From: Planctomycetota bacterium
Lineage (GTDB): Bacteria > Planctomycetota > Phycisphaerae > Phycisphaerales > UBA5793
DNA: 64,000 nt
NCBI GenBank assembly: GCA_963205185.1
Contig: CAUJHZ010000006.1
Coordinates: 1 to 64,000, forward strand
Reading direction: 5' to 3'
In this document: positions 1-64,000 of the stretch, in pieces
How positions within the stretch are numbered: the stretch's first letter is position 1
Layout of the letters: every line of letters begins with the position of its first letter
The notes under the pieces: generated by a model
Databases searched by the model: none
What the model was told of the DNA's origin: nothing
What the model saw: only the letters and a program-made list of their open reading frames with translations
Program-made: the position numbers and the translations under genes

Positions 1-1
1 G

Positions 2-262
2 GGCGCTGCCGCTGATCACTGGGCGGCGATCGCATTCAGCCATTCAACGGGATATTTCGTTCTGCCCAATGGCCCATGTGGCGGAACCGAGATCGGCCTC
101 TACTACGGCGGCGGATTCCGCGCGACGAGGCCATTCCGAACTGGGCCCGAAGGGCAAGGACAGTTCCACCCCCGCCTCGCATCGGGTACATGTGGAGGAT
201 TCTTGCAGATGATTGTGTACGAAAGCCCGTGCACAACAAGCAACGTCGTGCAGATTCCGTAG
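2..262 (+). CDS. C-terminal end of a secreted protein (partial, start off window)
   Basis: An open frame enters from the left edge and stops with TAG at 260-262, giving 86 visible residues without a start. The sequence contains a Cys/Gly-rich block (FVLPNGPCGGTEIGL) and ends in CTTSNVVQIP. The same two blocks occur at the end of the beta-helix protein at 42951-44453 (FLVPRGQCSGTRLGL and CATSNVAQLP), so this is the same C-terminal module seen on other secreted proteins here. The role is unknown. By analogy with its relatives it is inferred to be an exported protein with a repeat domain upstream. It converges on fabI, with a GC-rich hairpin in the gap. Confidence 0.7.
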   Translation, partial: GAAADHWAAIAFSHSTGYFVLPNGPCGGTEIGLYYGGGFRATRPFRTGPEGQGQFHPRLASGTCGGFLQMIVYESPCTTSNVVQIP

Positions 263-274
263 GATCGGCGACAT

Positions 275-328
275 CGACCGGCGGGCCGGGCGCGCGGGGC
301 CCCCGCATATCGCTCCGCCCGCCGGTCG
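275..328. terminator. GC-rich inverted repeat between convergent genes
   Basis: Two perfect 12-bp arms (CGACCGGCGGGC at 275-286 and its complement at 317-328) enclose a second GC-rich stem near 294-306. It sits in the 80-bp gap between two convergent stop codons, so it could end transcription from both sides. There is no T-run, so it is not a textbook intrinsic terminator. Confidence 0.5.
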
Positions 329-342
329 GAGTCTGCTGCCGC

Positions 343-1131
<789 letters not shown>

Positions 1132-1359
1132 GCGCACCTCCGTGGATGAGTACAGGTCAGGGGAGCGGGTCCCGCGCCGGAAAGACGCGGGTGGGGAAGC
1201 CAAGGGTAGGGGAGCGTAGCGGAAGTGAAAAGCGAAGGGACGAGTGGAGCAATTTGCCCCAGCCGCGCGAAATGAAGCCGGCGGCGGCGTTTGGATCGTG
1301 TCACAGCGCAACTGTCCGCGCTGGGCCATCTGGTGCAGATTCCACTCTGGAGCGTGAAC

Positions 1360-2331
1360 ATGAATGCAGTAAGCGCGATGAATCGTCTGGGACTGGCCTT
1401 GATCTTGGCATGCGGCCTGACGATGGCGGCTTCGCCGCTGTGCCGGGCGCAGGCGCCGGGCGAGGTGAGCGCGTTCGGCAGGTCGGGAGATACGGAAACC
1501 GGTGCGGTGGATGTCGATTTCAAGGGCGGGACGGCGGTTGACTTCCTCGACGCGGTTCGCGCTGCGGCCGGCGGCAAGGTCAACATCGTCGCCATGCCCC
1601 ACGTCGAGGAAGTCATGGTCCCACCGATGAAACTGCGCAACGTGGATGCAGTTGCGGCCATCAGGCTCCTGGCTGGCGAAGGCATCCAGACGCCCGGCAG
1701 ACTCGTGCGGCTGGATGTGGAGATCGTCGCACCCCCCTCGTTCAACAAAGCAGCGCTGGTGAAGGTCAACGCCGACGTCAAGGAATCCGGCGGCTACGTC
1801 GGGCCGCAGCGATCGAACATCTGGTCCGTGGCGGATCTGATCAACGGCGGGATGTCACCCGACAGCATCGTCACCGCCGTGAGCGCTGCCCTCGAACTGC
1901 TCGGCCCCGCTTCGAGCAAAGCGCAGGTCCGCTTCCACAAGGAAACCTCGCTGCTGTTGGCGCGGGCGACGGTGGAGCAGATCGAGATCATCAACAACGT
2001 GATCAATGAAGTCCGCGCTTCGGCCGCCCAGCAGCGGGCCCAGTCGATGAAGCCGGTCCAGGAGAAGATGGCTCACCTCGAACAGGAGTTGCTTGAGTCA
2101 CGATCGATTCTCCAGGCGCGCGAAGCCGAAGCAGTTGATCGTCTCCAGGCTGCTGAGATGTCCCGGGCCCGGGCCGAAGCGATGGAGCGGCATGCGAACG
2201 AACTCGAAGCCACGACCTCCCGGCTGCGCGATGAACTCATGCATCGCGAGTCGCAGCTGCGAGCACTGCAGATCGAATTGGACGAGATGCGGGCGCAGCT
2301 TCAGAAATCGCGCGGCGGCGGCGGGGGATAA
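1360..2331 (+). CDS. Exported protein with secretin-N-like domains and a C-terminal coiled coil
   Basis: 323 aa. A signal peptide is visible (hydrophobic run LGLALILACGLTM, then AASPLCRAQA). Two segments resemble the short secretin/TonB N-terminal (STN) fold: one starting VDVDFKGGTAVDFLDAVR and one around VRFHKETSLLLARATVEQIE. The last 100 residues are a charged heptad-rich coiled coil ending in a Gly run. It lies 51 bp upstream of the ECF sigma factor in the same direction, so it may be a sensor or envelope partner of that system; this is inference. The start at ATG 1360 follows GGAG; ATG 1378 is an alternative that still keeps the signal peptide. No confident functional name. Confidence 0.75.
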   Translation: MNAVSAMNRLGLALILACGLTMAASPLCRAQAPGEVSAFGRSGDTETGAVDVDFKGGTAVDFLDAVRAAAGGKVNIVAMPHVEEVMVPPMKLRNVDAVAAIRLLAGEGIQTPGRLVRLDVEIVAPPSFNKAALVKVNADVKESGGYVGPQRSNIWSVADLINGGMSPDSIVTAVSAALELLGPASSKAQVRFHKETSLLLARATVEQIEIINNVINEVRASAAQQRAQSMKPVQEKMAHLEQELLESRSILQAREAEAVDRLQAAEMSRARAEAMERHANELEATTSRLRDELMHRESQLRALQIELDEMRAQLQKSRGGGGG

Positions 2332-2382
2332 AGTCCATGAGCCGACTGGCACGAGCGCCCCGCGCCTTCCCCGGAGCAGCAG

Positions 2383-2949
2383 GTGGACGAACCGGCCACC
2401 GGACAAGTTCTGTCAGCGCTCACGCATGCGATCGCCCAAGGCGACTCGTCCGCGTTTGGCCGATTCTACGACCAGTGGTTTGACGCCCTGTTTCGTATGG
2501 CCCGCGCCAACACCGGCCGCGACGAGTCGTTCTGCCTCGACGTGGTCCAGGAAGCGATGCTCAAGGTCATGAAGTCCATGAAGCGCTTCGATGAGCACGC
2601 CGAACTGGAGGCATGGCTGCGCGTCATCGTGATGCGCTGCGCGCTGGACATGATGCGTTCAGAGCGGCGGCGCGCGGCGCGCGAGTCGACGCATGCGAAG
2701 GTGCAGGTGCACTCACGTCGGCAGACCGAGTTGCCCGGCGACGATGAGGTCGCGTGGCTCGAATCACAACTCGCCCGGCTGGACGCGGAGCGATCGCTGC
2801 TGGTGGCGATGCGTTTCCGACTCGGCGCCACGCTCGGGCGGATCAGCCGCGTCGTCGGCCTGGCGCCGGGCGCTGTAGATGGACGCATCAATCGCTCGCT
2901 GGCGAGGATCAGAGCCGCGGCGCAGGAGGAACTCGATGAACACGCCTGA
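2383..2949 (+). CDS. ECF-family RNA polymerase sigma factor
   Basis: 188 aa. It has the two-part ECF layout. A sigma-2 region (FGRFYDQWFDALFRMARA ... VVQEAMLKVMKSM, then the -10-reading helix around LEAWLRVIVMRCALDMMRSE) is followed by a linker and a sigma-4-like C-terminus (ERSLLVAMRFRLGATLGRI ... VDGRINRSLARIR). The region-4 helix-turn-helix is less canonical than usual, with GATLGRISRVVGLAPGAVDG in place of the common EIA..LG. It starts at GTG 2383 after GGAG. Its stop overlaps the next gene by 14 nt, so the two are translationally coupled, as expected for a sigma factor and its anti-sigma factor. Confidence 0.85.
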   Translation: MDEPATGQVLSALTHAIAQGDSSAFGRFYDQWFDALFRMARANTGRDESFCLDVVQEAMLKVMKSMKRFDEHAELEAWLRVIVMRCALDMMRSERRRAARESTHAKVQVHSRRQTELPGDDEVAWLESQLARLDAERSLLVAMRFRLGATLGRISRVVGLAPGAVDGRINRSLARIRAAAQEELDEHA

Positions 2950-3466
2950 ATCGATGCTCAGCCCCCAGGCCGCGCAGCGCCGAGATGTGATGCGCGAAGA
3001 ACTCATGGATGCGTTCGCGACGATGCACCGCAAGCGCCGGCTGCAACGCCGCGTCGCAGCGCCGGCGGCCGTGCTTGCCATTGCGTTGGCCGCAGCCTGG
3101 GCGCTGCGACCGACGCACTCGCCGAGCATCGCTCCCGTCGCGGCCGCAGGGCCGATGGTCGAAGTGATAGAGATCGCCGCCACGGGACGCGCGGTCGATT
3201 TTGAATGGGTCGCTCCACGCCACGCGCCGCTTGTGGCCATCGTCGAGTCGCTCCAGTCGCAGCCGCCGCTCGTGCAGGTGATCGATGATGATCAACTCGT
3301 GCAGACGCTGGCGCAGATGGACCGGCCGGCGGGGCTCATCGAGATCGGCGGGGCCGTGCGGCTGACGCGCGACGTGCTGGATGAGGGCAACAGACCCGAT
3401 GATGGCGATTCCCGGCTCGACGATCCGCACCTGCCTTGGAATACGCAGCCGGGCCGCGGCGTCTGA
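2936..3466 (+). CDS. Single-pass membrane protein, possible anti-sigma factor
   Basis: 176 aa. A short charged N-terminal cytoplasmic segment of about 40 residues is followed by one transmembrane helix (APAAVLAIALAAAWAL) and an extracytoplasmic tail of about 115 residues. The gene overlaps the ECF sigma gene by 14 nt and has its own GGAGGA Shine-Dalgarno sequence before ATG 2936. Position and topology fit an anti-sigma factor, but no zinc-binding anti-sigma motif (HxxxCxxC) is present, so the role is inferred from context only. It may instead be a structural partner of the system. Confidence 0.7.
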   Translation: MNTPESMLSPQAAQRRDVMREELMDAFATMHRKRRLQRRVAAPAAVLAIALAAAWALRPTHSPSIAPVAAAGPMVEVIEIAATGRAVDFEWVAPRHAPLVAIVESLQSQPPLVQVIDDDQLVQTLAQMDRPAGLIEIGGAVRLTRDVLDEGNRPDDGDSRLDDPHLPWNTQPGRGV

Positions 3467-3531
3467 ATCCCCAGGCAGCGCCGGCAGCGCGCATCTCAAT
3501 CAAGACGGCAACCTCGCGCGTGTGCCCCGTG

Positions 3532-3537
3532 TACAAT
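3532..3537 (+). promoter_or_regulatory. Candidate -10 box for the YceI gene
   Basis: TACAAT lies 48 nt upstream of the ATG at 3586. No convincing -35 was seen at 16-18 bp. Confidence 0.3.
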
Positions 3538-3585
3538 CGGCGGCTCCGATGAACTCGCATTCACGTCTCGAAAGGATCTCTCCCC

Positions 3586-4215
3586 ATGAGGAAGTTGATG
3601 ATTCGAACCGGTTGTCTTGCTCTCCTGACCGCATCGGCGCTCGCTCTTGCGGGCATGGCACTGCCGCGCGCCGCGTCAAGCAGCCTGCCTGCTGTCGAAT
3701 CGCGGCGGTCCGAAACGTTCTCCATCGATCCAGCGCACTCCTCCGTGGTCTTCAAAGTCAAGCACATGGGCATCGCGTATGTCTACGGTCGATTCAACGA
3801 CGTGACCGGAGAGGTCGTCTGGGATTCAGACGATCCACATGGGCATTCGATCAAAGCGGAAGTCAAGGCGGCCAGCGTCGACACCAACGCCAAGGGGCGC
3901 GACGAGCATCTGCGCGGACCCGACTTTTTTGACACCGCAAACTTCCCGGCCATCATCTTCGCCAGCAACGCCGTCAAGGAATCCGGAACGGACAAGTATG
4001 AAGTGCAGGGTACGCTGACACTCCACGGCGTCGAGAAGCCGATCACCGTCATTGTCGAGAAGACCGGCCTCGAGAATCTGCCGCGCATGGGCAAGCGTCT
4101 CGGCCTGGCATGCGAGTTCACCGTCAAGCGCAGCGAGTTCGGCATGACGTACGGCATCGACGGCGCGGTGAGCGACGAAGTGACGATCATGCTCGGCTTC
4201 GAGTGCGGTAAGTAA
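3586..4215 (+). CDS. Secreted YceI-family lipid-binding-type protein
   Basis: 209 aa. An N-terminal signal peptide (LMIRTGCLALLTASALALAG) is followed by the YceI lipocalin-like barrel: FSIDPAHSSVVFKVKHMGI at the start, VDTNAKGRDEHLRGPDFFD in the middle and FGMTYG near the end. YceI proteins are periplasmic and bind isoprenoid or amide lipids; the ligand here cannot be read from sequence. The start is fixed by AAAGGA before ATG 3586. It is separated from the sigma cassette by about 120 bp with a possible -10 box, so it is probably a separate transcription unit. Confidence 0.9.
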   Translation: MRKLMIRTGCLALLTASALALAGMALPRAASSSLPAVESRRSETFSIDPAHSSVVFKVKHMGIAYVYGRFNDVTGEVVWDSDDPHGHSIKAEVKAASVDTNAKGRDEHLRGPDFFDTANFPAIIFASNAVKESGTDKYEVQGTLTLHGVEKPITVIVEKTGLENLPRMGKRLGLACEFTVKRSEFGMTYGIDGAVSDEVTIMLGFECGK

Positions 4216-4239
4216 GGACCGTCGGCGACTTACCGGCCG

Positions 4240-5109
4240 ATGCAGGAATTCATAGAGAAGCAGCTGGTGTGGACGGTGGCGATGCCCCTGGGCATCGCCA
4301 TCGTCTGCATGACGCTGGCCTGGCGGCCGTGGCAGCGGGAGCGGCGCGACTCGGTGCGCGGCTGGTGGGGCGGGGCGCTGGCGATCGGGCTGGGCTACCT
4401 CGTCGGCCACGTCGTGATCAACCACTGGCCGTCGATGCCGCCGGCGAATACGGACGATTACCTGTTTGTGCTGGCGATCGCGGCGGCGGCGGTCGGATTG
4501 CTCGAGTCGATGCGCATGCCGATGTGGCTTCGCTGGTGTATCCGCGCCGTCCTCGCCGCGGCTGTCTCCTGGTTCATGCTCTCCAACGGCTTCAGGTCGT
4601 CGCACTCCGCTTGGGTCATTGCGGCGTGGACCGCGGGCCCCGCGGCGGCCATCTTCGTTGTCTGGACGCTGCTCGAACGCCTCGCCGAGCGGCGCACCGG
4701 CCCGTCGATCCCCTTGGCGCTGTCGCTGATGATTGCCGTTGCGAGCTTTTACTTTTTCAAGGGAGGCAGCGGAAAGGTCGCGCAGCTTGCGGGACTGCTC
4801 GCGGCCTCGCTGGGCGGCGCAGCGCTGGTGACGATGATGGCTCCGCGCGTGTCGATAGCGCGAGGCGCGCTTGCCGTCGCCGTGCCGCTGTATCTGGCGC
4901 TGATCCTGTACTCCTGGCAGTATCCCAAGCCACTGGGGACACCGATCATCCTGGCAGCCGCGCCGCTGGCGCTGTGGCTGGCGGAGTGGCGGGAGTCCGT
5001 AACTGCCGTGGCTGCACGGGTGCTGCTCGCGGCGGCGCCGGCGCTGATTGCGCTCATCCTGATGCTGGTGCACCTGCTCGATGCGGCGTCGGGCGAATCA
5101 CTCTACTGA
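4240..5109 (+). CDS. Polytopic membrane protein of unknown function
   Basis: 289 aa, mostly hydrophobic, with roughly eight predicted membrane segments (for example VAMPLGIAIVCMTLAW near the N-terminus and ARVLLAAAPALIALILMLV near the C-terminus). I recognise no family motif. It follows the YceI gene by 24 bp in the same direction and has no strong ribosome binding site before ATG 4240, so it may depend on upstream translation. No function is proposed. Confidence 0.75.
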   Translation: MQEFIEKQLVWTVAMPLGIAIVCMTLAWRPWQRERRDSVRGWWGGALAIGLGYLVGHVVINHWPSMPPANTDDYLFVLAIAAAAVGLLESMRMPMWLRWCIRAVLAAAVSWFMLSNGFRSSHSAWVIAAWTAGPAAAIFVVWTLLERLAERRTGPSIPLALSLMIAVASFYFFKGGSGKVAQLAGLLAASLGGAALVTMMAPRVSIARGALAVAVPLYLALILYSWQYPKPLGTPIILAAAPLALWLAEWRESVTAVAARVLLAAAPALIALILMLVHLLDAASGESLY

Positions 5110-5197
5110 ATCGTGGGAATGACCTCCGGCTGCGGTGAAACGCCGATGAGTAAACTTCGTACAAGCCGGTGGGTGGGGATGTGCAAGGAGCGAGACC

Positions 5198-6085
5198 ATG
5201 CCAGGAGCCCTGATCGCCGCAGTCTGCATTTCGATTCTGCCGCACCTGGATCCGCCGGTGGAGGGCCAGGCACCGCGGCCGCCGCTGTCGGGGCCGGTCG
5301 TGGCGGCGAGCGCCAGCGCGGAATCCAAAACCCTTGTCCGCCGAGGCTTCAACGGCGAGGTTGAAGTGCTGCCGGTCGAAGCGGACGAGGCGGCCATCGA
5401 GCTGCTCGACCTTTCGCCTGAGCAGCGGCAGCAGTTCGAGCGGCTCAAGACGGAGCGGGGCGCCGTATTCAGCAAGGCGATCCGCGAGAACCTCGAAACG
5501 CTCATGAAGTTCGCAGGAGTGAATCCGAAAGAGCAGCCCGCGGAGTTCCTCGAACTCATGCGCACCATCGGGGAGGCGCTGAGCGAGTACCGCCAGCGCG
5601 GCACGATGCTGCACGAGATGGCGCAGGTGCTCGACACGGCGCAGCGGCGCGAGGTCCGCTCGCTCGTGGCAGAATACGTCAGGGCCCGCGCCGACGCGAT
5701 CCGCCGGCAAGCCGGCGGAGAACTGCCGGCGGGGGAGGTCATGATTCGGATGCATTTCGAAACGCTCGGCGAGATGGCCAAGGCGTCCATTGAGTCGGCC
5801 GTGGCGATGGGGTCGGCTGAGTTTGAGCTGATCGCGCAGCGCCTCAAACTGACGCCCGAGCAGAAGTCGAAGATTCAGAGAATCTTCGAGCCGATCGCGA
5901 TCCAGGAACTGCAGGGCAAGGCCGTTTCCCCAATGGCGAAAATCAGGGTCTTTTTCCAGGTGTCGAATCTGCTGACGGATGACCAGATGGAGGCGCTGGG
6001 CGAATACGTCCGCGAGGGGCGTGAGGCGCCCGCCGGTGTCGCCGCCGAAGAGCCCGCCGCCGCGCCGATGCGCCGGCGCAAGTGA
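5198..6085 (+). CDS. Exported helical protein with LTxxQ-type repeats
   Basis: 295 aa, highly charged and helical after a short hydrophobic N-terminus (ALIAAVCISILP). Three spaced motifs match the LTxxQ pattern of Spy/CpxP periplasmic chaperones: LSPEQRQQFERLK, LTPEQKSKIQRIF and LTDDQMEALGEY. A Spy-like envelope role is inferred from these motifs alone, and the protein is longer than Spy (about 140 aa in its mature form). The C-terminus is Ala/Pro-rich and ends in RRRK. The start is supported by AAGGAG 8 nt before ATG 5198. Confidence 0.75.
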   Translation: MPGALIAAVCISILPHLDPPVEGQAPRPPLSGPVVAASASAESKTLVRRGFNGEVEVLPVEADEAAIELLDLSPEQRQQFERLKTERGAVFSKAIRENLETLMKFAGVNPKEQPAEFLELMRTIGEALSEYRQRGTMLHEMAQVLDTAQRREVRSLVAEYVRARADAIRRQAGGELPAGEVMIRMHFETLGEMAKASIESAVAMGSAEFELIAQRLKLTPEQKSKIQRIFEPIAIQELQGKAVSPMAKIRVFFQVSNLLTDDQMEALGEYVREGREAPAGVAAEEPAAAPMRRRK

Positions 6086-6160
6086 GCCTTCAGCGGCAGT
6101 GAGCACTATGATGCGTGGTCATCGGCGCGATGCGAGCGAGTCGCGCGGGACGGGGAACGC

Positions 6161-7333
6161 ATGACCACCTCCGGGAATTCCATGATCGACATCGAGGCAC
6201 TGCTCACCGCGCGAATGCAGGCGATGGAGCCTTCGGGCATCCGCCGCGTCTTCGAGTTGGCGGCGAAGATGAAGGATCCGATCAATTTCTCGATCGGTCA
6301 GCCGGATTTCGACGTGCCCGAGCCGATCAAGCAGGCGGCGATCAAAGCGATCAGCGCCGGCCGCAATGGATACACGATCACACAGGGCATTGCTGAACTG
6401 CGAACGGCGATTGCCGGGAAGATCTCGACCGAGACCGGCTGGAGCGTCGGTCCCGAGTGCGAGTGCGATGTGCTGATTACCAACGGAACCAGCGCGGGGC
6501 TGCTGCTGGCGTACATGGCCCTGGCCGAAGCGGGCGATGAGATCGTCATTCCCGATCCATACTTCGTCTCCTATCCGCAGGTGGCGGCGATGGTGGGCGC
6601 CGGCGTGAAGTACTGCGACACGTATCCGGACTTTCGCATGACCGCCGAGCGCATCGAGCCATTGCTGAGCGCCCGCACCAAGTTCGTGGTGCTCAACTCG
6701 CCCGGCAACCCGTCGGGCGTGGTGCTCAGCAGCGACGAACTGCGCGACATCGTCGAACTGTGCGAATCGCGCGGCGTGCTGCTCATCAGCGACGAAATCT
6801 ACGATGAGTTCACCTACAGCGACGGGCGCGAAGGCGGCGTCTTCCCCACCCCCGCGCGGTTCTCGAACCAGATCCTCCTGCTGCGCGGCTTCAGCAAGAC
6901 GTACGGCATGACGGGCTGGCGCCTCGGCTACGCCGTCGGGCCGAGCCGGCTGATTCGCGAGATGACCAAGGTCAACCAGTACTCGTTCGTCTGCGCGCCG
7001 AACATGGTGCAGCACGCCGGAGTCGTGGCGCTGCAGACGGACGTATCGCACCACGTCCAGGCGTACGAGCGCAAGCGCGACCTGGTGGTCGAGCGCCTCG
7101 GCGGCGTGACGGAGCTGGCCCATCCCGCCGGCGCGTTTTACGCCTTTCCCAAGCTGCCCGAGCACCTCGGCATGACGGCGTCAAAGTTCATCGAAAAAGC
7201 CCTTGAAAAGAACGTGCTGGTCATCCCCGGCAACATCTTCTCGCTGCGCGACACGCACTTTCGCATCAGTTACGCGGTGGACGATGCGCGGCTGGCCAGG
7301 GGGCTGACGGCGCTGGCGGAATTGATGCAATAG
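6161..7333 (+). CDS. Class I/II PLP aminotransferase (aspartate/aromatic type)
   Basis: 390 aa, fold type I. The substrate-entry segment FSIGQPDFDVPEPIK, the NSPGNPSG loop and the PLP-lysine motif SKTYGMTGWRLG are all present, as is the C-terminal arginine region RISYAV. It transfers an amino group between an amino acid and 2-oxoglutarate in the cytoplasm. It is the first gene of the run that leads into the paa genes, 46 bp before the thioesterase. That makes an aromatic substrate such as phenylalanine attractive, but this is inference: the family also includes aspartate and alanine enzymes. ATG 6182 is an alternative start. Confidence 0.88.
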   Translation: MTTSGNSMIDIEALLTARMQAMEPSGIRRVFELAAKMKDPINFSIGQPDFDVPEPIKQAAIKAISAGRNGYTITQGIAELRTAIAGKISTETGWSVGPECECDVLITNGTSAGLLLAYMALAEAGDEIVIPDPYFVSYPQVAAMVGAGVKYCDTYPDFRMTAERIEPLLSARTKFVVLNSPGNPSGVVLSSDELRDIVELCESRGVLLISDEIYDEFTYSDGREGGVFPTPARFSNQILLLRGFSKTYGMTGWRLGYAVGPSRLIREMTKVNQYSFVCAPNMVQHAGVVALQTDVSHHVQAYERKRDLVVERLGGVTELAHPAGAFYAFPKLPEHLGMTASKFIEKALEKNVLVIPGNIFSLRDTHFRISYAVDDARLARGLTALAELMQ

Positions 7334-7367
7334 CCGGCGGCGAGGGCCGACCGGCTTGCTCCCCGTC

Positions 7368-7373
7368 TACACT
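7368..7373 (+). promoter_or_regulatory. -10 box, probably leaderless start of the thioesterase
   Basis: TACACT ends 6 nt before ATG 7380 and there is no Shine-Dalgarno sequence, so transcription would begin at or next to the start codon. Confidence 0.45.
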
Positions 7374-7379
7374 GCTGCC

Positions 7380-7787
7380 ATGAAACCCGAACTCAGGATC
7401 GGCAGTCGCGCCGAGGTCGTCATCACGGTGACCGAAGACATGTGCCCGGCGTTTGACGATGTCGTGGTGCATCGGGTTTATTCGACGTGGTCGATGGCGC
7501 ACCACATGGAGATCGCCGCGCGCAAGGTGCTGATGCCGCATCTCGAAGAACACGAAGAGGGGATCGGTTCGCACCTTTCGATCGATCATCTCGCGCCGAC
7601 GCCGGTGGGGCACGCGGTGCGCGTCGAGGCGGTGGCGGTGGAGCTGGGGCCGACGACGCTGGTGTGCGAGGTGACGGCGTACCATGTCCGCCCCGAGGGG
7701 GATAAAGTGGTCGGGCGCGGCCGGCAGGTCCAGCGCATCCTGCCCAGAGCCAAACTGGCCGCTCTGATTGAACGCGAATCGCGCTGA
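7380..7787 (+). CDS. Hotdog-fold acyl-CoA thioesterase, FlK-like
   Basis: 135 aa. The conserved blocks STWSMAHHMEIAA (Thr and Glu of the FlK-type active site) and GSHLSIDHLAPTPVG (catalytic His) indicate a member of the fluoroacetyl-CoA thioesterase-like family. These enzymes hydrolyse acyl-CoA esters. In a paa cluster it may take the rescue role of PaaI, which frees CoA from stalled ring intermediates; this is inferred from position, since it is not a PaaI orthologue by motif. It lies 24 bp before paaF. The start at ATG 7380 fits a TANNNT box 6 nt upstream; the open frame before it has no similarity. Confidence 0.8.
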   Translation: MKPELRIGSRAEVVITVTEDMCPAFDDVVVHRVYSTWSMAHHMEIAARKVLMPHLEEHEEGIGSHLSIDHLAPTPVGHAVRVEAVAVELGPTTLVCEVTAYHVRPEGDKVVGRGRQVQRILPRAKLAALIERESR

Positions 7788-7811
7788 TCATTCACTCATC
7801 CGGAATTCATC

Positions 7812-8591
7812 ATGAGCAACGACGACGCACTCATCCTGACCGAGACCGACGGCCACGTTGGCATCATCCGCCTGAACCGCCCCAAGGTGCTCAACGCGCT
7901 GAACCCCGAACTGATGTCGATGCTCGCCGCGCAGATGGAGGCGTACGACAAGGACTCGAACATCTACGTCATCCTGCTCTCGGGCAGCGAGAAGGCGTGG
8001 GCGGCCGGGGCAGACATCGGCGACATGGCCGAGCAGTCGGCCATCAGCATGTACGAGCGCGATCAGTTCGCGACGTGGGAGCGCATCAAGCGAGTGAAGA
8101 AGCCCGTCGTCGCGGCGGTCAGCGGCTGGTGCCTCGGCGGCGGGTGCGAACTGATGATGCACTGCGATGTGATCATCGCGTCGGAGACGGCGCAGTTCGG
8201 CCAGCCGGAGATCAACATCGGCGTGATGCCCGGCGCGGGCGGGACCCAGCGCTTAACGCGCGCGCTGGGCAAGGCGATGGCCATGGACGTGATTCTCAGC
8301 GGGCGCTTTCTCACTGCAGCCGAGGCGGTGCACCATGGCCTGGTGAGCCGCGTCGTGCCCAAGGAACACTTCTACACCGAGGCGCTCAAGGTGTCGCAAG
8401 TGATCGCGAGCAAGGGACCGATCGCGCTGCGCCTGGCCAAGGAGGGGGTGCTCAAGGCGTTTGAGACGCCGCTTTCGGAAGGACTCGAATACGAGCGCAA
8501 GCTGTTCTACACCCTCTTCGCGACCGAAGACCAGAAGGAAGGCATGCGGGCCTTCATGGAGAAGCGCAAGCCGGAGTTCAAAGGGCGCTGA
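7812..8591 (+). CDS. paaF: Enoyl-CoA hydratase, PaaF type
   Basis: 259 aa crotonase-fold enzyme. Both catalytic glutamates are present: E113 in GGGCELMMHCD and E133 in GQPEINIGVMPGAGGTQRL. The C-terminus RKPEFKGR matches the PaaF ending. PaaF hydrates 2,3-dehydroadipyl-CoA to 3-hydroxyadipyl-CoA in lower phenylacetate degradation. It is followed by a RAYT element and then paaG. Since no separate oxepin-CoA hydrolase is seen in the window, this hydratase could also take part in ring opening, but nothing in the sequence proves that. Confidence 0.9.
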   Translation: MSNDDALILTETDGHVGIIRLNRPKVLNALNPELMSMLAAQMEAYDKDSNIYVILLSGSEKAWAAGADIGDMAEQSAISMYERDQFATWERIKRVKKPVVAAVSGWCLGGGCELMMHCDVIIASETAQFGQPEINIGVMPGAGGTQRLTRALGKAMAMDVILSGRFLTAAEAVHHGLVSRVVPKEHFYTEALKVSQVIASKGPIALRLAKEGVLKAFETPLSEGLEYERKLFYTLFATEDQKEGMRAFMEKRKPEFKGR

Positions 8592-8598
8592 GCGCACT

Positions 8599-8637
8599 GT
8601 TTAGCCGCGACCCGCAGGCTCTGCGCAGGGGAGCGCG
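8599..8637 (+). repeat. Left 39-bp terminal inverted repeat of the RAYT element
   Basis: It begins GTTTAGCCGCGACCCG and is an inverted copy of 9262-9300 with a single mismatch. It starts 7 bp after the paaF stop codon. Confidence 0.9.
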
Positions 8638-8658
8638 CCGACGCGCGGAGGAGCTGTC

Positions 8659-9249
8659 TTGGTCCTCGCCTCGCATGTCATCTTCACTGCATATGGATTC
8701 TGGCTTCCCAACGATCCCCGCGGCTCGTGGTCCAACTTCGTGGGCGCGTGGGAACTTCGCCGGTTCGGGCCAGCCACAAAAACGACCCAGCGCCGCTCGT
8801 TGGCGCACGAACGGCACGATCGCGAGCGCCGGCTTGCCGCGAAGTCGGCCCTGAAGCGCCCGGCCGTGGTATTCGACGGCCATCAGGCACTCGGCGTCAT
8901 CCGCGGGTTTCAGGAGAGTGTCACGAAGCACCGCCTGCGTGTCTTTGCATGCTCGATTCTGCCCGAGCACGTCCACATGGTGATTGCCCGGCATCGGTTG
9001 AAGGTGGAATCGCTGGTCAACCTGCTCAAGGGCGCTGCGACGCGCCGCTTACGAGACGACGGCCTGCATCCCTTTGCGCATGAGCCGACCAGCGCGGGCC
9101 GGCTTCCAAAAATGTGGACACGGGGCGAATGGAAGGTGTTCCTCGATTCAGGGCGGGATATCGTCAGGGCGATTCGATATGTGGAGGAGAATCCGCTTCG
9201 CGAAGGACGCAAGGCGCAGCACTGGCCGTTTGTCGTGTCGTTTGAGTGA
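8659..9249 (+). CDS. REP-associated tyrosine transposase (RAYT, Y1/HUH family)
   Basis: 196 aa. The metal-binding HUH motif is visible as HVHMVIARH, and the N-terminal FTAYGFWLPNDPRGSW block is typical of one RAYT group. The nucleophilic Tyr is likely in the AIRYVEENPLREG helix. These proteins cleave and rejoin single-stranded DNA at REP-like hairpins. The start is TTG 8659, supported by GGAGGAG about 6 nt upstream; the next in-frame ATG (8674) would cut into the conserved N-terminus. The gene appears intact and is flanked by near-perfect 39-bp inverted repeats. Confidence 0.9.
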   Translation: MVLASHVIFTAYGFWLPNDPRGSWSNFVGAWELRRFGPATKTTQRRSLAHERHDRERRLAAKSALKRPAVVFDGHQALGVIRGFQESVTKHRLRVFACSILPEHVHMVIARHRLKVESLVNLLKGAATRRLRDDGLHPFAHEPTSAGRLPKMWTRGEWKVFLDSGRDIVRAIRYVEENPLREGRKAQHWPFVVSFE

Positions 9250-9261
9250 CAGGCGTGCAAA

Positions 9262-9300
9262 CGCGCTCCCCTGCGCAGAGCCTTCGGGTCGCGGCTAAAC
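9262..9300 (-). repeat. Right 39-bp terminal inverted repeat of the RAYT element
   Basis: It is the reverse complement of 8599-8637 with one mismatch (A in place of C in the GACCCGxAGGC part). It ends 28 bp before the paaG start codon. Confidence 0.9.
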
Positions 9301-9328
9301 GTGGAACTGTCTATCTCGGAGCATCCTC

Positions 9329-10141
9329 ATGACCACTGCCACTGCACCGGCATTTGAGACCGTTCAGTTCGAGATCGCCGATCACGTTGCCGTCATCACG
9401 CTCAGCCGGCCGGACGTGTTCAACGCGTTCAACGACCAGTTCAGCAAGGAACTGCTCGGCGCGCTCAAGGAGGCGGAGCGCAGCGCGGAGGTGCGCGCGA
9501 TCATCCTCACGGGCGCCGGCAAAGCGTTCAGCAGCGGCCAGGACCTCGGCGATCTGAAGAAGAAGTACGTGCCGGGCCATGTGCCGCATCTCGGTGATGA
9601 TCTCAGGCGGCGCTACGACCCCATCATCAAGAAGATCTGCGAGATGGACAAGCCCGTCATCGCGGCCGTCAACGGCGTGGCGGCGGGGGCGGGCTGCAGC
9701 CTCGCTCTGGCGTGCGACCTGCGCGTCGCCTCCGAGCACGCGACGTTCATCGAGGTGTTCATCAACGTCGGGTTGATTCCCGATTCTGCCAGCACGTTCT
9801 TCCTGCCGCGGCTCGTCGGGCTGGGGCGGGCGATGGAACTCTGCTGCACCGGTCGCAAGGTCGATGCGGCCGAGGCGCTGCAGATCGGCCTGGTGAACCA
9901 GGTCGTGCCGGCGGCCGAACTCATGACCGCCGCCAAGGCGCTGGCGGGGCGACTCGTCTCGCTGCCAGGCCGCGGCATCGCGCTGACCAAGCAACTTCTG
10001 CGCAAATCGTTCGAGAACAGCCTCGACGAACAGCTGGTCGCCGAAGCATTTGCCCAGGAAACGGCGGGAATGACGGCCGACCACTACGAAGGCGTCATAG
10101 CCTTCATCGAGAAGCGCAAGCCGAACTTCACGGGTAAGTAA
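9329..10141 (+). CDS. paaG: 1,2-epoxyphenylacetyl-CoA isomerase
   Basis: 270 aa crotonase-fold isomerase. D152 in VGLIPDSASTFFLP is the catalytic aspartate of PaaG, and the usual hydratase glutamates are absent. AFSSGQDLGD and the C-terminal EGVIAFIEKRKPNFTGK also match PaaG closely. It converts ring-1,2-epoxyphenylacetyl-CoA to the seven-membered oxepin-CoA, and can shift double bonds later in the pathway. Its TAA stop overlaps the ATG of paaH by one base, so the two are coupled. The RAYT right end lies just upstream. Confidence 0.93.
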   Translation: MTTATAPAFETVQFEIADHVAVITLSRPDVFNAFNDQFSKELLGALKEAERSAEVRAIILTGAGKAFSSGQDLGDLKKKYVPGHVPHLGDDLRRRYDPIIKKICEMDKPVIAAVNGVAAGAGCSLALACDLRVASEHATFIEVFINVGLIPDSASTFFLPRLVGLGRAMELCCTGRKVDAAEALQIGLVNQVVPAAELMTAAKALAGRLVSLPGRGIALTKQLLRKSFENSLDEQLVAEAFAQETAGMTADHYEGVIAFIEKRKPNFTGK

Positions 10142-11361
10142 TGCACACCAGCACCGTCGGCATCATCGGAGGCGGCACGATGGGCGCGGGCATCGCGCAG
10201 GTCGCCGCGATGAACGGCTGGATGGTGGAGCTGCGCGAGGTCGATGAACCCACCGCCCGGCGCGCTATAGACGGAATCGTGCAGCGTCTCGATCGCCTGC
10301 TCGAAAAGGACCGCATCAGCGCCGAAAACCACGATGACGCGGTTTCGCGCCTGTGCGTGGCGACGTGCTCCGACTGTCTGAGCGAGTGCGAACTCGTTAT
10401 CGAGGCCATCGTCGAGCGGCTGGATGTGAAGGCGGCCGCCTTTCGCGAGGTGCTGCCGTCGTTGCGGCCGGATGCAATCCTGGCGACCAACACTTCTTCG
10501 CTTTCGGTCACGCAACTCGGCGAAGCCGTCGGCCAGCCGCAGCGCCTGGCGGGCATGCACTTCTTCAATCCCGCGCCGCTGATGAAACTCGTCGAGGTGA
10601 TCGCCGGCGAGCAGACCGATCCGCTCGTCGTTGATCGCGTGGCGCAGATCGCGCACCAGTGGGGCAAGGAAGTGGCCCGCGCTTCCGATTCGCCGGGATT
10701 CATCGTCAATCACGTGGCCCGGCCGTACTACCTCGAGGCCTTTCGCCTGCTCGAGGCGGGCCTGGCGGGCGTCGATGAAATCGACGCGGCGATGCGCGAG
10801 GTGGGGGGCTTTCGCATGGGACCGCTCGAACTGGCGGATCTCATCGGCATGGACATCAACACCGCCGCGGCGCGCTCCGTCTGGGAGCAGCTCGGCCGCC
10901 CGGCTCTGCTCGAACCCAGCGCCCTGCAGGAGCGCATCGTCGCCCAGGGCCATCTCGGCCGCAAGAGCGGGCGTGGCTGCTACGACTACTCAGCCGAGCC
11001 GCCGAGTCCGGCGATCGAAGTGCAGCGCCGCCCCCTGGCGCTCTCTGATTCGCAGCGCGATCTGGTCGCGCGATTCGCCCGGCGCGGCGGGGAGCGCGTG
11101 GGCTCGGAACTGCAGAACTACATCTTCGCCCGGATTCTCGTGTGCATCTTCGCCCAGGCCACGCAGGCGCTCCGCCGCGGCGTGGCGCAGCGGCAAGACA
11201 TCGACACGGCGATGCGCTTCGGCGTGAACTATCCGCGCGGGCCATTCGAGTGGATGCGCGCCATCGGTCCCGATCTGTGTGATGAGGTTCTCGTCATGCT
11301 CGCCGAATCGTCCGAGAGCGACCGCTATCGCGCGCAGCCGCTGGCCGAAGTCGCGACCTGA
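10141..11361 (+). CDS. paaH: 3-hydroxyacyl-CoA dehydrogenase, PaaH type
   Basis: 406 aa. An N-terminal NAD-binding domain (GIIGGGTMGAGIAQVAAMNG, residues 8-27) is followed by the catalytic His region MHFFNPAPLMKLVEVI and two helical 3HCDH C-terminal units, the second around RFGVNYPRGPFEWM. It oxidises 3-hydroxyadipyl-CoA to 3-oxoadipyl-CoA. It is shorter than the roughly 475-residue proteobacterial PaaH, but both C-terminal units are present. It overlaps paaG by 1 nt. Confidence 0.92.
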   Translation: MHTSTVGIIGGGTMGAGIAQVAAMNGWMVELREVDEPTARRAIDGIVQRLDRLLEKDRISAENHDDAVSRLCVATCSDCLSECELVIEAIVERLDVKAAAFREVLPSLRPDAILATNTSSLSVTQLGEAVGQPQRLAGMHFFNPAPLMKLVEVIAGEQTDPLVVDRVAQIAHQWGKEVARASDSPGFIVNHVARPYYLEAFRLLEAGLAGVDEIDAAMREVGGFRMGPLELADLIGMDINTAAARSVWEQLGRPALLEPSALQERIVAQGHLGRKSGRGCYDYSAEPPSPAIEVQRRPLALSDSQRDLVARFARRGGERVGSELQNYIFARILVCIFAQATQALRRGVAQRQDIDTAMRFGVNYPRGPFEWMRAIGPDLCDEVLVMLAESSESDRYRAQPLAEVAT

Positions 11362-11397
11362 ATTGCCGCTACCGCCCGCCTTCGCCCCGTGTTTCGC

Positions 11398-11403
11398 TAT
11401 CAT
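11398..11403 (+). promoter_or_regulatory. -10 box, probably leaderless start of paaJ
   Basis: TATCAT ends 5 nt before ATG 11409 and no Shine-Dalgarno sequence precedes the start. Confidence 0.4.
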
Positions 11404-11408
11404 CCGTC

Positions 11409-12617
<1,209 letters not shown>

Positions 12618-12632
12618 GAGGAGTGCGATCGA

Positions 12633-12935
12633 ATGGAATTCTCTGAATCTGAAATCAGACTCCTCGAGAAGGCGCGCCGGGCGCAACCTGATTCTAGGAC
12701 ACGGCGGCTGATTCTCTGGACGTCGTATGTGATCCTTTCGACAGGCGTTGTGGCCAAGGTCGCGGGAGATTTCAATCGTGAAGAGGTGCTCATCGCCCTG
12801 TTCGTGATCCTTGGTTTCGGCATGGTGTGTGCATACGCCCGATTCCAAAACCGGGCCTTGGTGCTCATCAACAAGCTAGCCCCACGCGCCGACTCCAACG
12901 AGTCGATCGCCGTTCATTCCTCAAGAGGTATCTGA
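12633..12935 (+). CDS. Small two-helix membrane protein inside the paa operon
   Basis: 100 aa. A charged N-terminal helix of about 25 residues is followed by two hydrophobic helices (LILWTSYVILSTGVVAKVA and LIALFVILGFGMVCAYA). Its TGA stop overlaps the ATG of paaA (TGATG at 12933-12937), so it is translationally coupled to the epoxidase. GAGAGGAG precedes ATG 12633. I recognise no family. The coding DNA looks less GC-rich than its neighbours, which may mean late arrival. Position suggests a membrane link or transport-related role for the pathway, but this is speculative. Confidence 0.7.
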   Translation: MEFSESEIRLLEKARRAQPDSRTRRLILWTSYVILSTGVVAKVAGDFNREEVLIALFVILGFGMVCAYARFQNRALVLINKLAPRADSNESIAVHSSRGI

Positions 12936-13957
12936 TGTCAGGCAGTGCAAACATCGGTGTTCATGTCGATCACGAAACGCAGGAAGATCCGCAACTGCTG
13001 GCGGAGTTCCAGGCGAAGATCGACGCCGGCCAACTCATCGAAGTCGATGACTGGATGCCCGCGGCGTACCGCAAGGGCATGCTCATGATGGCCGAGCATC
13101 ACGCCAACAGCGAGATCATCGGGGCCCTGCCTGAAGGCGAGTGGATCACTCGCGCCCCGTCGCTCAAGCGCAAACTCGCGCTGACCGCCAAGGTGCAGGA
13201 TGAAGTCGGTCACGGCCAGATGCTCTACCGCGTCTCGCAGGACCTCGGCAAGTCGCGCGATGCGATGCTCCGCGACCTCATCACAGGCAAGACCAAGTAC
13301 CACAACTGCTTCAACTACCCGGCGCCGACGTGGGGCGACATCGCCATGATCCAGTGGCTCATCGACGGGGCCGCGATCATGAACCAGAAGACGCTCGCCG
13401 ACGGCGGCTACGGCCCGTACGTGCGCACCATGCGCCGCATCAACATGGAAGAGGCCTTCCACTTCAAGAGCGGCGAAGACATGGTGCTCACGCTCATGAG
13501 CGGCACGCCGAGGCAGAAGAAAATCGCCCAGGACGCTTTCGACCGCTGGTGGGGGCCGTCGCTCATGTTCTTCGGCCCGCCGGACAAACCCAACGCGCGG
13601 CAGTTGCCGCCGATGCGCTGGCGCATGAAGACGGTGACCAACGACGAACTGCGCCAGCGATTCGTCGATCGCTTCGTACCTGCCGCGATCGATCTCGGCC
13701 TGAAGATCAACGTCGTCGAGAAGGATGAGAACGGCTTGGTCACCGCCAGCCGGCCTGATGACAAAGTCGCCTTCAACAAGCAGACCGGCCACTGGGAATT
13801 CACCCAACCGGACTGGGATGAGTTCTTCCGCGTCATTCGCGGCAACGGGCCGTGCAACGCCAAGCGCCTTGCCCTGCGCCGGCTCTCATACGAACAGGGC
13901 CACTGGGTGCGCCAGGCGATTCTGAACGGTTCCACTTCGCTGCCGCCTGCGGCTTGA
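12935..13957 (+). CDS. paaA: Phenylacetyl-CoA 1,2-epoxidase, catalytic subunit
   Basis: 340 aa ferritin-like di-iron protein. Iron-ligand helices are visible around KVQDEVGHGQMLYRVSQDLG and MRRINMEEAFHFKSGEDMVL. PaaA adds one oxygen atom of O2 across the ring of phenylacetyl-CoA. PaaC is its structural partner, with PaaB and the PaaE reductase completing the enzyme. The start at ATG 12935 overlaps the preceding stop; the longer upstream frame is the small membrane gene read in another frame. The DDWMPAAYRKGMLMMAEHHA segment is typical of PaaA. Confidence 0.95.
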   Translation: MSGSANIGVHVDHETQEDPQLLAEFQAKIDAGQLIEVDDWMPAAYRKGMLMMAEHHANSEIIGALPEGEWITRAPSLKRKLALTAKVQDEVGHGQMLYRVSQDLGKSRDAMLRDLITGKTKYHNCFNYPAPTWGDIAMIQWLIDGAAIMNQKTLADGGYGPYVRTMRRINMEEAFHFKSGEDMVLTLMSGTPRQKKIAQDAFDRWWGPSLMFFGPPDKPNARQLPPMRWRMKTVTNDELRQRFVDRFVPAAIDLGLKINVVEKDENGLVTASRPDDKVAFNKQTGHWEFTQPDWDEFFRVIRGNGPCNAKRLALRRLSYEQGHWVRQAILNGSTSLPPAA

Positions 13958-13973
13958 AAGGCCTGATACCGCG

Positions 13974-14573
13974 ATGTCCAAGTTGCGCGAAAAGGTTGAA
14001 CTGATCAGCGGCGAATTGACCACGCCGCCCGAGGAGGATCTGCGCGGCTACGTGATCTTCACGCAGTTGAAGGCGGGTCAGCCGCACCTCTACGCGGGTT
14101 ATCTCGACGCCGCCGACGATGACATGGCCCTGATCTTCGCGCGCGAGCACTACGGCCAGGACCAGGAGTGCGTGGGAATCTGGGCGGTGCCTGTCGAGTC
14201 GATCTCAGGAACCGATTCGACGCATCCCGCCAGTCGCGACGTCGGAGGCGTGGAAGCGTACCAGGTGTTCATTCAGCCTCGGCGCGGCGCCGGGCACGTC
14301 TCAGCCGAGACCGTGCAGGCGCGCAGCCCGGCGGAAGCGATCGAACAGGCGCGGCGGGTGCATGCCGATCCGGGCAAGTACTACTCGCTCTGGGTCGCGC
14401 CGCAGCATCTCATTGCCAGCACCGGCCCCGGCGATGTGATCTGGCGGTTCTCCGATCAGAGTTACCGCCTGGCGCGCGGTTACAGCAAAGACGTGCGCGA
14501 GAAGTGGACGCGGTTCCGCGATGAGCACTCGCTCAAGGAGTATGAGAAGGACGATCTCAAGGAAGCGTTCTGA
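13974..14573 (+). CDS. paaB: PaaB-like epoxidase subunit with two tandem PaaB domains
   Basis: 199 aa, about twice the usual PaaB length of roughly 95 aa. Two copies of the PaaB fold are visible. One is near residues 25-77 (YVIFTQLKAGQPHLYAGYLD ... GIWAVPVESI) and one near 92-145 (YQVFIQPRRGAGHVSAETVQ ... YYSLWVAPQHLI). A C-terminal extension rich in Lys and Glu follows. PaaB bridges PaaAC dimers in the epoxidase. The fused pair could mimic a PaaB dimer in one chain. It lies 16 bp after paaA and 8 bp before paaC. Confidence 0.88.
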   Translation: MSKLREKVELISGELTTPPEEDLRGYVIFTQLKAGQPHLYAGYLDAADDDMALIFAREHYGQDQECVGIWAVPVESISGTDSTHPASRDVGGVEAYQVFIQPRRGAGHVSAETVQARSPAEAIEQARRVHADPGKYYSLWVAPQHLIASTGPGDVIWRFSDQSYRLARGYSKDVREKWTRFRDEHSLKEYEKDDLKEAF

Positions 14574-14581
14574 GCCCTCCC

Positions 14582-15361
14582 ATGCCCGATCTGCCCGAAC
14601 ATCTTCGCAAGCCACTGGTCAACCTGCTGCTCGCCGCGGCGGATGACAAACTCTTTCTCGGTCACCGCAACAGCGAGTGGACCGGCCTGGGACCCATCCT
14701 CGAAGAAGACATTGCGTTTTCTTCGCTGGCGCAGGATGACATGGCCCACGCCGCGGCGCTGTATGAACTGGCCGGCTCGATCGACGGCCGCAGCGCCGAT
14801 GAACTTGCCTTCGGCCGCACGCCCGAGCAGTATCGCTGTGCTGCGATCGTCGAAGTGCCCGATGAGTTCGACTGGGCGACGGCGATTGTGCGCCGTTTCT
14901 TCTGCAATCACTTCGACCTGCTGCGCCTGACGCGGTTCTCGCAGTCGGCGTGGAAGCCGCTTTCCGACCTGGCCCGGCGGCTCGTCGCCGAGCAGCAGGT
15001 GCATGTGCGGCATGTGGATGACTGGATGGTGCGCCTCGGGGCGGGAACGCCGGAATCGCACCGGCGCATGCAGAAGGCGATCGACGCCATCAGCCCGCTC
15101 GCCACGGAACTCTTCGAGCCGCTCGATGAACTCAAATCGCTCGTCGATGCGGGACTGTATCCGGGCAGCGACTTTGCGATGTACGACCAGTGGCGTGAGG
15201 CGGTTGCACATGTCCTTGGCCAGAGTCACCTGACGGTGCATTTCGAGATTGGCTCGCCTGAAGATCGCGGCGGCCGGCGCGGTGTGCACACGCAGTATCT
15301 CGGGCCGATGCTCGACGAGATGTGCGAGGTCTATCGCCTCGAACCCAAAGCGGCGTGGTGA
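14582..15361 (+). CDS. paaC: Phenylacetyl-CoA epoxidase structural subunit
   Basis: 259 aa ferritin-like helical protein homologous to PaaA but without a complete di-iron site. AAADDKLFLGHRNSEWTGLG and EEDIAFSSLAQDDMAHAAAL at the N-terminus and EQQVHVRHVDDWMVRLG in the middle are PaaC hallmarks. It pairs with PaaA and stabilises the active complex. It is followed by paaD after 4 nt. Confidence 0.93.
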   Translation: MPDLPEHLRKPLVNLLLAAADDKLFLGHRNSEWTGLGPILEEDIAFSSLAQDDMAHAAALYELAGSIDGRSADELAFGRTPEQYRCAAIVEVPDEFDWATAIVRRFFCNHFDLLRLTRFSQSAWKPLSDLARRLVAEQQVHVRHVDDWMVRLGAGTPESHRRMQKAIDAISPLATELFEPLDELKSLVDAGLYPGSDFAMYDQWREAVAHVLGQSHLTVHFEIGSPEDRGGRRGVHTQYLGPMLDEMCEVYRLEPKAAW

Positions 15362-15365
15362 TCTG

Positions 15366-15875
15366 ATGATCAGCCGGCAGGCCATCTTCGACGTGCTGCG
15401 CACCATACCCGATCCGGAGATGCCCATCAGTATCGTCGATCTCGGTCTCATCGAATCGGTCGACGTGTCCGGCAGTGCGGTCAGCGTCGTCGCGCTTCCC
15501 ACCTTCGTCGGTTGCCCGGCTCTGGAGATGATCTCGCGCGACATCGAATCACGCTTGGGCCGCTTGCCGGGCGTCGCCTCCGTAAACGTGCGATGGGTGC
15601 ACGATCCGCCGTGGTCGGTGGATCGCATCAGCGGCGCCGGCCGCGCGGCGCTGCGCGAGCACGGCGTGACGGTGCCCGAGAGCGGAAGTCGCCTCGAGGT
15701 GCACGGCGCAGCCGGCGCAACGGTCCCGCTGACCGTGGGCGCCGCGGACGTGCCCTGCCCGTTCTGCGGCTCGAAGAAGACGCACCTGGACAGCCCCTTC
15801 GGTCCGACCCGCTGCCGCATGATCTACTACTGCGACGCGTGCCGCAACAGTTTCGAGCATCTCAAGAAGGTGTGA
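15366..15875 (+). CDS. paaD: Epoxidase maturation factor, MIP18 domain plus zinc ribbon
   Basis: 169 aa. An N-terminal MIP18/DUF59 domain (LRTIPDPEMPISIVDLGLIE, then FVGCPALE with the conserved Cys) is followed by a C-terminal metal-binding ribbon with CPFC and CDAC pairs. PaaD is needed for metal-cofactor assembly of the epoxidase system, probably of the iron-sulfur reductase PaaE. paaE itself is not found in this window. The ATG at 15366 is chosen because it follows the paaC stop directly; the frame is open upstream inside paaC. Confidence 0.92.
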   Translation: MISRQAIFDVLRTIPDPEMPISIVDLGLIESVDVSGSAVSVVALPTFVGCPALEMISRDIESRLGRLPGVASVNVRWVHDPPWSVDRISGAGRAALREHGVTVPESGSRLEVHGAAGATVPLTVGAADVPCPFCGSKKTHLDSPFGPTRCRMIYYCDACRNSFEHLKKV

Positions 15876-15958
15876 GTACCGCGGCCGTTCTGGCGTCCGC
15901 CGCTCCGCTCGCGTAGGATGCTCCGAACCTGCTGTTCGCCCGGAGACCTGTTGCCGCC

Positions 15959-17119
15959 ATGTCGCCACGCTCGGCCAATTCGACCGCCTCGGCTGCCCCG
16001 GTGGAGAGCCGCCCCGTTCGCGTCGATAGCAATGCCGTGGAGACGATCGACCTTGGCCGTGTGGAAGTGATTCGCGTGCTCGACGAGAAGGGCCGCGTCG
16101 TTGACGCATCGGTCGAGCCCGACCTGCCGGATGCGGAACTGCTGCGCATCTACCGAGGCATGGTCCGTTCGCGGCGCTTCGATCAGCGCATGCTCGCCAT
16201 GCAGCGCCAGGGCGAGATGGGCACGTTCGCGCCGGGTCTCGGCCAGGAAGCGACGCAGATCGGGCAGGTCTATCCGATGCGGCCGAGCGACTGGTATTCG
16301 CCTTCGTATCGCTCGATCGGCGCGCAGGTCTGGCGCGGCTGGACGATGGAGCAGTTGCTGCTCCTGTGGGCCGGCTACTTCGAGGGATTCGCGATTCCGG
16401 AAGTCGCCAACGAACTGCCGTTCTCGATCGTCATCGGCTCGCACGTGCCGGTTGCGACGGGCGTGGCGATGGGGATCAAGGTTCGCAAGGACGACGCTGT
16501 GGTCGTGACGAACTTCGGCGATGGTGCGTCCTCGCAGGGCGTGGTCGCCGAAGCGTTCAACTTCGCCGCCGTCTACAAGGCGCCGATCGTGTTCATCGTC
16601 GAGAGCAACGGCTGGGCCATTTCAACGCCGCTCGAAAAGCAGTCAGGCAACACGGTGCTGGCGGCGCGCGGCGTCGGGTTCGGCATTCCCGCCGTACGCG
16701 TGGATGGCAACGACGTGCTGGGAATGATTGCCGCGTGCAGCAGGGCGATTGATCACGCGCGCGGCGGCGGCGGGCCGTATCTCGTCGAGGCCGTGACGTA
16801 TCGCATGAGTCTGCACACGACGGCCGACGACCCGAAGGTCTATCGCAAGGACGACGAGGTCAAGGCATGGGAGGGCAAGTGCCCGATCCTGCGCTTCGAG
16901 TCGTACCTCAAGAGCCGGGAACTGCTTGATGATGATGCAATCGCACAGATCAATGAAGAGATCGAGGCGGAAGTGATAGCGGCGCGCGACCGGTTCCGCG
17001 AACTGGCCGTTGCGCGGCCTGAAGAAATATTCGACTTTGTGTACGAGCAGCTGCCCGAAGAGTTGCGCGAGCAGAAGGCGGAGTACCTGGAGCGCCTCAA
17101 GCGCAAGGGCGTGCAGTAG
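15959..17119 (+). CDS. pdhA: 2-oxoacid dehydrogenase E1 component, alpha subunit
   Basis: 386 aa thiamine diphosphate enzyme. The TPP motif GDG at residues 187-189 ends at N217 in IVESNGWAIS. YSPSYRSIGAQVWRG and EGFAIPE are typical of Gram-positive-type PDH and branched-chain E1 alpha. It decarboxylates a 2-oxoacid and, with E1 beta, acylates the E2 lipoyl group. Sequence alone does not separate pyruvate from branched-chain or aromatic 2-oxoacids. It stands 83 bp after paaD in the same direction, which raises the possibility that phenylpyruvate is the substrate. The N-terminal 50 residues are low in conservation. Confidence 0.9.
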   Translation: MSPRSANSTASAAPVESRPVRVDSNAVETIDLGRVEVIRVLDEKGRVVDASVEPDLPDAELLRIYRGMVRSRRFDQRMLAMQRQGEMGTFAPGLGQEATQIGQVYPMRPSDWYSPSYRSIGAQVWRGWTMEQLLLLWAGYFEGFAIPEVANELPFSIVIGSHVPVATGVAMGIKVRKDDAVVVTNFGDGASSQGVVAEAFNFAAVYKAPIVFIVESNGWAISTPLEKQSGNTVLAARGVGFGIPAVRVDGNDVLGMIAACSRAIDHARGGGGPYLVEAVTYRMSLHTTADDPKVYRKDDEVKAWEGKCPILRFESYLKSRELLDDDAIAQINEEIEAEVIAARDRFRELAVARPEEIFDFVYEQLPEELREQKAEYLERLKRKGVQ

Positions 17120-17126
17120 AGGCAAC

Positions 17127-17216
17127 TTCACCGCAGAGATCGCAGAGAGCGCTCAGATGAGGACACTGAATCAGAATCTGGATCTCTCCGCGAACTCCTT
17201 GCTCTTCGCGGTGCAA
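17127..17216. repeat. Imperfect inverted repeat, purine-rich/pyrimidine-rich arms
   Basis: The left arm (17127-17151, starting TTCACCGCAGAGATCGCAG) and right arm (17184-17216) are imperfect reverse complements. The element fills the 123-bp gap between the E1 alpha and E1 beta genes. Similar elements lie at 18250-18381 and 21787-21943. Confidence 0.5.
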
Positions 17217-17242
17217 CGACTCCTCCCGGATCAGGATCAATC

Positions 17243-18226
17243 ATGCCTCAACTGACGATGGTCGAAGCACTGAATCTGGCGCTTGGCGAGTCCATGGCCG
17301 CCGACGATCGCGTCTGCATCATGGGTGAAGACGTCGGCGTGAACGGCGGCGTGTTTCGCGTCACCAAGGGCTTGCTTGAGCGCTTCGGCGCCGATCGCGT
17401 GCTCGACACGCCGCTGGCGGAAGATTCGATCATCGGCACCGCGGTGGGAATGGCGGTTTACGGCCTCAAGCCCGTCGCCGAAATCCAGTTCTCGGGCTTC
17501 ACCATGCAGGCCTTCGACCAGATCGAGCAGAACATGGCCCGCCTGCGCAACCGCTCGCGCAGCCGCTACCCGATCTCGATGGTGATGCGCGCGCCCTACG
17601 GCGGCGGCATCCGCGCCGTCGAGCATCACAGCGAATCGCGCGAGGCCTACTGGGCCCACACGCCGGGCCTCAAGGTCGTCATTCCATCCGGACCCCGCAA
17701 CGCGCGGGCGCTGCTGGCCGCGTCGATCGCCGACCCTGATCCCGTCGTCTTCTACGAGCCCAAGGCCGTCTACCGCGCCTTCCGCGAAGAGGTGAGCGAA
17801 TCGCCTGAAACCATGGAAATCGGCAAGGCGCAGATTGTCCGGCCCGGCGGCGACGTGACGCTCATCGGCTATGGCGCGATGATGCGGCCGGTGCTCGAAG
17901 CCGCTGATGATCTTGTGGAGGAGCACGGCATCGATGTCGAAGTGATCGATCTGCTCTCGATCAAGCCCATGGACACGGAGACTCTCGTCGAGTCGGTCAG
18001 CAGGACAGGCCGCTGCGTCGTCGTGCACGAAGGGCCGCGCATGTGCGGCATCGCGGCGGAGATCATCGCGCGCCTCAACGAGCACGCGTTCGAGTACCTG
18101 CTCGCGCCGATCAGGCGCGTGACCGGCTTTGACATCCACTTCCCGTATTTCCAGGTCGAAAAGCACTACCTGCCTGACAGCGATTCCATCGTCGTCGCGG
18201 TGAAGGAAACCATGCAGTGGACCTGA
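17243..18226 (+). CDS. pdhB: 2-oxoacid dehydrogenase E1 component, beta subunit
   Basis: 327 aa transketolase-like subunit. Family blocks include MGEDVGVNGGVFRVT, DTPLAEDSIIGTAVGMAVYG, the PYGGGIRAVEHHSE loop of the active site and VIDLLSIKPMDTET. It forms the alpha2beta2 E1 with the upstream gene. AGGATCAATC precedes ATG 17243. The E1 genes are split by a 123-bp spacer containing an inverted repeat, which is unusual for a pair normally found adjacent. Confidence 0.92.
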   Translation: MPQLTMVEALNLALGESMAADDRVCIMGEDVGVNGGVFRVTKGLLERFGADRVLDTPLAEDSIIGTAVGMAVYGLKPVAEIQFSGFTMQAFDQIEQNMARLRNRSRSRYPISMVMRAPYGGGIRAVEHHSESREAYWAHTPGLKVVIPSGPRNARALLAASIADPDPVVFYEPKAVYRAFREEVSESPETMEIGKAQIVRPGGDVTLIGYGAMMRPVLEAADDLVEEHGIDVEVIDLLSIKPMDTETLVESVSRTGRCVVVHEGPRMCGIAAEIIARLNEHAFEYLLAPIRRVTGFDIHFPYFQVEKHYLPDSDSIVVAVKETMQWT

Positions 18227-18249
18227 TGAGTGTCGGAACCAGAACAGAT

Positions 18250-18381
18250 GGCACAAAGGCACAATGGGACGAAGAGACATGCAGAGAATCGAGCACATTG
18301 ACGCCGCTGAAACCTGTGCGAGCAACAGAGTGTGTGTTCTCCATTCCGCTTTGTGACTTCGTGTCTTTGTGGCTTTGTGCT
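18250..18381. repeat. Imperfect inverted repeat between E1 beta and E2 genes
   Basis: The left arm (18250-18281, GGCACAAAGGCACAATGGGA and on) is an imperfect reverse complement of the right arm (18348-18381, rich in CTTTGTG). The element fills most of the 178-bp spacer and looks less GC-rich than the flanking genes. Confidence 0.55.
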
Positions 18382-18404
18382 GAGCCGTTGGACTTGCGAT
18401 CGAG

Positions 18405-19709
18405 ATGAAAGACTTCAAACTCCCTGATCTTGGCGAAGGCGTGCATGAGGGGCAGATCGTGCGCCTCATGGTCAAGGCCGGCGAGACTATCCGCGAAGAT
18501 GAACCGCTCATGGAAGTCGAGACGGACAAGGCTTCCGTTGAGATTCCCTCGCCGTTCACCGGCACCATCGCCAAGTGGCACGTGCAGGAAGGGCAACTCG
18601 TGCACGTGGGCGACGTGATGGTGACCGTCGGCGAAGGGGCGGGAGCTTCGGCCGCCGGGTCGCGCGTCGAGACGAAGTCGAGCGCAGCGCCCTCGCGGGT
18701 TCGGAGCGTGGAATCCGCAGAGCATGGCGGCAACGGCGGCGTGGCGGTGGCCGCGCCTCCGGCGCGCCGCGCCCCGGCCTCTCCGGCTGTGCGCAAACTC
18801 GCCCGCCAGCACAACCTCGACATTGAAACAATCGAGGGCAGCGGCCCCAACGGGCGCATCACCCGTGCCGACGTCGAGCGCGCCGCGTCGGGCGCTGCGC
18901 CGGCCCACGCGGCCGAGGCGACCGCCGTTCGCGCATCCGCGGCCGCGGCGCCGGCCATGGCGCCGATCGCCCCTGCGGTGCACCCGCCCGGCGAAGCGGG
19001 GCAAGACCACTGGGGCCCCATCTGCACACAGAAGAATTCGCGAGCCCGCAGCACCATCGCGGCCAACATGGCGCAGTCGTGGTCCACGATCCCGCATGTG
19101 ACCGACAGCGACGACGCCGATGTCACCGAACTCGACCGCCTGCGGCGCGGCTACCCGGCGGCCGAAAACGGCAACCGGAAGATCACGATGCTCGCGTTCA
19201 TCATCCGCGCCGTGGCGCGCGCGCTGACGATGCACCCCGAGTTCAACGCCGTCTTCGATTCCGAGAATGACCAGATCATCTACCGCCGCTACATCAACAT
19301 CGCCGTGGCGGTGCACACGCAGCGCGGCCTGATCACGCCGGTCATCCGCAACACGGATCAACTCGGAATCGTGGCCATCGCTGACGCCCTGAACAAACTG
19401 GCGGAGAAGGCGCGACAAGCATCGTTCACCGTCAACGACACGCGCGGCGGCACGTACACGATCTCCAATCCCGGCGCGCTGGGCGGCAGCCGCTATTCGA
19501 CGCCGATCATCCCGCCGGGCCAGGGCGCGGTCATGGCGCTGGGTCGCACGAGACAGATGCCGTGGATCGTGGACGGGGCGGTTGAGCCGCGCCTCATCCT
19601 GCCGATCAGTCACTCGTTCGATCATCGCATCGCAGACGGCGGGCACGAGGTCGCATTCATGCAGCAGGTCATCGGCTCGCTTGAGAATCCGGCCCGGCTG
19701 CTGCTCTAG
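18405..19709 (+). CDS. pdhC: 2-oxoacid dehydrogenase E2, dihydrolipoyl acyltransferase
   Basis: 434 aa. One lipoyl domain with the modified lysine K42 in METDKASVEIPSP is followed by an Ala/Pro-rich linker and the peripheral subunit-binding domain (SPAVRKLARQHNLDIETIEG). After a second linker comes the catalytic core ending in the active-site motif DHRIADG. It accepts the acyl group from E1 and passes it to CoA. The DHRxxDG catalytic His and Asp are intact. Substrate preference cannot be read. It stands between the E1 pair and E3 on the same strand. Confidence 0.92.
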   Translation: MKDFKLPDLGEGVHEGQIVRLMVKAGETIREDEPLMEVETDKASVEIPSPFTGTIAKWHVQEGQLVHVGDVMVTVGEGAGASAAGSRVETKSSAAPSRVRSVESAEHGGNGGVAVAAPPARRAPASPAVRKLARQHNLDIETIEGSGPNGRITRADVERAASGAAPAHAAEATAVRASAAAAPAMAPIAPAVHPPGEAGQDHWGPICTQKNSRARSTIAANMAQSWSTIPHVTDSDDADVTELDRLRRGYPAAENGNRKITMLAFIIRAVARALTMHPEFNAVFDSENDQIIYRRYINIAVAVHTQRGLITPVIRNTDQLGIVAIADALNKLAEKARQASFTVNDTRGGTYTISNPGALGGSRYSTPIIPPGQGAVMALGRTRQMPWIVDGAVEPRLILPISHSFDHRIADGGHEVAFMQQVIGSLENPARLLL

Positions 19710-19754
19710 TTGCCGCGCTGCGGCAGGAAACACCTCTCAGCGAGAGGCAATCGA

Positions 19755-21134
19755 ATGGTTGTCGGCGAATTCACGCAGGAAGCGAATCTGGTCGCCATCG
19801 GTTCCGGTCCCGGTGGCTACAGCGCCGCATTTCGCGCTGCCGAACTTGGCATCCAGACGGTCATGGTTGACAGCCGCAAGGACCTCGGCGGCATCTGCCT
19901 GCATGCGGGCTGCGTGCCGAGCAAGACGCTGCTGCACATCGCCGAGACGATCGCGCTGGGCCGCCGGGCCGCGGCGTTCGGCGTCGAGTACGGCCAGCCG
20001 CGCATCGATCTGGAGAAGGTGCGCGCCTGGGTGAATCAGTCCACCGATCGGCTGTCAGCCGGCCTGGCGAGCCGGGCGAAGAAACTCGGCGTCGAAGTCA
20101 TCGCAGGCCGGGCCTCGTTCGACGACGGCAGAAACCTCTCGATCCATGGCGGATCGATCCCGCGCCTCAAGTTCCGCAAGGCAATCGTCTCCGTCGGCGC
20201 CCGTCCGCTCGAGCACCCGCAACTGCCTTTCGACGAGCGGATCGTCATCAACCCCTGGCAGGCGCTGCGCGTCGAAACAGTCCCCGCCTCGCTGCTCGTG
20301 CTCGGCGGGGCGGCGCAGGCCATCGAGCTGGCCATGATCTACGCCGCCCTGGGCAGCAAGGTCACGCTGGCCGCGGCCGAAGCACAGATTCTCCCTGCCG
20401 GAGATGCGGACATCGTGCGGCCGCTGCACCGCGCGCTGGTGGACAACCTCAATTCATTGCTTCTGGGCGCCTCCGTAATTTCCGCAACGGTCAAAGAGTC
20501 GGGCGCCGAAGTCACGATCGAGATGAAGGAAGGTCAACGCCAGTTGGAGTTCGACCAGGTCATCGTCGCAATCGGGCAGACGGGCAACACGCACGAACTC
20601 GGTCTCGATCGCACGAAAGTGGAGTGCGATTCGGCGGGGTTCATCACCGTCGATGAGCAGATGCGCACGAGCGAATCGCGCCTGCTGGCGGTGGGCGATG
20701 TCACCGGACCTCCGTGGTCGGCGGATCGGGCGCTGGCGCAGGGTCGCGTCGCGGCTGAAGTCGTGGCCGGCTGGAACAGCGCCTTTGACGCCCTCGCCGC
20801 GCCGCGCGTGGTGTTTACGGATCCAAATGTTGCGTGGTGCGGCCTGACTGAATCTCAAGCGAACGAACAGGGCGTTCCGCACAAGGTGGCCAAGATTCCC
20901 TGGGGCGCTTCAGGTCGGGCCGTGGGCATGAATCGCGTCGATGGCCTGACCAAACTCATCTACGACCCCGACACGAAAGTGGTGCTTGGCGTGGGCATCG
21001 TCGGCGCTGGAGCGGCCGAGATGATCGGCGAAGGCGCGCTCGCGGTCGAGATGGGCGTCGAACTCGACGACCTCGCCGGCACGGTGCACCCGCACCCATC
21101 GATGTGCGAACTGCTCAGCGACGCGGCGCGGTGA
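19755..21134 (+). CDS. lpdA: Dihydrolipoyl dehydrogenase (E3)
   Basis: 459 aa FAD/NAD disulfide oxidoreductase. The FAD motif GSGPGGYSAAFRAAELG is near residue 16, the redox pair C48-x4-C53 is in GGICLHAGCVPSKTL, and the C-terminal His-Glu dyad is in HPHPSMCE. It reoxidises the E2 lipoyl groups with NAD. The redox motif is atypical (LHAG instead of the usual LNVG), suggesting a specialised paralogue. ATG 19755 is preferred, with GAGAGG upstream. Confidence 0.9.
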   Translation: MVVGEFTQEANLVAIGSGPGGYSAAFRAAELGIQTVMVDSRKDLGGICLHAGCVPSKTLLHIAETIALGRRAAAFGVEYGQPRIDLEKVRAWVNQSTDRLSAGLASRAKKLGVEVIAGRASFDDGRNLSIHGGSIPRLKFRKAIVSVGARPLEHPQLPFDERIVINPWQALRVETVPASLLVLGGAAQAIELAMIYAALGSKVTLAAAEAQILPAGDADIVRPLHRALVDNLNSLLLGASVISATVKESGAEVTIEMKEGQRQLEFDQVIVAIGQTGNTHELGLDRTKVECDSAGFITVDEQMRTSESRLLAVGDVTGPPWSADRALAQGRVAAEVVAGWNSAFDALAAPRVVFTDPNVAWCGLTESQANEQGVPHKVAKIPWGASGRAVGMNRVDGLTKLIYDPDTKVVLGVGIVGAGAAEMIGEGALAVEMGVELDDLAGTVHPHPSMCELLSDAAR

Positions 21135-21168
21135 AGCGCACCACGCCACGCGCGGCGGGCGGACGTTT

Positions 21169-21765
21169 TCACTTCTGCTCGTGCTTGGGCGCGTAATCGT
21201 GCAGCGGCACCTTTGGTCGGTTCGGCTCAAATTCGCGCAGCGGCGGCACTTCTTTGAAACTCGCACTGTAGTTGCGGGCAAGCTGCTGATAGATTCGCGT
21301 GCCCTCGGTCTTCCATCGGACCTCGTCTTCGCTCAGTTCGCGGATCGGCTTGGCGGGGATGCCGGCCACGAGCGTGCGCGGCGGCACGACCATCCCGGCC
21401 CGCACAAAACTCAGAGCCGCGACGAAAGCCTCTTCGCCGATGACCGCGTCATCCATGACCACCGCCATCATGCCGACCATCGCGTTGCGCCTGATGGTGC
21501 AACTGTGCAGCACCGCGCCGTGACCGATGTGGCCGTCCTCTTCGACCACGACGTTCTTGCCGGGAAAGCAGTGCAGCGTGCAGTTGTCCTGCACGTTGGA
21601 GCCGGCCTTGAGTACGAGTTGGCCGATGTCGCCGCGCAGCGAAGCGCCGGGCCCGACGAGGCAGCCCGGTCCGACCACTACGTCGCCGATGAGCGAAGCC
21701 GTGGGGTGGATGAACGCCGTCGCATCCACCACCGGCCGCACTCCCATGAATTCGTAACACGGCAT
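21169..21765 (-). CDS. paaY: PaaY-type hexapeptide-repeat thioesterase
   Basis: 198 aa left-handed beta-helix (gamma carbonic anhydrase-like) protein. MPCYEFMGVRPVVDATAFIH, NVQDNCTLHCFPGKN and EEDGHIGHGAVLHSC match PaaY, with the metal-binding histidines in place. PaaY hydrolyses the dead-end 2-hydroxycyclohepta-1,4,6-triene-1-formyl-CoA that forms when ring cleavage stalls. It is convergent with lpdA (34-bp gap) and lies downstream of paaN on the same strand. AAGGTG lies 9 nt before ATG. Confidence 0.92.
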   Translation of the reverse strand: MPCYEFMGVRPVVDATAFIHPTASLIGDVVVGPGCLVGPGASLRGDIGQLVLKAGSNVQDNCTLHCFPGKNVVVEEDGHIGHGAVLHSCTIRRNAMVGMMAVVMDDAVIGEEAFVAALSFVRAGMVVPPRTLVAGIPAKPIRELSEDEVRWKTEGTRIYQQLARNYSASFKEVPPLREFEPNRPKVPLHDYAPKHEQK

Positions 21766-21786
21766 GCGATGACACCTTAGACCTTC

Positions 21787-21943
21787 ACCACAATGTCACA
21801 ACAGAGACACGAAGAGATTCGGAATAGCCGCAAGAAGGCACAGAAGTCTCAAAAGGGAAGATATCCAGAGGAATCGAGAATTCGCAATCCGTCCGGCCAA
21901 GCACTCCCCATTTGTGCATTCTGAGCCTCTTTGCGGCTAAGCC
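21787..21943. repeat. Intergenic repeat cluster between paaN and paaY
   Basis: It contains two related purine-rich copies (21787-21817 and 21826-21847) and an inverted copy at 21917-21943. The right copy matches the second left copy at about 18 of 23 positions by eye. The composition is like the spacers at 17127-17216 and 18250-18381. Confidence 0.5.
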
Positions 21944-21950
21944 TTCCATC

Positions 21951-23624
21951 TCAATTTGCGATAGGCATCCGGCTCTGAACGATGCGGAAGCGGCCGGCGA
22001 CGAAAGCGCTGTCGCACAGCGTCGCATTGCCCGCCGGATTGGCGCCCGAAACATGGAAGTCGCTGAACGCCGCAGCCTGGTTTACCCAGATCGAGCCCGT
22101 GAGATTGGTCGAGAGCGGCACGCCGGCGTCGGCGGTCGCGTGTTCGGCTTTCTCGATCACGTCCGGATTCGTCGAATAGAGCGCACACGTGATGGCGCCC
22201 TGAGTCCTGGCCACTTCAGCCGCCAGCCGGATGCTCTCATCCGTGTTGGCAGTCGCGATGACATAGGCGATTGGGCCGAACATCTCTCGGGCGAACCTGT
22301 CCCGGTCCCCGCTGTCGGTCTTGAGAATGAGCGGGCTGCGAACGCGGGCCTTGGGGAACGCATCGTTGGTCACGGGCGTCGATTCGCGCAGCACCGTCAG
22401 ACCTTCACTCCTGGCCTGATCGATGCGCCTCGCCGTGTTTTCATTCTGAATCGCCCCGAGCACCTCGGCGGCTCGCTTCGGCTCGCCGAGGAACCAGTCC
22501 ACTGCCTTGACCAGCGCGCCGGCCACTTCATCGAAGGACTTGTGGCCTTCGCTCGTCTCGATTCCCTCGCGCGGGATGAAGATATTCTGGCTCGTTGTGC
22601 ACATCTGGCCAGAGTACAGGCTCAGCGTGAAAGCGAGATTGCCGGTGACGGCCTTGAGATTATCCACGCTGTCGATGATGACTGAGTTCACGCCTGCCTT
22701 TTCGGTGTAGACGATCGCGTGCTTCGCGTTCTGCTCGATCCAATCGCCAAAGGCGCTGCCGCCGGTGTAGTCGATGATCTTCACCTCGGGCCGCTGCACG
22801 ATGTCTTTGGTGATCGGCGCGCTGATTTCATCGGCGGCGAGGGTGATCACGTTTGGATCGAAGCCGGCCTCTGTGAGCACCTGCCGCGCCACGTCCACGG
22901 TGATTGCCAGCGGCAGGATCGCGCCGGGGTGGGGCTTGACCACGACGGCGTTACCCGTGGCAAGGCTCGCGAAGATCCCGGGATAGCCGTTCCACGTCGG
23001 GAATGTCGAGCAGCCGATGGTCAGCGCGATGCCGCGAGGCACGATGCGAAATGTTTTGCGCAGCGTGACTGTCTCTTCCTTGCCCACGCGCTTGGACCAC
23101 GTCGCCTCTGCGGGCGTGCGCTTCATCTCGTCCCATGCATAGGCCACGGCTTCGAGGCCGCGATCCTGGGCGTGGGGCCCTCCGGCCTGAAAGGCCATCA
23201 TCCACCCCTGCCCGGTCGTGTGCATGACCGCGAGCGCCATCTCGAAACTGCGCTGGTTGAGGCGGTGGAGAATCTCAAGACAGACGCCCACGCGATCTTC
23301 AACGCTCGCCTGCTTCCACGCTTGCTCGGCGCGATTGACGACGGCGAAGAGTTCGTTGAGTTCGACCTTGGGATAAGTGATGCCGAGATCAAAGCCGTAT
23401 GGCGACGCTTCGGCGCCCGTGCGGCCCGCCCCCGGATGGCCCGGCAGGTCGAACGGCTGGTTGAGTCGCGCTTCGAACGCTTTCTGGCCGTCGTCCTTCG
23501 CCGTCTCGCCGTAGACCTTGCCGCTGGGTATCTCGGGGTAGGCGCTCCAGCAGGTGCGGCTGTGGATGGCTTCGACCGCCCGGGTCAGCGTGTCGCGATG
23601 TGTTTCAAAGAATGTGTGGGTCAC
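21951..23624 (-). CDS. paaN: PaaN-type aldehyde dehydrogenase of phenylacetate degradation
   Basis: 557 aa, all aldehyde dehydrogenase-like. The family-specific N-terminus (FFETHRDTLTRAVEAIHSR, WSAYPEIPSG) and the nucleophile region SLYSGQMCTTSQN match the PaaN subfamily. It oxidises the open-chain semialdehyde formed after oxepin ring opening to 3-oxo-5,6-dehydrosuberyl-CoA. Unlike PaaZ there is no C-terminal MaoC hydrolase domain, so the ring-opening hydrolase must be another protein. It starts at GTG 23624 with AAGGA upstream. tRNA-Arg(CCU) lies immediately upstream on the same strand. Confidence 0.9.
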   Translation of the reverse strand: MTHTFFETHRDTLTRAVEAIHSRTCWSAYPEIPSGKVYGETAKDDGQKAFEARLNQPFDLPGHPGAGRTGAEASPYGFDLGITYPKVELNELFAVVNRAEQAWKQASVEDRVGVCLEILHRLNQRSFEMALAVMHTTGQGWMMAFQAGGPHAQDRGLEAVAYAWDEMKRTPAEATWSKRVGKEETVTLRKTFRIVPRGIALTIGCSTFPTWNGYPGIFASLATGNAVVVKPHPGAILPLAITVDVARQVLTEAGFDPNVITLAADEISAPITKDIVQRPEVKIIDYTGGSAFGDWIEQNAKHAIVYTEKAGVNSVIIDSVDNLKAVTGNLAFTLSLYSGQMCTTSQNIFIPREGIETSEGHKSFDEVAGALVKAVDWFLGEPKRAAEVLGAIQNENTARRIDQARSEGLTVLRESTPVTNDAFPKARVRSPLILKTDSGDRDRFAREMFGPIAYVIATANTDESIRLAAEVARTQGAITCALYSTNPDVIEKAEHATADAGVPLSTNLTGSIWVNQAAAFSDFHVSGANPAGNATLCDSAFVAGRFRIVQSRMPIAN

Positions 23625-23654
23625 GATCGATCCTTGAGATGTCGTTTCTGAAAG

Positions 23655-23728
23655 CGCACCCGGGAGGATTCGAACCTCCGACCTGCGATTTAGGAAACCG
23701 CTGCTCTATCCTGCTGAGCTACGGGTGC
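23655..23728 (-). tRNA. tRNA-Arg (anticodon CCU)
   Basis: 74 nt cloverleaf. The acceptor stem pairs GCACCCG with CGGGTGC, the D stem GCTC/GAGC and the anticodon stem GCGGT/ATCGC with loop TTCCTAA (anticodon CCU). The T arm is GGAGG-TTCGAAT-CCTCC and the discriminator is G. CCA is not encoded. It reads arginine AGG codons. Confidence 0.95.
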
Positions 23729-23862
23729 CCCCCGGCGGCCGCGCCGCTGAGCAAAGATACGGCCGACGCGCGGCGTAAGCCAGCGCCGAGAGCGATTGCC
23801 CGTTCGGAGATGGGTGCTACCCTCATTTTCCGTGGTGGGGTCGATGTGCCGCGCCATGCGTT

Positions 23863-23936
23863 GCGCCCGTAGCTCAATTGGACAGAGCATCGGTCTTCGG
23901 AACCGAGGGTTGCAGGTTCGAGTCCTGCCGGGCGCG
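23863..23936 (+). tRNA. tRNA-Arg (anticodon UCG)
   Basis: 74 nt cloverleaf. The acceptor stem pairs GCGCCCG with CGGGCGC, the D stem is GCTC/GAGC and the anticodon stem TCGGT/ACCGA with loop CTTCGGA (anticodon TCG in DNA). The T arm is GCAGG-TTCGAGT-CCTGC and the discriminator is G. CCA is not encoded. It is divergent from the tRNA-Arg(CCU) gene, 134 bp away. Confidence 0.95.
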
Positions 23937-23997
23937 TTGCCGATAATGCCATCGACGGACTCGCAGGCGCCGCGTGGCGCCGGACAAAGGAGCGTCG

Positions 23998-25182
23998 ATG
24001 AGCCGCACTGGCCACAAGCGTCGCAAGATCGCCCGGCGTCGCATGAAGCGACCTCCACCCGGCGCCAAGCCCGGCACCATCGCGATCGATCCGGCTGCGA
24101 CCCCGTCGCTCATCCGCGTGATGGCCTGTTCGCCGACGGCGTGCAGCGATGTCGAGATCAAGAACCCGGCCGAACTCTCGCTCGACGCCGTCAAAGGCGG
24201 CACGCGGTGGATCAACATCGATGGCGTGGGCAGCAGCGCCACAATTTCGACGGTCGGTTCGATGATCGGCCTGCACATGCTCACCGTCGCCGACATCTGC
24301 AACGTGTACCAGCGGCCCAAAGTTGAGGAATATGACGACTACATCTACCTCGTCATTCGCATGCCCCACGCCGACGGCGTGCTGAGCACCGAGCAGGTCA
24401 GCATCTGTCTGCGGGCCGATCTGGTGGCGACGTTCCAGGAGCGGCCGGGCGACTGCTTTGACCCGATCCGCGCCCGCATTCACGAGAGCAACAGCCGCAT
24501 CTGCGCCCGCGGCCCGGACTACCTGGCCTATGCGCTGATCGACGCCGTTATCGACTCGTACTTTCCGATTCTCGAAGGCATCGGCGACCGGCTGGAGCTG
24601 CTCGAGGAGCGCGTGTTCGCCGCCGCCGACGAGCACGTGCTGAGCGAGTTGCACAGCATCCGGCGCGACCTGGTCACGCTGCGGCGGGCGGTCTGGCCGC
24701 TGCGCGACCCGCTCAACCTGCTGCTGCGGAGCGAAACGAAACTCGTCTCCGCCGAGACCCGGATATTCCTGCGCGACTGTTACGACCACGTCGTGCAGAT
24801 CATCGATCTCATCGAGACGCACCGCGAGATCTGCGGCAGCCTCATGGAGGTCTACCTCTCGCAACTGAGCCAGCGCACCAACGAGGTCATGAAGGTGCTG
24901 GCCATCATCGGCACCGTGTTCATGCCGTTGACGTTTGTCGTCGGAGTGTACGGGATGAACTTCGACACGAGCGTGTCGCCATGGAACATGCCCGAACTTG
25001 AATGGCGGTGGGGGTATCCCGCCATTTGGGCCGTGATGATCGCCGTTGCCATGGGCACGCTGTGGATCTTCCGCCGATTCGGGTGGATCGGCCGCCGCCG
25101 CCGCGAGAACTCGAACGGAATCGTGCACCACGCCGCCAACGGCGCGGACCGCTCGAACACAAACGGCCACGGCAGCGCATAG
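23998..25182 (+). CDS. corA: CorA-family magnesium/divalent cation channel
   Basis: 394 aa. A large cytoplasmic funnel domain is followed by two C-terminal membrane helices. The signature GMN is at residues 319-321 (VVGVYGMNFDTS), directly after TM1, and TM2 follows (WAVMIAVAMGTLWIF). It forms a pentameric Mg2+ channel in the inner membrane. ATG 23998 is preferred, with AAAGGAG upstream. The basic N-terminal extension (RRKIARRRMKRPPPG) is longer than in typical CorA. It starts 61 bp after the tRNA-Arg(UCG) gene. Confidence 0.92.
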   Translation: MSRTGHKRRKIARRRMKRPPPGAKPGTIAIDPAATPSLIRVMACSPTACSDVEIKNPAELSLDAVKGGTRWINIDGVGSSATISTVGSMIGLHMLTVADICNVYQRPKVEEYDDYIYLVIRMPHADGVLSTEQVSICLRADLVATFQERPGDCFDPIRARIHESNSRICARGPDYLAYALIDAVIDSYFPILEGIGDRLELLEERVFAAADEHVLSELHSIRRDLVTLRRAVWPLRDPLNLLLRSETKLVSAETRIFLRDCYDHVVQIIDLIETHREICGSLMEVYLSQLSQRTNEVMKVLAIIGTVFMPLTFVVGVYGMNFDTSVSPWNMPELEWRWGYPAIWAVMIAVAMGTLWIFRRFGWIGRRRRENSNGIVHHAANGADRSNTNGHGSA

Positions 25183-25208
25183 CGGCTCCCGCTGTGGCGC
25201 GCCGGCCC

Positions 25209-25214
25209 TACTAT
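25209..25214 (+). promoter_or_regulatory. -10 box, probably leaderless start of the MscS-type gene
   Basis: TACTAT ends 6 nt before ATG 25221. There is no Shine-Dalgarno sequence between them. Confidence 0.4.
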
Positions 25215-25220
25215 CAACCC

Positions 25221-28200
25221 ATGCTGCGGTGGGATCATCGGCACAGCAAGTCGGGTGGGGTGAACAGGGCGGAGCTGCTGCTTCTGGCCGTGGCGGCGTG
25301 GCTGTCGCTGGCGGCGCCGATTGCCGCGCAGGACGCCCAGCCGCCCGCGCCCCCGCCTGACATCCGCGCGCTGGTTGAGGAGATCCTCCCCAAACTCTCC
25401 GAAGCGGAGCGCGTGCCGTTTGGCGATGCGCTCGAAGCGCTTTCAGGCCTCGAAGAGTCCCGCAAGGCCGATGCGCGCGTCCGGCTCGGGGAGCTCTCGG
25501 CTGATCTCAAGAATATCGAAGCCTCGCTGAACAAGATAGAAGACCTCGACCAGCGCATTGCCAACGCTCCGCTGCTGCTTGAGCAGATCCGCGGCGAACT
25601 GGCGCTGCCACCTGCGGCGATCGAGATCCCTCCTGGCCAGACGGTTCAGCAGCTCGAGCAGGGCGTCTCGCAGGCCGAGGCCGAACTGAAGGCCGCCCGC
25701 GAGGATGTGACCAACCTCGACGAAGAGTCGAGGAAGCGCGACCTGCTCCGGGAAGAGATTCCGACCGCCATCGCAAGGTTGCGTCAGGACATCGAAACGC
25801 TCGACGACGAGATCAAGAGCGGCCGCGCATTGGGCGCCATCGACCCGCTCTCGCGCCTCGAACTGCTGCAGCAGATCGTGCATCGCCGCGCCCTTGAGCA
25901 GAAGATTGCAGAAGTTGAGAAGGAGCAGCAGTCGATCGAGGTCCGGCGTGAGACCCTTCGGGCCCGGCAGGATCGCGCCGCCCGCCGCGTGAGCCAGGCG
26001 GATAAGCGCCTCGAAGCGTGGCGCCGGGCCCTGAACGAGGCGCGCGAAGCCCAGGCGCGGCGGGTGGCTCAGGAAGCGCGCCAGGCGCTGCAGCAGGCCG
26101 CCGATCTGCACCCCGTCATCCAGGACCTGCTCAAGAAGCGCACCGAACTGGCCAGCCGCCACGAGCAGTTGATTGGCCAGTTCCAGCAGGCGCAGAAGGC
26201 AAGTCAGTCGCTCGAAGGGGCCGTCCGCGATGTCCGCGCGCAGTTCTCGCGCAGTTTCGAGGAGATCGATCGAGCGGGGCTGACCAACACGATCGGGCTC
26301 ATCCTCGGCCGGCGGCGCGGCGACCTGCCCAACGTGCGGACGCTGCGCCAGGAGATGCGCCAGCGGCAGCAGCGCCTTTCCGAGGCCCTGGGAGAGCAGT
26401 TCAAATACGAGCGCGAACTCGATGAGATCCGCAATATCGATGCAGCCGTCGAGCGGAAGATGGAGTCGATCGAGTCGGACATGTCGCGCGACGAGCACGA
26501 TGTGGTTCGCGAGCGCATTACCGAAGAATTGCGCGCCCAGAGCACGTTGCTGACGAGCCTGATCGAAACGCTGCGCGACCTGAGTGACGAACTCTCGGAC
26601 GCGGACGCTGCCGAGCGGGCGCTGCTTGAGGTGACGCAAGAGTACACGGCATTCATTGACGAGCGGATCCTGTGGATCCGCAGCACGGCGCCGCTCAGTT
26701 GGTCGGACCTCCGCGCTGCAGGCGAGAATCTTTCGCAATTCGCCGACCCGACGCTCTGGCAACGAACATACATCGCATTTCGGGAGGGCGCGAAGCGGGA
26801 TCCCGTGCCGTACCTCGTCCTGACGGTTCCGCTGGTGGCGTGGATTCTGCTCATGCTCTCGAGCGGGCGCATCGGCCGAGCCCGCCAGGCGCTGGCGGAT
26901 GAACTGACGCAGGATCGCCTGCGGCCGTCGTTCAAGCCGACACTCAAGGCGATCGGGCTTCTGCTGCTCGGTTCGCTGCGCTGGCCGCTGCTCATGCTCC
27001 TCGTCGCTCAGATCCTCGCCGTCAGCCCGGATGCGCCGCCGGCGATTCAGTCGCTTGTTGAGGCGCTGCGCGCCACATCCGTGGTCTGGCTGGCGCTCGA
27101 AGTGCAGAGGAAGGCCTGCCGCAGCGGCGGGTTCGCAGAAGTGCACCTCCGCTGGCCGCGCGATTCGGTCGCGGCGGCGCGGCGGCAGATCCTCTGGCTC
27201 GAGTGCGTCGTCGTGCCGCTCGACATCGTGTTCCGCGTCGTCAGCAGCGAAGGCCATGAACTGACGAGCGAGCCGCTGGCGCGACTCACATTCATCGCGG
27301 GCATGATCGCCCTGTCGCTGTTCATGCAGCGCGTGCTCCGTCCGCACGGCCCGATTCTGCGGCCCTATTTCGCGCGGCTGCGCGGCAGCTGGCTGACGCG
27401 ACTGAGCGGGCTGTGGTTCTTCGTACTCGTCTGTCTGCCGCTGTTCTTGGCGGTTTTGACCGGGCTGGGCTATTTCTACTCCGCCAAGCGCCTCCAGGAG
27501 GGCCTCAGCGCCACGCTCGGGCTCGGCCTGGTCATGGTCATTGTCTCCGCCCTCTTCTACCGCTGGCTCTGGGTGACGCGTCGTCGCGTTGCGATCGATC
27601 AGGCGCTCAAGCGCCGGGCCGCGGCGCAGGAGCAGGCGGAGAGCGAAGAGCAGAACCCGGCCGAGGCTGCCGTGATATCCGAAGAGGAAATCGATCTGCC
27701 CGCAGCCAACGCGCAGACGCTGCAGCTCTTCCGCAGCGCCGCGGTGCTCGTGACGCTCATCGCGCTGTGGGGCATCTGGAACAACGTGCTGCCGGCGCTG
27801 GGGCTGCTCGATCAGTTCGAACTCTGGCCGCGCTTCGGACCCGTCGAAGTGGTCAGCGAGCGGCCGCAAAGCCTTCAGCAGGTCGAGAAGGAAACGGCGC
27901 CGTCGGGCGCCAGATCGACGGGCGGCGAGAGCGCCCCGTCGCCGCCGGAGGCTTCATCCGGCAGCGGCTCATCGAGCGGAGGCAGTTTGTCGCTGCCCGG
28001 GCTCGGGTCGTCCTCCGAGAAGAGCGGCGCCGCCGAACGTTCGGCGGTGGAGCGCGTGACGATCGCCGACCTCGCGATGGCGATCATCATCGGCATCACG
28101 ACGCTCATTCTCACCCGCAATATTCCCGGCCTGCTCGAAATCGCGCTGCTCCAGCGCCTGCCTCTGGATGCGGGCAGCCGGTATGCCGTTTCGACGATCG

Positions 28201-28904
28201 TGCGCTACGTCATCGTCATCGTCGGCGTGATGGTGACGTTCGGCGCCGTCGGCATCGGCTGGTCGCAGATCCAGTGGCTGGCGGCGGCACTCACGTTCGG
28301 CCTCGCCTTCGGCCTGCAGGAGATCTTCGCCAACTTCATTTCGGGGCTGATCATCCTCATCGAACGCCCCATGCGCGTCGGCGACACGGTGACCATCGGC
28401 GACATCTCCGGCGAAGTGGCGCGCCACCGCAAGCGCGCCCCGACGATCACGCAGTGGAACAAGAAGGAACTCATCGTACCCAATCGCGAGTTCATTACCG
28501 GTCAGCTCGTCAACTGGACGCTCTCCGATCAGCTGCTGCGCCTCGAGATTCCGGTGGGCATCGCTTATGGCTCGGACACGCGGCTGGCGCGCTCGCTGCT
28601 GCTGAAGGTCGCCAACAAGTGCGAGACGGTTCTCAAGGATCCGGCGCCGCGCGCCTTGTTCCTCGCGTTCGGCGACAGCGCGCTCAACTTCGAACTGCGC
28701 GTCTTCATCTCCGGACTGACGAATTATCTGGACACCGTCACGACGCTGAACTTCGGCATCGACGATGAGTTCCGCAAGGCGCGCATCGAGATTTCCTTCC
28801 CGCAGCGCGACATTCACATCCGAACCATCAATGGAGTGCTGCCGATTCAGCAACTCGAGAAGGCGGCCGACGCCGGCGAACGCCGCAGCAGGTCGGAGGA
28901 ATGA
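25221..28904 (+). CDS. Large MscS-family mechanosensitive channel (MscK/MscM architecture)
   Basis: 1227 aa. A signal peptide (LLLLAVAAWLSLAAPIAAQ) is followed by a periplasmic coiled-coil domain of about 500 residues, then a series of roughly ten membrane helices from about residue 530. The C-terminal MscS pore and vestibule include WLAAALTFGLAFGLQEIFAN for TM3 and GDTVTIGDISGEV plus KKELIVPNREFITG for the beta domain. It releases solutes under hypo-osmotic stress. The beta-domain arginine stretch reads RHRKRAPTIT where related channels usually have IRIRATTIT. A Ser/Gly-rich insert lies before the channel domain. Its stop overlaps the next gene's start. Confidence 0.9.
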   Translation: MLRWDHRHSKSGGVNRAELLLLAVAAWLSLAAPIAAQDAQPPAPPPDIRALVEEILPKLSEAERVPFGDALEALSGLEESRKADARVRLGELSADLKNIEASLNKIEDLDQRIANAPLLLEQIRGELALPPAAIEIPPGQTVQQLEQGVSQAEAELKAAREDVTNLDEESRKRDLLREEIPTAIARLRQDIETLDDEIKSGRALGAIDPLSRLELLQQIVHRRALEQKIAEVEKEQQSIEVRRETLRARQDRAARRVSQADKRLEAWRRALNEAREAQARRVAQEARQALQQAADLHPVIQDLLKKRTELASRHEQLIGQFQQAQKASQSLEGAVRDVRAQFSRSFEEIDRAGLTNTIGLILGRRRGDLPNVRTLRQEMRQRQQRLSEALGEQFKYERELDEIRNIDAAVERKMESIESDMSRDEHDVVRERITEELRAQSTLLTSLIETLRDLSDELSDADAAERALLEVTQEYTAFIDERILWIRSTAPLSWSDLRAAGENLSQFADPTLWQRTYIAFREGAKRDPVPYLVLTVPLVAWILLMLSSGRIGRARQALADELTQDRLRPSFKPTLKAIGLLLLGSLRWPLLMLLVAQILAVSPDAPPAIQSLVEALRATSVVWLALEVQRKACRSGGFAEVHLRWPRDSVAAARRQILWLECVVVPLDIVFRVVSSEGHELTSEPLARLTFIAGMIALSLFMQRVLRPHGPILRPYFARLRGSWLTRLSGLWFFVLVCLPLFLAVLTGLGYFYSAKRLQEGLSATLGLGLVMVIVSALFYRWLWVTRRRVAIDQALKRRAAAQEQAESEEQNPAEAAVISEEEIDLPAANAQTLQLFRSAAVLVTLIALWGIWNNVLPALGLLDQFELWPRFGPVEVVSERPQSLQQVEKETAPSGARSTGGESAPSPPEASSGSGSSSGGSLSLPGLGSSSEKSGAAERSAVERVTIADLAMAIIIGITTLILTRNIPGLLEIALLQRLPLDAGSRYAVSTIVRYVIVIVGVMVTFGAVGIGWSQIQWLAAALTFGLAFGLQEIFANFISGLIILIERPMRVGDTVTIGDISGEVARHRKRAPTITQWNKKELIVPNREFITGQLVNWTLSDQLLRLEIPVGIAYGSDTRLARSLLLKVANKCETVLKDPAPRALFLAFGDSALNFELRVFISGLTNYLDTVTTLNFGIDDEFRKARIEISFPQRDIHIRTINGVLPIQQLEKAADAGERRSRSEE

Positions 28905-30364
28905 TGAACGCCAGCGACCTGCGAATCCAGTCGCGCAACCTCATCGGCGGGCAGTGGGTGAGCGCGGCAGACGGCGGCACGTTCGAAGTCATCGACCCGG
29001 CAACGGATCGGCGGATTGCCCAGGTGGCTGACTGCGGCGCCAGCGAAACGCGCCAGGCGATCGATGCCGCCGCGGGGGCGTATCTCGATTGGAGCAGGCG
29101 CACGGCCGAAGACCGCGGCACGATCTTGCGCCGGATGGCCGATCTGATGATGCGCGACCAGCAGCGACTGGCGCATCTCATGACCCTTGAGCAGGGCAAG
29201 CCGCTCAGCGAAGCGCGCGGCGAGACCGCCTACGCCGCGTCGTTCATCTACTGGGCCGCCGAAGAGGGTAAGCGGCTCTACGGTGAGACCATTCCTGCTT
29301 CGAGTTCCGACAAGCGCATCCTCATCCTGCGCCAGCCCATCGGCGTGGTCGCCGCCATCACGCCGTGGAACTTCCCCAGCGCGATGATCACGCGCAAACT
29401 CGGGCCCGCCCTGGCGTGCGGCAACACGTGCATCATCAAGCCCGCTGAGCAGACGCCGCTCTCGGCTCTGGCCCTGGGCGAACTCGCTATCGAAGCGGGC
29501 CTGCCCGCGGGCGTGTTCAACATCATCACCGGCGACTCATCGACGATCGCCGGCGAACTCTTCACCAACTCGCTCGTGCGCAAGGTGTCGTTCACCGGCT
29601 CGACTGAAGTCGGCAAGATTCTCATGAAGCAGGCGGCGGACCACGTCGTGCGCCTCTCGCTCGAACTCGGCGGCCACGCGCCGTTCATCGTCTTCGATGA
29701 CGCCGATATCGACGCAGCAGTCGCGGGCGCGATGGCGAGCAAACTCCGCAATTCGGGGCAGACGTGCGTCTGCGCCAATCGCTTCTTCGTGCACGAGGCG
29801 GTGTACGACGCTTTCGCCTCGCGGTTGGCCGCCGCGATGCAGAGTCTCAAGGTCGGCCGAGGTTTTGACGAGGGTGTGCAGGTCGGGCCGCTCATCGATG
29901 ACAACGCGATCGCCAAAGTGGAGCAGCACGTGAGCGACGCCCTCAGCCGCGGCGCCCGCGTTCGCACGGGCGGCAAGCTGCTCGATCTCGGCGAGGGCTG
30001 CAGTAAACGGTTTTACGCGCCGACCGTCGTCGACGGCTTTACGCCTGAGATGAAGATCAGTGGCGAAGAGACGTTCGGCCCGGTCGCGCCGCTGCGCCGT
30101 TTCAGTTCCGACGATGATGTCATTGCGATGGCCAACGATTCGCCGTACGGCTTGGCGGCATACTTCTATACGCGCGATGCATCGCGGCTGATGCGCGTCG
30201 CCGAAGCGCTCGAATACGGCATCGTCGGCGCCAACGACGGCCTGCCTTCCACTCCGCAGGCGCCCTTCGGCGGCGTCAAGCAGTCCGGCTTCGGCCGCGA
30301 AGGCGGGCGACACGTGATGCACGAGTACACGAATATCAAGTACGTGTCGTGGGGCCTGGGCTGA
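28901..30364 (+). CDS. gabD: Succinate-semialdehyde dehydrogenase-type aldehyde dehydrogenase
   Basis: 487 aa. The catalytic Cys is C289 in NSGQTCVCANR and the general base Glu is in LELGGHAPFIVFDD. VVAAITPWNFPSAMITRKLG and the C-terminal EGGRHVMHEYTNIKYVSWGL ending place it in the GabD group, which makes succinate from succinate semialdehyde with NAD(P). Other semialdehydes are possible. It starts at ATG 28901 overlapping the stop of the channel gene, so it is translationally coupled to it. Confidence 0.9.
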   Translation: MMNASDLRIQSRNLIGGQWVSAADGGTFEVIDPATDRRIAQVADCGASETRQAIDAAAGAYLDWSRRTAEDRGTILRRMADLMMRDQQRLAHLMTLEQGKPLSEARGETAYAASFIYWAAEEGKRLYGETIPASSSDKRILILRQPIGVVAAITPWNFPSAMITRKLGPALACGNTCIIKPAEQTPLSALALGELAIEAGLPAGVFNIITGDSSTIAGELFTNSLVRKVSFTGSTEVGKILMKQAADHVVRLSLELGGHAPFIVFDDADIDAAVAGAMASKLRNSGQTCVCANRFFVHEAVYDAFASRLAAAMQSLKVGRGFDEGVQVGPLIDDNAIAKVEQHVSDALSRGARVRTGGKLLDLGEGCSKRFYAPTVVDGFTPEMKISGEETFGPVAPLRRFSSDDDVIAMANDSPYGLAAYFYTRDASRLMRVAEALEYGIVGANDGLPSTPQAPFGGVKQSGFGREGGRHVMHEYTNIKYVSWGLG

Positions 30365-30566
30365 CCGGATCGACGTGCGGCTGCAGGGCCATGCTGCGTG
30401 TGGCGGAGCCGCGGGCCGTTGAACCTGCCGGGGCTCAAGACCCGCCTCCTCACCCTCCATCCGCTTTCGCGAATAACGGCCGGATTGATGCGGCAGGAGC
30501 AATGGGCACACCGCATCGGCGCTCGGAGGGGCCGGCATTAAGCGATCGTACGCGCCACTCCCGTTC

Positions 30567-31997
30567 TCAGCCAACGTCGAACGCCGCTCGAATCTTCTCG
30601 CGCAGTTCCACCATCGCGTCGAACGGGTGCAGCGGAAACGCCCAGGTGCGGTCGTTGAGCAGGTCGCGCTCGCGCATGCGCCGCTCGGTGAGGCGCAGAT
30701 TGGTCTGGGCCGACTCAACCAACGCCGGATGGCTCTCCATGAGGCGCCGCTGCTTCTGCCGCAAGGCGTCGAAGCGCTCGCGGCGCTCGGCCGAGCCGCG
30801 CGGCAGCGCCTCGATCTCCTGGATCAACTTCGTCCGCTCGCGCAGCGCTGCGTCATCGTCGAGAAAGCGATCGAGGTTGTAAGGCAGGTGATGGACAAGC
30901 CACTTCGCCCGGGCCAGGTCGCGCGCCTCAACCGGCTCGCGATCGAAGTCGAGCGTCACCGTGGCCGTCGCCATGGCGCGGGGCGCGAGATCGCACCCGA
31001 GCCACCGGGCGAACCAATGCTCGGTGACGAGGTCATACTCCGCGCCGCTGCGGCCGTGGATGAACAGGTCCGCCAGCGCCAGCCGCACCATCCCCGTCAT
31101 GAGCAGGGCGCGCGGCAGCAATCGCGCATCGGGCCGTTGGAGGTCGTGCTCGAATGCCCGATGCCGCTGCCGATCCGGAGTGATGAGCCAGCAAGGCACT
31201 TCGCGACCGCCGGTCGGGCGATGTTCCAGCGGCAGCATGCCGGCGCCGGGCGACTGCGCGACGGCGCGATTGTAACTTTCCCACATCGCGCGCGGGTCGG
31301 CTCGCATGCGCGCAAGCAGTTCCCGCCACAGGCTCGTCGTCGTGAGCAAGGACGCCGGCAACAGGTAACGCCGCTCGCCCAGCGGGTCATGCACCTCGGC
31401 GCCGACCGAAGCCACGCGCCGATTGGCGTAGCGCACTTCGCGCAACATCGCCGCCGCCAGCGCGAACTGCTCCGCGCGTGACGCGGCATTGCGGTGCAGC
31501 AGCAGAGCGCGCCCCATGACGCGACAAGCCATGTAGATGCCAGTGCCTGCGAACAGATGGCCTTCTTCCAGCTCCCACGCTCCGGGTTCGGCGAGGATCG
31601 GCGGCAGGTTGCCCGTGGGGCTCTGCAATTCGCGCTCCGGCCAGTAGGTCCACGGCATCGACTGCTCCGCGAGCACGCCCTGGCCGTCAAGGGCCGGCAC
31701 GCGCAAGGCGCGCAGATCATTCACATCCTGATCGACGACGAGTTCGATTGCGGCGTCGGCCTGCATCGCCTCCGCTGCCGCATCCATCGCGAGGTACTTC
31801 GCGAGGATGCCCGGATGCCAGAACCCGGCCTGGTGGCCCGTGGCGATGATGCGTGCGAAGGATCGGCCGAGAAGCTCGCGACGGGTCAGTTCGCGCCAAT
31901 GCGCCACCGGGGCGCCGAGGACTTCAGCCGGGGGCTGCGACTCGATCAGGCCCGGCCATCTCGCTGGCGGGGGCTCGATCCGGATCGATTGCAGCAT
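30567..31997 (-). CDS. Hypothetical protein, distantly BshC-like
   Basis: 476 aa. The N-terminal part contains IIATGHQAGFWHPGILAKYL followed by a segment on the way to VVDQDVND. This resembles the ATGQQ.G...GP..T..K and ED.D pattern of BshC, the cysteine-adding enzyme of bacillithiol synthesis. The second half is charged and coiled-coil-like (LRERTKLIQEIEALPRG), also as in BshC, and the end reads AFPLHPFDAMVELREKIR. The match is partial and seen by eye only, so neither function nor substrate is assigned. GAGGA lies 8 nt before ATG 31997. It is convergent with gabD. Confidence 0.6.
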   Translation of the reverse strand: MLQSIRIEPPPARWPGLIESQPPAEVLGAPVAHWRELTRRELLGRSFARIIATGHQAGFWHPGILAKYLAMDAAAEAMQADAAIELVVDQDVNDLRALRVPALDGQGVLAEQSMPWTYWPERELQSPTGNLPPILAEPGAWELEEGHLFAGTGIYMACRVMGRALLLHRNAASRAEQFALAAAMLREVRYANRRVASVGAEVHDPLGERRYLLPASLLTTTSLWRELLARMRADPRAMWESYNRAVAQSPGAGMLPLEHRPTGGREVPCWLITPDRQRHRAFEHDLQRPDARLLPRALLMTGMVRLALADLFIHGRSGAEYDLVTEHWFARWLGCDLAPRAMATATVTLDFDREPVEARDLARAKWLVHHLPYNLDRFLDDDAALRERTKLIQEIEALPRGSAERRERFDALRQKQRRLMESHPALVESAQTNLRLTERRMRERDLLNDRTWAFPLHPFDAMVELREKIRAAFDVG

Positions 31998-32027
31998 GAC
32001 GCCGATCCTCTCCGCGGCGAGGCGGCG

Positions 32028-32840
32028 TTAGTGTCCGCAGGTGCAGCAGGTGGTCTCCGCTACCGCGAGGTCGCGCCACGCCGACTCGCGCAGCAGTCGC
32101 CGGCAGCGCATCAGCTCGCTGTGCATGGTCCGGCGATATTGGGCCAGCCGCGCCGCCGGGTCATCGAGCGGTCCGCCGAACGAGCGATTCGGATCGTTGT
32201 AAATCAGGCGGATGGGCAGCTCGCGAATCCGCAGGCCGTGCGCCACCGCCTGCACCCAGAACTGCATGGGGAAGTCGTAGCCGTCTACATCGAGGTTGAG
32301 TCGTCGCACCGCCGACACGCGATAGGCCTTGAAGCCGCAGAAACCGTCGGTCAGTTGCAGCCCGAGGCGCTGGTTCAGTTCGGCGGTGATCTCCGAGTTG
32401 ATCGCGCGGCGGTCGGAAGGCGGCGTCGAATCGCTGCCGCTCGGCGCGAGATACCGGCTGCCGGAGATCACGTCGGCGTCATCCTCCTCCATCGCGCGAA
32501 GGAAATCGGGAATCGACTCCGGCTCGTGCTGCTCGTCGCAGTCCATGGTGATCACCCACTCCTGTCGATCGACTGCGGCCCAGCGGAAGGCGTCGAGCAT
32601 CGACCGCCCGTAGCCGCGGTTCTCCGCGTGGCGGATCACTTCCACCGGGTGCATGGCCAGGAGGGTGGGCGTGTGGTCGGTGGAGCCGTCGTCGATGGCC
32701 AGGACGTTGGGGGCGAACTGCCGCACGCGGCCGAGCACATCCGCGACGTGCCGCTGCTCGTTGTAGATCGGAATCGCGACGAGCGTGCGCTGGAGGAGCG
32801 TGCGCTGCGAGTCGGTGCAGGACAGCGGTTTACACGTCAT
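32028..32840 (-). CDS. Family 2 glycosyltransferase (dolichyl-phosphate-mannose synthase type)
   Basis: 270 aa GT-A fold enzyme with no membrane helices. LVAIPIYNEQRHVADVLG, LAIDDGSTDHTP, the metal-binding MDCDEQHEPESIP and a QFWVQAVAHGLRIRELPI block are typical of GT2 enzymes acting on polyprenyl phosphate. Donor and acceptor are unknown. A Cys-rich tail (TTCCTCGH) is unusual. ATG 32840 is chosen over the longer open frame because a TAACAT box lies 5 nt before it and conservation begins just after. It is divergent from the Fur-family gene. Confidence 0.85.
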   Translation of the reverse strand: MTCKPLSCTDSQRTLLQRTLVAIPIYNEQRHVADVLGRVRQFAPNVLAIDDGSTDHTPTLLAMHPVEVIRHAENRGYGRSMLDAFRWAAVDRQEWVITMDCDEQHEPESIPDFLRAMEEDDADVISGSRYLAPSGSDSTPPSDRRAINSEITAELNQRLGLQLTDGFCGFKAYRVSAVRRLNLDVDGYDFPMQFWVQAVAHGLRIRELPIRLIYNDPNRSFGGPLDDPAARLAQYRRTMHSELMRCRRLLRESAWRDLAVAETTCCTCGH

Positions 32841-32845
32841 GCCGG

Positions 32846-32851
32846 ATGTTA
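32846..32851 (-). promoter_or_regulatory. -10 box, probably leaderless start of the glycosyltransferase
   Basis: On the minus strand TAACAT ends 5 nt before ATG 32840. No Shine-Dalgarno sequence is present. Confidence 0.4.
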
Positions 32852-32925
32852 CACGTTGGTGAGCGAGCCGGCCAATGGGCGGCGACCGGGGTGGCGTGCT
32901 CGTGGCAATGGCGGGTGCGAATCTG

Positions 32926-32931
32926 TAGAAT
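32926..32931 (+). promoter_or_regulatory. -10 box, probably leaderless start of the Fur-family gene
   Basis: TAGAAT ends 6 nt before ATG 32938. No Shine-Dalgarno sequence is present. Confidence 0.45.
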
Positions 32932-32937
32932 GACCCG

Positions 32938-33447
32938 ATGTGTGCCGTTTCAAATGCGACGTCGGCCCCTCGGCACGATGAGCAGCCGCTGATCGTGCCG
33001 CTCTGCGCCGTCTTCCGCCGGCACCTCAAGCAGGACGGGCAGAAGTTCACCGCCGAGCGGGCCCGGGTGCTCGACACCGTGATCCGCATGGAGCGCGTCT
33101 TTGAGCCCGAGGAGCTGCTCGACGAACTCCGCCGCCGCCGCATGCGCGTGTCAAAGGCCACGATCTACCGGACGCTCAAACTGCTCCAGGACGCCGGCAT
33201 TATCGAGCCGGTGCTCTACGACCAGAAACAGACGCACTATCAGCTCGCCTACGGCCAGGGCCCCAAGGACCAGATGATCTGCATCGAAACCGGCCGCATC
33301 GTCGAGATTTCGGTCCCGGAGATCGTCGAACTGCGCCGCCGCATCGCCGAGCGGATGGGCTGGGCTGCAGTGGGGCACCGGCTGCAGATCTTCGGCGTGT
33401 CTCCCGAAGCGGCGGAAGCGGCGGAGGCCGAGGCGGCTGACGAGTGA
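32938..33447 (+). CDS. Fur-family transcriptional regulator with incomplete metal sites
   Basis: 169 aa. The winged-helix DNA-binding domain is clear (FTAERARVLDTVIRMERVF, SKATIYRTLKLLQDAGII). The C-terminal dimerisation domain departs from the family: the HHDH metal-site motif is replaced by GQGPKDQMICIETG, and the structural zinc CxxC is reduced to one Cys. It could be a metal-independent Fur relative or use another effector. The tail is Ala/Glu-rich. It is divergent from the glycosyltransferase with a 97-bp gap, so it may regulate that gene or itself. Confidence 0.85.
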   Translation: MCAVSNATSAPRHDEQPLIVPLCAVFRRHLKQDGQKFTAERARVLDTVIRMERVFEPEELLDELRRRRMRVSKATIYRTLKLLQDAGIIEPVLYDQKQTHYQLAYGQGPKDQMICIETGRIVEISVPEIVELRRRIAERMGWAAVGHRLQIFGVSPEAAEAAEAEAADE

Positions 33448-33494
33448 TGCCCTACGTCCGCATAACCAGCGTGTGAGTTGAGCATTTGCCTGAC

Positions 33495-33523
33495 TTGTCC
33501 GCTTCGGGTCGGGGCCGTATATT
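33495..33523 (+). promoter_or_regulatory. Sigma-70-type promoter of the 3D-domain gene
   Basis: TTGTCC (33495-33500) and TATATT (33518-33523) are separated by exactly 17 bp. Transcription from here would give a leader of about 178 nt before GTG 33708. Confidence 0.6.
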
Positions 33524-33707
33524 CAGCAATCGCTACAACCGTATCAGGCGGCTTATCTGGCCCTCATCGATCGTGGAACAGGCTCTGATTTCTGGCCCGC
33601 TTGCCTCGTTGTGGTAGTCTTGGTCACTCACCGACGGACTGGTGTGTTTCTCGCCGCCCAGGGATGGGTTCGGCACTGACCGCTGGTTGGATTGCGGAGT
33701 GACAAAA

Positions 33708-34361
33708 GTGAAGACAAGCACGAAACCGTGGCTGCGCCGTCAGTCTACTCATGCCGCTGGTGTGGTCCTTCCCGCCATCTGCGCGTTGACCGCCTTTGTC
33801 GGCGTTGGACTTGGCCTGCTCGTCGTGCAGGGCGCGCAGCATTCGCCCGGCACGAGTCTCCTTCAGGTCACCACCACGGGCGCCGCCGCCGTCGTGGCCG
33901 AAATGGCGCCTGCCGCGCCTGCCGCGCTCGCCGCCGCCACTCCCATTGAAGCGCCGACCGAGACGGTCACGGTGATCGAAGAGCGTCCGGTGGACGCGAC
34001 CCCCAGCGACATCCGATACTTCGACGGCCGGCCGATCCGACCGGTCAAGACCATCAGCATGATCGTGACCGCCTACAGCCCCGACGCGCGGAGCTGCGCG
34101 CCCTTTGCCGACGGCATCACGGCCAGCGGCAAGTCGGTCGTCACGAATGGCGGCAAGTTGATCGCCGCCGACAAGCGCTTCAAATTCGGCTCGCTGCTCA
34201 GCGTGCCCGGCTACAACAACAACCTGCCCACGCCGGTGCTCGATCGCGGCGGGGCGATCAAGGGCAACCGCCTCGACGTGCTCTACCCGACGCACGAGAT
34301 CGCCCGCAAGTGGGGCCGCCAGCGCCTCGACGTGGTCGTCTGGGAGTACGTGGACGGCTGA
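33708..34361 (+). CDS. Membrane-anchored 3D-domain protein
   Basis: 217 aa. One N-terminal membrane helix (GVVLPAICALTAFVGVGLGL) and an Ala/Thr-rich spacer precede a C-terminal 3D domain with conserved aspartates: VTAYSPDARSC, then TNGGKLIAADKRFKFGSLL and the final LDVLYPTHEIARKWGR. The 3D domain has the double-psi barrel fold of MltA/YabE-type proteins, which act on peptidoglycan. Cell-wall remodelling is likely but the activity is untested. GTG 33708 follows GGAG. A good promoter 185 bp upstream leaves a long leader. Confidence 0.85.
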   Translation: MKTSTKPWLRRQSTHAAGVVLPAICALTAFVGVGLGLLVVQGAQHSPGTSLLQVTTTGAAAVVAEMAPAAPAALAAATPIEAPTETVTVIEERPVDATPSDIRYFDGRPIRPVKTISMIVTAYSPDARSCAPFADGITASGKSVVTNGGKLIAADKRFKFGSLLSVPGYNNNLPTPVLDRGGAIKGNRLDVLYPTHEIARKWGRQRLDVVVWEYVDG

Positions 34362-34397
34362 GGCGAGCCGCGTCCGCCGGCGTTGCCGCCGGGTGTC

Positions 34398-35717
34398 TCA
34401 ATTCACCATCTTGAACAGCGCCCACGCGGGCGGGCTGACTTCGCAGGTCGTGTGATCGACTGCCTGGAAGATGTAGTTCCCTTCGACATTGGCGGGGACG
34501 TTGAGATTGATCCGCGCCACGCCGTTGGCGTCCGCGACGCCGACGGCGGCCAGGTGGGGATCGGCGAGATCGATCATCGCGCCGCTGCACTGCTCGAAGG
34601 GTTGCCCCTCGCCGCGCGTCGTGCCCCAGAGCAGGATGACCCGGCCATTGGGCGAGACGTGATGAATCTCAATGGTGTTGCGCCGGCCGGGTCGCGAAGG
34701 GTCGATGCCCCAGAGGGTGAGGCCGATGTCCACGGGTTCGAGGCGCACGGGCTTGCCGCCGACGAAGAGTCGTCCGATGAGCGTGCCGATCTGTCCGGAG
34801 TCGTTGATGCGTGTGTCTCCCCAGACGTACCACTCATCTTCGAGCGGCTCGGTGAGCAGGTCATTGAGGTCCATCATCAAGTTGTGCCGCCAGATGCACG
34901 CGCGGGTAACGGTGATTCCCGACGGTTGGATGAAGTACTGCCCCGCCATGTCGCCGCTCTCGTTGATGGAAATCGCCCAGGCGCCGATGCCGAAATGCGG
35001 CAGTTGCCGAACAGTGCCACTTTCCCAGATCACGGGAAAGCCCTCGATGCCGGATGATCCGACGATCTGGCCGGCGTCATTGATGTCGCGAGCCCAGTCG
35101 GAGCCGCCGAGACTGGGAAGCGAGGTGATCCTTCCTTTCTCCCACACGACTGCCTTGGTGTAGTTGCGTCCGATGATCTGTCCGCGATTATTGATGTCGC
35201 GGGGCGACGAGAGTGGAGCGAGCGAAGTGACTACTCCATTCTCAAGCCGGAATGCGCCGAAGTTGGAGCCGACGATCACGCCCAGGTCGTTGATGGCTGT
35301 GGCACGACTCTGGTAACTGTCGAAGAGTCGGGTCACGCGGCCGTCGCCAGACCACAATACCGCCTGCTCGGCGAGCGAACGATAATCGGATGTTCCGACG
35401 ACCTGTCCCAACTCATTGATACCCCACGCCGCACCGGAGTTGCTCCGTTGAGTCGCCCAGCCATACGGCTCGCCATCGAGCACGGGCAGACCGATCGCCT
35501 CGCCGTCGCGCCAGAGAAACGGCAAGTTGAGCGAGCTGTAGCGGTGATAACCGACTCCCACCACGTCACCGCGATTGTTGATGTCCCCGATCTCAAGACC
35601 GCTGAAGCCGGGCGGGAATTCCAGGTATGTGATGCCGTAGCGCTGCGCAAGGGCTGTGGCGGCTGCGAGCGCGATGGTGCAGCCGGCTGCATACGTGACC
35701 GAGCTGGCGGCCTTCAT
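34398..35717 (-). CDS. Secreted HAF-repeat protein with the shared C-terminal module
   Basis: 439 aa. A signal peptide (TYAAGCTIALAAATALAQ) is followed by seven or so repeats of the HAF type, each a DINNRGDVVG-like core (INELGQVVGTS, INDLGVIVGSN, INNRGQIIGRN, INDAGQIVGSS, INESGDMAGQ). The last 100 residues carry a module with a QCSG core and LADPHLAAVGVADANGVARI, similar to the ends of the propeller proteins at 51506 and 53717. It is probably extracellular or surface-bound; function unknown. ATG 35717 is set by AAGGAG. Confidence 0.85.
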   Translation of the reverse strand: MKAASSVTYAAGCTIALAAATALAQRYGITYLEFPPGFSGLEIGDINNRGDVVGVGYHRYSSLNLPFLWRDGEAIGLPVLDGEPYGWATQRSNSGAAWGINELGQVVGTSDYRSLAEQAVLWSGDGRVTRLFDSYQSRATAINDLGVIVGSNFGAFRLENGVVTSLAPLSSPRDINNRGQIIGRNYTKAVVWEKGRITSLPSLGGSDWARDINDAGQIVGSSGIEGFPVIWESGTVRQLPHFGIGAWAISINESGDMAGQYFIQPSGITVTRACIWRHNLMMDLNDLLTEPLEDEWYVWGDTRINDSGQIGTLIGRLFVGGKPVRLEPVDIGLTLWGIDPSRPGRRNTIEIHHVSPNGRVILLWGTTRGEGQPFEQCSGAMIDLADPHLAAVGVADANGVARINLNVPANVEGNYIFQAVDHTTCEVSPPAWALFKMVN

Positions 35718-35800
35718 GGCTCTACTCCTTGGCTGTTGCGAGAGCAGCACGCTATCGCGTTGGGCAGGAAGGGGATTCCCACCGCTGGGCTCTCATGCAC

Positions 35801-35806
35801 AGTATA
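35801..35806 (-). promoter_or_regulatory. -10 box of the HAF-repeat gene
   Basis: TATACT on the minus strand, about 84 nt upstream of ATG 35717. No clear -35 was seen. Confidence 0.4.
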
Positions 35807-35950
35807 GCCGAAGCTGCGACTCTCCCGAGTCGTGCTGACGAAAAACCACGAGATTTCGGGGCGGCATTCCTGTTCCGCGAGACGCCGAGTCCGCGCTTTC
35901 CGGCCTCGCTCAGCGGTGATATTCAGTGCATTGCTCGACCTGATTTCGCA

Positions 35951-36502
35951 TCAATCCAGCCTCGCCGCCGCATCCACGTAGCGCTTCAACTGGTCGAGAT
36001 GCCAGAGGTCGTGGCCGGCGAGGAGCAGGCGGATGTGCCGCTGCGATTCGTCGCCTCGCTCGCTGTGCACGCCGCAGCGGTCGAGTTCGGCGTCGGTCAT
36101 GCCATTCCAGAATCGCACATTGATGGCGCGCATGGCGCGGAAGTCGGCCGCGAGTTCGTGTGCTCTGCGATCGTTGTAGCGCTGAGCCGCGACCCAGAGA
36201 TCCTGATCCATGCCCAGCAGGGTGGGGCGGTCGTGGGCGGCGATCATCCGCGTTCGAAAGCCATAGGTCCATTCGACGTCGATGAGATGGCCGATGATCT
36301 CGGTCGGGGTCCACTTACCTTCGAACGGGCGGCGCTGCAGGACAGCCGCGCTGCGGCCGGCGATGAGTTCATCGATGCGATCAGGTGTGCTCGAAAGTAC
36401 CGCCATCGGATCGCGATCGCCCACCAGCCCGACCTGGCGTCTGATGTAGGCCTGGGGGTCGGCGAGTTCGAGGCGCGTTTCCGTTTGAGCCGTCTGCGAC
36501 AT
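35951..36502 (-). CDS. DinB-like four-helix metalloprotein
   Basis: 183 aa. Spaced histidines (IIGHLIDVE in the second helix, and HDLWHLDQLKRYV near the end) form the divalent-metal site of the DinB/YfiT superfamily. Members include thiol-dependent transferases; the substrate here cannot be assigned. GGGAGAG lies before ATG 36502. Downstream of the DUF1294 gene by 24 bp on the same strand, so the two may be cotranscribed. Confidence 0.85.
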   Translation of the reverse strand: MSQTAQTETRLELADPQAYIRRQVGLVGDRDPMAVLSSTPDRIDELIAGRSAAVLQRRPFEGKWTPTEIIGHLIDVEWTYGFRTRMIAAHDRPTLLGMDQDLWVAAQRYNDRRAHELAADFRAMRAINVRFWNGMTDAELDRCGVHSERGDESQRHIRLLLAGHDLWHLDQLKRYVDAAARLD

Positions 36503-36526
36503 GGTTCTCTCCCTCTGCTGGTCCGG

Positions 36527-36919
36527 TCAGCCGCTGGGCGCGGTGGCCCAGGACCAGAAAGCATACAGCACGATGCCGATCTGGATGCCGACGATAATGC
36601 CGAGGATGAAGCGGAACTGGGGGTCGATGGTCTTGTGCCGCCGCCCGAGCATGACGATGATCCCGCCGACGCTGCCGCCGATGAGGCACAGCCAGAGCAG
36701 GGTGAGTTCGGGAATGCGCCGGCCGGGGTCGTTGAGCCGGCTCACGCGCTTGTCCCAGTAGAAGACCGCGCCCGTCAGGCCGGTGATGGTCATGAACCAC
36801 ACGAGCATCGGCCGCTCGGGAAAGAGCAGAAAGTGCAGGGCCGTGGCGATGATGAGAGCCGCAACGGTGAAGACCGCGGCCAGAATCATCGCCTTGCGAT
36901 GCCGATCAATCAGTCGCAT
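36527..36919 (-). CDS. DUF1294 family membrane protein
   Basis: 130 aa with about four membrane helices. The DUF1294 core is clear: YWDKRVSRLNDPGRRIPE, then LIGGSVGGIIVMLGRRHKT. Many relatives are fused to a cold-shock domain; this one is not. Function unknown. It lies 35 bp downstream of rny on the same strand. Confidence 0.88.
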   Translation of the reverse strand: MRLIDRHRKAMILAAVFTVAALIIATALHFLLFPERPMLVWFMTITGLTGAVFYWDKRVSRLNDPGRRIPELTLLWLCLIGGSVGGIIVMLGRRHKTIDPQFRFILGIIVGIQIGIVLYAFWSWATAPSG

Positions 36920-36954
36920 GCACGCGCCTTTCGCCGCGGCGGCCCGCGGTTACG

Positions 36955-38544
36955 TCAGGTCGCAAACTCGATCGCCCGCGTCTCGCGCAGGACGGTGACC
37001 TTGATCTCGCCGGGGAAAGTCATCTCCGCCGAAACGCGATGGGCGATGTTACGCGCGATGCCGAACGCGTCTGCATCGCTCACTCGCTGGGCATCGACGA
37101 TGACGCGCACCTCCCGGCCGGCCTGGATGGCGTACGCCTCGGCGACGCCTTCGTTTTCCTTGGCGATGCCTTCGAGCTGTTCGAGGCGCTGGATGTACTG
37201 CTCCATCGAGTCGCGCCGCGCGCCGGGGCGGGCGCCGCTGACGGCGTCGGCGGCCATGACGATGGGCGTATAGGGGCTGGTGGCGGGGATGTCGCCGTGG
37301 TGCCCGCCGACGGCGTTGAGGATCTCCTCGCGCTCGCCGTACTTGCGGCAGAAATCCATGCCGAGCTTGGGATGCGTTCCCTGCTGCTCGTGGTCCATGG
37401 CCTTGCCGATGTCGTGCAGGAATCCGCACCGGCGGGCGAGTTCGCCGTCGAGGCCGAGCTGGTCGGCGATGATCTGGCTCAGGAAGGCGACCTCGATCGA
37501 GTGCTTGAGCATGTTCTGGCCGTAGGACGTGCGGAAGTGCAGTTTGCCCATGGCCTCGATGATCTTGGGATGCAGCCCGCCGAGCTTGACTTCGTTGGCC
37601 GCATCCCGCCCGTGGCGGATGATCCGCTCTTCGACGTTCTTCTGCACGGAAGCGACGATTTCATCGATGCGGGTGGGGTGAATCCGCCCGTCTTCGAGCA
37701 GCTTCTGCAGCGACTCGACGGCGATGGTCTGGCGGACTTTGTCGAAGCAGGACACGCTGATGACGCCGGGGGTGTCGTCGACGAGGACATCCACGCCCGT
37801 GGCCCGCTCGATGGCACGGATATTTCGCCCCTCGCGGCCGATGATGCGGCCTTTCATGTCGTCGCTGGGGATGGCCACGCTGCGGACGGTGGTTTCGGTG
37901 GTGAACTCGCCGGCGTAGCGCTGCACCGCCTGGAGGAGGATCTCCTGCCCCCGTGTGCGGGCGGCCTCTTCGATCTCCGCGTAGCGCTTCAGGGCGATCT
38001 GATTCACTTCCTGCTGGCACTCATCTTCGACGCGCTGCAGGAGCATGTCCCGAGCCTGGTCGCGCGTCAGCCCAGAAACCTGCGCCAGCCGGTTTTTCTG
38101 CTCTTCGAGGACTTTTTCGGCTTCAGAGAGCGATTGCGCGGCCGACTCTTCCTGCCGGGCGACCACCTTGGCCCGATCATCGAGGTGCCGTTCCTTGACG
38201 TCCAGCGTCTCAAGTTTGCGATCGAGCATGTCCTCGCGCTTGGTGAGGCGGCGTTCGTGGTCCCGGAGTTCCTCACGGGCCTTGTTGGCTTCGGCATCGG
38301 CCTGCTGGCGGAGTTCGATGGTCTTGCGTTCGGCTTCGAGGATGATTTTTTCGCGGGCGGTCTCGGCCTCGCGCTGGGCGCTCTCGGCGATTCGGCGGGC
38401 CTCCTCGCGGGCGGCGCTGATGGTGTTGCGCGTGAGCACCTGGATGGCGACGGCCCCGAGGGCGGCGCCGGCGATCAGCGCCACGACCGCGCCGACGATG
38501 GTCGTCGTCGTGATCTGGGCCAGATTCAGAAGATGTGTTCCCAC
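36955..38544 (-). CDS. rny: Ribonuclease Y
   Basis: 529 aa endoribonuclease that starts mRNA decay at the membrane. An N-terminal membrane helix (TTTIVGAVVALIAGAALGAV) is followed by a long coiled coil to about residue 200, a KH domain (GRIIGREGRNIRAIERATG) and an HD domain with metal ligands HDIGKAMDHE. Length matches the family. GTG 38544 follows AAGGACTCAAG. The upstream region to 39061 contains no other gene I can support. Confidence 0.96.
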   Translation of the reverse strand: MGTHLLNLAQITTTTIVGAVVALIAGAALGAVAIQVLTRNTISAAREEARRIAESAQREAETAREKIILEAERKTIELRQQADAEANKAREELRDHERRLTKREDMLDRKLETLDVKERHLDDRAKVVARQEESAAQSLSEAEKVLEEQKNRLAQVSGLTRDQARDMLLQRVEDECQQEVNQIALKRYAEIEEAARTRGQEILLQAVQRYAGEFTTETTVRSVAIPSDDMKGRIIGREGRNIRAIERATGVDVLVDDTPGVISVSCFDKVRQTIAVESLQKLLEDGRIHPTRIDEIVASVQKNVEERIIRHGRDAANEVKLGGLHPKIIEAMGKLHFRTSYGQNMLKHSIEVAFLSQIIADQLGLDGELARRCGFLHDIGKAMDHEQQGTHPKLGMDFCRKYGEREEILNAVGGHHGDIPATSPYTPIVMAADAVSGARPGARRDSMEQYIQRLEQLEGIAKENEGVAEAYAIQAGREVRVIVDAQRVSDADAFGIARNIAHRVSAEMTFPGEIKVTVLRETRAIEFAT

Positions 38545-39061
38545 CTTGAGTCCTTTCAGCCGGCTTTTCGCGGCCTTCGAGGGCGCGCGAAAACTCGCCG
38601 GAGAGACGCCGGGTGGTCATCAGGGTTGGCTGGTCGACGGTCGCCCGAAGAACGACCTGTGCAGGGGGACGAGAATTGATTCAGCCTTGATCGGCGATGC
38701 TCATCATCTCATCTGTCTCGCTGATCCTCGTACAAAGCCGCTTGCCGATTGCGCATCATCGTTCCGAAAGGAGGCGCCCGATTGCGTCAATTCCAGACGC
38801 GAGCACCCGCTGCAACAGGATTCTTCAGGCTGTCGATGCTCCGGGCGCAGCGCCAGGAGCAGGCCGACCGGCCACTCACAGTAGACTGACCACCAGACGA
38901 TGTGCCTGGTTCCGGGTCGTGCGTCCTTCCAACTCACTCGACACGACCTCACCCTAAATCTAGGCAATCTTCCCGAAACCGGCAACCACCGCCGAGCGAC
39001 GTTTCTATGCTTGCCGGTTCTCCAGACGCCTTCCCCCCGCGCCGAGCCGCGAAACGAGACC
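38545..39061. other. 517-bp intergenic region between rny and the M19 dipeptidase
   Basis: Divergent promoter region. A strong hairpin (38838-38860, arms GCTCC/GGAGC extended by GGC/GCC) stands out. A 65-codon minus-strand reading frame covers it but has no start signal or recognisable similarity. I cannot assign an RNA or protein gene here. Confidence 0.4.
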
Positions 39062-40075
39062 ATGAGCCCCAGCACCGGACCGTGGTTCGACGGACATCTT
39101 GATCTGGCCTGCATGGCCCTCGAAGGCCGCGATCTCGCGCAGCCGCTCGAATCGGCCTCCGGCCCGCCCCAACCGGCCGCCGTGACGCTGCCGAGCCTGG
39201 CCGAAGGTCGCGTTACACACTTCCTGGCGACGCTGTACACCGGGCTGGGCACCGAGGGACCATGCGGCTACTCCGACGGCGGCGACCTCGACACGCCGCA
39301 TCGCGCCGGGCGGGCCCAGCTGGAGGTGTACCACGCGCTCGTGGCGGCGGGCCGCCTGAGGCTGATCCGCAGCGCCGGCGACCTCGACGAGCCGGCCCAA
39401 CTCCCCGCCGCGATGCTGCTTATGGAGGGCGCCGACCCAATCCGCACGCCCGATGAGGCGGACTGGTGGTTCGAGCAGGGGGTCCGCGCCGTTGGCCTGA
39501 CCTGGGCTCGCGGCACCCGGTACGCCGGGGGCAACGCGGCGCCCGGCCCGCTCACCCCTCCCGGCCGGACGCTCGTGAAGCGGCTGGACCGCCTCGGCAT
39601 GATCCACGACCTGTCGCACCTCGCCGACGAAGCCGCACGGGAGCTGCTCGATCTCGCAGCCGGGCCGGTGATGGCGAGCCATTCCAATGCGCGAGCGATC
39701 TGTCTCGGCCACAGCCAGCGGAACCTGCCTGATGATCTGATCAACGCGATCGCCGCGCGAGGCGGTGTCATCGGCCTCAATCTCTTCAGCCTGTTTCTGA
39801 TCAGCGATGGCGACCGGCGGCGGGCGACGGTGGATGAGGCCGTGCTTCACCTCGAGCACATCGCGCAAACGGCGGGCCGCGACGACGTCGTGGCCCTGGG
39901 CAGCGACATGGATGGCGGCTTTGGCGCCGACCGCCTGCCGCGCGGCATCAACACCCCGGCGGACCTGCACCTGCTCGCGGACGCGCTGAGCAGCCGCGGC
40001 TGGAGCGAAGAGGCGATCGCGGGCTTCCGCTTTGAGAACTGGCGCCAGTTCCTGAAGCGCGCTCTGCCAAAGTAG
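39062..40075 (+). CDS. M19-family dipeptidase (membrane dipeptidase type)
   Basis: 337 aa TIM-barrel zinc hydrolase. Metal ligands are visible: DGHLDLA (His, Asp), the bridging Glu in LLMEGADPI, and His in IHDLSHLADEA and VMASHSNARAIC. The C-terminal Asp is in LGSDMDGGFG. These enzymes cleave dipeptides, sometimes D-amino acid ones. No signal peptide is seen, so it is probably cytoplasmic. ATG 39062 is chosen because conservation begins there, although the frame stays open to 38900. It is convergent with the M48 lipoprotein (6-bp gap). Confidence 0.87.
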   Translation: MSPSTGPWFDGHLDLACMALEGRDLAQPLESASGPPQPAAVTLPSLAEGRVTHFLATLYTGLGTEGPCGYSDGGDLDTPHRAGRAQLEVYHALVAAGRLRLIRSAGDLDEPAQLPAAMLLMEGADPIRTPDEADWWFEQGVRAVGLTWARGTRYAGGNAAPGPLTPPGRTLVKRLDRLGMIHDLSHLADEAARELLDLAAGPVMASHSNARAICLGHSQRNLPDDLINAIAARGGVIGLNLFSLFLISDGDRRRATVDEAVLHLEHIAQTAGRDDVVALGSDMDGGFGADRLPRGINTPADLHLLADALSSRGWSEEAIAGFRFENWRQFLKRALPK

Positions 40076-40081
40076 CCTCGG

Positions 40082-41044
40082 CTATTTCACTTCCAGCTTC
40101 CGGCAGTGTGCGCACCACGTTCCCGGATGCGCGAGCAGGGCGGCAAACATGTCTCGCTCGCCGCCCGTTGCATCGGCTTTTTTCCGCTCGCGCGCGAGCG
40201 CTTCGAGGCGCGGCACCGCGATGCGCTGGAACCGCTCTTCGTGGAAGGACAGGTTCAGGTTGTTGTCCGCGTTCGAATAGATGTTGCGCATGTCTTCCCG
40301 GATGCGCTCGATGCGAGTATCCGGATATGGGTGGGTGCTGAGGAACTCGGGCGCGGTGGCGCCTCCTCCTTCGTTCATGGCGTCGAGCAGGATCTGCATC
40401 ACCTGCATCTGGGCCCGCGGGTTGTAGCCGGCGCGCGCCATGTAGCGCATGCCCAGGTGGTCGGCTTCGCTCTCCTGGTCGCGACTGAATTTGAGCAGGA
40501 AGCCCTGCCCGCCAACGCCGACGATCGTCGGGATGTACTTGGCGACGCTGTCGCTGTTTCGTGTGCCGATGGCGGCGGCCGTGACTCCAATCTGCAGCCC
40601 AATCGCCTGGCTCATGCGCTCGTTGACGTGCTGTGCCGTCACGTGGCCGATTTCGTGGCCGAGCACGCCGGCCAGTTGGGCCTCGTTGGTCATGCGCTCC
40701 ATCAGACCGCGCGACATGAAGACCTTGCCGCCCGGCAGGGCGAACGCATTGATGACGTCGCTGTCGAGCAGGGTGAACTCCCACGGATTGTTCGGGTTGT
40801 CACCCTCGGTGTGCGGCGTGAGTCTGCCGCCGACTTCGCTCACGTACTCGCGGAGCACCGCGTCCGGCACTTCCCCGCCGTACTCCTTGATGAGTTCGGG
40901 CATCGCCTCTTCACCGAGCGCAATCTCCTGCTCGTGCGAAAGCACGATCAGTTGCGAGCGACCGGTGGCTTCGTTCGTGCGGCAGCCGGTCAGGCTCAGG
41001 GCCGTCATCAGGGCCAGACCGGCCAGTGCGTTCAGAATTCGCAT
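40082..41044 (-). CDS. M48-family metalloprotease, lipoprotein
   Basis: 320 aa. A lipobox (LSLTGC, Cys at residue 21) marks an outer-envelope lipoprotein. The zinc site is HEIGH at residues 130-134, with the third ligand in ESEADHLG. It is similar to BepA/LoiP-type proteases that act in envelope quality control. A C-terminal WCAHC motif is an unusual addition. ATG 41044 is preferred over 41050 because GGGAGG then lies at 6-nt spacing. Confidence 0.9.
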   Translation of the reverse strand: MRILNALAGLALMTALSLTGCRTNEATGRSQLIVLSHEQEIALGEEAMPELIKEYGGEVPDAVLREYVSEVGGRLTPHTEGDNPNNPWEFTLLDSDVINAFALPGGKVFMSRGLMERMTNEAQLAGVLGHEIGHVTAQHVNERMSQAIGLQIGVTAAAIGTRNSDSVAKYIPTIVGVGGQGFLLKFSRDQESEADHLGMRYMARAGYNPRAQMQVMQILLDAMNEGGGATAPEFLSTHPYPDTRIERIREDMRNIYSNADNNLNLSFHEERFQRIAVPRLEALARERKKADATGGERDMFAALLAHPGTWCAHCRKLEVK

Positions 41045-41122
41045 GCTCATCCTCCCTGAGGGTTGTCCACTTCGATTCTAAGCGCGGCAGGTGGCCGGCG
41101 GGCGCACAGCGCCGCCCAACAC

Positions 41123-41128
41123 TATGAT
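41123..41128 (+). promoter_or_regulatory. -10 box, probably leaderless start of ubiE/menG
   Basis: TATGAT ends 5 nt before GTG 41134. No Shine-Dalgarno sequence is present. Confidence 0.45.
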
Positions 41129-41133
41129 CTCGC

Positions 41134-41922
41134 GTGCCCACGACCGCCGAGCCAACTTCCGATTCCGTCGCCTGGGATGAGACGCATCTGGCAGATCCGC
41201 ATTCCGAGTCGGACAAGGCCCGGCGCGTCAATGCGATGTTTGATGCCATCGCGGACAGTTATGACCTGAACAATCGGTTGCACTCGCTGTGGCGCGACCA
41301 GGCGTGGCGCCGCAAAGCGGTGCGGCTGGCCGAGGTAAAGCCGGGCGTGGATGACGTGGTGGATGTTGCATGCGGGACGGGTGATCTGTCGTTCGCCTTT
41401 GCCCGCGCCCGCCCGCGCAGCGTGATCGGCATCGACTTCGTGCCGCGCATGATCCGCCTCGCGCAGGAAAAGGCGGTGCGGCGGGACTGTCCACTCACGC
41501 CCACGTTTCGCGTCGGCGACGCCATGCGGCTCGACCTGCCGGATGCCTGCTGCGACGTCGTCTCGATCGCCTTTGGCATCCGCAACGTGTCCGATCCACA
41601 GAAGGCCATCGATGAGTTCCGGCGGATTCTGCGCCCCGGCGGTCGGCTGGTCATCCTCGAGTTCAGCACACCGACCAATGGGCTGATGGGCGGGCTGTAC
41701 CACTTCTATTTCCACCAGGTCATGCCGCGCACGGCGACGTGGATCAGCCGCGATCGCAGCGGGGCCTATAAGTACCTGCCGCGCTCCGTTTCGACGTTTG
41801 TGACGCGGGAGCGCATGGTGGAGATGATGCGCTGCGCCGGTTTCGAGGATGTGAAGCCGCATCCCATGACGCTGGGCATCTGCGTGGCGTACGTCGGCCG
41901 CGTGCCCGCAACGTCCGCCTAA
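41134..41922 (+). CDS. ubiE: Demethylmenaquinone/ubiquinone C-methyltransferase
   Basis: 262 aa SAM-dependent methyltransferase. Family motifs are VNAMFDAIADSYDLNNRLHS, the SAM loop VVDVACGTGDLSFAFA, AFGIRNVSDPQKAIDEFRR and ILEFSTPTNGL. It methylates the quinone ring in respiratory quinone synthesis; menaquinone is the more likely product in this lineage (MenG role). The start is GTG 41134 with no Shine-Dalgarno sequence and a TATGAT box just before it. Confidence 0.93.
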   Translation: MPTTAEPTSDSVAWDETHLADPHSESDKARRVNAMFDAIADSYDLNNRLHSLWRDQAWRRKAVRLAEVKPGVDDVVDVACGTGDLSFAFARARPRSVIGIDFVPRMIRLAQEKAVRRDCPLTPTFRVGDAMRLDLPDACCDVVSIAFGIRNVSDPQKAIDEFRRILRPGGRLVILEFSTPTNGLMGGLYHFYFHQVMPRTATWISRDRSGAYKYLPRSVSTFVTRERMVEMMRCAGFEDVKPHPMTLGICVAYVGRVPATSA

Positions 41923-42091
41923 CGCCTCCCACCGAGCCGGACAGCACCGTTACCGGACACACTTTCGCCCTGTCCAGAGGGGTCGGCGGTTGCGTCGATG
42001 AACCTCTCTCCAGGCGGGGCGGCGTCGCGAGAGTTGATGCCGCGTCAATCGGTGGGCCCGCCAGATCGAACGGGACGGTTTCACAGGAGAC

Positions 42092-42799
42092 ATGGCAGTG
42101 AACAAGGAAGTATTGATCGAGCGGCTCTTCCAGACCCTCATCTCGGGCGATCGGGCCGGATCGCGCGGCATCGTAAACGAGACCATCGAGATGGGCGTGC
42201 CCGCGGAAGAACTGCTCTCGGAGATCTTCTGGCCGACGCTCAATCTCGTTCAGAAACTCTTCCGCGCCGATCAGCTCTCCTGCCTGTCACATCACTTCGC
42301 GACGCGCATCATGCGCTCGCTCGCGGACCAGGCGCAGACGCGGCTGAGAGTCTCGCCGTCCAACGGCAAGCGCATCCTCATCGCGTGCGGCGGCACGGAA
42401 CAGGATGAACTCGCCGCCTCCATGGCCGTTGATCTCATCGAAGCCGGCGGCTTCGAAGTGGCCTTCGCCGGCGGCGGCGTGCCGTTTGATGAGATCATGG
42501 CGCGCGTCGGGGAAGACCGCCCGGACATCCTGCTGCTCTTCTCCTCAGCCGCGAAGGACCTGCCCGAGATCCGTCGCCTCATCGACGAACTGCACGAAGT
42601 GAACGTGTGCCCCGAGATGCAGATCGTCGTCGGCGGCGGGGTGTACGGCCGGGCCGAGGGGCTGGCCGAAGAGATCGGCGCCGATCTCTACGTTCCCGAA
42701 CTGGGCCAGGTCGTCGATCTGTTGCTCGAGCAGAACACGAAGCGCGCCCGCAGCGATCAGCGCACCGTCGGCCGCAAGCGCCGCGCGAAAGTGGCGTGA
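42092..42799 (+). CDS. B12-binding-fold regulator-like protein lacking the cobalamin His
   Basis: 235 aa. An N-terminal helical bundle of the B12-binding_2 type (residues 1-90) is followed by a Rossmann-like domain (ILIACGGTEQDELAASMAVD, then VAFAGGGVPFDEIMARV and QIVVGGGVYGRAEGLAEEIG). The DxHxxG motif that supplies the lower cobalt ligand is absent: the matching stretch reads EQDELAA. It therefore may not bind cobalamin in the usual way. No DNA-binding domain is seen. CAGGAG lies before ATG 42092. A strong terminator follows. Confidence 0.8.
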   Translation: MAVNKEVLIERLFQTLISGDRAGSRGIVNETIEMGVPAEELLSEIFWPTLNLVQKLFRADQLSCLSHHFATRIMRSLADQAQTRLRVSPSNGKRILIACGGTEQDELAASMAVDLIEAGGFEVAFAGGGVPFDEIMARVGEDRPDILLLFSSAAKDLPEIRRLIDELHEVNVCPEMQIVVGGGVYGRAEGLAEEIGADLYVPELGQVVDLLLEQNTKRARSDQRTVGRKRRAKVA

Positions 42800-42827
42800 T
42801 CTGACGGATCAGCACGAACCAACCAAC

Positions 42828-42864
42828 GGCCGCGGATCACTTCCGATCCGCGGCCTGTTTTTTT
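42828..42864 (+). terminator. Intrinsic terminator
   Basis: A perfect 11-bp stem (GGCCGCGGATC at 42828-42838, complement at 42845-42855) with a 6-nt loop is followed by TGTTTTTTT. It ends transcription of the gene at 42092. Confidence 0.93.
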
Positions 42865-42950
42865 GCCCCGTGGCCCGACTTTACCCTTGGCGCCGCGGCC
42901 GAGTTCCGGTACCATGCGCGTCGTGCGCCGCGGCGCACAGGAGGAGAGCC

Positions 42951-44453
42951 ATGGCCGGATCGCATCGCGCCGTCGTCATTGTCATCACCCTCGCGCTGTT
43001 CACCATCGCAGCGCGGGCGGGGGACATTCACGTTCCGCGCGACCAACCCGATATCCAGGCGGGAATCGACGCCCCGGCGCCGGGGCAGACGGTGGTGGTA
43101 GCCGATGGGGTCTGGTCGGGGCGCGGCAACAGCAACCTGACATTCCGCGGCAAGGCGATCACCGTGCGCTCGGAGAACGGCGCCGAGTTGTGCACCATCG
43201 ATGCGCTGCGCAACGGCTCGGTCGTGCTCTTCAATTCGCGCGAGGGGCGAGGGTCCACTCTCGCAGGCTTCACGATCCGCGGCGCCACGCAGTCGGGCGT
43301 TCAGTGCACCGGCAGCGGGCCCACCATTCGCGCCTGCGTGCTTGATGACAACTGGAACGGGCTTTTCGGCGGCGGACTGCTGGTGCAGAGCGGCGCATCA
43401 CCGCTGCTCGAGCAGTGCACGTTCAGCCGCAACCTCGCGGGCATGGGGGCCGGCGCGTACGTGGGTGGCTCCACGGCTGAGTTTCGCCAGTGCACGTTCG
43501 ACGGCAATCGCTGCGACATCCTCGGCGGTGGGGGGCTGGCCTCGGCCGACGGCGCCGACGTGACCGTCGTCGATTCGATCTTTCACGACAACCAGGCGAT
43601 CGGCTTCTCCGGCAATGGTTCAGGCATGCTCATCACGCGCGCCGGCGGCACGATCATCAACAGCCTGTTCTATCGCAATACCGCCAACTTCATCGGCGGG
43701 GGCATCTCATCCGTGCTCAGCACGACGCGCATCATCAACTCGACGCTTTCGGAGAATTCGGCGGCAACATCGGGCAGCGGCATCTACGCCGACGGCGACG
43801 TCACCATCGAGAACACCATCTGCTGGAACAACGTGGTCGATGAGATCTACGTCGCCGGCGGCAATCCAGCGGTGCGCTACAGCCTGATCACGGGCGGCTG
43901 GCCGGGAGAAGGCAATCGCGCGGACGATCCGCGCTTTGTCGATCCGGCACAGAACGACTTTCGCCTCGGCGCCGGCTCGCCGGCCATTGACGCCGGCGAC
44001 AGTGATGCCCTGCCGCCCGAAGTCCTGACCGATCTGGCAGGCGAAGCGCGCTTCGTTGATGATCCATCGACGCCCGACACGGGGCGCGGTACGCCGCCGA
44101 TCGTCGACATCGGCTGCCATGAATTCCAGCCCGGCGGCGGATTCCGACTGACGATTGTCGGCGACTGCCCCGGCCGCGTTTCGATGCAGTGGGCAAACGC
44201 TACTCCTGAGCGCCAGATGGGCGTCGTCTATGCGCGCAACACGGGAAACTTCCTCGTGCCGCGCGGCCAGTGCAGCGGGACGCGCCTGGGCCTGGGCGCC
44301 AGCCAACTGCAACTCGTGGCGACTCTGCCGACCGGAAACGGCAACGGGCAGGTGGGGTCAACCATCGGCACGGGCGTGTGCGGCGGATATGTGCAGTTAG
44401 TGGTCGCCGACGGTCAGCCGTGTGCGACCAGCAACGTCGCGCAGCTGCCGTGA
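42951..44453 (+). CDS. Secreted right-handed parallel beta-helix protein with shared C-terminal module
   Basis: 500 aa. A signal peptide (AVVIVITLALFTIAARAG) is followed by a pectate-lyase-like beta-helix with short repeated turns (VPRDQPDIQAGIDAPAPGQT, TIRACVLDDNWNG, IINSLFYRNTANFIGGG, IINSTLSENSAATSGSG). After the DIGCHEF end of the helix comes a 90-residue module with Cys pairs, ending CATSNVAQLP. No enzymatic residues are evident. AGGAGGAGAG lies before ATG 42951. The 3' end overlaps the convergent LeuC-like gene by 57 bp. Confidence 0.87.
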   Translation: MAGSHRAVVIVITLALFTIAARAGDIHVPRDQPDIQAGIDAPAPGQTVVVADGVWSGRGNSNLTFRGKAITVRSENGAELCTIDALRNGSVVLFNSREGRGSTLAGFTIRGATQSGVQCTGSGPTIRACVLDDNWNGLFGGGLLVQSGASPLLEQCTFSRNLAGMGAGAYVGGSTAEFRQCTFDGNRCDILGGGGLASADGADVTVVDSIFHDNQAIGFSGNGSGMLITRAGGTIINSLFYRNTANFIGGGISSVLSTTRIINSTLSENSAATSGSGIYADGDVTIENTICWNNVVDEIYVAGGNPAVRYSLITGGWPGEGNRADDPRFVDPAQNDFRLGAGSPAIDAGDSDALPPEVLTDLAGEARFVDDPSTPDTGRGTPPIVDIGCHEFQPGGGFRLTIVGDCPGRVSMQWANATPERQMGVVYARNTGNFLVPRGQCSGTRLGLGASQLQLVATLPTGNGNGQVGSTIGTGVCGGYVQLVVADGQPCATSNVAQLP

Positions 44454-45608
44454 CCCGATGCGACCGTGCAGAGCGATGCGCGCCGCCGTGATGGGGCTGG
44501 CCGTGAGCACGCGCGCTGCTCGCCGCGTGCTCACGTTTGCGACTGCGGTGGCGACGACCGTGAGCCGCTCGCTATCGCTTTGCGGCCGGCTCATGTCACC
44601 GATGGCGTTTACGCACGCTGCGCAGCCCGGCAGGCCGAGATCGCAGCCGGCCTCGCGGAACACGGTTTCGAGATCGGGTCCATCCTCGCCCAGCCGCACC
44701 TGTTTGAGCAGGTGAAGGTCGCGCATCGACGCGGGCGCGATCACGGTGGGCACGTGCACCCGCTGGCCCGCAAGCACCTCCGCCGCGAGCCGCAGGTCGG
44801 CGACCGAGCCTGTGGTGCACGACCCGATGTAGACCCGATCGACATCCGTCGGCTCGAATGATTCGAGCGCGTGGACGTGGTCGCCTTCGCCCAGGGCAGG
44901 CGCGATGGCGGCGGCGTCTATCCACGTCGCGCCTTCACGGTCGGCCGAGCGCATGACGGTGATGTTCTGCGCCGGGCTGTCGCCCAGCAACAGTGCGCAC
45001 AATCCGGCAAGCGATGCATCTTCATGATGCTGCGGCCAGTCGATGCACGCCCACACGCCGGGGCGGATCAGCGGCCGCATAACGATGGCCAGATCATGCA
45101 CCGTCACGCCGGGTGGGAGTTCGCCATCGATCACGATTGGCTGCACGGGCGGGCGGCACGCCCAGGTGCGGCCCGTTGCGAGCAGCGCCGCCACGTCCGC
45201 CGGTTGAACGACCATGGACACGCAGCCGCGCGCGGCTGCGGCCGGGTCAGCCTTGCGGGTCGTTGCGATGAGCCACTCGCGCCCGGCCGGAGCGAGCGGC
45301 GCGCAGCCGTCGTCGCAGCCGCCGATCTGGTGCGTGAAGATGAGTTCGTGCTGAGCGGCGAAGGCCTGCAGCGCCTCGTGGGCCGCAGCGCGATCAGGCA
45401 GAGCGGTTTCCAGATCGATGCCGGACACGACATGCACCCGATCGGGCCGCGCGAGAGCGGCATGCGCGCCGAACTGCTCGACGAGCAGCCGCAAGGCCGC
45501 CGGGCCGTGCAGATCATCCAGGATCACCAGATCCGGCTCGATCCAGATCGCCGGCGCCGGTCCTTCAGGCTGGCCTGATTCGAACAACTTGCGCAGCGCT
45601 TCGCTCAT
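44397..45608 (-). CDS. Divergent aconitase/LeuC-like iron-sulfur protein
   Basis: 403 aa, shorter than LeuC (about 466). The three iron-sulfur Cys are still present in GSCTTGSVADLRLAAEVL and GLPGCAACVNA. The catalytic Arg region that reads SNRNFEGRQG in LeuC is here VANVSTRRAARV, and the N-terminal half is compressed. It may bind a cluster but have a changed substrate or no dehydratase activity. No LeuD-type small subunit is seen nearby. A TAGAAT box lies 7 nt before ATG 45608. Confidence 0.75.
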   Translation of the reverse strand: MSEALRKLFESGQPEGPAPAIWIEPDLVILDDLHGPAALRLLVEQFGAHAALARPDRVHVVSGIDLETALPDRAAAHEALQAFAAQHELIFTHQIGGCDDGCAPLAPAGREWLIATTRKADPAAAARGCVSMVVQPADVAALLATGRTWACRPPVQPIVIDGELPPGVTVHDLAIVMRPLIRPGVWACIDWPQHHEDASLAGLCALLLGDSPAQNITVMRSADREGATWIDAAAIAPALGEGDHVHALESFEPTDVDRVYIGSCTTGSVADLRLAAEVLAGQRVHVPTVIAPASMRDLHLLKQVRLGEDGPDLETVFREAGCDLGLPGCAACVNAIGDMSRPQSDSERLTVVATAVANVSTRRAARVLTASPITAARIALHGRIGSRQLRDVAGRTRLTVGDH

Positions 45609-45615
45609 GCGCGGG

Positions 45616-45621
45616 ATTCTA
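45616..45621 (-). promoter_or_regulatory. -10 box, probably leaderless start of the LeuC-like gene
   Basis: On the minus strand TAGAAT ends 7 nt before ATG 45608. No Shine-Dalgarno sequence is present. Confidence 0.4.
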
Positions 45622-45684
45622 TCGCATCTGCGTCCCGGCGCGGCGCGATCTCGATGGGAAACCCCGCGGACCGGGCGCCCGCGC

Positions 45685-47760
<2,076 letters not shown>

Positions 47761-48116
47761 GAAGGCACCTCCATCCGTGGATTGAATCGCCTGGCGTTCA
47801 GGTCAGTGAACGCCGACGGTCTGGCCGCCCGCGGGTCGAGGCAACTGCCCGGCCGAAGTCAGATCCTGATCCTCATGGATGCCACGTCCCACGCATGAGG
47901 CTGGATGTGCTGGATCGCCCCATAATTATTCGTCATCCGGCGCATCAAGGTTCAACCTGATTGTGAATCTATCGGCACAAGGCCGCCTCGGGCGGGATGA
48001 TCTCAAATTGCCCCCGGAAATTGACGCCGCAAGCCTTGGACTATTCCTCACGACCGGCCGCCGGATCGGGTATGCTTCCTCAGACGTAGGACCGGAGACC
48101 AACGCGAGGAGCCCTT
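47761..48116. other. 356-bp divergent intergenic region upstream of prkA
   Basis: The promoters of prkA (minus) and the gene at 48117 (plus) should be here. An AT-rich stretch near 47920-47935 (CCATAATTATTCGTCATC) and a TATGCT at 48071-48076 are the only candidates I see. No gene is supported. Confidence 0.35.
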
Positions 48117-48647
48117 TTGAGCGCACCATCGTCGATGCACGTCGGATCGGACAGCCCCCGGAAGCCGCTGCCAGGCGTGGCGCAGCGACTTGTTGCGCGG
48201 CGATTCGGTCGCACGGACGGCATCCGCCCCGGCACGGGCGCGGCGCTGCGACTGACCCACCGCCAGCGCGACCTGCTGCGCAAGGGCATGGCCGAACTCC
48301 ATTCATCCTGCGGCGACGAGGCGATGTGGCGAGCCGCCGCCGACGAGGCCGAAGCCGCCCAGCGCGAACTCGAGATTGCCGATCTCGCACCGGGATTCAT
48401 CATGTGGGCCACGAACACTGCCGCCATCGCCAGCGGCGCGTGGTGGCTGCTCCTGCCCGGCTGCGGAGCGCCGGCGCTGCAGTCCACCATCTGCGCCTAC
48501 CTGCGCGTGCCGTGGATCGAGCGTCGGCCCGAATACGCACGGCTTGCCGACGCCATCGCGCAGGGGCGCTACCCGACCATGAAGCAGGTCATCGAGTGGG
48601 CCGAACGCGTGCGCTGCGCACTGATGATCAACGTGCGCGAGGGTTGA
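48117..48647 (+). CDS. Hypothetical protein
   Basis: 176 aa. It has a basic Arg-rich N-terminus, a helical middle (AAADEAEAAQRELEIADLAP) and a hydrophobic stretch (WATNTAAIASGAWWLLLPG) that could be one membrane helix or a buried core. No family recognised. The start is TTG 48117, chosen because GAGGAG lies just upstream. It ends 76 bp before trmB on the same strand. Confidence 0.6.
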   Translation: MSAPSSMHVGSDSPRKPLPGVAQRLVARRFGRTDGIRPGTGAALRLTHRQRDLLRKGMAELHSSCGDEAMWRAAADEAEAAQRELEIADLAPGFIMWATNTAAIASGAWWLLLPGCGAPALQSTICAYLRVPWIERRPEYARLADAIAQGRYPTMKQVIEWAERVRCALMINVREG

Positions 48648-48711
48648 TGTCCCGGCGGATCTCGAGTATCGCCGTGCGCTTTGCGCGGCGATTGGCTTCG
48701 GCCGTGATGCG

Positions 48712-48717
48712 TACCAT
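48712..48717 (+). promoter_or_regulatory. -10 box, probably leaderless start of trmB
   Basis: TACCAT ends 6 nt before ATG 48724. No Shine-Dalgarno sequence is present. Confidence 0.4.
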
Positions 48718-48723
48718 CCCGCC

Positions 48724-49389
48724 ATGAGTTTCGGCCTGGCCCGCGGCAAATCCCTCGACATCACCGGCGTCGGCATCGAGTCCGCCGACCTGCCCGACTT
48801 CGACGCCGCGCCGATCATCAACGTGCGCGAGTGGTTCGGTCCGCGAGCGCACCTGCCGCTCGAAATCGAGATCGGCTCGGGCAAGGGCACGTTTCTCGTC
48901 CAGCAGGCGCCGCGGCAGCCGGAGGTCAATTTCCTCGGCATCGAGTGGGCGGGCGAGTTCTTCCGCTACGCCGCCGACCGTGTGCGCCGCAACGAGATTC
49001 CCAACGTGCGGCTGCTTCACGCTGATGCAATCGAGTTCATCCGCCACCGCTGCCCGGCCGCGATCTGTCGGGTGATTCATCTCTACTTTCCCGATCCGTG
49101 GCCGAAGAAGCGCCACCACAAGCGGCGCAGCGTGCAGGATCAGTCGCTGCTCGATTTCCACCGCATTCTCGAACCGGGCGGCGAAGTGCGCATCGTGACC
49201 GACCACGATGAGTACTGGCAGTGGATCGAAGAGCACGCGCTGCGGGCTCAGTCGCTCTTTGCCCGCGAGCCGTTCGCGCCGCCGGGCGATGGCGACAGCG
49301 GGGGAGGCGAACTCGTGGGCACGAACTTCGAGCGCAAGTACCGCCGCGAGGGCCGGCCGTTCCACGCGATGACGCTGCGGAAATCGTGA
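48724..49389 (+). CDS. trmB: tRNA (guanine-N7)-methyltransferase
   Basis: 221 aa. The SAM-binding EIEIGSGKGTFLVQQA and the TrmB signature IHLYFPDPWPKKRHHKRR are present, followed by the C-terminal GTNFERKYRREG substrate motif. It forms m7G46 in the tRNA variable loop. A TACCAT box 6 nt before ATG suggests a leaderless transcript. Confidence 0.95.
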   Translation: MSFGLARGKSLDITGVGIESADLPDFDAAPIINVREWFGPRAHLPLEIEIGSGKGTFLVQQAPRQPEVNFLGIEWAGEFFRYAADRVRRNEIPNVRLLHADAIEFIRHRCPAAICRVIHLYFPDPWPKKRHHKRRSVQDQSLLDFHRILEPGGEVRIVTDHDEYWQWIEEHALRAQSLFAREPFAPPGDGDSGGGELVGTNFERKYRREGRPFHAMTLRKS

Positions 49390-49406
49390 GGGGCGCCGAG
49401 CAGCGC

Positions 49407-50192
49407 TCAATTCCTCAACTCGAGCAGACGGCACAGCTTTGCCACGCTGATCTTGCGCGCGATGGCGTGTGACGAGCCGCGAAGCGAAGCGACCGCGCGG
49501 GCAATTTCGTCGGAGGTTGGGTTCAGAGGGAGCAGCACTCGCACTAATCGGGGATAGACCTCGCGAGTCATGTAGCGGGGAACGTCGGTAGCGACCAGCA
49601 GCGCTAAGAGGGCAAAACCGGCGAACCCGCCGTAGAACAGCACATCGTCAGTCGCGGCGGTCCCTCGGGGAATCCAACGGTTGGCCCGCGCGATTCCAAT
49701 GGCTATCGGGACGACAACCCCCAGAAGCGCCAGGGCGCTCCATTGGTCGAGTCGCACCTGGGTGACGCGCTGATCCAGTTCGCGGCTGGCGCGAAGGAGA
49801 ATCTGCACGATGCAGTCGATGCGAGCCTGCGGCGAGGCGCCAGCACCCCGAGCCCTTGCGGCGGCGGCAATCTCGCGATCGCGACGTTCGAAGACATCAG
49901 GATGCGTTTCCTCAATGAGGCTCTCGATTGACGAGTATGAAGCGGCTGATCGAGCCACGCCCGCATAGTTCTGGCGCTGCGTCTCCATCTCATTGCCACA
50001 GTCTTCGCAAATCACGGAGTCATCGAGGTTGACGCCCAGCCCGGTGGGGATGCTCCAGAGATGGTTCATGTTGCGGCGCCGGCAGTAGCGCATCGGCCGC
50101 ACCAGCCCGCAGTCGAGACAGAAATCCGCCACGAATCCAATGCGGCGACGGCGGATCATTCTCGTGATCACGATGACGCTGGAAGGCATCAT
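49407..50192 (-). CDS. Membrane protein with two CxxC zinc-ribbon pairs
   Basis: 261 aa. The N-terminus carries FCLDCGLVRP and VICEDCGNEM, a likely four-Cys zinc ribbon. A helical middle and two membrane helices follow (ALALLGVVVPIAIGIA and VLFYGGFAGFALLALLVAT), with a short tail. No known family. ATG 50192 is preferred to the longer TTG start, which has no ribosome binding site; the choice is uncertain. It is convergent with trmB. Confidence 0.65.
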   Translation of the reverse strand: MMPSSVIVITRMIRRRRIGFVADFCLDCGLVRPMRYCRRRNMNHLWSIPTGLGVNLDDSVICEDCGNEMETQRQNYAGVARSAASYSSIESLIEETHPDVFERRDREIAAAARARGAGASPQARIDCIVQILLRASRELDQRVTQVRLDQWSALALLGVVVPIAIGIARANRWIPRGTAATDDVLFYGGFAGFALLALLVATDVPRYMTREVYPRLVRVLLPLNPTSDEIARAVASLRGSSHAIARKISVAKLCRLLELRN

Positions 50193-50242
50193 GTCTACAC
50201 GTCCCGATGCGGCCAAGGCGACGGCGATGGAATGACCACCGC

Positions 50243-50248
50243 TATACT
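50243..50248 (+). promoter_or_regulatory. Candidate -10 box for the cyclophilin gene
   Basis: TATACT lies 65 nt upstream of ATG 50314. No matching -35 was seen. Confidence 0.35.
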
Positions 50249-50313
50249 AGCAGACTGTCGCTGGTTCGCGGGATGGTCCGCTTGCCTGGCGATGCGCTAT
50301 CAAGGAGTTTGCA

Positions 50314-51297
50314 ATGAATTTCGCACTGGCCCTCTCAGTCGCACTTTGCGCCACGCCCCTCACGCCCGAGCGGCTCTATTACCAGATCGACCGGGCCATG
50401 CCCATCAGCGTCGAGGCCGGCGAGAGCCGCGAACTGGCGCTGCTCAAGCCCGACAACACGCTCATCACGCGCGTCAACGTGCCCAACGACGCTGCGGCCG
50501 TCGATCTCAACGTGCTCATTCCCGATCTCTACTCAAACACCGAGGTGTGTTACCTGCAGCTGCTCGAGCGCGGCGAGCCGACCGGCGCTGCGCTGCTGCT
50601 CGAGCCGCTCGTCGAGCGGGCCAAGCCCGTGCTCCGCTACGGCGAGCGCGGCCCCGTGGTGGACAACTGGATGAGACCGAGCCCCGATCAGCTTTCGATG
50701 GCGGGCTTTCGCGTCTCCGTCGAGCGCGATGTCGTGCTCCACACGACCATGGGCGACATCCGGATGGTCATGCGGCCCGACATGGCGCCCAACTCGGCGT
50801 GGAACTTCACGAGCCTCGTCGACGGCGGCTTTTACACGCACATCCCTTTTCACCGCATCATCGGCAACACGCCCAGCGGCAAGGGATTTGTCATCCAGGC
50901 CGGCGATCCGACCGGCACCGGCACCGGCGGGCCGGGCTACAGCATCGATCTCGAACCCAGCACGCTGCCTCATGATCTCGGCGTCATCAGCATGGCGCGC
51001 GAAGGCGGCAGCGTCGATACCGGCGGCAGCCAGTTCTTCATCTGCCTCTCGCGCGAGATGACCGCCAGGCTCGATGGGCAGTACACCTCATTCGGCCAGA
51101 CGATCGAGGGGCTGGACGTAGTGGGCAAACTCGGCGCCGTGCCGACGGGCGCCGAAGACCGGCCGCTCACGATGCCTTACATCGAGACAGCCGAACTCGT
51201 GCCGGCGGCCCCGCGGTCGCCCGGCGTCAAGCCGAGTTGGATGGCCCAGAAGGCGGAGTCCAAGCCCGAGCCGCCGCCGGCGAATCCGCAGCGGTGA
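50314..51297 (+). CDS. Exported cyclophilin-type peptidyl-prolyl isomerase
   Basis: 327 aa. A short signal peptide (MNFALALSVALCATP) and a domain of about 130 residues with no clear family precede a cyclophilin domain. The active-site pattern is visible as YTHIPFHRIIGN, GFVIQAGDPTGTGTGGPGY and GSQFFICLSREM. The C-terminus is Pro-rich. It should assist protein folding outside the cytoplasm. The start is fixed by AAGGAGTTTGCA before ATG 50314. Confidence 0.88.
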   Translation: MNFALALSVALCATPLTPERLYYQIDRAMPISVEAGESRELALLKPDNTLITRVNVPNDAAAVDLNVLIPDLYSNTEVCYLQLLERGEPTGAALLLEPLVERAKPVLRYGERGPVVDNWMRPSPDQLSMAGFRVSVERDVVLHTTMGDIRMVMRPDMAPNSAWNFTSLVDGGFYTHIPFHRIIGNTPSGKGFVIQAGDPTGTGTGGPGYSIDLEPSTLPHDLGVISMAREGGSVDTGGSQFFICLSREMTARLDGQYTSFGQTIEGLDVVGKLGAVPTGAEDRPLTMPYIETAELVPAAPRSPGVKPSWMAQKAESKPEPPPANPQR

Positions 51298-51363
51298 GGC
51301 GCTGGCGGAGGCCCTGCCCATGCGGCAAGATGCAGGAAGTTCTGCTTTCCTGCGAATTGTCGC

Positions 51364-51392
51364 TTGCAGATCCGGCGCGCTTGTGGTAGAGT
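51364..51392 (+). promoter_or_regulatory. Promoter of the first propeller gene
   Basis: TTGCAG (51364-51369) and TAGAGT (51387-51392) are spaced 17 bp. The same layout precedes the genes at 53245 and 53717. Confidence 0.6.
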
Positions 51393-51402
51393 AAAGAGAC
51401 GA

Positions 51403-51448
51403 CCGCGGCGCTTCGGGATCGCAACGATCCCACAATACAGCGCCGTGG
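51403..51448 (+). ncRNA. Structured 5' leader of the first propeller gene
   Basis: An outer stem CCGCGGCGC/GCGCCGTGG encloses the hairpin GGGATC-GCAAC-GATCCC. A leader with the same layout and different paired bases precedes the paralogue at 53717. Function unknown; it may be part of the mRNA leader rather than a separate RNA. Confidence 0.4.
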
Positions 51449-51505
51449 ATGCCGCTCGCAGCCCCGCGAGCAGAACGACCTCGGTCGAAACCGAAGGAGA
51501 GCACC

Positions 51506-53023
51506 ATGTTGTCCATGCGCACGACGTTGCTTGGCATACTCGCTCTGATCGCCTCGCTGGCGCTCGCGACTTCCGCTTCCGGTCAGCCGTGCGCGCCGGA
51601 GTGGGATGTAGAATTCGGAACGAACGGAACGACCGCGACGATATGGGATTCAGCGGTCTATGACGGCGGTACGGGGCCGGCACTCTACGTCTGCGGCGCT
51701 GTGCTGGGTGAGATCGGCGGAGCGGTCGCGTGGGGCATCGCAAAATGGGATGGCGCGCGGTGGACCGATGTCGGAGGTGGCTTGTTTAGGAATGGCGAGG
51801 CTGGATTCGGAGCAACATTGTTTGTCTGGGACGACGGCCGCGGTCCGGCACTCTACGTGGGAGGTCGCTTTGATCACGCCGGAGATGTTCCCGTCGCGAA
51901 CGTTGCCCGTTGGGACGGCTCGCACTGGGAAGCCTTGGGCGAAGGCGTTGACGATGAGGCTCTCGAAATGTGCGCTTTCGATGACGGCCGCGGCCCGGCG
52001 CTGTTCGTAGGCGGCGGGTTTGATGTTGCGGGAGGGGAGCCGGCTGCGCATATCGCGCGTTGGGACGGCGTCAGCTGGGAACCGCTTGCCAGCGGACTGA
52101 TGGGTGGAAGCCGAGTCGTCGGAAGCATGACCGTGTTCGATGATGGTCGAGGGCCGGCCCTGTTCGTGGGAGGCGACTTTTACTCTGCCGGCGGCGTTCC
52201 CACGAACTACATCGCCCGTTGGGATGGGCACGAGTGGTCCGCGCTGGGAGGCGTTAATCTCTCTCGCGGGTGGCATTACGATACCATACTGGAAGAACTT
52301 GCTGTCTTCGATGATGGGAGTGGGCCCGCGCTGTTCATGTCAGGGAACTTCCAGCAAGTCGGCGTTGGCGAACTCTTCTTGAAGTGGGATGGCCAAAGCG
52401 TGAGCGCTCCGGCGGGGATCGTGTGGGACCTCAGTTATTATCCGGAGACCATGCTTGTCCACGACGATGGAGCGGGTCCGAGGCTCTGGTTGGCAGGCGG
52501 CCGCTTCGGGATTGGCGAGAGAACGAATTTCACGACCATCGCCAGGTGGGATGGAAAGACATGGACCAAGCCCTCGCACTATCCTTCCTATTGGATTTTC
52601 TCTCTTGACTTTTTCAATGATGGATTCGGCAACGATCTCTATGTCTTTGGATGGCTGAACTCCATTCTCCCGGACAATGTGCGCATAGCGAACCTCTCTC
52701 GATTGAGAGCTTCGCGCATGACTGTGTCGCACTCACCACTTCGAGCCAGTGAGCAGGCGTTGTTCGCCACGACCTGTGCCACGCCCGGCGGCCGGGTCTA
52801 CTTCACCTACAGCACGACGGGTCTGGGATCGTTCTTTGTGCCGCAACTGAATGTGACGCTTGATCTTGATGCGCCGCATCTCGCCGGCAGCGGGATCGCC
52901 GACCAGGACGGCAAGGCGGAGCTGATCCGCAGGATTCCGCCTGATGCCGCCGGCCGAACTGTCTATCTCCAGGCCGCCGAGCAGGGGCGCAAGAGCGAAG
53001 TAGTTGAAGCGGTCATTGAATAG
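51506..53023 (+). CDS. Secreted propeller-type repeat protein, copy 1
   Basis: 505 aa. A signal peptide (TTLLGILALIASLALATSAS) precedes about six kelch-like repeats with the core DDGRGPALYVGG ... ARWDGSHWEALG, consistent with a beta-propeller. The last 90 residues are the shared C-terminal module (GRVYFTYSTTGLGSFFVPQL to the end). It is presumably extracellular; ligand unknown. GAAGGAGAG lies before ATG 51506. It is closely related to the gene at 53717, with the 3' 235 bp nearly identical at DNA level. Confidence 0.85.
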   Translation: MLSMRTTLLGILALIASLALATSASGQPCAPEWDVEFGTNGTTATIWDSAVYDGGTGPALYVCGAVLGEIGGAVAWGIAKWDGARWTDVGGGLFRNGEAGFGATLFVWDDGRGPALYVGGRFDHAGDVPVANVARWDGSHWEALGEGVDDEALEMCAFDDGRGPALFVGGGFDVAGGEPAAHIARWDGVSWEPLASGLMGGSRVVGSMTVFDDGRGPALFVGGDFYSAGGVPTNYIARWDGHEWSALGGVNLSRGWHYDTILEELAVFDDGSGPALFMSGNFQQVGVGELFLKWDGQSVSAPAGIVWDLSYYPETMLVHDDGAGPRLWLAGGRFGIGERTNFTTIARWDGKTWTKPSHYPSYWIFSLDFFNDGFGNDLYVFGWLNSILPDNVRIANLSRLRASRMTVSHSPLRASEQALFATTCATPGGRVYFTYSTTGLGSFFVPQLNVTLDLDAPHLAGSGIADQDGKAELIRRIPPDAAGRTVYLQAAEQGRKSEVVEAVIE

Positions 53024-53082
53024 CCGCCTGCGGGCGCTGGATCGGCCTCTGGGTTAATTTTTGCCAACTTCCCGGATTTTGC

Positions 53083-53112
53083 TTGCAATCCCGGCGGGTT
53101 GCAGGTTATTCT
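53083..53112 (+). promoter_or_regulatory. Promoter of the remnant propeller gene
   Basis: TTGCAA (53083-53088) and TATTCT (53107-53112) are spaced 18 bp, at a position matching the promoters of the two intact paralogues. Confidence 0.45.
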
Positions 53113-53244
53113 GAACGCAGCCATTCGATTGCGCAGATTCGGGCACGCACAGGCCCGGGCGCAAGCCGGATGAAGTGCACCGGGAAATTGCCGCTCCGCC
53201 CGCGAGGCGGGCCGCGCGAACATCCTGCAAATTAGGAGGTTGCC

Positions 53245-53487
53245 ATGGCTTCCGTTCGACATGTTGCGCCAACGGCGATGGCCGCTCTTGTCGTGTTTGC
53301 TTACCGTCGCGTCAGCCGAGTCGCGCGCCCGGCTGCGTTGCGACGTTTGCTGGACAGGCGGTGCCGACAGGACCGTGTCAGCGCGGTGATCCGCAGGATT
53401 CCGCCTGATGCGGCCGGCCGGACCGTCTATCTCCAGGCCGCCGAGCAGGGTCGCAAGAGTGAGGTGATCGAATCCACAATCGAATAG
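53245..53487 (+). pseudogene. Decayed propeller-type gene (signal peptide and last 30 residues only)
   Basis: 80 codons. The start (AGGAGG before ATG 53245) and the beginning of a signal peptide resemble the copy at 53717. The frame then runs through nonsense-like Arg-rich sequence: the alternative frame reads LLTVASAES, which restores a normal signal peptide, so a frameshift is likely. The last 31 residues (RRIPPDAAGRTVYLQAAEQG and on) are the end of the shared module. All repeats are deleted. It still has a promoter-like sequence upstream and a terminator downstream. Confidence 0.75.
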
Positions 53488-53516
53488 CGTCAGCGCGACT
53501 CCCCCCGCGCGACGCA
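53485..53516 (+). repeat. 32-bp direct repeat after the remnant gene
   Basis: Identical to 55235-55266, starting in the stop codon region (TAGCGTCAGCGCGACTCC and on). It shows that the remnant and the gene at 53717 were duplicated together with 3' flank. Confidence 0.85.
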
Positions 53517-53521
53517 ACCAG

Positions 53522-53552
53522 ACCCCGGGTTTCACGACCCGGGGTTTGTTGT
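53522..53552 (+). terminator. Intrinsic terminator after the remnant gene
   Basis: A perfect 9-bp stem ACCCCGGGT/ACCCGGGGT with a 6-nt loop (53522-53545) is followed by TTGTTGT. Confidence 0.8.
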
Positions 53553-53571
53553 ACGTTCTGATGATTTGCCC

Positions 53572-53600
53572 TTGCAATCCACATCAGAATCTGTTAGACT
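53572..53600 (+). promoter_or_regulatory. Promoter of the second propeller gene
   Basis: TTGCAA (53572-53577) and TAGACT (53595-53600) are spaced 17 bp, 117 bp before ATG 53717. Confidence 0.6.
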
Positions 53601-53612
53601 GATGTGATAGCT

Positions 53613-53661
53613 CCACGAGCCGCGCGAGGTCGCAACGACCCGCCCGAAAGCCGCTCCGTGG
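53613..53661 (+). ncRNA. Structured 5' leader of the second propeller gene
   Basis: An outer stem CCACGAGC/GCTCCGTGG (one bulged C) encloses GGTC-GCAAC-GACC. The loop GCAAC is the same as in the leader at 51403-51448 while the paired bases differ in a compensating way. Confidence 0.4.
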
Positions 53662-53716
53662 CGCCGGCTTGCGCCCCGCGAGTCCGATGAAATCTCTCAC
53701 CGAATAGGAGGCTGGT

Positions 53717-55237
53717 ATGGCGTCCCTGCTTCGTCCATTCGTGTTATGTGCGGCAGCATGCGGCACACTCATGACACTTGTGCAAACCACATTCGCCCAA
53801 TTGTGTGAGCCAGGTTGGGACGAACACTTCAAAGGGACCGATACAGACGTGTCGGATTTGACAGAGTTCGACGATGGAACCGGAGCGGCGCTTTATATTG
53901 CAGGGCCTTTCATTGGCATGCAAGGCCAGAAAGCATGGGGTATCGCCAAGTGGGATGGGCACAAGTGGAGCGAAGTTGGAGGCGGACTTCGAAGAGGTGA
54001 GTCGCCGGGATACGGATATGCGCTTTCGGTCTGGGATGACGGGCGCGGACCGGCGCTGTACGTCGGTGGGTCCTTTTCATCTGCTGGAGGAGTTGTCGCA
54101 AGCAACGTGGCCCGCTGGGATGGTCAGCATTGGGAGCCGCTGGGCGTCGGCACAGATGACACGGTGTATTCTTTTGGCCAATTCGATGATGGACGTGGTC
54201 AAGCCCTCTACGTTGGTGGCCGGTTCGAACGTGCTGGCGACGTCGACGCGTTATCGATCGCGCGCTGGAATGGCGCGGAGTGGGAACCGCTTGAGAGCGG
54301 GCTTCCGAGCATCCCGCGTTGGTGGGGTGTGCGCACTATGACTGAATTTGATGATGGAACTGGTAATCGCCTGTACGTCGGGGGCGACTTCTACAGGAGC
54401 GATGCCGTCCGAACGCCTGGCGGCGGATTCCAGAAGGATCTTGCACGATGGGACGGGCGCGAATGGTCCAGCGTTCCCGGTGCTCCGCTGCGATCGCTGG
54501 GAGGTGGCTACGCGACCCATGTCGATCAATTGCTTGTGCACGACGATGGATTCGGCAAGGCTCTGTTCGTCACCGGGGGGTTTCTCACCCCGCTTGGCTC
54601 TCAGTGGGCAACCGGCTTCCTGCGATGGGATGGCACCAATTGGACGGTGCCTGGAGGTGGGTTCGTCCAAAGTTACTCGCACCCCGACGCAATGGCCGTA
54701 TTTGACAGCGGGAGTGGGCCACAACTTTGGATTGGGGGCGGTAGAGTCGGCTTGATCAATTCACGAGAATACGGCTACGTGTTCCGATGGAACGGTCTGG
54801 AGCTGACGCCAGTCAAACCGGACCCTAGGGCTTACTGGGTTAGCGTTCTGCGGCCTTTTAATGACGGCTATGGGCGGGCGATCTACTTGGGAGATGAGTA
54901 CTCGGCAGTTCTGCGCTGGACCGTCCCGCACATGGCGCTTGAGCACACGGCTCTTCGCGCCGGGCAACCCGCTCGGTTCACCACCACGTGCGCTACGCCT
55001 GGCGGCCCGGTCTACTTCACCTACAGCACCACGGGCCTGGGCTCGTTCTTTGTGCCGCAACTGAATGTGACGCTTGATCTCGATGCGCCGCATCTCGCCG
55101 GCAGCGGGATCGCCGACCAGGACGGCAAGGCCGAACTGATCCGCAGGATTCCGCCTGATGCCGCCGGCCGAACCGTCTATCTCCAGGCCGCCGAGCAGGG
55201 GCGCAAGAGCGAAGTGGTCGAAGCGATGATTGAGTAG
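53717..55237 (+). CDS. Secreted propeller-type repeat protein, copy 2
   Basis: 506 aa. A signal peptide (FVLCAAACGTLMTLVQTTFA) and the same repeat core as copy 1 (DDGRGPALYVGGSFSSAGG, ARWDGQHWEPLG) are followed by the shared C-terminal module. The repeat part differs at many residues from copy 1, whereas the module is almost identical. AGGAGG lies before ATG 53717. Terminated by the hairpin at 55273. Confidence 0.85.
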   Translation: MASLLRPFVLCAAACGTLMTLVQTTFAQLCEPGWDEHFKGTDTDVSDLTEFDDGTGAALYIAGPFIGMQGQKAWGIAKWDGHKWSEVGGGLRRGESPGYGYALSVWDDGRGPALYVGGSFSSAGGVVASNVARWDGQHWEPLGVGTDDTVYSFGQFDDGRGQALYVGGRFERAGDVDALSIARWNGAEWEPLESGLPSIPRWWGVRTMTEFDDGTGNRLYVGGDFYRSDAVRTPGGGFQKDLARWDGREWSSVPGAPLRSLGGGYATHVDQLLVHDDGFGKALFVTGGFLTPLGSQWATGFLRWDGTNWTVPGGGFVQSYSHPDAMAVFDSGSGPQLWIGGGRVGLINSREYGYVFRWNGLELTPVKPDPRAYWVSVLRPFNDGYGRAIYLGDEYSAVLRWTVPHMALEHTALRAGQPARFTTTCATPGGPVYFTYSTTGLGSFFVPQLNVTLDLDAPHLAGSGIADQDGKAELIRRIPPDAAGRTVYLQAAEQGRKSEVVEAMIE

Positions 55238-55266
55238 CGTCAGCGCGACTCCCCCCGCGCGACGCA
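55235..55266 (+). repeat. 32-bp direct repeat after the second propeller gene
   Basis: Identical to 53485-53516. Confidence 0.85.
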
Positions 55267-55272
55267 CCTCCA

Positions 55273-55298
55273 AGCCCCGGGTCTCCGGGCCCGGGGCT
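55273..55298 (+). terminator. GC-rich hairpin after the second propeller gene
   Basis: A perfect 9-bp stem AGCCCCGGG/CCCGGGGCT is followed by CCCTCTTC. The T content after it is low, so termination may be partial. Confidence 0.6.
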
Positions 55299-55379
55299 CC
55301 CTCTTCAAATCGCGGCACATCCGCCGGCACCGAGGCCGCCGCAGTTGGCCCGGCCTAATCAAGGTGCCGGGTACCTTTC

Positions 55380-56261
55380 TTACGGTCGCGCTGCATCCAC
55401 CGTGTTGCGCAGCAGCATGGCCACCGTCACCGGGCCCACGCCGCCGGGGACGGGGGAGATCCAGCCGGCCACCGCGCGGACCTCGTCGAACGACACGTCG
55501 CCGACAACGCGTTTCTTTCCGGTCGCCGGATCGACTGTCCGATTGATTCCCACGTCGATGACCACCGCTCCGGCCTTGACCATGTCTGCGGCGATCAGGC
55601 CCGCCTTGCCGGCCGCGACGACGAGCACATCCGCCTGCCGCGTCATGGCCGCCAGGTCTTGCGTGTACTTGTTGCAGCTGTGCACCGTCGCTTCGCGCTG
55701 CATCATCAGAATCGCCACGGGCTTGCCGACGATGTTGCTCGCGCCGACGCAGACCACTTCGCTGCCGCGCAGTTCGACGCCCGTCGAATCGACCATCTTC
55801 ATCACCGCCAGGGCCGTGCAGGGCACGAGCGATGAGCGGTCGTAGACGACGTTGCCGATGTTGGCGGGATTGACGCCCTCGACGTCCTTGGCCGGGTCGA
55901 TGAGAGACTGGACGCGATAAGGGTCGATGCCCTCGGGCAGGGGCATGTGGACCATGATGGCCGTGACGCGTTCTTCGGCGCTGAGCAGCAGCACCCGGCC
56001 GGCGATGTCCTCGTAGGTGGCCGTGTGCGGCAGGACGTGCAGGCGATACTCGATGCCCAGTTCGGCGCAGCCGGCTTTCTGGTTCTCGGCGTAGATGCGG
56101 GCGCTGCTCTTGGCGCCCGGCTCGCCATCGACGAGCACGGCGTCGAGCGAGACGGTCCGGCCGCGCGCTTTGAGCTGCTCGACATCGCGCCGGATTTCGG
56201 CGCGGAAGCGATCCGCCAGGGCCCGCCCGTCGATGATTTGTGCGCCGCCTGAGCCGCTCAT
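55380..56261 (-). CDS. folD: Methylenetetrahydrofolate dehydrogenase/cyclohydrolase
   Basis: 293 aa. The catalytic Lys is in the YAENQKAGCAELGI segment, and the NADP-binding VGASNIVGKP and the C-terminal ISPVPGGVGPVTVAMLLRNT signature are present. It interconverts 5,10-methylene-THF and 10-formyl-THF. ATG 56261 is preferred over 56270 because a TATCAT box ends 7 nt before it and there is no Shine-Dalgarno sequence at either. It is divergent from the aminotransferase gene with only 35 bp between starts. Confidence 0.93.
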   Translation of the reverse strand: MSGSGGAQIIDGRALADRFRAEIRRDVEQLKARGRTVSLDAVLVDGEPGAKSSARIYAENQKAGCAELGIEYRLHVLPHTATYEDIAGRVLLLSAEERVTAIMVHMPLPEGIDPYRVQSLIDPAKDVEGVNPANIGNVVYDRSSLVPCTALAVMKMVDSTGVELRGSEVVCVGASNIVGKPVAILMMQREATVHSCNKYTQDLAAMTRQADVLVVAAGKAGLIAADMVKAGAVVIDVGINRTVDPATGKKRVVGDVSFDEVRAVAGWISPVPGGVGPVTVAMLLRNTVDAARP

Positions 56262-56268
56262 CGCCGAC

Positions 56269-56274
56269 ATGATA
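56269..56274 (-). promoter_or_regulatory. -10 box, probably leaderless start of folD
   Basis: TATCAT on the minus strand ends 7 nt before ATG 56261. Confidence 0.4.
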
Positions 56275-56284
56275 GCGGGAGGTC

Positions 56285-56290
56285 TACACT
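56285..56290 (+). promoter_or_regulatory. -10 box, probably leaderless start of the class IV aminotransferase
   Basis: TACACT ends 6 nt before ATG 56297. The same hexamer at the same distance precedes the thioesterase at 7380. Confidence 0.5.
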
Positions 56291-56296
56291 GCGCAC

Positions 56297-57145
56297 ATGT
56301 CGAGCGTCTACCTGAACGGCCAGTTCATTTCACCCGACGAAGCGCGCATCAGCGTCTTCGATCGGGGCTTTCTCTTCGGCGACGCCGTCTACGAGGTCAT
56401 CCGCTACTTCAACGGCAAGCCGTATGCCATGGACCTGCACGTCCAGCGCCTGCAGCGCACCCTGCGCGAGGTCCGATTCGGACATTTCCAGGCCGCGGAT
56501 ATTGTGCGCCTGGGCGATGAACTGCTCGCCCGCAACGACCTGCGCGACGCCTGCGTCTACTGGCAGATCACACGCGGCACGGGCCAGGGCCGGGCCCACC
56601 TGCCGCCGGCGGACATGCGGCCGACGGTGTTCGGCTGCGTCGATCGCACGCCGCCGCTTTCGGAGTGTGCGACTCCGGCGGAGACGACCGCAACCCTGCA
56701 CGAAGACTGGCGCTGGGCCCGCTGCGACATCAAATCGACAAACCTGCTGCCCAACATCCTCGGCAAGATCGCCGCGACCGACGCCGGGGCGCAGGAGGTC
56801 ATCTTTCATCGCGACGGCCGGGTGAGCGAGGGCGGCTCGACGACGGTGCTCATCGCGCGGGGCGGCCAACTCATCACGCCGCCGATCGATGACCCGGACC
56901 TGAGCATTCTGCACGGCGTGACGCGCCGCGCCCTCGCCGCGCTGCCGAACGTGAACCTGATCGAGCGGCCGGTGACGGTTGAGGAACTGCGCAGCGCCGA
57001 CGAGATCATTCTCGCGGGGACGCGCACGCTGCTGGCGGCGGTGGTGAGCCTCGACGGCCGCGCGGTTGGCGACGGCCGCGCCGGGCCGGCGGTCAGCAAG
57101 CTGCTCACTGCTTTCATTGAGTCGATTCGCGCTGCCACGCAGTGA
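56297..57145 (+). CDS. dat: Class IV aminotransferase, D-amino acid aminotransferase type
   Basis: 282 aa fold type IV PLP enzyme. FDRGFLFGDAVYEVIRYFNG and the PLP-lysine segment CDIKSTNLLPNIL match D-alanine aminotransferase more than IlvE. HRDGRVSEGGSTTVLI and the final LAGTRTLLAAV also fit. It would make D-glutamate and D-alanine-type amino acids for peptidoglycan, or degrade them. An IlvE-like role is possible but less likely. Confidence 0.87.
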   Translation: MSSVYLNGQFISPDEARISVFDRGFLFGDAVYEVIRYFNGKPYAMDLHVQRLQRTLREVRFGHFQAADIVRLGDELLARNDLRDACVYWQITRGTGQGRAHLPPADMRPTVFGCVDRTPPLSECATPAETTATLHEDWRWARCDIKSTNLLPNILGKIAATDAGAQEVIFHRDGRVSEGGSTTVLIARGGQLITPPIDDPDLSILHGVTRRALAALPNVNLIERPVTVEELRSADEIILAGTRTLLAAVVSLDGRAVGDGRAGPAVSKLLTAFIESIRAATQ

Positions 57146-57153
57146 TCGCCTTG

Positions 57154-60100
57154 TCAGACGCGATCTGATACCGATGGTGCCGCCGGGCGCGATGCGTCGC
57201 GCGCTCGCGGTATCTGCTCGCGAATAAGGGTGAGCAGCGCGTTGCGGTCGATGGGTTTGGTGGTGTAGTCGTCACAGCCGGCGGCGAGGCACTTCTCGCG
57301 ATCGCCGATCATGGCGTGCGCGGTAATCGCGACGATGGGCCCCGCGTAGCCGCTTGAGCGCAGGAAGCGGGTGGCGTCGTAGCCGTCCAGTTCGGGCATC
57401 TGCATGTCCATGAGTACGAGGTCGAACGGAGCGGCATCGAGAGACGCGAGCGCCTGTTCGACCGCGGCGCGCCCGTTGTCGGCGATGGTGACTGTCGCTC
57501 CAGCCTTTCGCAGGTGGAAGGAGATGAGGCGCTGGTTGTCGGGCCCGTCTTCGGCGAGCAGGATGCGCGCTCCATCGAGGCGGATTGCCGGTTCGGCTGG
57601 CTCGGCGTGGTCCAGTTTCAGCGCGCACAACTCGGTCGGCGGGTGAATGAGCCTCAGGTTGCTCAGCGACCCGGTGCTGAGGCGAACCGTGAAGGTGCTT
57701 CCTTCTCCGGGCGAGGAGCTGACGGTGATGTCGCCGCCGAGCATGCGGGCGAGGCGCCGGGAAATGGCCAGGCCCAGGCCGGTGCCGCCGAAGCGCCGGG
57801 CCATTGACGAGTCGGCCTGCGAGAACGACTCGAAGATGCGAGCCATCTGCTCTTCGTTCATGCCGATGCCGGTGTCCACGACCTCGATGCTCAGCGTGCC
57901 CTCGTCCGCGTCATCGCGGCGCGCAAAGCGGGCGATCAGCCGTACGCCGCCGCTTTCGGTGAATTTGACGGCGTTGCCCGCGAGGTTGAGCAGGATCTGT
58001 CGAAGCCGCGTCGGATCGGAAAGAATCGTGTCGGGGATGGGCGTGGCATACTCGATGCCGAAGCGAAGGCCCTTGGCGTCTGCGCGCACCCGCAGCAGCG
58101 ATTCGACGTCGGCGAGCACCTCGCGCGGCGAGCAGGCGATGCGCTCGAGGCTCATGCAATTGGCTTCGATCTTGGAAAGGTCGAGGATGTCATTGATGAG
58201 CGCGGTGAGGTGGGCGCCGTTGCGGCGAATGGTCTGGATGCACTGAAGCCGCTCGACGGGCGACTGCGTGGGGTCGAGAAGCAAGTCGGCAAAGCCGAGA
58301 ATGGCCGTCATGGGCGTACGGATCTCGTGGCTCATGTTGGCGAGAAACTCGCTCTTGGCGCGGTTGGCGGCTTCGGCTTCGAGCCGCGCGGCCTCCAGTT
58401 CGCACGACTTGGTCGCCAGTTCGGCGCTGTGCTGCTCGATCTGTTCCTTGGAGGTGATGAGATCGACCAGCGAGCGGGCGAGATTGTCCTCGGCGATGCG
58501 CCGCTCGTGGATATCGGTGATCGAGCCGGCCATGCGCTCGGCAGAGCCGTCCGCGCTCCAGACCGCCTGACCGCGCAACTGGAACCAGCGCCCCTCACCA
58601 CTGGCCGCGATCATTCGGCACTCGACCGAGAGCGGCTCGCGGGTCTTGAGATGGTGTTGTATCGCCTCGATGACCTGGGCGCGATCGCCTTCGACCACGA
58701 GTTGCATGAGTGAGTTCATCGGCGCCGCAGCGGCGGACGGCCAGACTCCCGCGCCGAGAAGTTCGCAGAAGCGATCGCTGCAGAAGACTTCGTCGCGGTG
58801 GATGTCCCAGTCCCAGATCCCGCTGTCGGCGCCGCGCACAACGAGGTCATAGCGGCGCTCGCTCCGGTAGAGGAACGCGGCCCGTTCGTTGGCGGTCTGC
58901 CAGAGCATCAGCGTCAACGGCACGAGCCCGGAAAAGAGCAGGCCCAGGGCCAGCGTCGAGCCCGGCATCGGCGAGCGCAGCAGCGCCAGCGTGCGCCGCG
59001 AGGGCAGCACGGTGGCGAGCCATTCGAACTGGAAGGCGCTGAAGCGGTTCGTGTACTGATACCGCTGGTCGCAGTCGTCCACCATGCGCTCGTAATGAAT
59101 GTCGGAAACCCCGTCGGCCCGCAGCGCGATGTTGTAGCCCGGAGCAATGTGCTGCGCCGTGAGCGTGCGCTGGAGGAGTTTCGAGCCGCTGAAGATGCCC
59201 ACGACGCGTCGGTTCTCCGGACCGGTCCGCACCGGTGGGAGCACGGCGATGATCTCGTCACCCTGCACTGTGAGCGTGGTGAAGCGCGATGGAAGGACCA
59301 TCCGGCGCGGCGTCGCATCGCTGGCGGGCCACTCCACCCCCCCGGCGGTGGCCCGGGCGAGGACGCGGCCCGAATCGTCGATCCACTCCGCAGCCTGGAG
59401 AATCGGTTGCTGGGCGATGAGGCGCTGGGCGCGCGCCAGGCCCGAATCGCTTCGGTTTTCTTCGTCGAAGAGATGGTCGGCCAGGTGCCTCAGAACCTCG
59501 ATCTGGTGCTCGACCTCGATCTGAAATGCGCTTTCGATCGCCGCCGCCTGAGCCGCGGTGATCTGCCGGATGTGCTGGTCATCTGATGCTTCGGCCGCCT
59601 GCCACGCGACGACGGTGCTCATGGCCAGCGCGATGCCCACGACCGCGGGCGCCCATTGAGGCAGCACCACCGTTCGCGGGTCGCTGTGTCCCCACGCCAG
59701 GGCGAGCAGCGCCGCGCCGAGGCAGCCGAACATAATGAGTGAGCCCGTGGAAATCTCACCCAGGTGCTCCCAGCCCACCGCCAGGCGCAGGTCGATGAGA
59801 TTGGCCGCCGCGGGCAGACCGACGAGCCCGATGAGGATCGCGCCCAGGACGGCCGTCGCGCCCTCTGGCGGCGCCGCGCGGCGCCTGTTCGCCTGGATCA
59901 GCAGCGCCGTGCCGGCGAGTGTCAGGCACGCGCCCCCAATGACCGACAGCCGAACGATTGGGTCCGGTTGGACCGAATCCCGAAACGGCAGGTTGGCTAA
60001 CCAGAGGTGAGCCTCGGCGAACGAGCCGATTCGGCCCAGCAGCAGCAGCACGCCGAACACCGCGGTGAAAGCGCCGATGACGAACACGCCGGTCCACTTG

Positions 60101-60354
60101 CGCCGCGCCGCCAGGCAGATGCCGATGGCGTTCAGCGCCGCCCCCAGCGCCGTGGTCCACGGCGTCGGATCGCTGTTGGGCACGAGTCGGATCAGTGCCG
60201 TCCGGCCGGTGATCGTGCCGATCGCAATCAGCGCGCTGATGCACAGCACGGCGGCGCATGCAAAGTTCATCACCAGCCGACCGGGCGGAGTCGCCGCTGC
60301 GACAGGCGGAGCGCACGCATCGACCGCAGGGAATGGGCTCTGCTGGAGCGACAT
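57154..60354 (-). CDS. Membrane hybrid sensor histidine kinase with receiver domain
   Basis: 1066 aa. About eight N-terminal membrane helices (up to [17 protein letters not shown]) precede a CHASE-like extracellular domain ([20 protein letters not shown] ... YNIALRADG), one further helix, a PAS domain ([20 protein letters not shown]) and a short coiled coil. A HisKA domain with H676 in [10 protein letters not shown], an HATPase domain ([19 protein letters not shown]) and a C-terminal receiver with D983 in [13 protein letters not shown] follow. It phosphorylates its own receiver, but no output domain or partner regulator is adjacent. ATG 60354 is chosen; the frame is open further upstream without similarity. 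Confidence 0.9.
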
Positions 60355-60550
60355 GTCTCGAATCCGTCGCGGGTGGTGCCACGTCGGCGGCTGAACCGAG
60401 TTGTCGGCCGCCCTCCCGGGTCGCTGTCCGTCACCCATTCCGGAGGGACCCCTGTCTGAGCATCGGTTGCCCGGAGGGGCTTCTTTATCGCCCGCGCAGG
60501 CGGGCGATTCGCCGACGGACGTTGCCCGCTGCCGGCCTACCCTTATCCAC

Positions 60551-61336
60551 ATGGTGAGTGAGTTATCGATCCTTCTCGTGAGCGTCGGCAATACACGTAC
60601 GGTCGTCGCGCAGGCCGAGGGGCAGCGACTGCAAGGCGTGCAGCGACTGGCCAACGCCGACCCGTCCCGCGCAGTGGAGGCGCTGCGGGCCATGGCGTCG
60701 GACGGCCCGGATGAGCCGCTCGTGCTCGTCGCGACGGTGAATCAACGCGTTTCACGCCCCCTCATCGCCCAGATCGAATCGGAGATCGGCGCCCGCGTGC
60801 TGCGGCTGAGTGACGATCTGCCGATCCCGATCGGAACGTGCATCGACGCAGACGCCCGGCCCGGCCAGGACCGCCTGCTTAACGCCGCGGCGGCGTTTGA
60901 CCGCTTCCGGCAGGCCTGTGTCGTGATTGACGCGGGCACGGCGGTGACGGTCGATTTTGTCGATGGCGAAGGCACCTTTCATGGCGGCGCGATTGCGCCT
61001 GGCGCTCAAATGCAGCTCAACGCGATGCATTCGGGCACCGAGGCGCTGCCTCAACTCGAGATGCACGCTCCGGAGCCCGAGCCCTTCGGCGCCAACACGA
61101 CCCAGGCCATGCTGCACGGGGTGTACTACGGCATTCGCGGCATGGTTCGCCATATCGCCGAGCGCTACGCCGAAGCGTACGGCGCCTATCCGGCGATCAT
61201 CGCCACCGGCGGCGATGCGCATCTGCTGTTCGACGAGGATGAACTCGTCGAGCACATTGTGGATGATCTGACGCTGCACGGCATGATCGCGGCCTTTCGC
61301 ATGGCCAACGAAGTGCTCGGCAGCCGCGAAGACTGA
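60551..61336 (+). CDS. coaX: Type III pantothenate kinase
   Basis: 261 aa acetate-kinase-fold enzyme, the first step of CoA synthesis. [34 protein letters not shown] and [12 protein letters not shown] match CoaX. The N-terminal phosphate motif normally reads DxGNT; here it is SVGNTRT, with Ser in place of the Asp that helps bind ATP and metal. Activity is therefore uncertain. It lies 2 nt before the MnmE-like gene on the same strand. ATG 60551 is chosen as the first codon after which similarity begins. Confidence 0.85.
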
Positions 61337-61338
61337 TC

Positions 61339-62328
61339 GTGGCGACAGCAGGGGCGCCAACCGGAGCCGTCTTTCGACTCGCCACGCCGCGCAGCGCCGG
61401 TCCCGTGGCCGTCTTCGAACTCGTCGCCGCGCCCGGAGTCGATCTGGAAGCGGCGCTCGGGCTTGCGCCGCGTCCTGCGGGCGTCATGCGGCTTGAGCGC
61501 CTTGCTGACATCGACATGGCGCTGGTGGTGCGCCTGAGCGATTCGCTGCTCTGGCTCATGCCCCACGGCGGCACGCGCATCGCGCAGCGGCTCACGCAGT
61601 GGCTTGGTTCGCTCGGACTGCAGTCGCAAGGCGCCCTCGACCCGCAGGCCGTGTGGCCGGAAGCCGAGTCGCGCGATCAGGCACTGGCTCTCGAAGCGCT
61701 GGGTCGGGCGGCGAGCCCGCTGGCGGTCGATCTGCTGCTCGACCAGCACCGGCGCTGGCAGGAGCATCGCAGCCAGCCGCGCGAGACCATGGATGAGATC
61801 AGCCGCCGCTCGCGGTTCCTCAATCGGCTCCTGGTCCCGCCGCTGGTCGTTGTCGTCGGGCGGCCCAACGTCGGCAAGAGCACGCTGGCCAACGCCCTGC
61901 TCGGTCGCGAGGCGGCCATCACGTCTGACGTGCAGGGCACGACGCGCGACTACGTCGTCACGCAACTCGACCTGGCGGGACTGGTGGTGCGCTGGTGCGA
62001 CACCCCCGGCCGCCGGGACACCACCGATCAGATCGAGCGCGAGGCGATCGACATCGCCGGCGAACTGATCGGAGCGGCCGACTGCCTCATCGGCGCCGCG
62101 GCGCCGGGGATCGGCTGGCCCGATCTGCCGCGCCCGGCGGATCTTCACGTGCAACTCAAGGCCGATCTGCCTGGCGGCAATGCGGCGGAGGGCGCGCTGC
62201 GCGTCAGCGCCCGGCAGGGCAGCGGGCTCAGCGAATTCGTCAGCGCCGTCCGCGAGTTTCTCGTGCCGAGGGACGTTCTGGCTCATCCGGGACCGTGGCT
62301 GTTCGATGAGAGGCTTGCCGCGAGCTGA
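61339..62328 (+). CDS. MnmE-like GTPase, shortened and without the C-terminal Cys motif
   Basis: 329 aa. An N-terminal part resembles the MnmE THF-binding fold (FRLATPRSAGPVAVFEL ... LWLMPHGGTRIAQRLTQWLG), then a GTPase domain with G1 GRPNVGKST, G2 GTTRD and G3 DTPGRRD. The G4 NKxD motif is altered to LKAD. The C-terminal helical domain with the CIFGK motif, which carries the catalytic Cys of MnmE, is missing, and MnmE is about 450 aa. It is probably not a functional tRNA-modifying MnmE. It starts at GTG 61339, 2 nt after coaX. Confidence 0.8.
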   Translation: MATAGAPTGAVFRLATPRSAGPVAVFELVAAPGVDLEAALGLAPRPAGVMRLERLADIDMALVVRLSDSLLWLMPHGGTRIAQRLTQWLGSLGLQSQGALDPQAVWPEAESRDQALALEALGRAASPLAVDLLLDQHRRWQEHRSQPRETMDEISRRSRFLNRLLVPPLVVVVGRPNVGKSTLANALLGREAAITSDVQGTTRDYVVTQLDLAGLVVRWCDTPGRRDTTDQIEREAIDIAGELIGAADCLIGAAAPGIGWPDLPRPADLHVQLKADLPGGNAAEGALRVSARQGSGLSEFVSAVREFLVPRDVLAHPGPWLFDERLAAS

Positions 62329-62407
62329 TTCGCAACCCTCCGCTTCGGACCCTATGATCGAAGCCCGACGCGCATAGGCGCAACCGGGATTGAAAAGGAA
62401 CCGGCGC

Positions 62408-63319
62408 ATGGCAGATAAACGACTGCAGGACATCCGCACGAGCGATGACGCTGAATCGACCGTCAACGTCGAACTCATCGAGTGGCTCAAGACGAGCGGT
62501 GTCAATTACCTGCTGTTCATTCTCGTGATCGTGATCGTCTTCCGCGGCTGGCTGTGGTGGGGCGAGCGCCGCGAGCGCATCAGCGACGAAGCCTGGGCCG
62601 ACCTGGTCGGGACGGACACTGCGGCCTCGCTCGAAGCGCTGGCGGACCGGGCGGCGGGAATCGATTCCGTGCCCGAACTGGCGCTGCTCCGTGCGGCGGA
62701 CCTGTATCAACTCGACATCCTGCGCGACCAGACGCTCGATCTCGTCCCCGACGAGCCGGCGATGGACGATCCGAACCGGCCGGACTCAGAATCGACTGAC
62801 GATGAACCGAAGGTCACGCCGCGTATGACCGAGCAGGAGCGGACCCAGACGCTCGATCGCATGCAGCGCATCTACCAGCGCGTCTATGACTCGACTGCCG
62901 ATCGGGGCAGCGGCGCCAACTGGAAGGAGCTGCTGCACATCCGCGCGATGTTCGGCCTGGCAGCGGTCGCGGAAATGCGCGGCCAGGCGGAGGAGGCGCA
63001 GCAGTGGTACGCGAAGATTGACGCCGCGGCGCGCCCCCGGTATGCAGAACTCGGTGAAGTCGCGCTCGCGTGGAAGAACCATCCCGAAGCGCTGATGCGC
63101 ATTGAGTTTCCCGAAGAGTCGGTGGTGAATAAGGCGCTGCGCGATCCGCCCGCCGCCGCGGCGCCGGTCGAAGGTGAATCGACCGAGCCGCCGAGCGAAG
63201 CCGCGCCGGACGACGCCACCAAGACCGAACCGGCCGGAGAGTCAACAGACCAGCCTGCCGACCCGCCCGCCGATGAACCGGGTCAGGCGGACGAGCCGGC
63301 GCCGGGCGGCGGCGGCTGA
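62408..63319 (+). CDS. Membrane-anchored TPR-like protein
   Basis: 303 aa. One N-terminal membrane helix (YLLFILVIVIVFRGWLWW) is followed by helical repeats of the TPR type (HIRAMFGLAAVAEMRGQAEE) and a Glu/Pro/Ala-rich tail. It resembles the YfgM/TPR_21 layout. Its function could be in envelope protein handling, but this is inference. AAGGA lies before ATG 62408. It is followed 5 bp later by the pseudouridine synthase gene. Confidence 0.8.
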   Translation: MADKRLQDIRTSDDAESTVNVELIEWLKTSGVNYLLFILVIVIVFRGWLWWGERRERISDEAWADLVGTDTAASLEALADRAAGIDSVPELALLRAADLYQLDILRDQTLDLVPDEPAMDDPNRPDSESTDDEPKVTPRMTEQERTQTLDRMQRIYQRVYDSTADRGSGANWKELLHIRAMFGLAAVAEMRGQAEEAQQWYAKIDAAARPRYAELGEVALAWKNHPEALMRIEFPEESVVNKALRDPPAAAAPVEGESTEPPSEAAPDDATKTEPAGESTDQPADPPADEPGQADEPAPGGGG

Positions 63320-63324
63320 AGCGC

Positions 63325-64000
63325 GTGCCGCGCGAGACGCGCCAAGCCCGACCGGGCGAGCCTGCCCGCGTCCGGTCGTCTGACGCTCCACCGGGCGAGG
63401 CGGCGCCGCCGGTCGATGATCCCGCTGCGGACCTTTCACTGCTGACTGGCGGGGGCAACGTCGATCCTGACCTGGTCCGCGCTGCTTCCGCAGGCGCTGA
63501 CGACGACAACACCGACGCCGCGCTCACCGTTACATTCCGCCTGACGCGCGACCTGCGCAAGCGGCTGGACAAGTACCTGCAGGACCGCATCCCGTTCATG
63601 AGTCGGACGCAACTTCAGCGGCTTATCGCCGAGCAGGCTGTGACGGTCAATGACCGCCGGCCGAAGGCTTCAACGACGCTGCGCATCGGCGACGTGGTGA
63701 CGGTGGTCGTGCCTCCGCCGCCCACGAAGGACATTCCCGCCGAGGATATTCCGCTGCACGTGCTCTACGAAGATGATGATCTCATCGTCGTCAACAAGCA
63801 GCCCGAACTCATCGTTCACCCCGCGCGCGGCAACAAGCGCGGCACGCTCATCAACGCCCTCGTCTGGCACTTCACGCACCGGACCGGCGGTGCTCTCTCC
63901 AGCGTCGGCGCCGACGAGGCACGCCCCGGCGTCGTGCACCGGCTCGACCGCAGCACGACCGGCGCGATCGTCGTCGCCAAGACTGACATCGCGCACTGGC
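63325..64000 (+). CDS. RluA-family 23S rRNA pseudouridine synthase (3' end off window)
   Basis: 225 codons visible. A disordered acidic N-terminus of about 70 residues is followed by an S4 RNA-binding domain (LRKRLDKYLQDRIPFMSRTQ) and the catalytic domain. It reads VLYEDDDLIVVNKQPELIVH and then the signature VVHRLDRSTTGAIVVAK with the catalytic Asp. This fits RluD, which modifies helix 69 of 23S rRNA, but RluA/RluC cannot be excluded without the end. It starts at GTG 63325 without a clear Shine-Dalgarno sequence. Confidence 0.9.
   Translation, partial: MPRETRQARPGEPARVRSSDAPPGEAAPPVDDPAADLSLLTGGGNVDPDLVRAASAGADDDNTDAALTVTFRLTRDLRKRLDKYLQDRIPFMSRTQLQRLIAEQAVTVNDRRPKASTTLRIGDVVTVVVPPPPTKDIPAEDIPLHVLYEDDDLIVVNKQPELIVHPARGNKRGTLINALVWHFTHRTGGALSSVGADEARPGVVHRLDRSTTGAIVVAKTDIAHW

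Follow-up and report, generated by a model that had tools for sequence, protein, structure and literature searches.

A probable folded leader RNA conserved upstream of propeller-like genes at one locus of a Phycisphaerales genus

An array of propeller-like genes in a Planctomycetota genome is preceded, at each of its three copies, by a pair of promoter-like boxes and, shortly downstream, by a nested stem-loop that is likely to represent a conserved folded leader. Across relatives of the same genus, its outer stem keeps its pairing while the letters of the arms change, and it surrounds a short, well-conserved hairpin.

The propeller-like gene array

The window analysed here is the stretch of 64,000 nucleotides at positions 1-64000 of contig C6, in a genome of 4.55 Mb and 76 contigs. 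The array consists of two intact propeller-like genes with one truncated copy between them (Table 1), flanked on one side by a peptidyl-prolyl isomerase gene and on the other by a gene that we take to be folD-like. The best named relatives of the propeller protein come from Phycisphaeraceae and Phycisphaerales MAGs (36%–37% identity), five distant propeller relatives were found on named genome contigs, and a plasmid search with the propeller protein returned three distant Hymenobacter records. A DUF5122 beta-propeller match in Pfam falls just under the cut-off in copies 1 and 3, and the protein of copy 1 begins, by eye, with a signal-peptide-like stretch.

Table 1. Features of the propeller-like array, with positions in the window
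Feature	Position	Strand	Description
Peptidyl-prolyl isomerase gene	50314-51297		flanks the array
Promoter, copy 1	51364-51392	+	TTGCAG, 17 nt, TAGAGT
Leader, copy 1	51403-51448	+	outer stem 51403-51412 / 51439-51448 (10 pairs), 3' arm ending in CCGTGG (51448)
Inner hairpin, copy 1	51415-51431	+	GGGATC-GCAAC-GATCCC, loop GCAAC
Copy 1	51506-53023	+	propeller-like protein, 505 aa, with C-terminal beta-sandwich domain
C-terminal domain, copy 1	52715-53017		about 100 residues, predicted beta-sandwich
Promoter, copy 2	53083-53112	+	TTGCAA, 18 nt, TATTCT
Leader, copy 2	53122-53172	+	outer stem 53122-53127 / 53167-53172; second helix 53129-53134 / 53159-53164
Inner hairpin, copy 2	53140-53157	+	loop CGCACA
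Copy 2, truncated	53245-53487	+	N-terminal start fused to the last ~39 residues of the C-terminal domain; 80 codons
Promoter, copy 3	53572-53600	+	TTGCAA, 17 nt, TAGACT
Leader, copy 3	53613-53661	+	outer stem 53613-53617 / 53657-53661 plus inner pairs, 3' arm ending in CCGTGG (53661)
Inner hairpin, copy 3	53628-53640	+	GGTC-GCAAC-GACC, loop GCAAC
Copy 3	53717-55237	+	propeller-like protein, 506 aa, C-terminal domain as in copy 1
C-terminal domain, copy 3	54929-55231		about 100 residues, predicted beta-sandwich
Presumed folD-like gene	55380-56270	-	other flank of the array

Between the proteins of copies 1 and 3, identity is 46% in the propeller and 86% in the C-terminal domain; between those of genes A and B of a genus relative (G001), it is 47% and 72%, respectively. 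Because the C-terminal domains of neighbours are far more alike than their propellers, the sequences suggest gene conversion of the 3' ends. The truncated copy also occurs in another relative, G003 (L160, from about position 5831), where it lies after copy 3 and not before it as in the window, so the array has been rearranged.

The C-terminal domain was confidently predicted as a beta-sandwich (pLDDT 95.6). Pfam gave no match for 21 of its members, and the PDB gave weak, generic Ig-like matches, none with E ≤ 0.001. By manual count, the domain is covered by 79 of 92 genome matches, from which we estimate that about 75 genes of the genome carry it. Sampling of 294 genomes across the phylum found it in 26, and in family f62 six genomes have at least 15–16 copies each. 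The domain may serve exported proteins as a module for sorting or anchoring.

Promoter boxes and leaders in the window

A preliminary description of this DNA had placed TTGCA(A/G)-17/18-TA boxes before all three copies at the same distance from the start codon. All three pairs of boxes were seen, in the form TTGCA(A/G)-17/18-TANNNT; their spacing is comparable, and the claim of equality holds only approximately, with 113, 132, and 116 nt between the end of the -10 box and the ATG of copies 1, 2, and 3. Three of the four matches to TTGC[AG][AG]-N16-18-TANNNT on both strands of the window belong to the propeller copies. Genome-wide, a similar promoter pattern has 32 matches versus 42 for a reversed control; the boxes are therefore no enriched promoter type, and TTGCA-TANNNT as the general promoter of the genome, with stem-loops after it, was ruled out by the same counts. 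Thirty of the 32 sites were folded, and among the 27 outside the three copies 5 had z ≤ -1.5, a number equalled (5) by the windows upstream of those 27 sites. The presence of the boxes before all three copies reflects common descent and retention. A sigma-70 promoter (TTGACA-16/18-TATAAT, at 9/12) was not found in 51200-55400, and the TTGCAR and TANNNT boxes are at most a diverged sigma-70 form.

Hairpins with a GCAAC loop, inside outer stems ending in CCGTGG, were found before the two intact copies as originally described. The truncated middle copy, whose leader had gone unnoticed, likewise has a structured one, with a CGCACA loop that is also used by relatives. In the window copies, the outer arms lie 26–39 nt apart and the stem 55–72 nt from the ATG. 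Fold energies compared with shuffles gave z of -5.5 (copy 1), -2.4 (copy 3), and -3.1 (copy 2) when the stretch was trimmed to the stem, which biases the comparison towards the stem. Fixed 65-nt windows gave -4.6, -2.5, and -2.4, respectively, and for copy 3 the value shifted to -1.7 with 60 nt and to -1.1 with 70 nt. Longer stretches reaching to the ATG gave -3.7 for copy 1, -0.34 for copy 3, and -0.70 for copy 2. Taken individually, stem tests were significant only in copy 1 (p = 0.0035) and copy 2 (p = 0.015), with p = 0.07 for copy 3 and p = 0.82 for the leader of G002, a further genus relative. Four terminator-like sites were detected in 51200-55400, all within coding genes and none in the three window leaders. 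A pseudoknot between the loop GCAC and a downstream GUGC fits two or three of five leaders by eye and was dropped.

Leaders in relatives of the genus

Each of the four relatives that the searches found within the genus (G001 to G004) carries promoter and leader at the equivalent locus, where their propeller genes adjoin a gene that has, by eye, the C-terminal tail of the isomerase. Ten leaders are thereby available: the three of the window (own 1–3), three of G003 (1–3, in a different copy order), two of G001 (A and B), and those of G002 and G004. The TTGC box is kept in nine of the ten and lost in G001 B, and G003 1 has a weak -10 box, TGACTT, by our own assignment. An inner hairpin of the type TCGGGT(A)YGCACAG(G)CCCG is common to own 2, G003 2, G001 A and B, G002, and G004; the loop GCAAC occurs in own 1 and own 3, with a near form, GCAAT, in G003 3. 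The leader of G003 copy 1 (L160 2222-2380) has unrelated letters and the loop AAAG, and a strong nested stem-loop (z -4.1 to -5.1) stands 2 nt past its weak -10 box.

Counted from the end of the -10 box, the transcription start itself being a prediction, the stem begins after 2–11 nt in the trimmed folds of nine leaders and after 1–16 nt in 75-nt folds of all ten. Over the ten pairs of five leaders, identity reaches 82% in the inner hairpin and 77% in the -10 box, with 41.5% in the remaining leader; the inner hairpin stands out from its surroundings.

Conservation of pairing

The stems had been described as differing in letters yet still pairing, and this is borne out by double-sided changes and, at group level, by an arm swap, in which, among eight distinct leaders, every 5' flank of the inner hairpin was matched with every 3' flank. 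With hairpin borders set after the sequences were seen, and with G003 1 added after its hairpin was noticed, own arms sum to -153 kcal/mol versus a swapped mean of -122 kcal/mol (z -3.2, p = 0.0006). Exact permutation p values were 0.0003–0.0007 across six settings with all eight leaders, 0.002–0.005 when G003 1 was left out, and 0.06–0.07 for the five YGCACA-type leaders alone. The same procedure at 75 shifted positions (105–600 nt upstream or 90–690 nt downstream), which are not independent because they overlap, gave a mean z of -0.03 (sd 0.98), with none of the 75 as low as -3.2, three at p ≤ 0.05, and a smallest p of 0.019.

In a sequence-only alignment of four leaders, which were chosen because they aligned well and amount to about three independent lines since own 2 and G003 2 are nearly identical, all 24 of 24 outer-stem cells are paired. 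Three of the six outer-stem pairs are changed on both sides (C-G to G-C, A-U to G-C, and U-A to A-U), a number reached in 28 of 500 shuffles, and sliding the partner by 1–3 columns lowers whole-structure pairing from 93% to 16%–59%; the inner hairpin has no doubly changed pair in this alignment. Further leaders with covariation are present at the locus in four genus relatives; the lack of such matches, which the preliminary description had named as evidence against itself, was not observed. Plain MAFFT alignment of the eight leaders followed by RNAalifold misaligned the outer stems and recovered the inner hairpin alone, and a second alignment, of re-trimmed stretches, brought no improvement.

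Fold energy is good in own 1, own 2, own 3, G003 1, and G003 2 and weak or absent in G001, G002, and G004 (z in fixed 65-nt windows +0.7 for G002, +0.4 for G004, -0.6 for G001 B, and -0.8 for G001 A). As a group, the leaders fold lower than 116 background windows (p = 0.019), for which the mean z is itself -0.3 to -0.4. Folds extended to the ATG, which bear on masking of the ribosome site, differ between leaders: the outer stem is kept in four of eight (own 1, own 3, G001 A, and G004), and other folds are formed in the remaining four (own 2, G003 3, G001 B, and G002). These extended folds slightly lower our confidence in a conserved folded leader.

Distribution of the element

The preliminary description had proposed, as a check, a covariance model from two leaders with a genome search. 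Built here from four aligned leaders and run in 101 genomes with stricter filters, the model found five sites in genus genomes, all at the propeller locus with E of 2.5e-9 or better, and, in a search that was not exhaustive, no believable site beyond the propeller locus of this genus. The fifth leader, G001 B, was found by the model itself (E = 2.5e-9, whole genome); its letters also resemble those of G001 A, and its outer stem includes two non-standard pairs. Leaders related to that of copy 2 were detected by the model in G001 (two), G003, and G004. The G002 leader was missed in the 101-genome search, reached 14 bits in separate scoring, and was recognised by motif, and copies 1 and 3 were not detected by the model, which derives from YGCACA-type leaders. 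One weak match outside the genus (G014) reads by eye as a sulfatase gene.

The inner-hairpin motif occurs seven times in five genus genomes, six times in these leaders, and a match in G001 (C38) was recognised by eye as a ferredoxin gene. Among 296 genomes in the order, 32 by manual count contain TCGGGN{1,3}GCACAGN{0,1}CCCG, and 34 contain its reversed control. None of 30 motif matches outside the genus has promoter-like boxes upstream, 29 of the 30 lie inside an open frame of at least 150 aa, and the motif there behaves like chance. Within the genome studied, copies 1 and 3 are each preceded by the GCAAC form (pattern TCGCAACGA..CCGTGG) and copy 2 by the GCACAG form, and neither form has any other occurrence there. 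As these forms were found only before propeller copies, a leader common to all genes with the C-terminal domain was ruled out.

Among 60 upstream stretches, nine of the 58 that do not belong to copies 1 and 3 match a loose TTG[CA][AGC]-N16-20-TANNN(T/A) pattern, in four of the nine at 90–177 nt before the listed ATG (L041, L048, L059, and L089); only L048, L059, L060, and L063 were read further. At L059 (G000 C52, minus strand), which belongs to another gene family, TTGCAA-17-TTATCTT lies 133 nt before the ATG, and a G+C-rich hairpin unrelated to the propeller leader follows directly after the -10 box. The leader was not seen by eye in the upstream regions of L095 and L096, two distant propeller relatives.

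In a search of the window with Rfam 15, only two tRNAs reached the gathering cut-off, and permissive settings over 51290-53730 gave a best score of 17.1 bits, with 46.7 needed. What had first been called a cis-regulatory RNA that could not be named is supported as a conserved folded leader without an Rfam match; regulation, in the sense of a response to a signal, is only plausible. In these searches, the element is restricted to one locus of one genus. Given that matches are confined to the genus locus, that the motif is chance-like, and that Rfam offers no family, it appears to be young or fast-evolving and tied to the propeller gene family.

Possible function of the leader

Promoter retention, pairing kept despite letter change, a conserved inner hairpin, and restriction to one locus and genus are computed results. 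As their best explanation we tentatively propose a 5'-proximal stem-loop that protects the mRNA. Each propeller gene would be transcribed from its own TTGC...TANNNT promoter, with a message predicted, from how such promoters work, to start about 6–8 nt past the -10 box. The transcript would soon enter a two-part stem-loop, in which an outer stem of 5–10 pairs, its letters free to change, would enclose a short hairpin rich in G+C, whose conserved loop is YGCACA in one set and GCAAC in the other. Such a stem-loop might slow decay from the 5' end and would prevent the leader and the ribosome site from pairing, and the outcome would be a message with a long lifetime, encoding a secreted and perhaps abundant protein. 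The proposal fits because the element lies just past the promoter, its stem letters are free, and a terminator is absent. A terminator-based switch is unlikely given that the three window leaders lack a terminator-like site; the leader would be equally well explained as a constitutive element of stability or translation.

The conserved letters of the loop exceed the needs of a protective stem, and for these letters a binding partner is the better explanation; the two are not mutually exclusive. That the leader is primarily a recognition site, its YGCACA/GCAAC loop being read by an RNA-binding protein or small RNA that co-regulates the propeller genes post-transcriptionally, is possible and, on balance, unlikely. 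No part of the leader is more conserved than the loop and its closing pairs, and an outer stem that retains pairing and not letters is the pattern expected of a presented loop, but two loop classes and the unrelated AAAG of G003 copy 1 occur within one gene family, and no further site appeared in the genus in a model search that was non-exhaustive and missed the G002 leader. We consider it improbable that a genus-specific RNA-binding protein or small RNA switches the duplicated surface propeller genes together, with the loop classes marking separately controlled paralogues.

A DNA operator, in which a dimeric transcription factor would bind the inner inverted repeat downstream of the promoter and act as a roadblock, is more improbable still. 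Although the hairpins form short near-palindromes, similarly placed downstream of the -10 box, with the promoter conserved alongside, the outer arms keep an RNA-type complementarity with double-sided changes that an operator does not need, and the half-sites differ among copies. We find it very doubtful that the leader has no function and reflects only the residual similarity of tandem duplicates and the folding tendency of G+C-rich DNA. In favour of this reading, all copies stem from a single locus, even background windows have slightly lower fold energies than their shuffles, four leaders show no folding advantage over background, and half of the eight refold when extended to the ATG; however, at about 41.5% identity outside promoter and hairpin, the arms as a group still pair specifically with their own partners. 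Least probable is a riboswitch, thermometer, or attenuator answering a ligand or condition, which would suit the 5' leader position and the nested helices but not a small element before one gene family in one genus, without an Rfam match, without a terminator-like site in the window leaders, and with a loop core that looks too short for a ligand pocket.

Comparison with known systems

Read as a protective stem-loop, the propeller leader resembles the 5'-terminal stabilising stem-loops of ompA, papA, and aprE in lying well upstream of the ribosome site, near the predicted 5' end of a message for an exported protein, and in an outer stem that keeps pairing and not letters. It differs from them in its conserved inner loop and in its phylum, and its start and stability effect are predictions made here. 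Stabilising 5' stem-loops are discussed in PMC7509114 and cited in PMC3997798. The lineage-specific structured RNA motifs of PMC2864571, which were identified by comparative genomics, share with the propeller leader a conserved hairpin, double-sided changes, and a position upstream of related genes, whereas the propeller leader is far narrower, at one locus in one genus; Rhodopirellula-1, from Planctomycetes, is listed in that paper, marked as ambiguous ("?") as an RNA. The rne autoregulatory hairpin (PMC3997798, PMC7509114) is likewise a hairpin with conserved letters in a 5' leader, but any binding partner of the propeller leader is hypothetical. An open-access literature search returned no leader RNA of such kind for this bacterial group.

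Implications

The arm-swap test can lend support to a conserved stem where leaders are too diverged for ordinary alignment, and, because eight distinct natural variants exist, the leader is directly testable with a reporter. The propeller messages probably have in this leader a genuine element of control or stabilisation, small and locally restricted; if the leader merely stabilises the mRNA, it would be an ordinary feature in a little-studied group.
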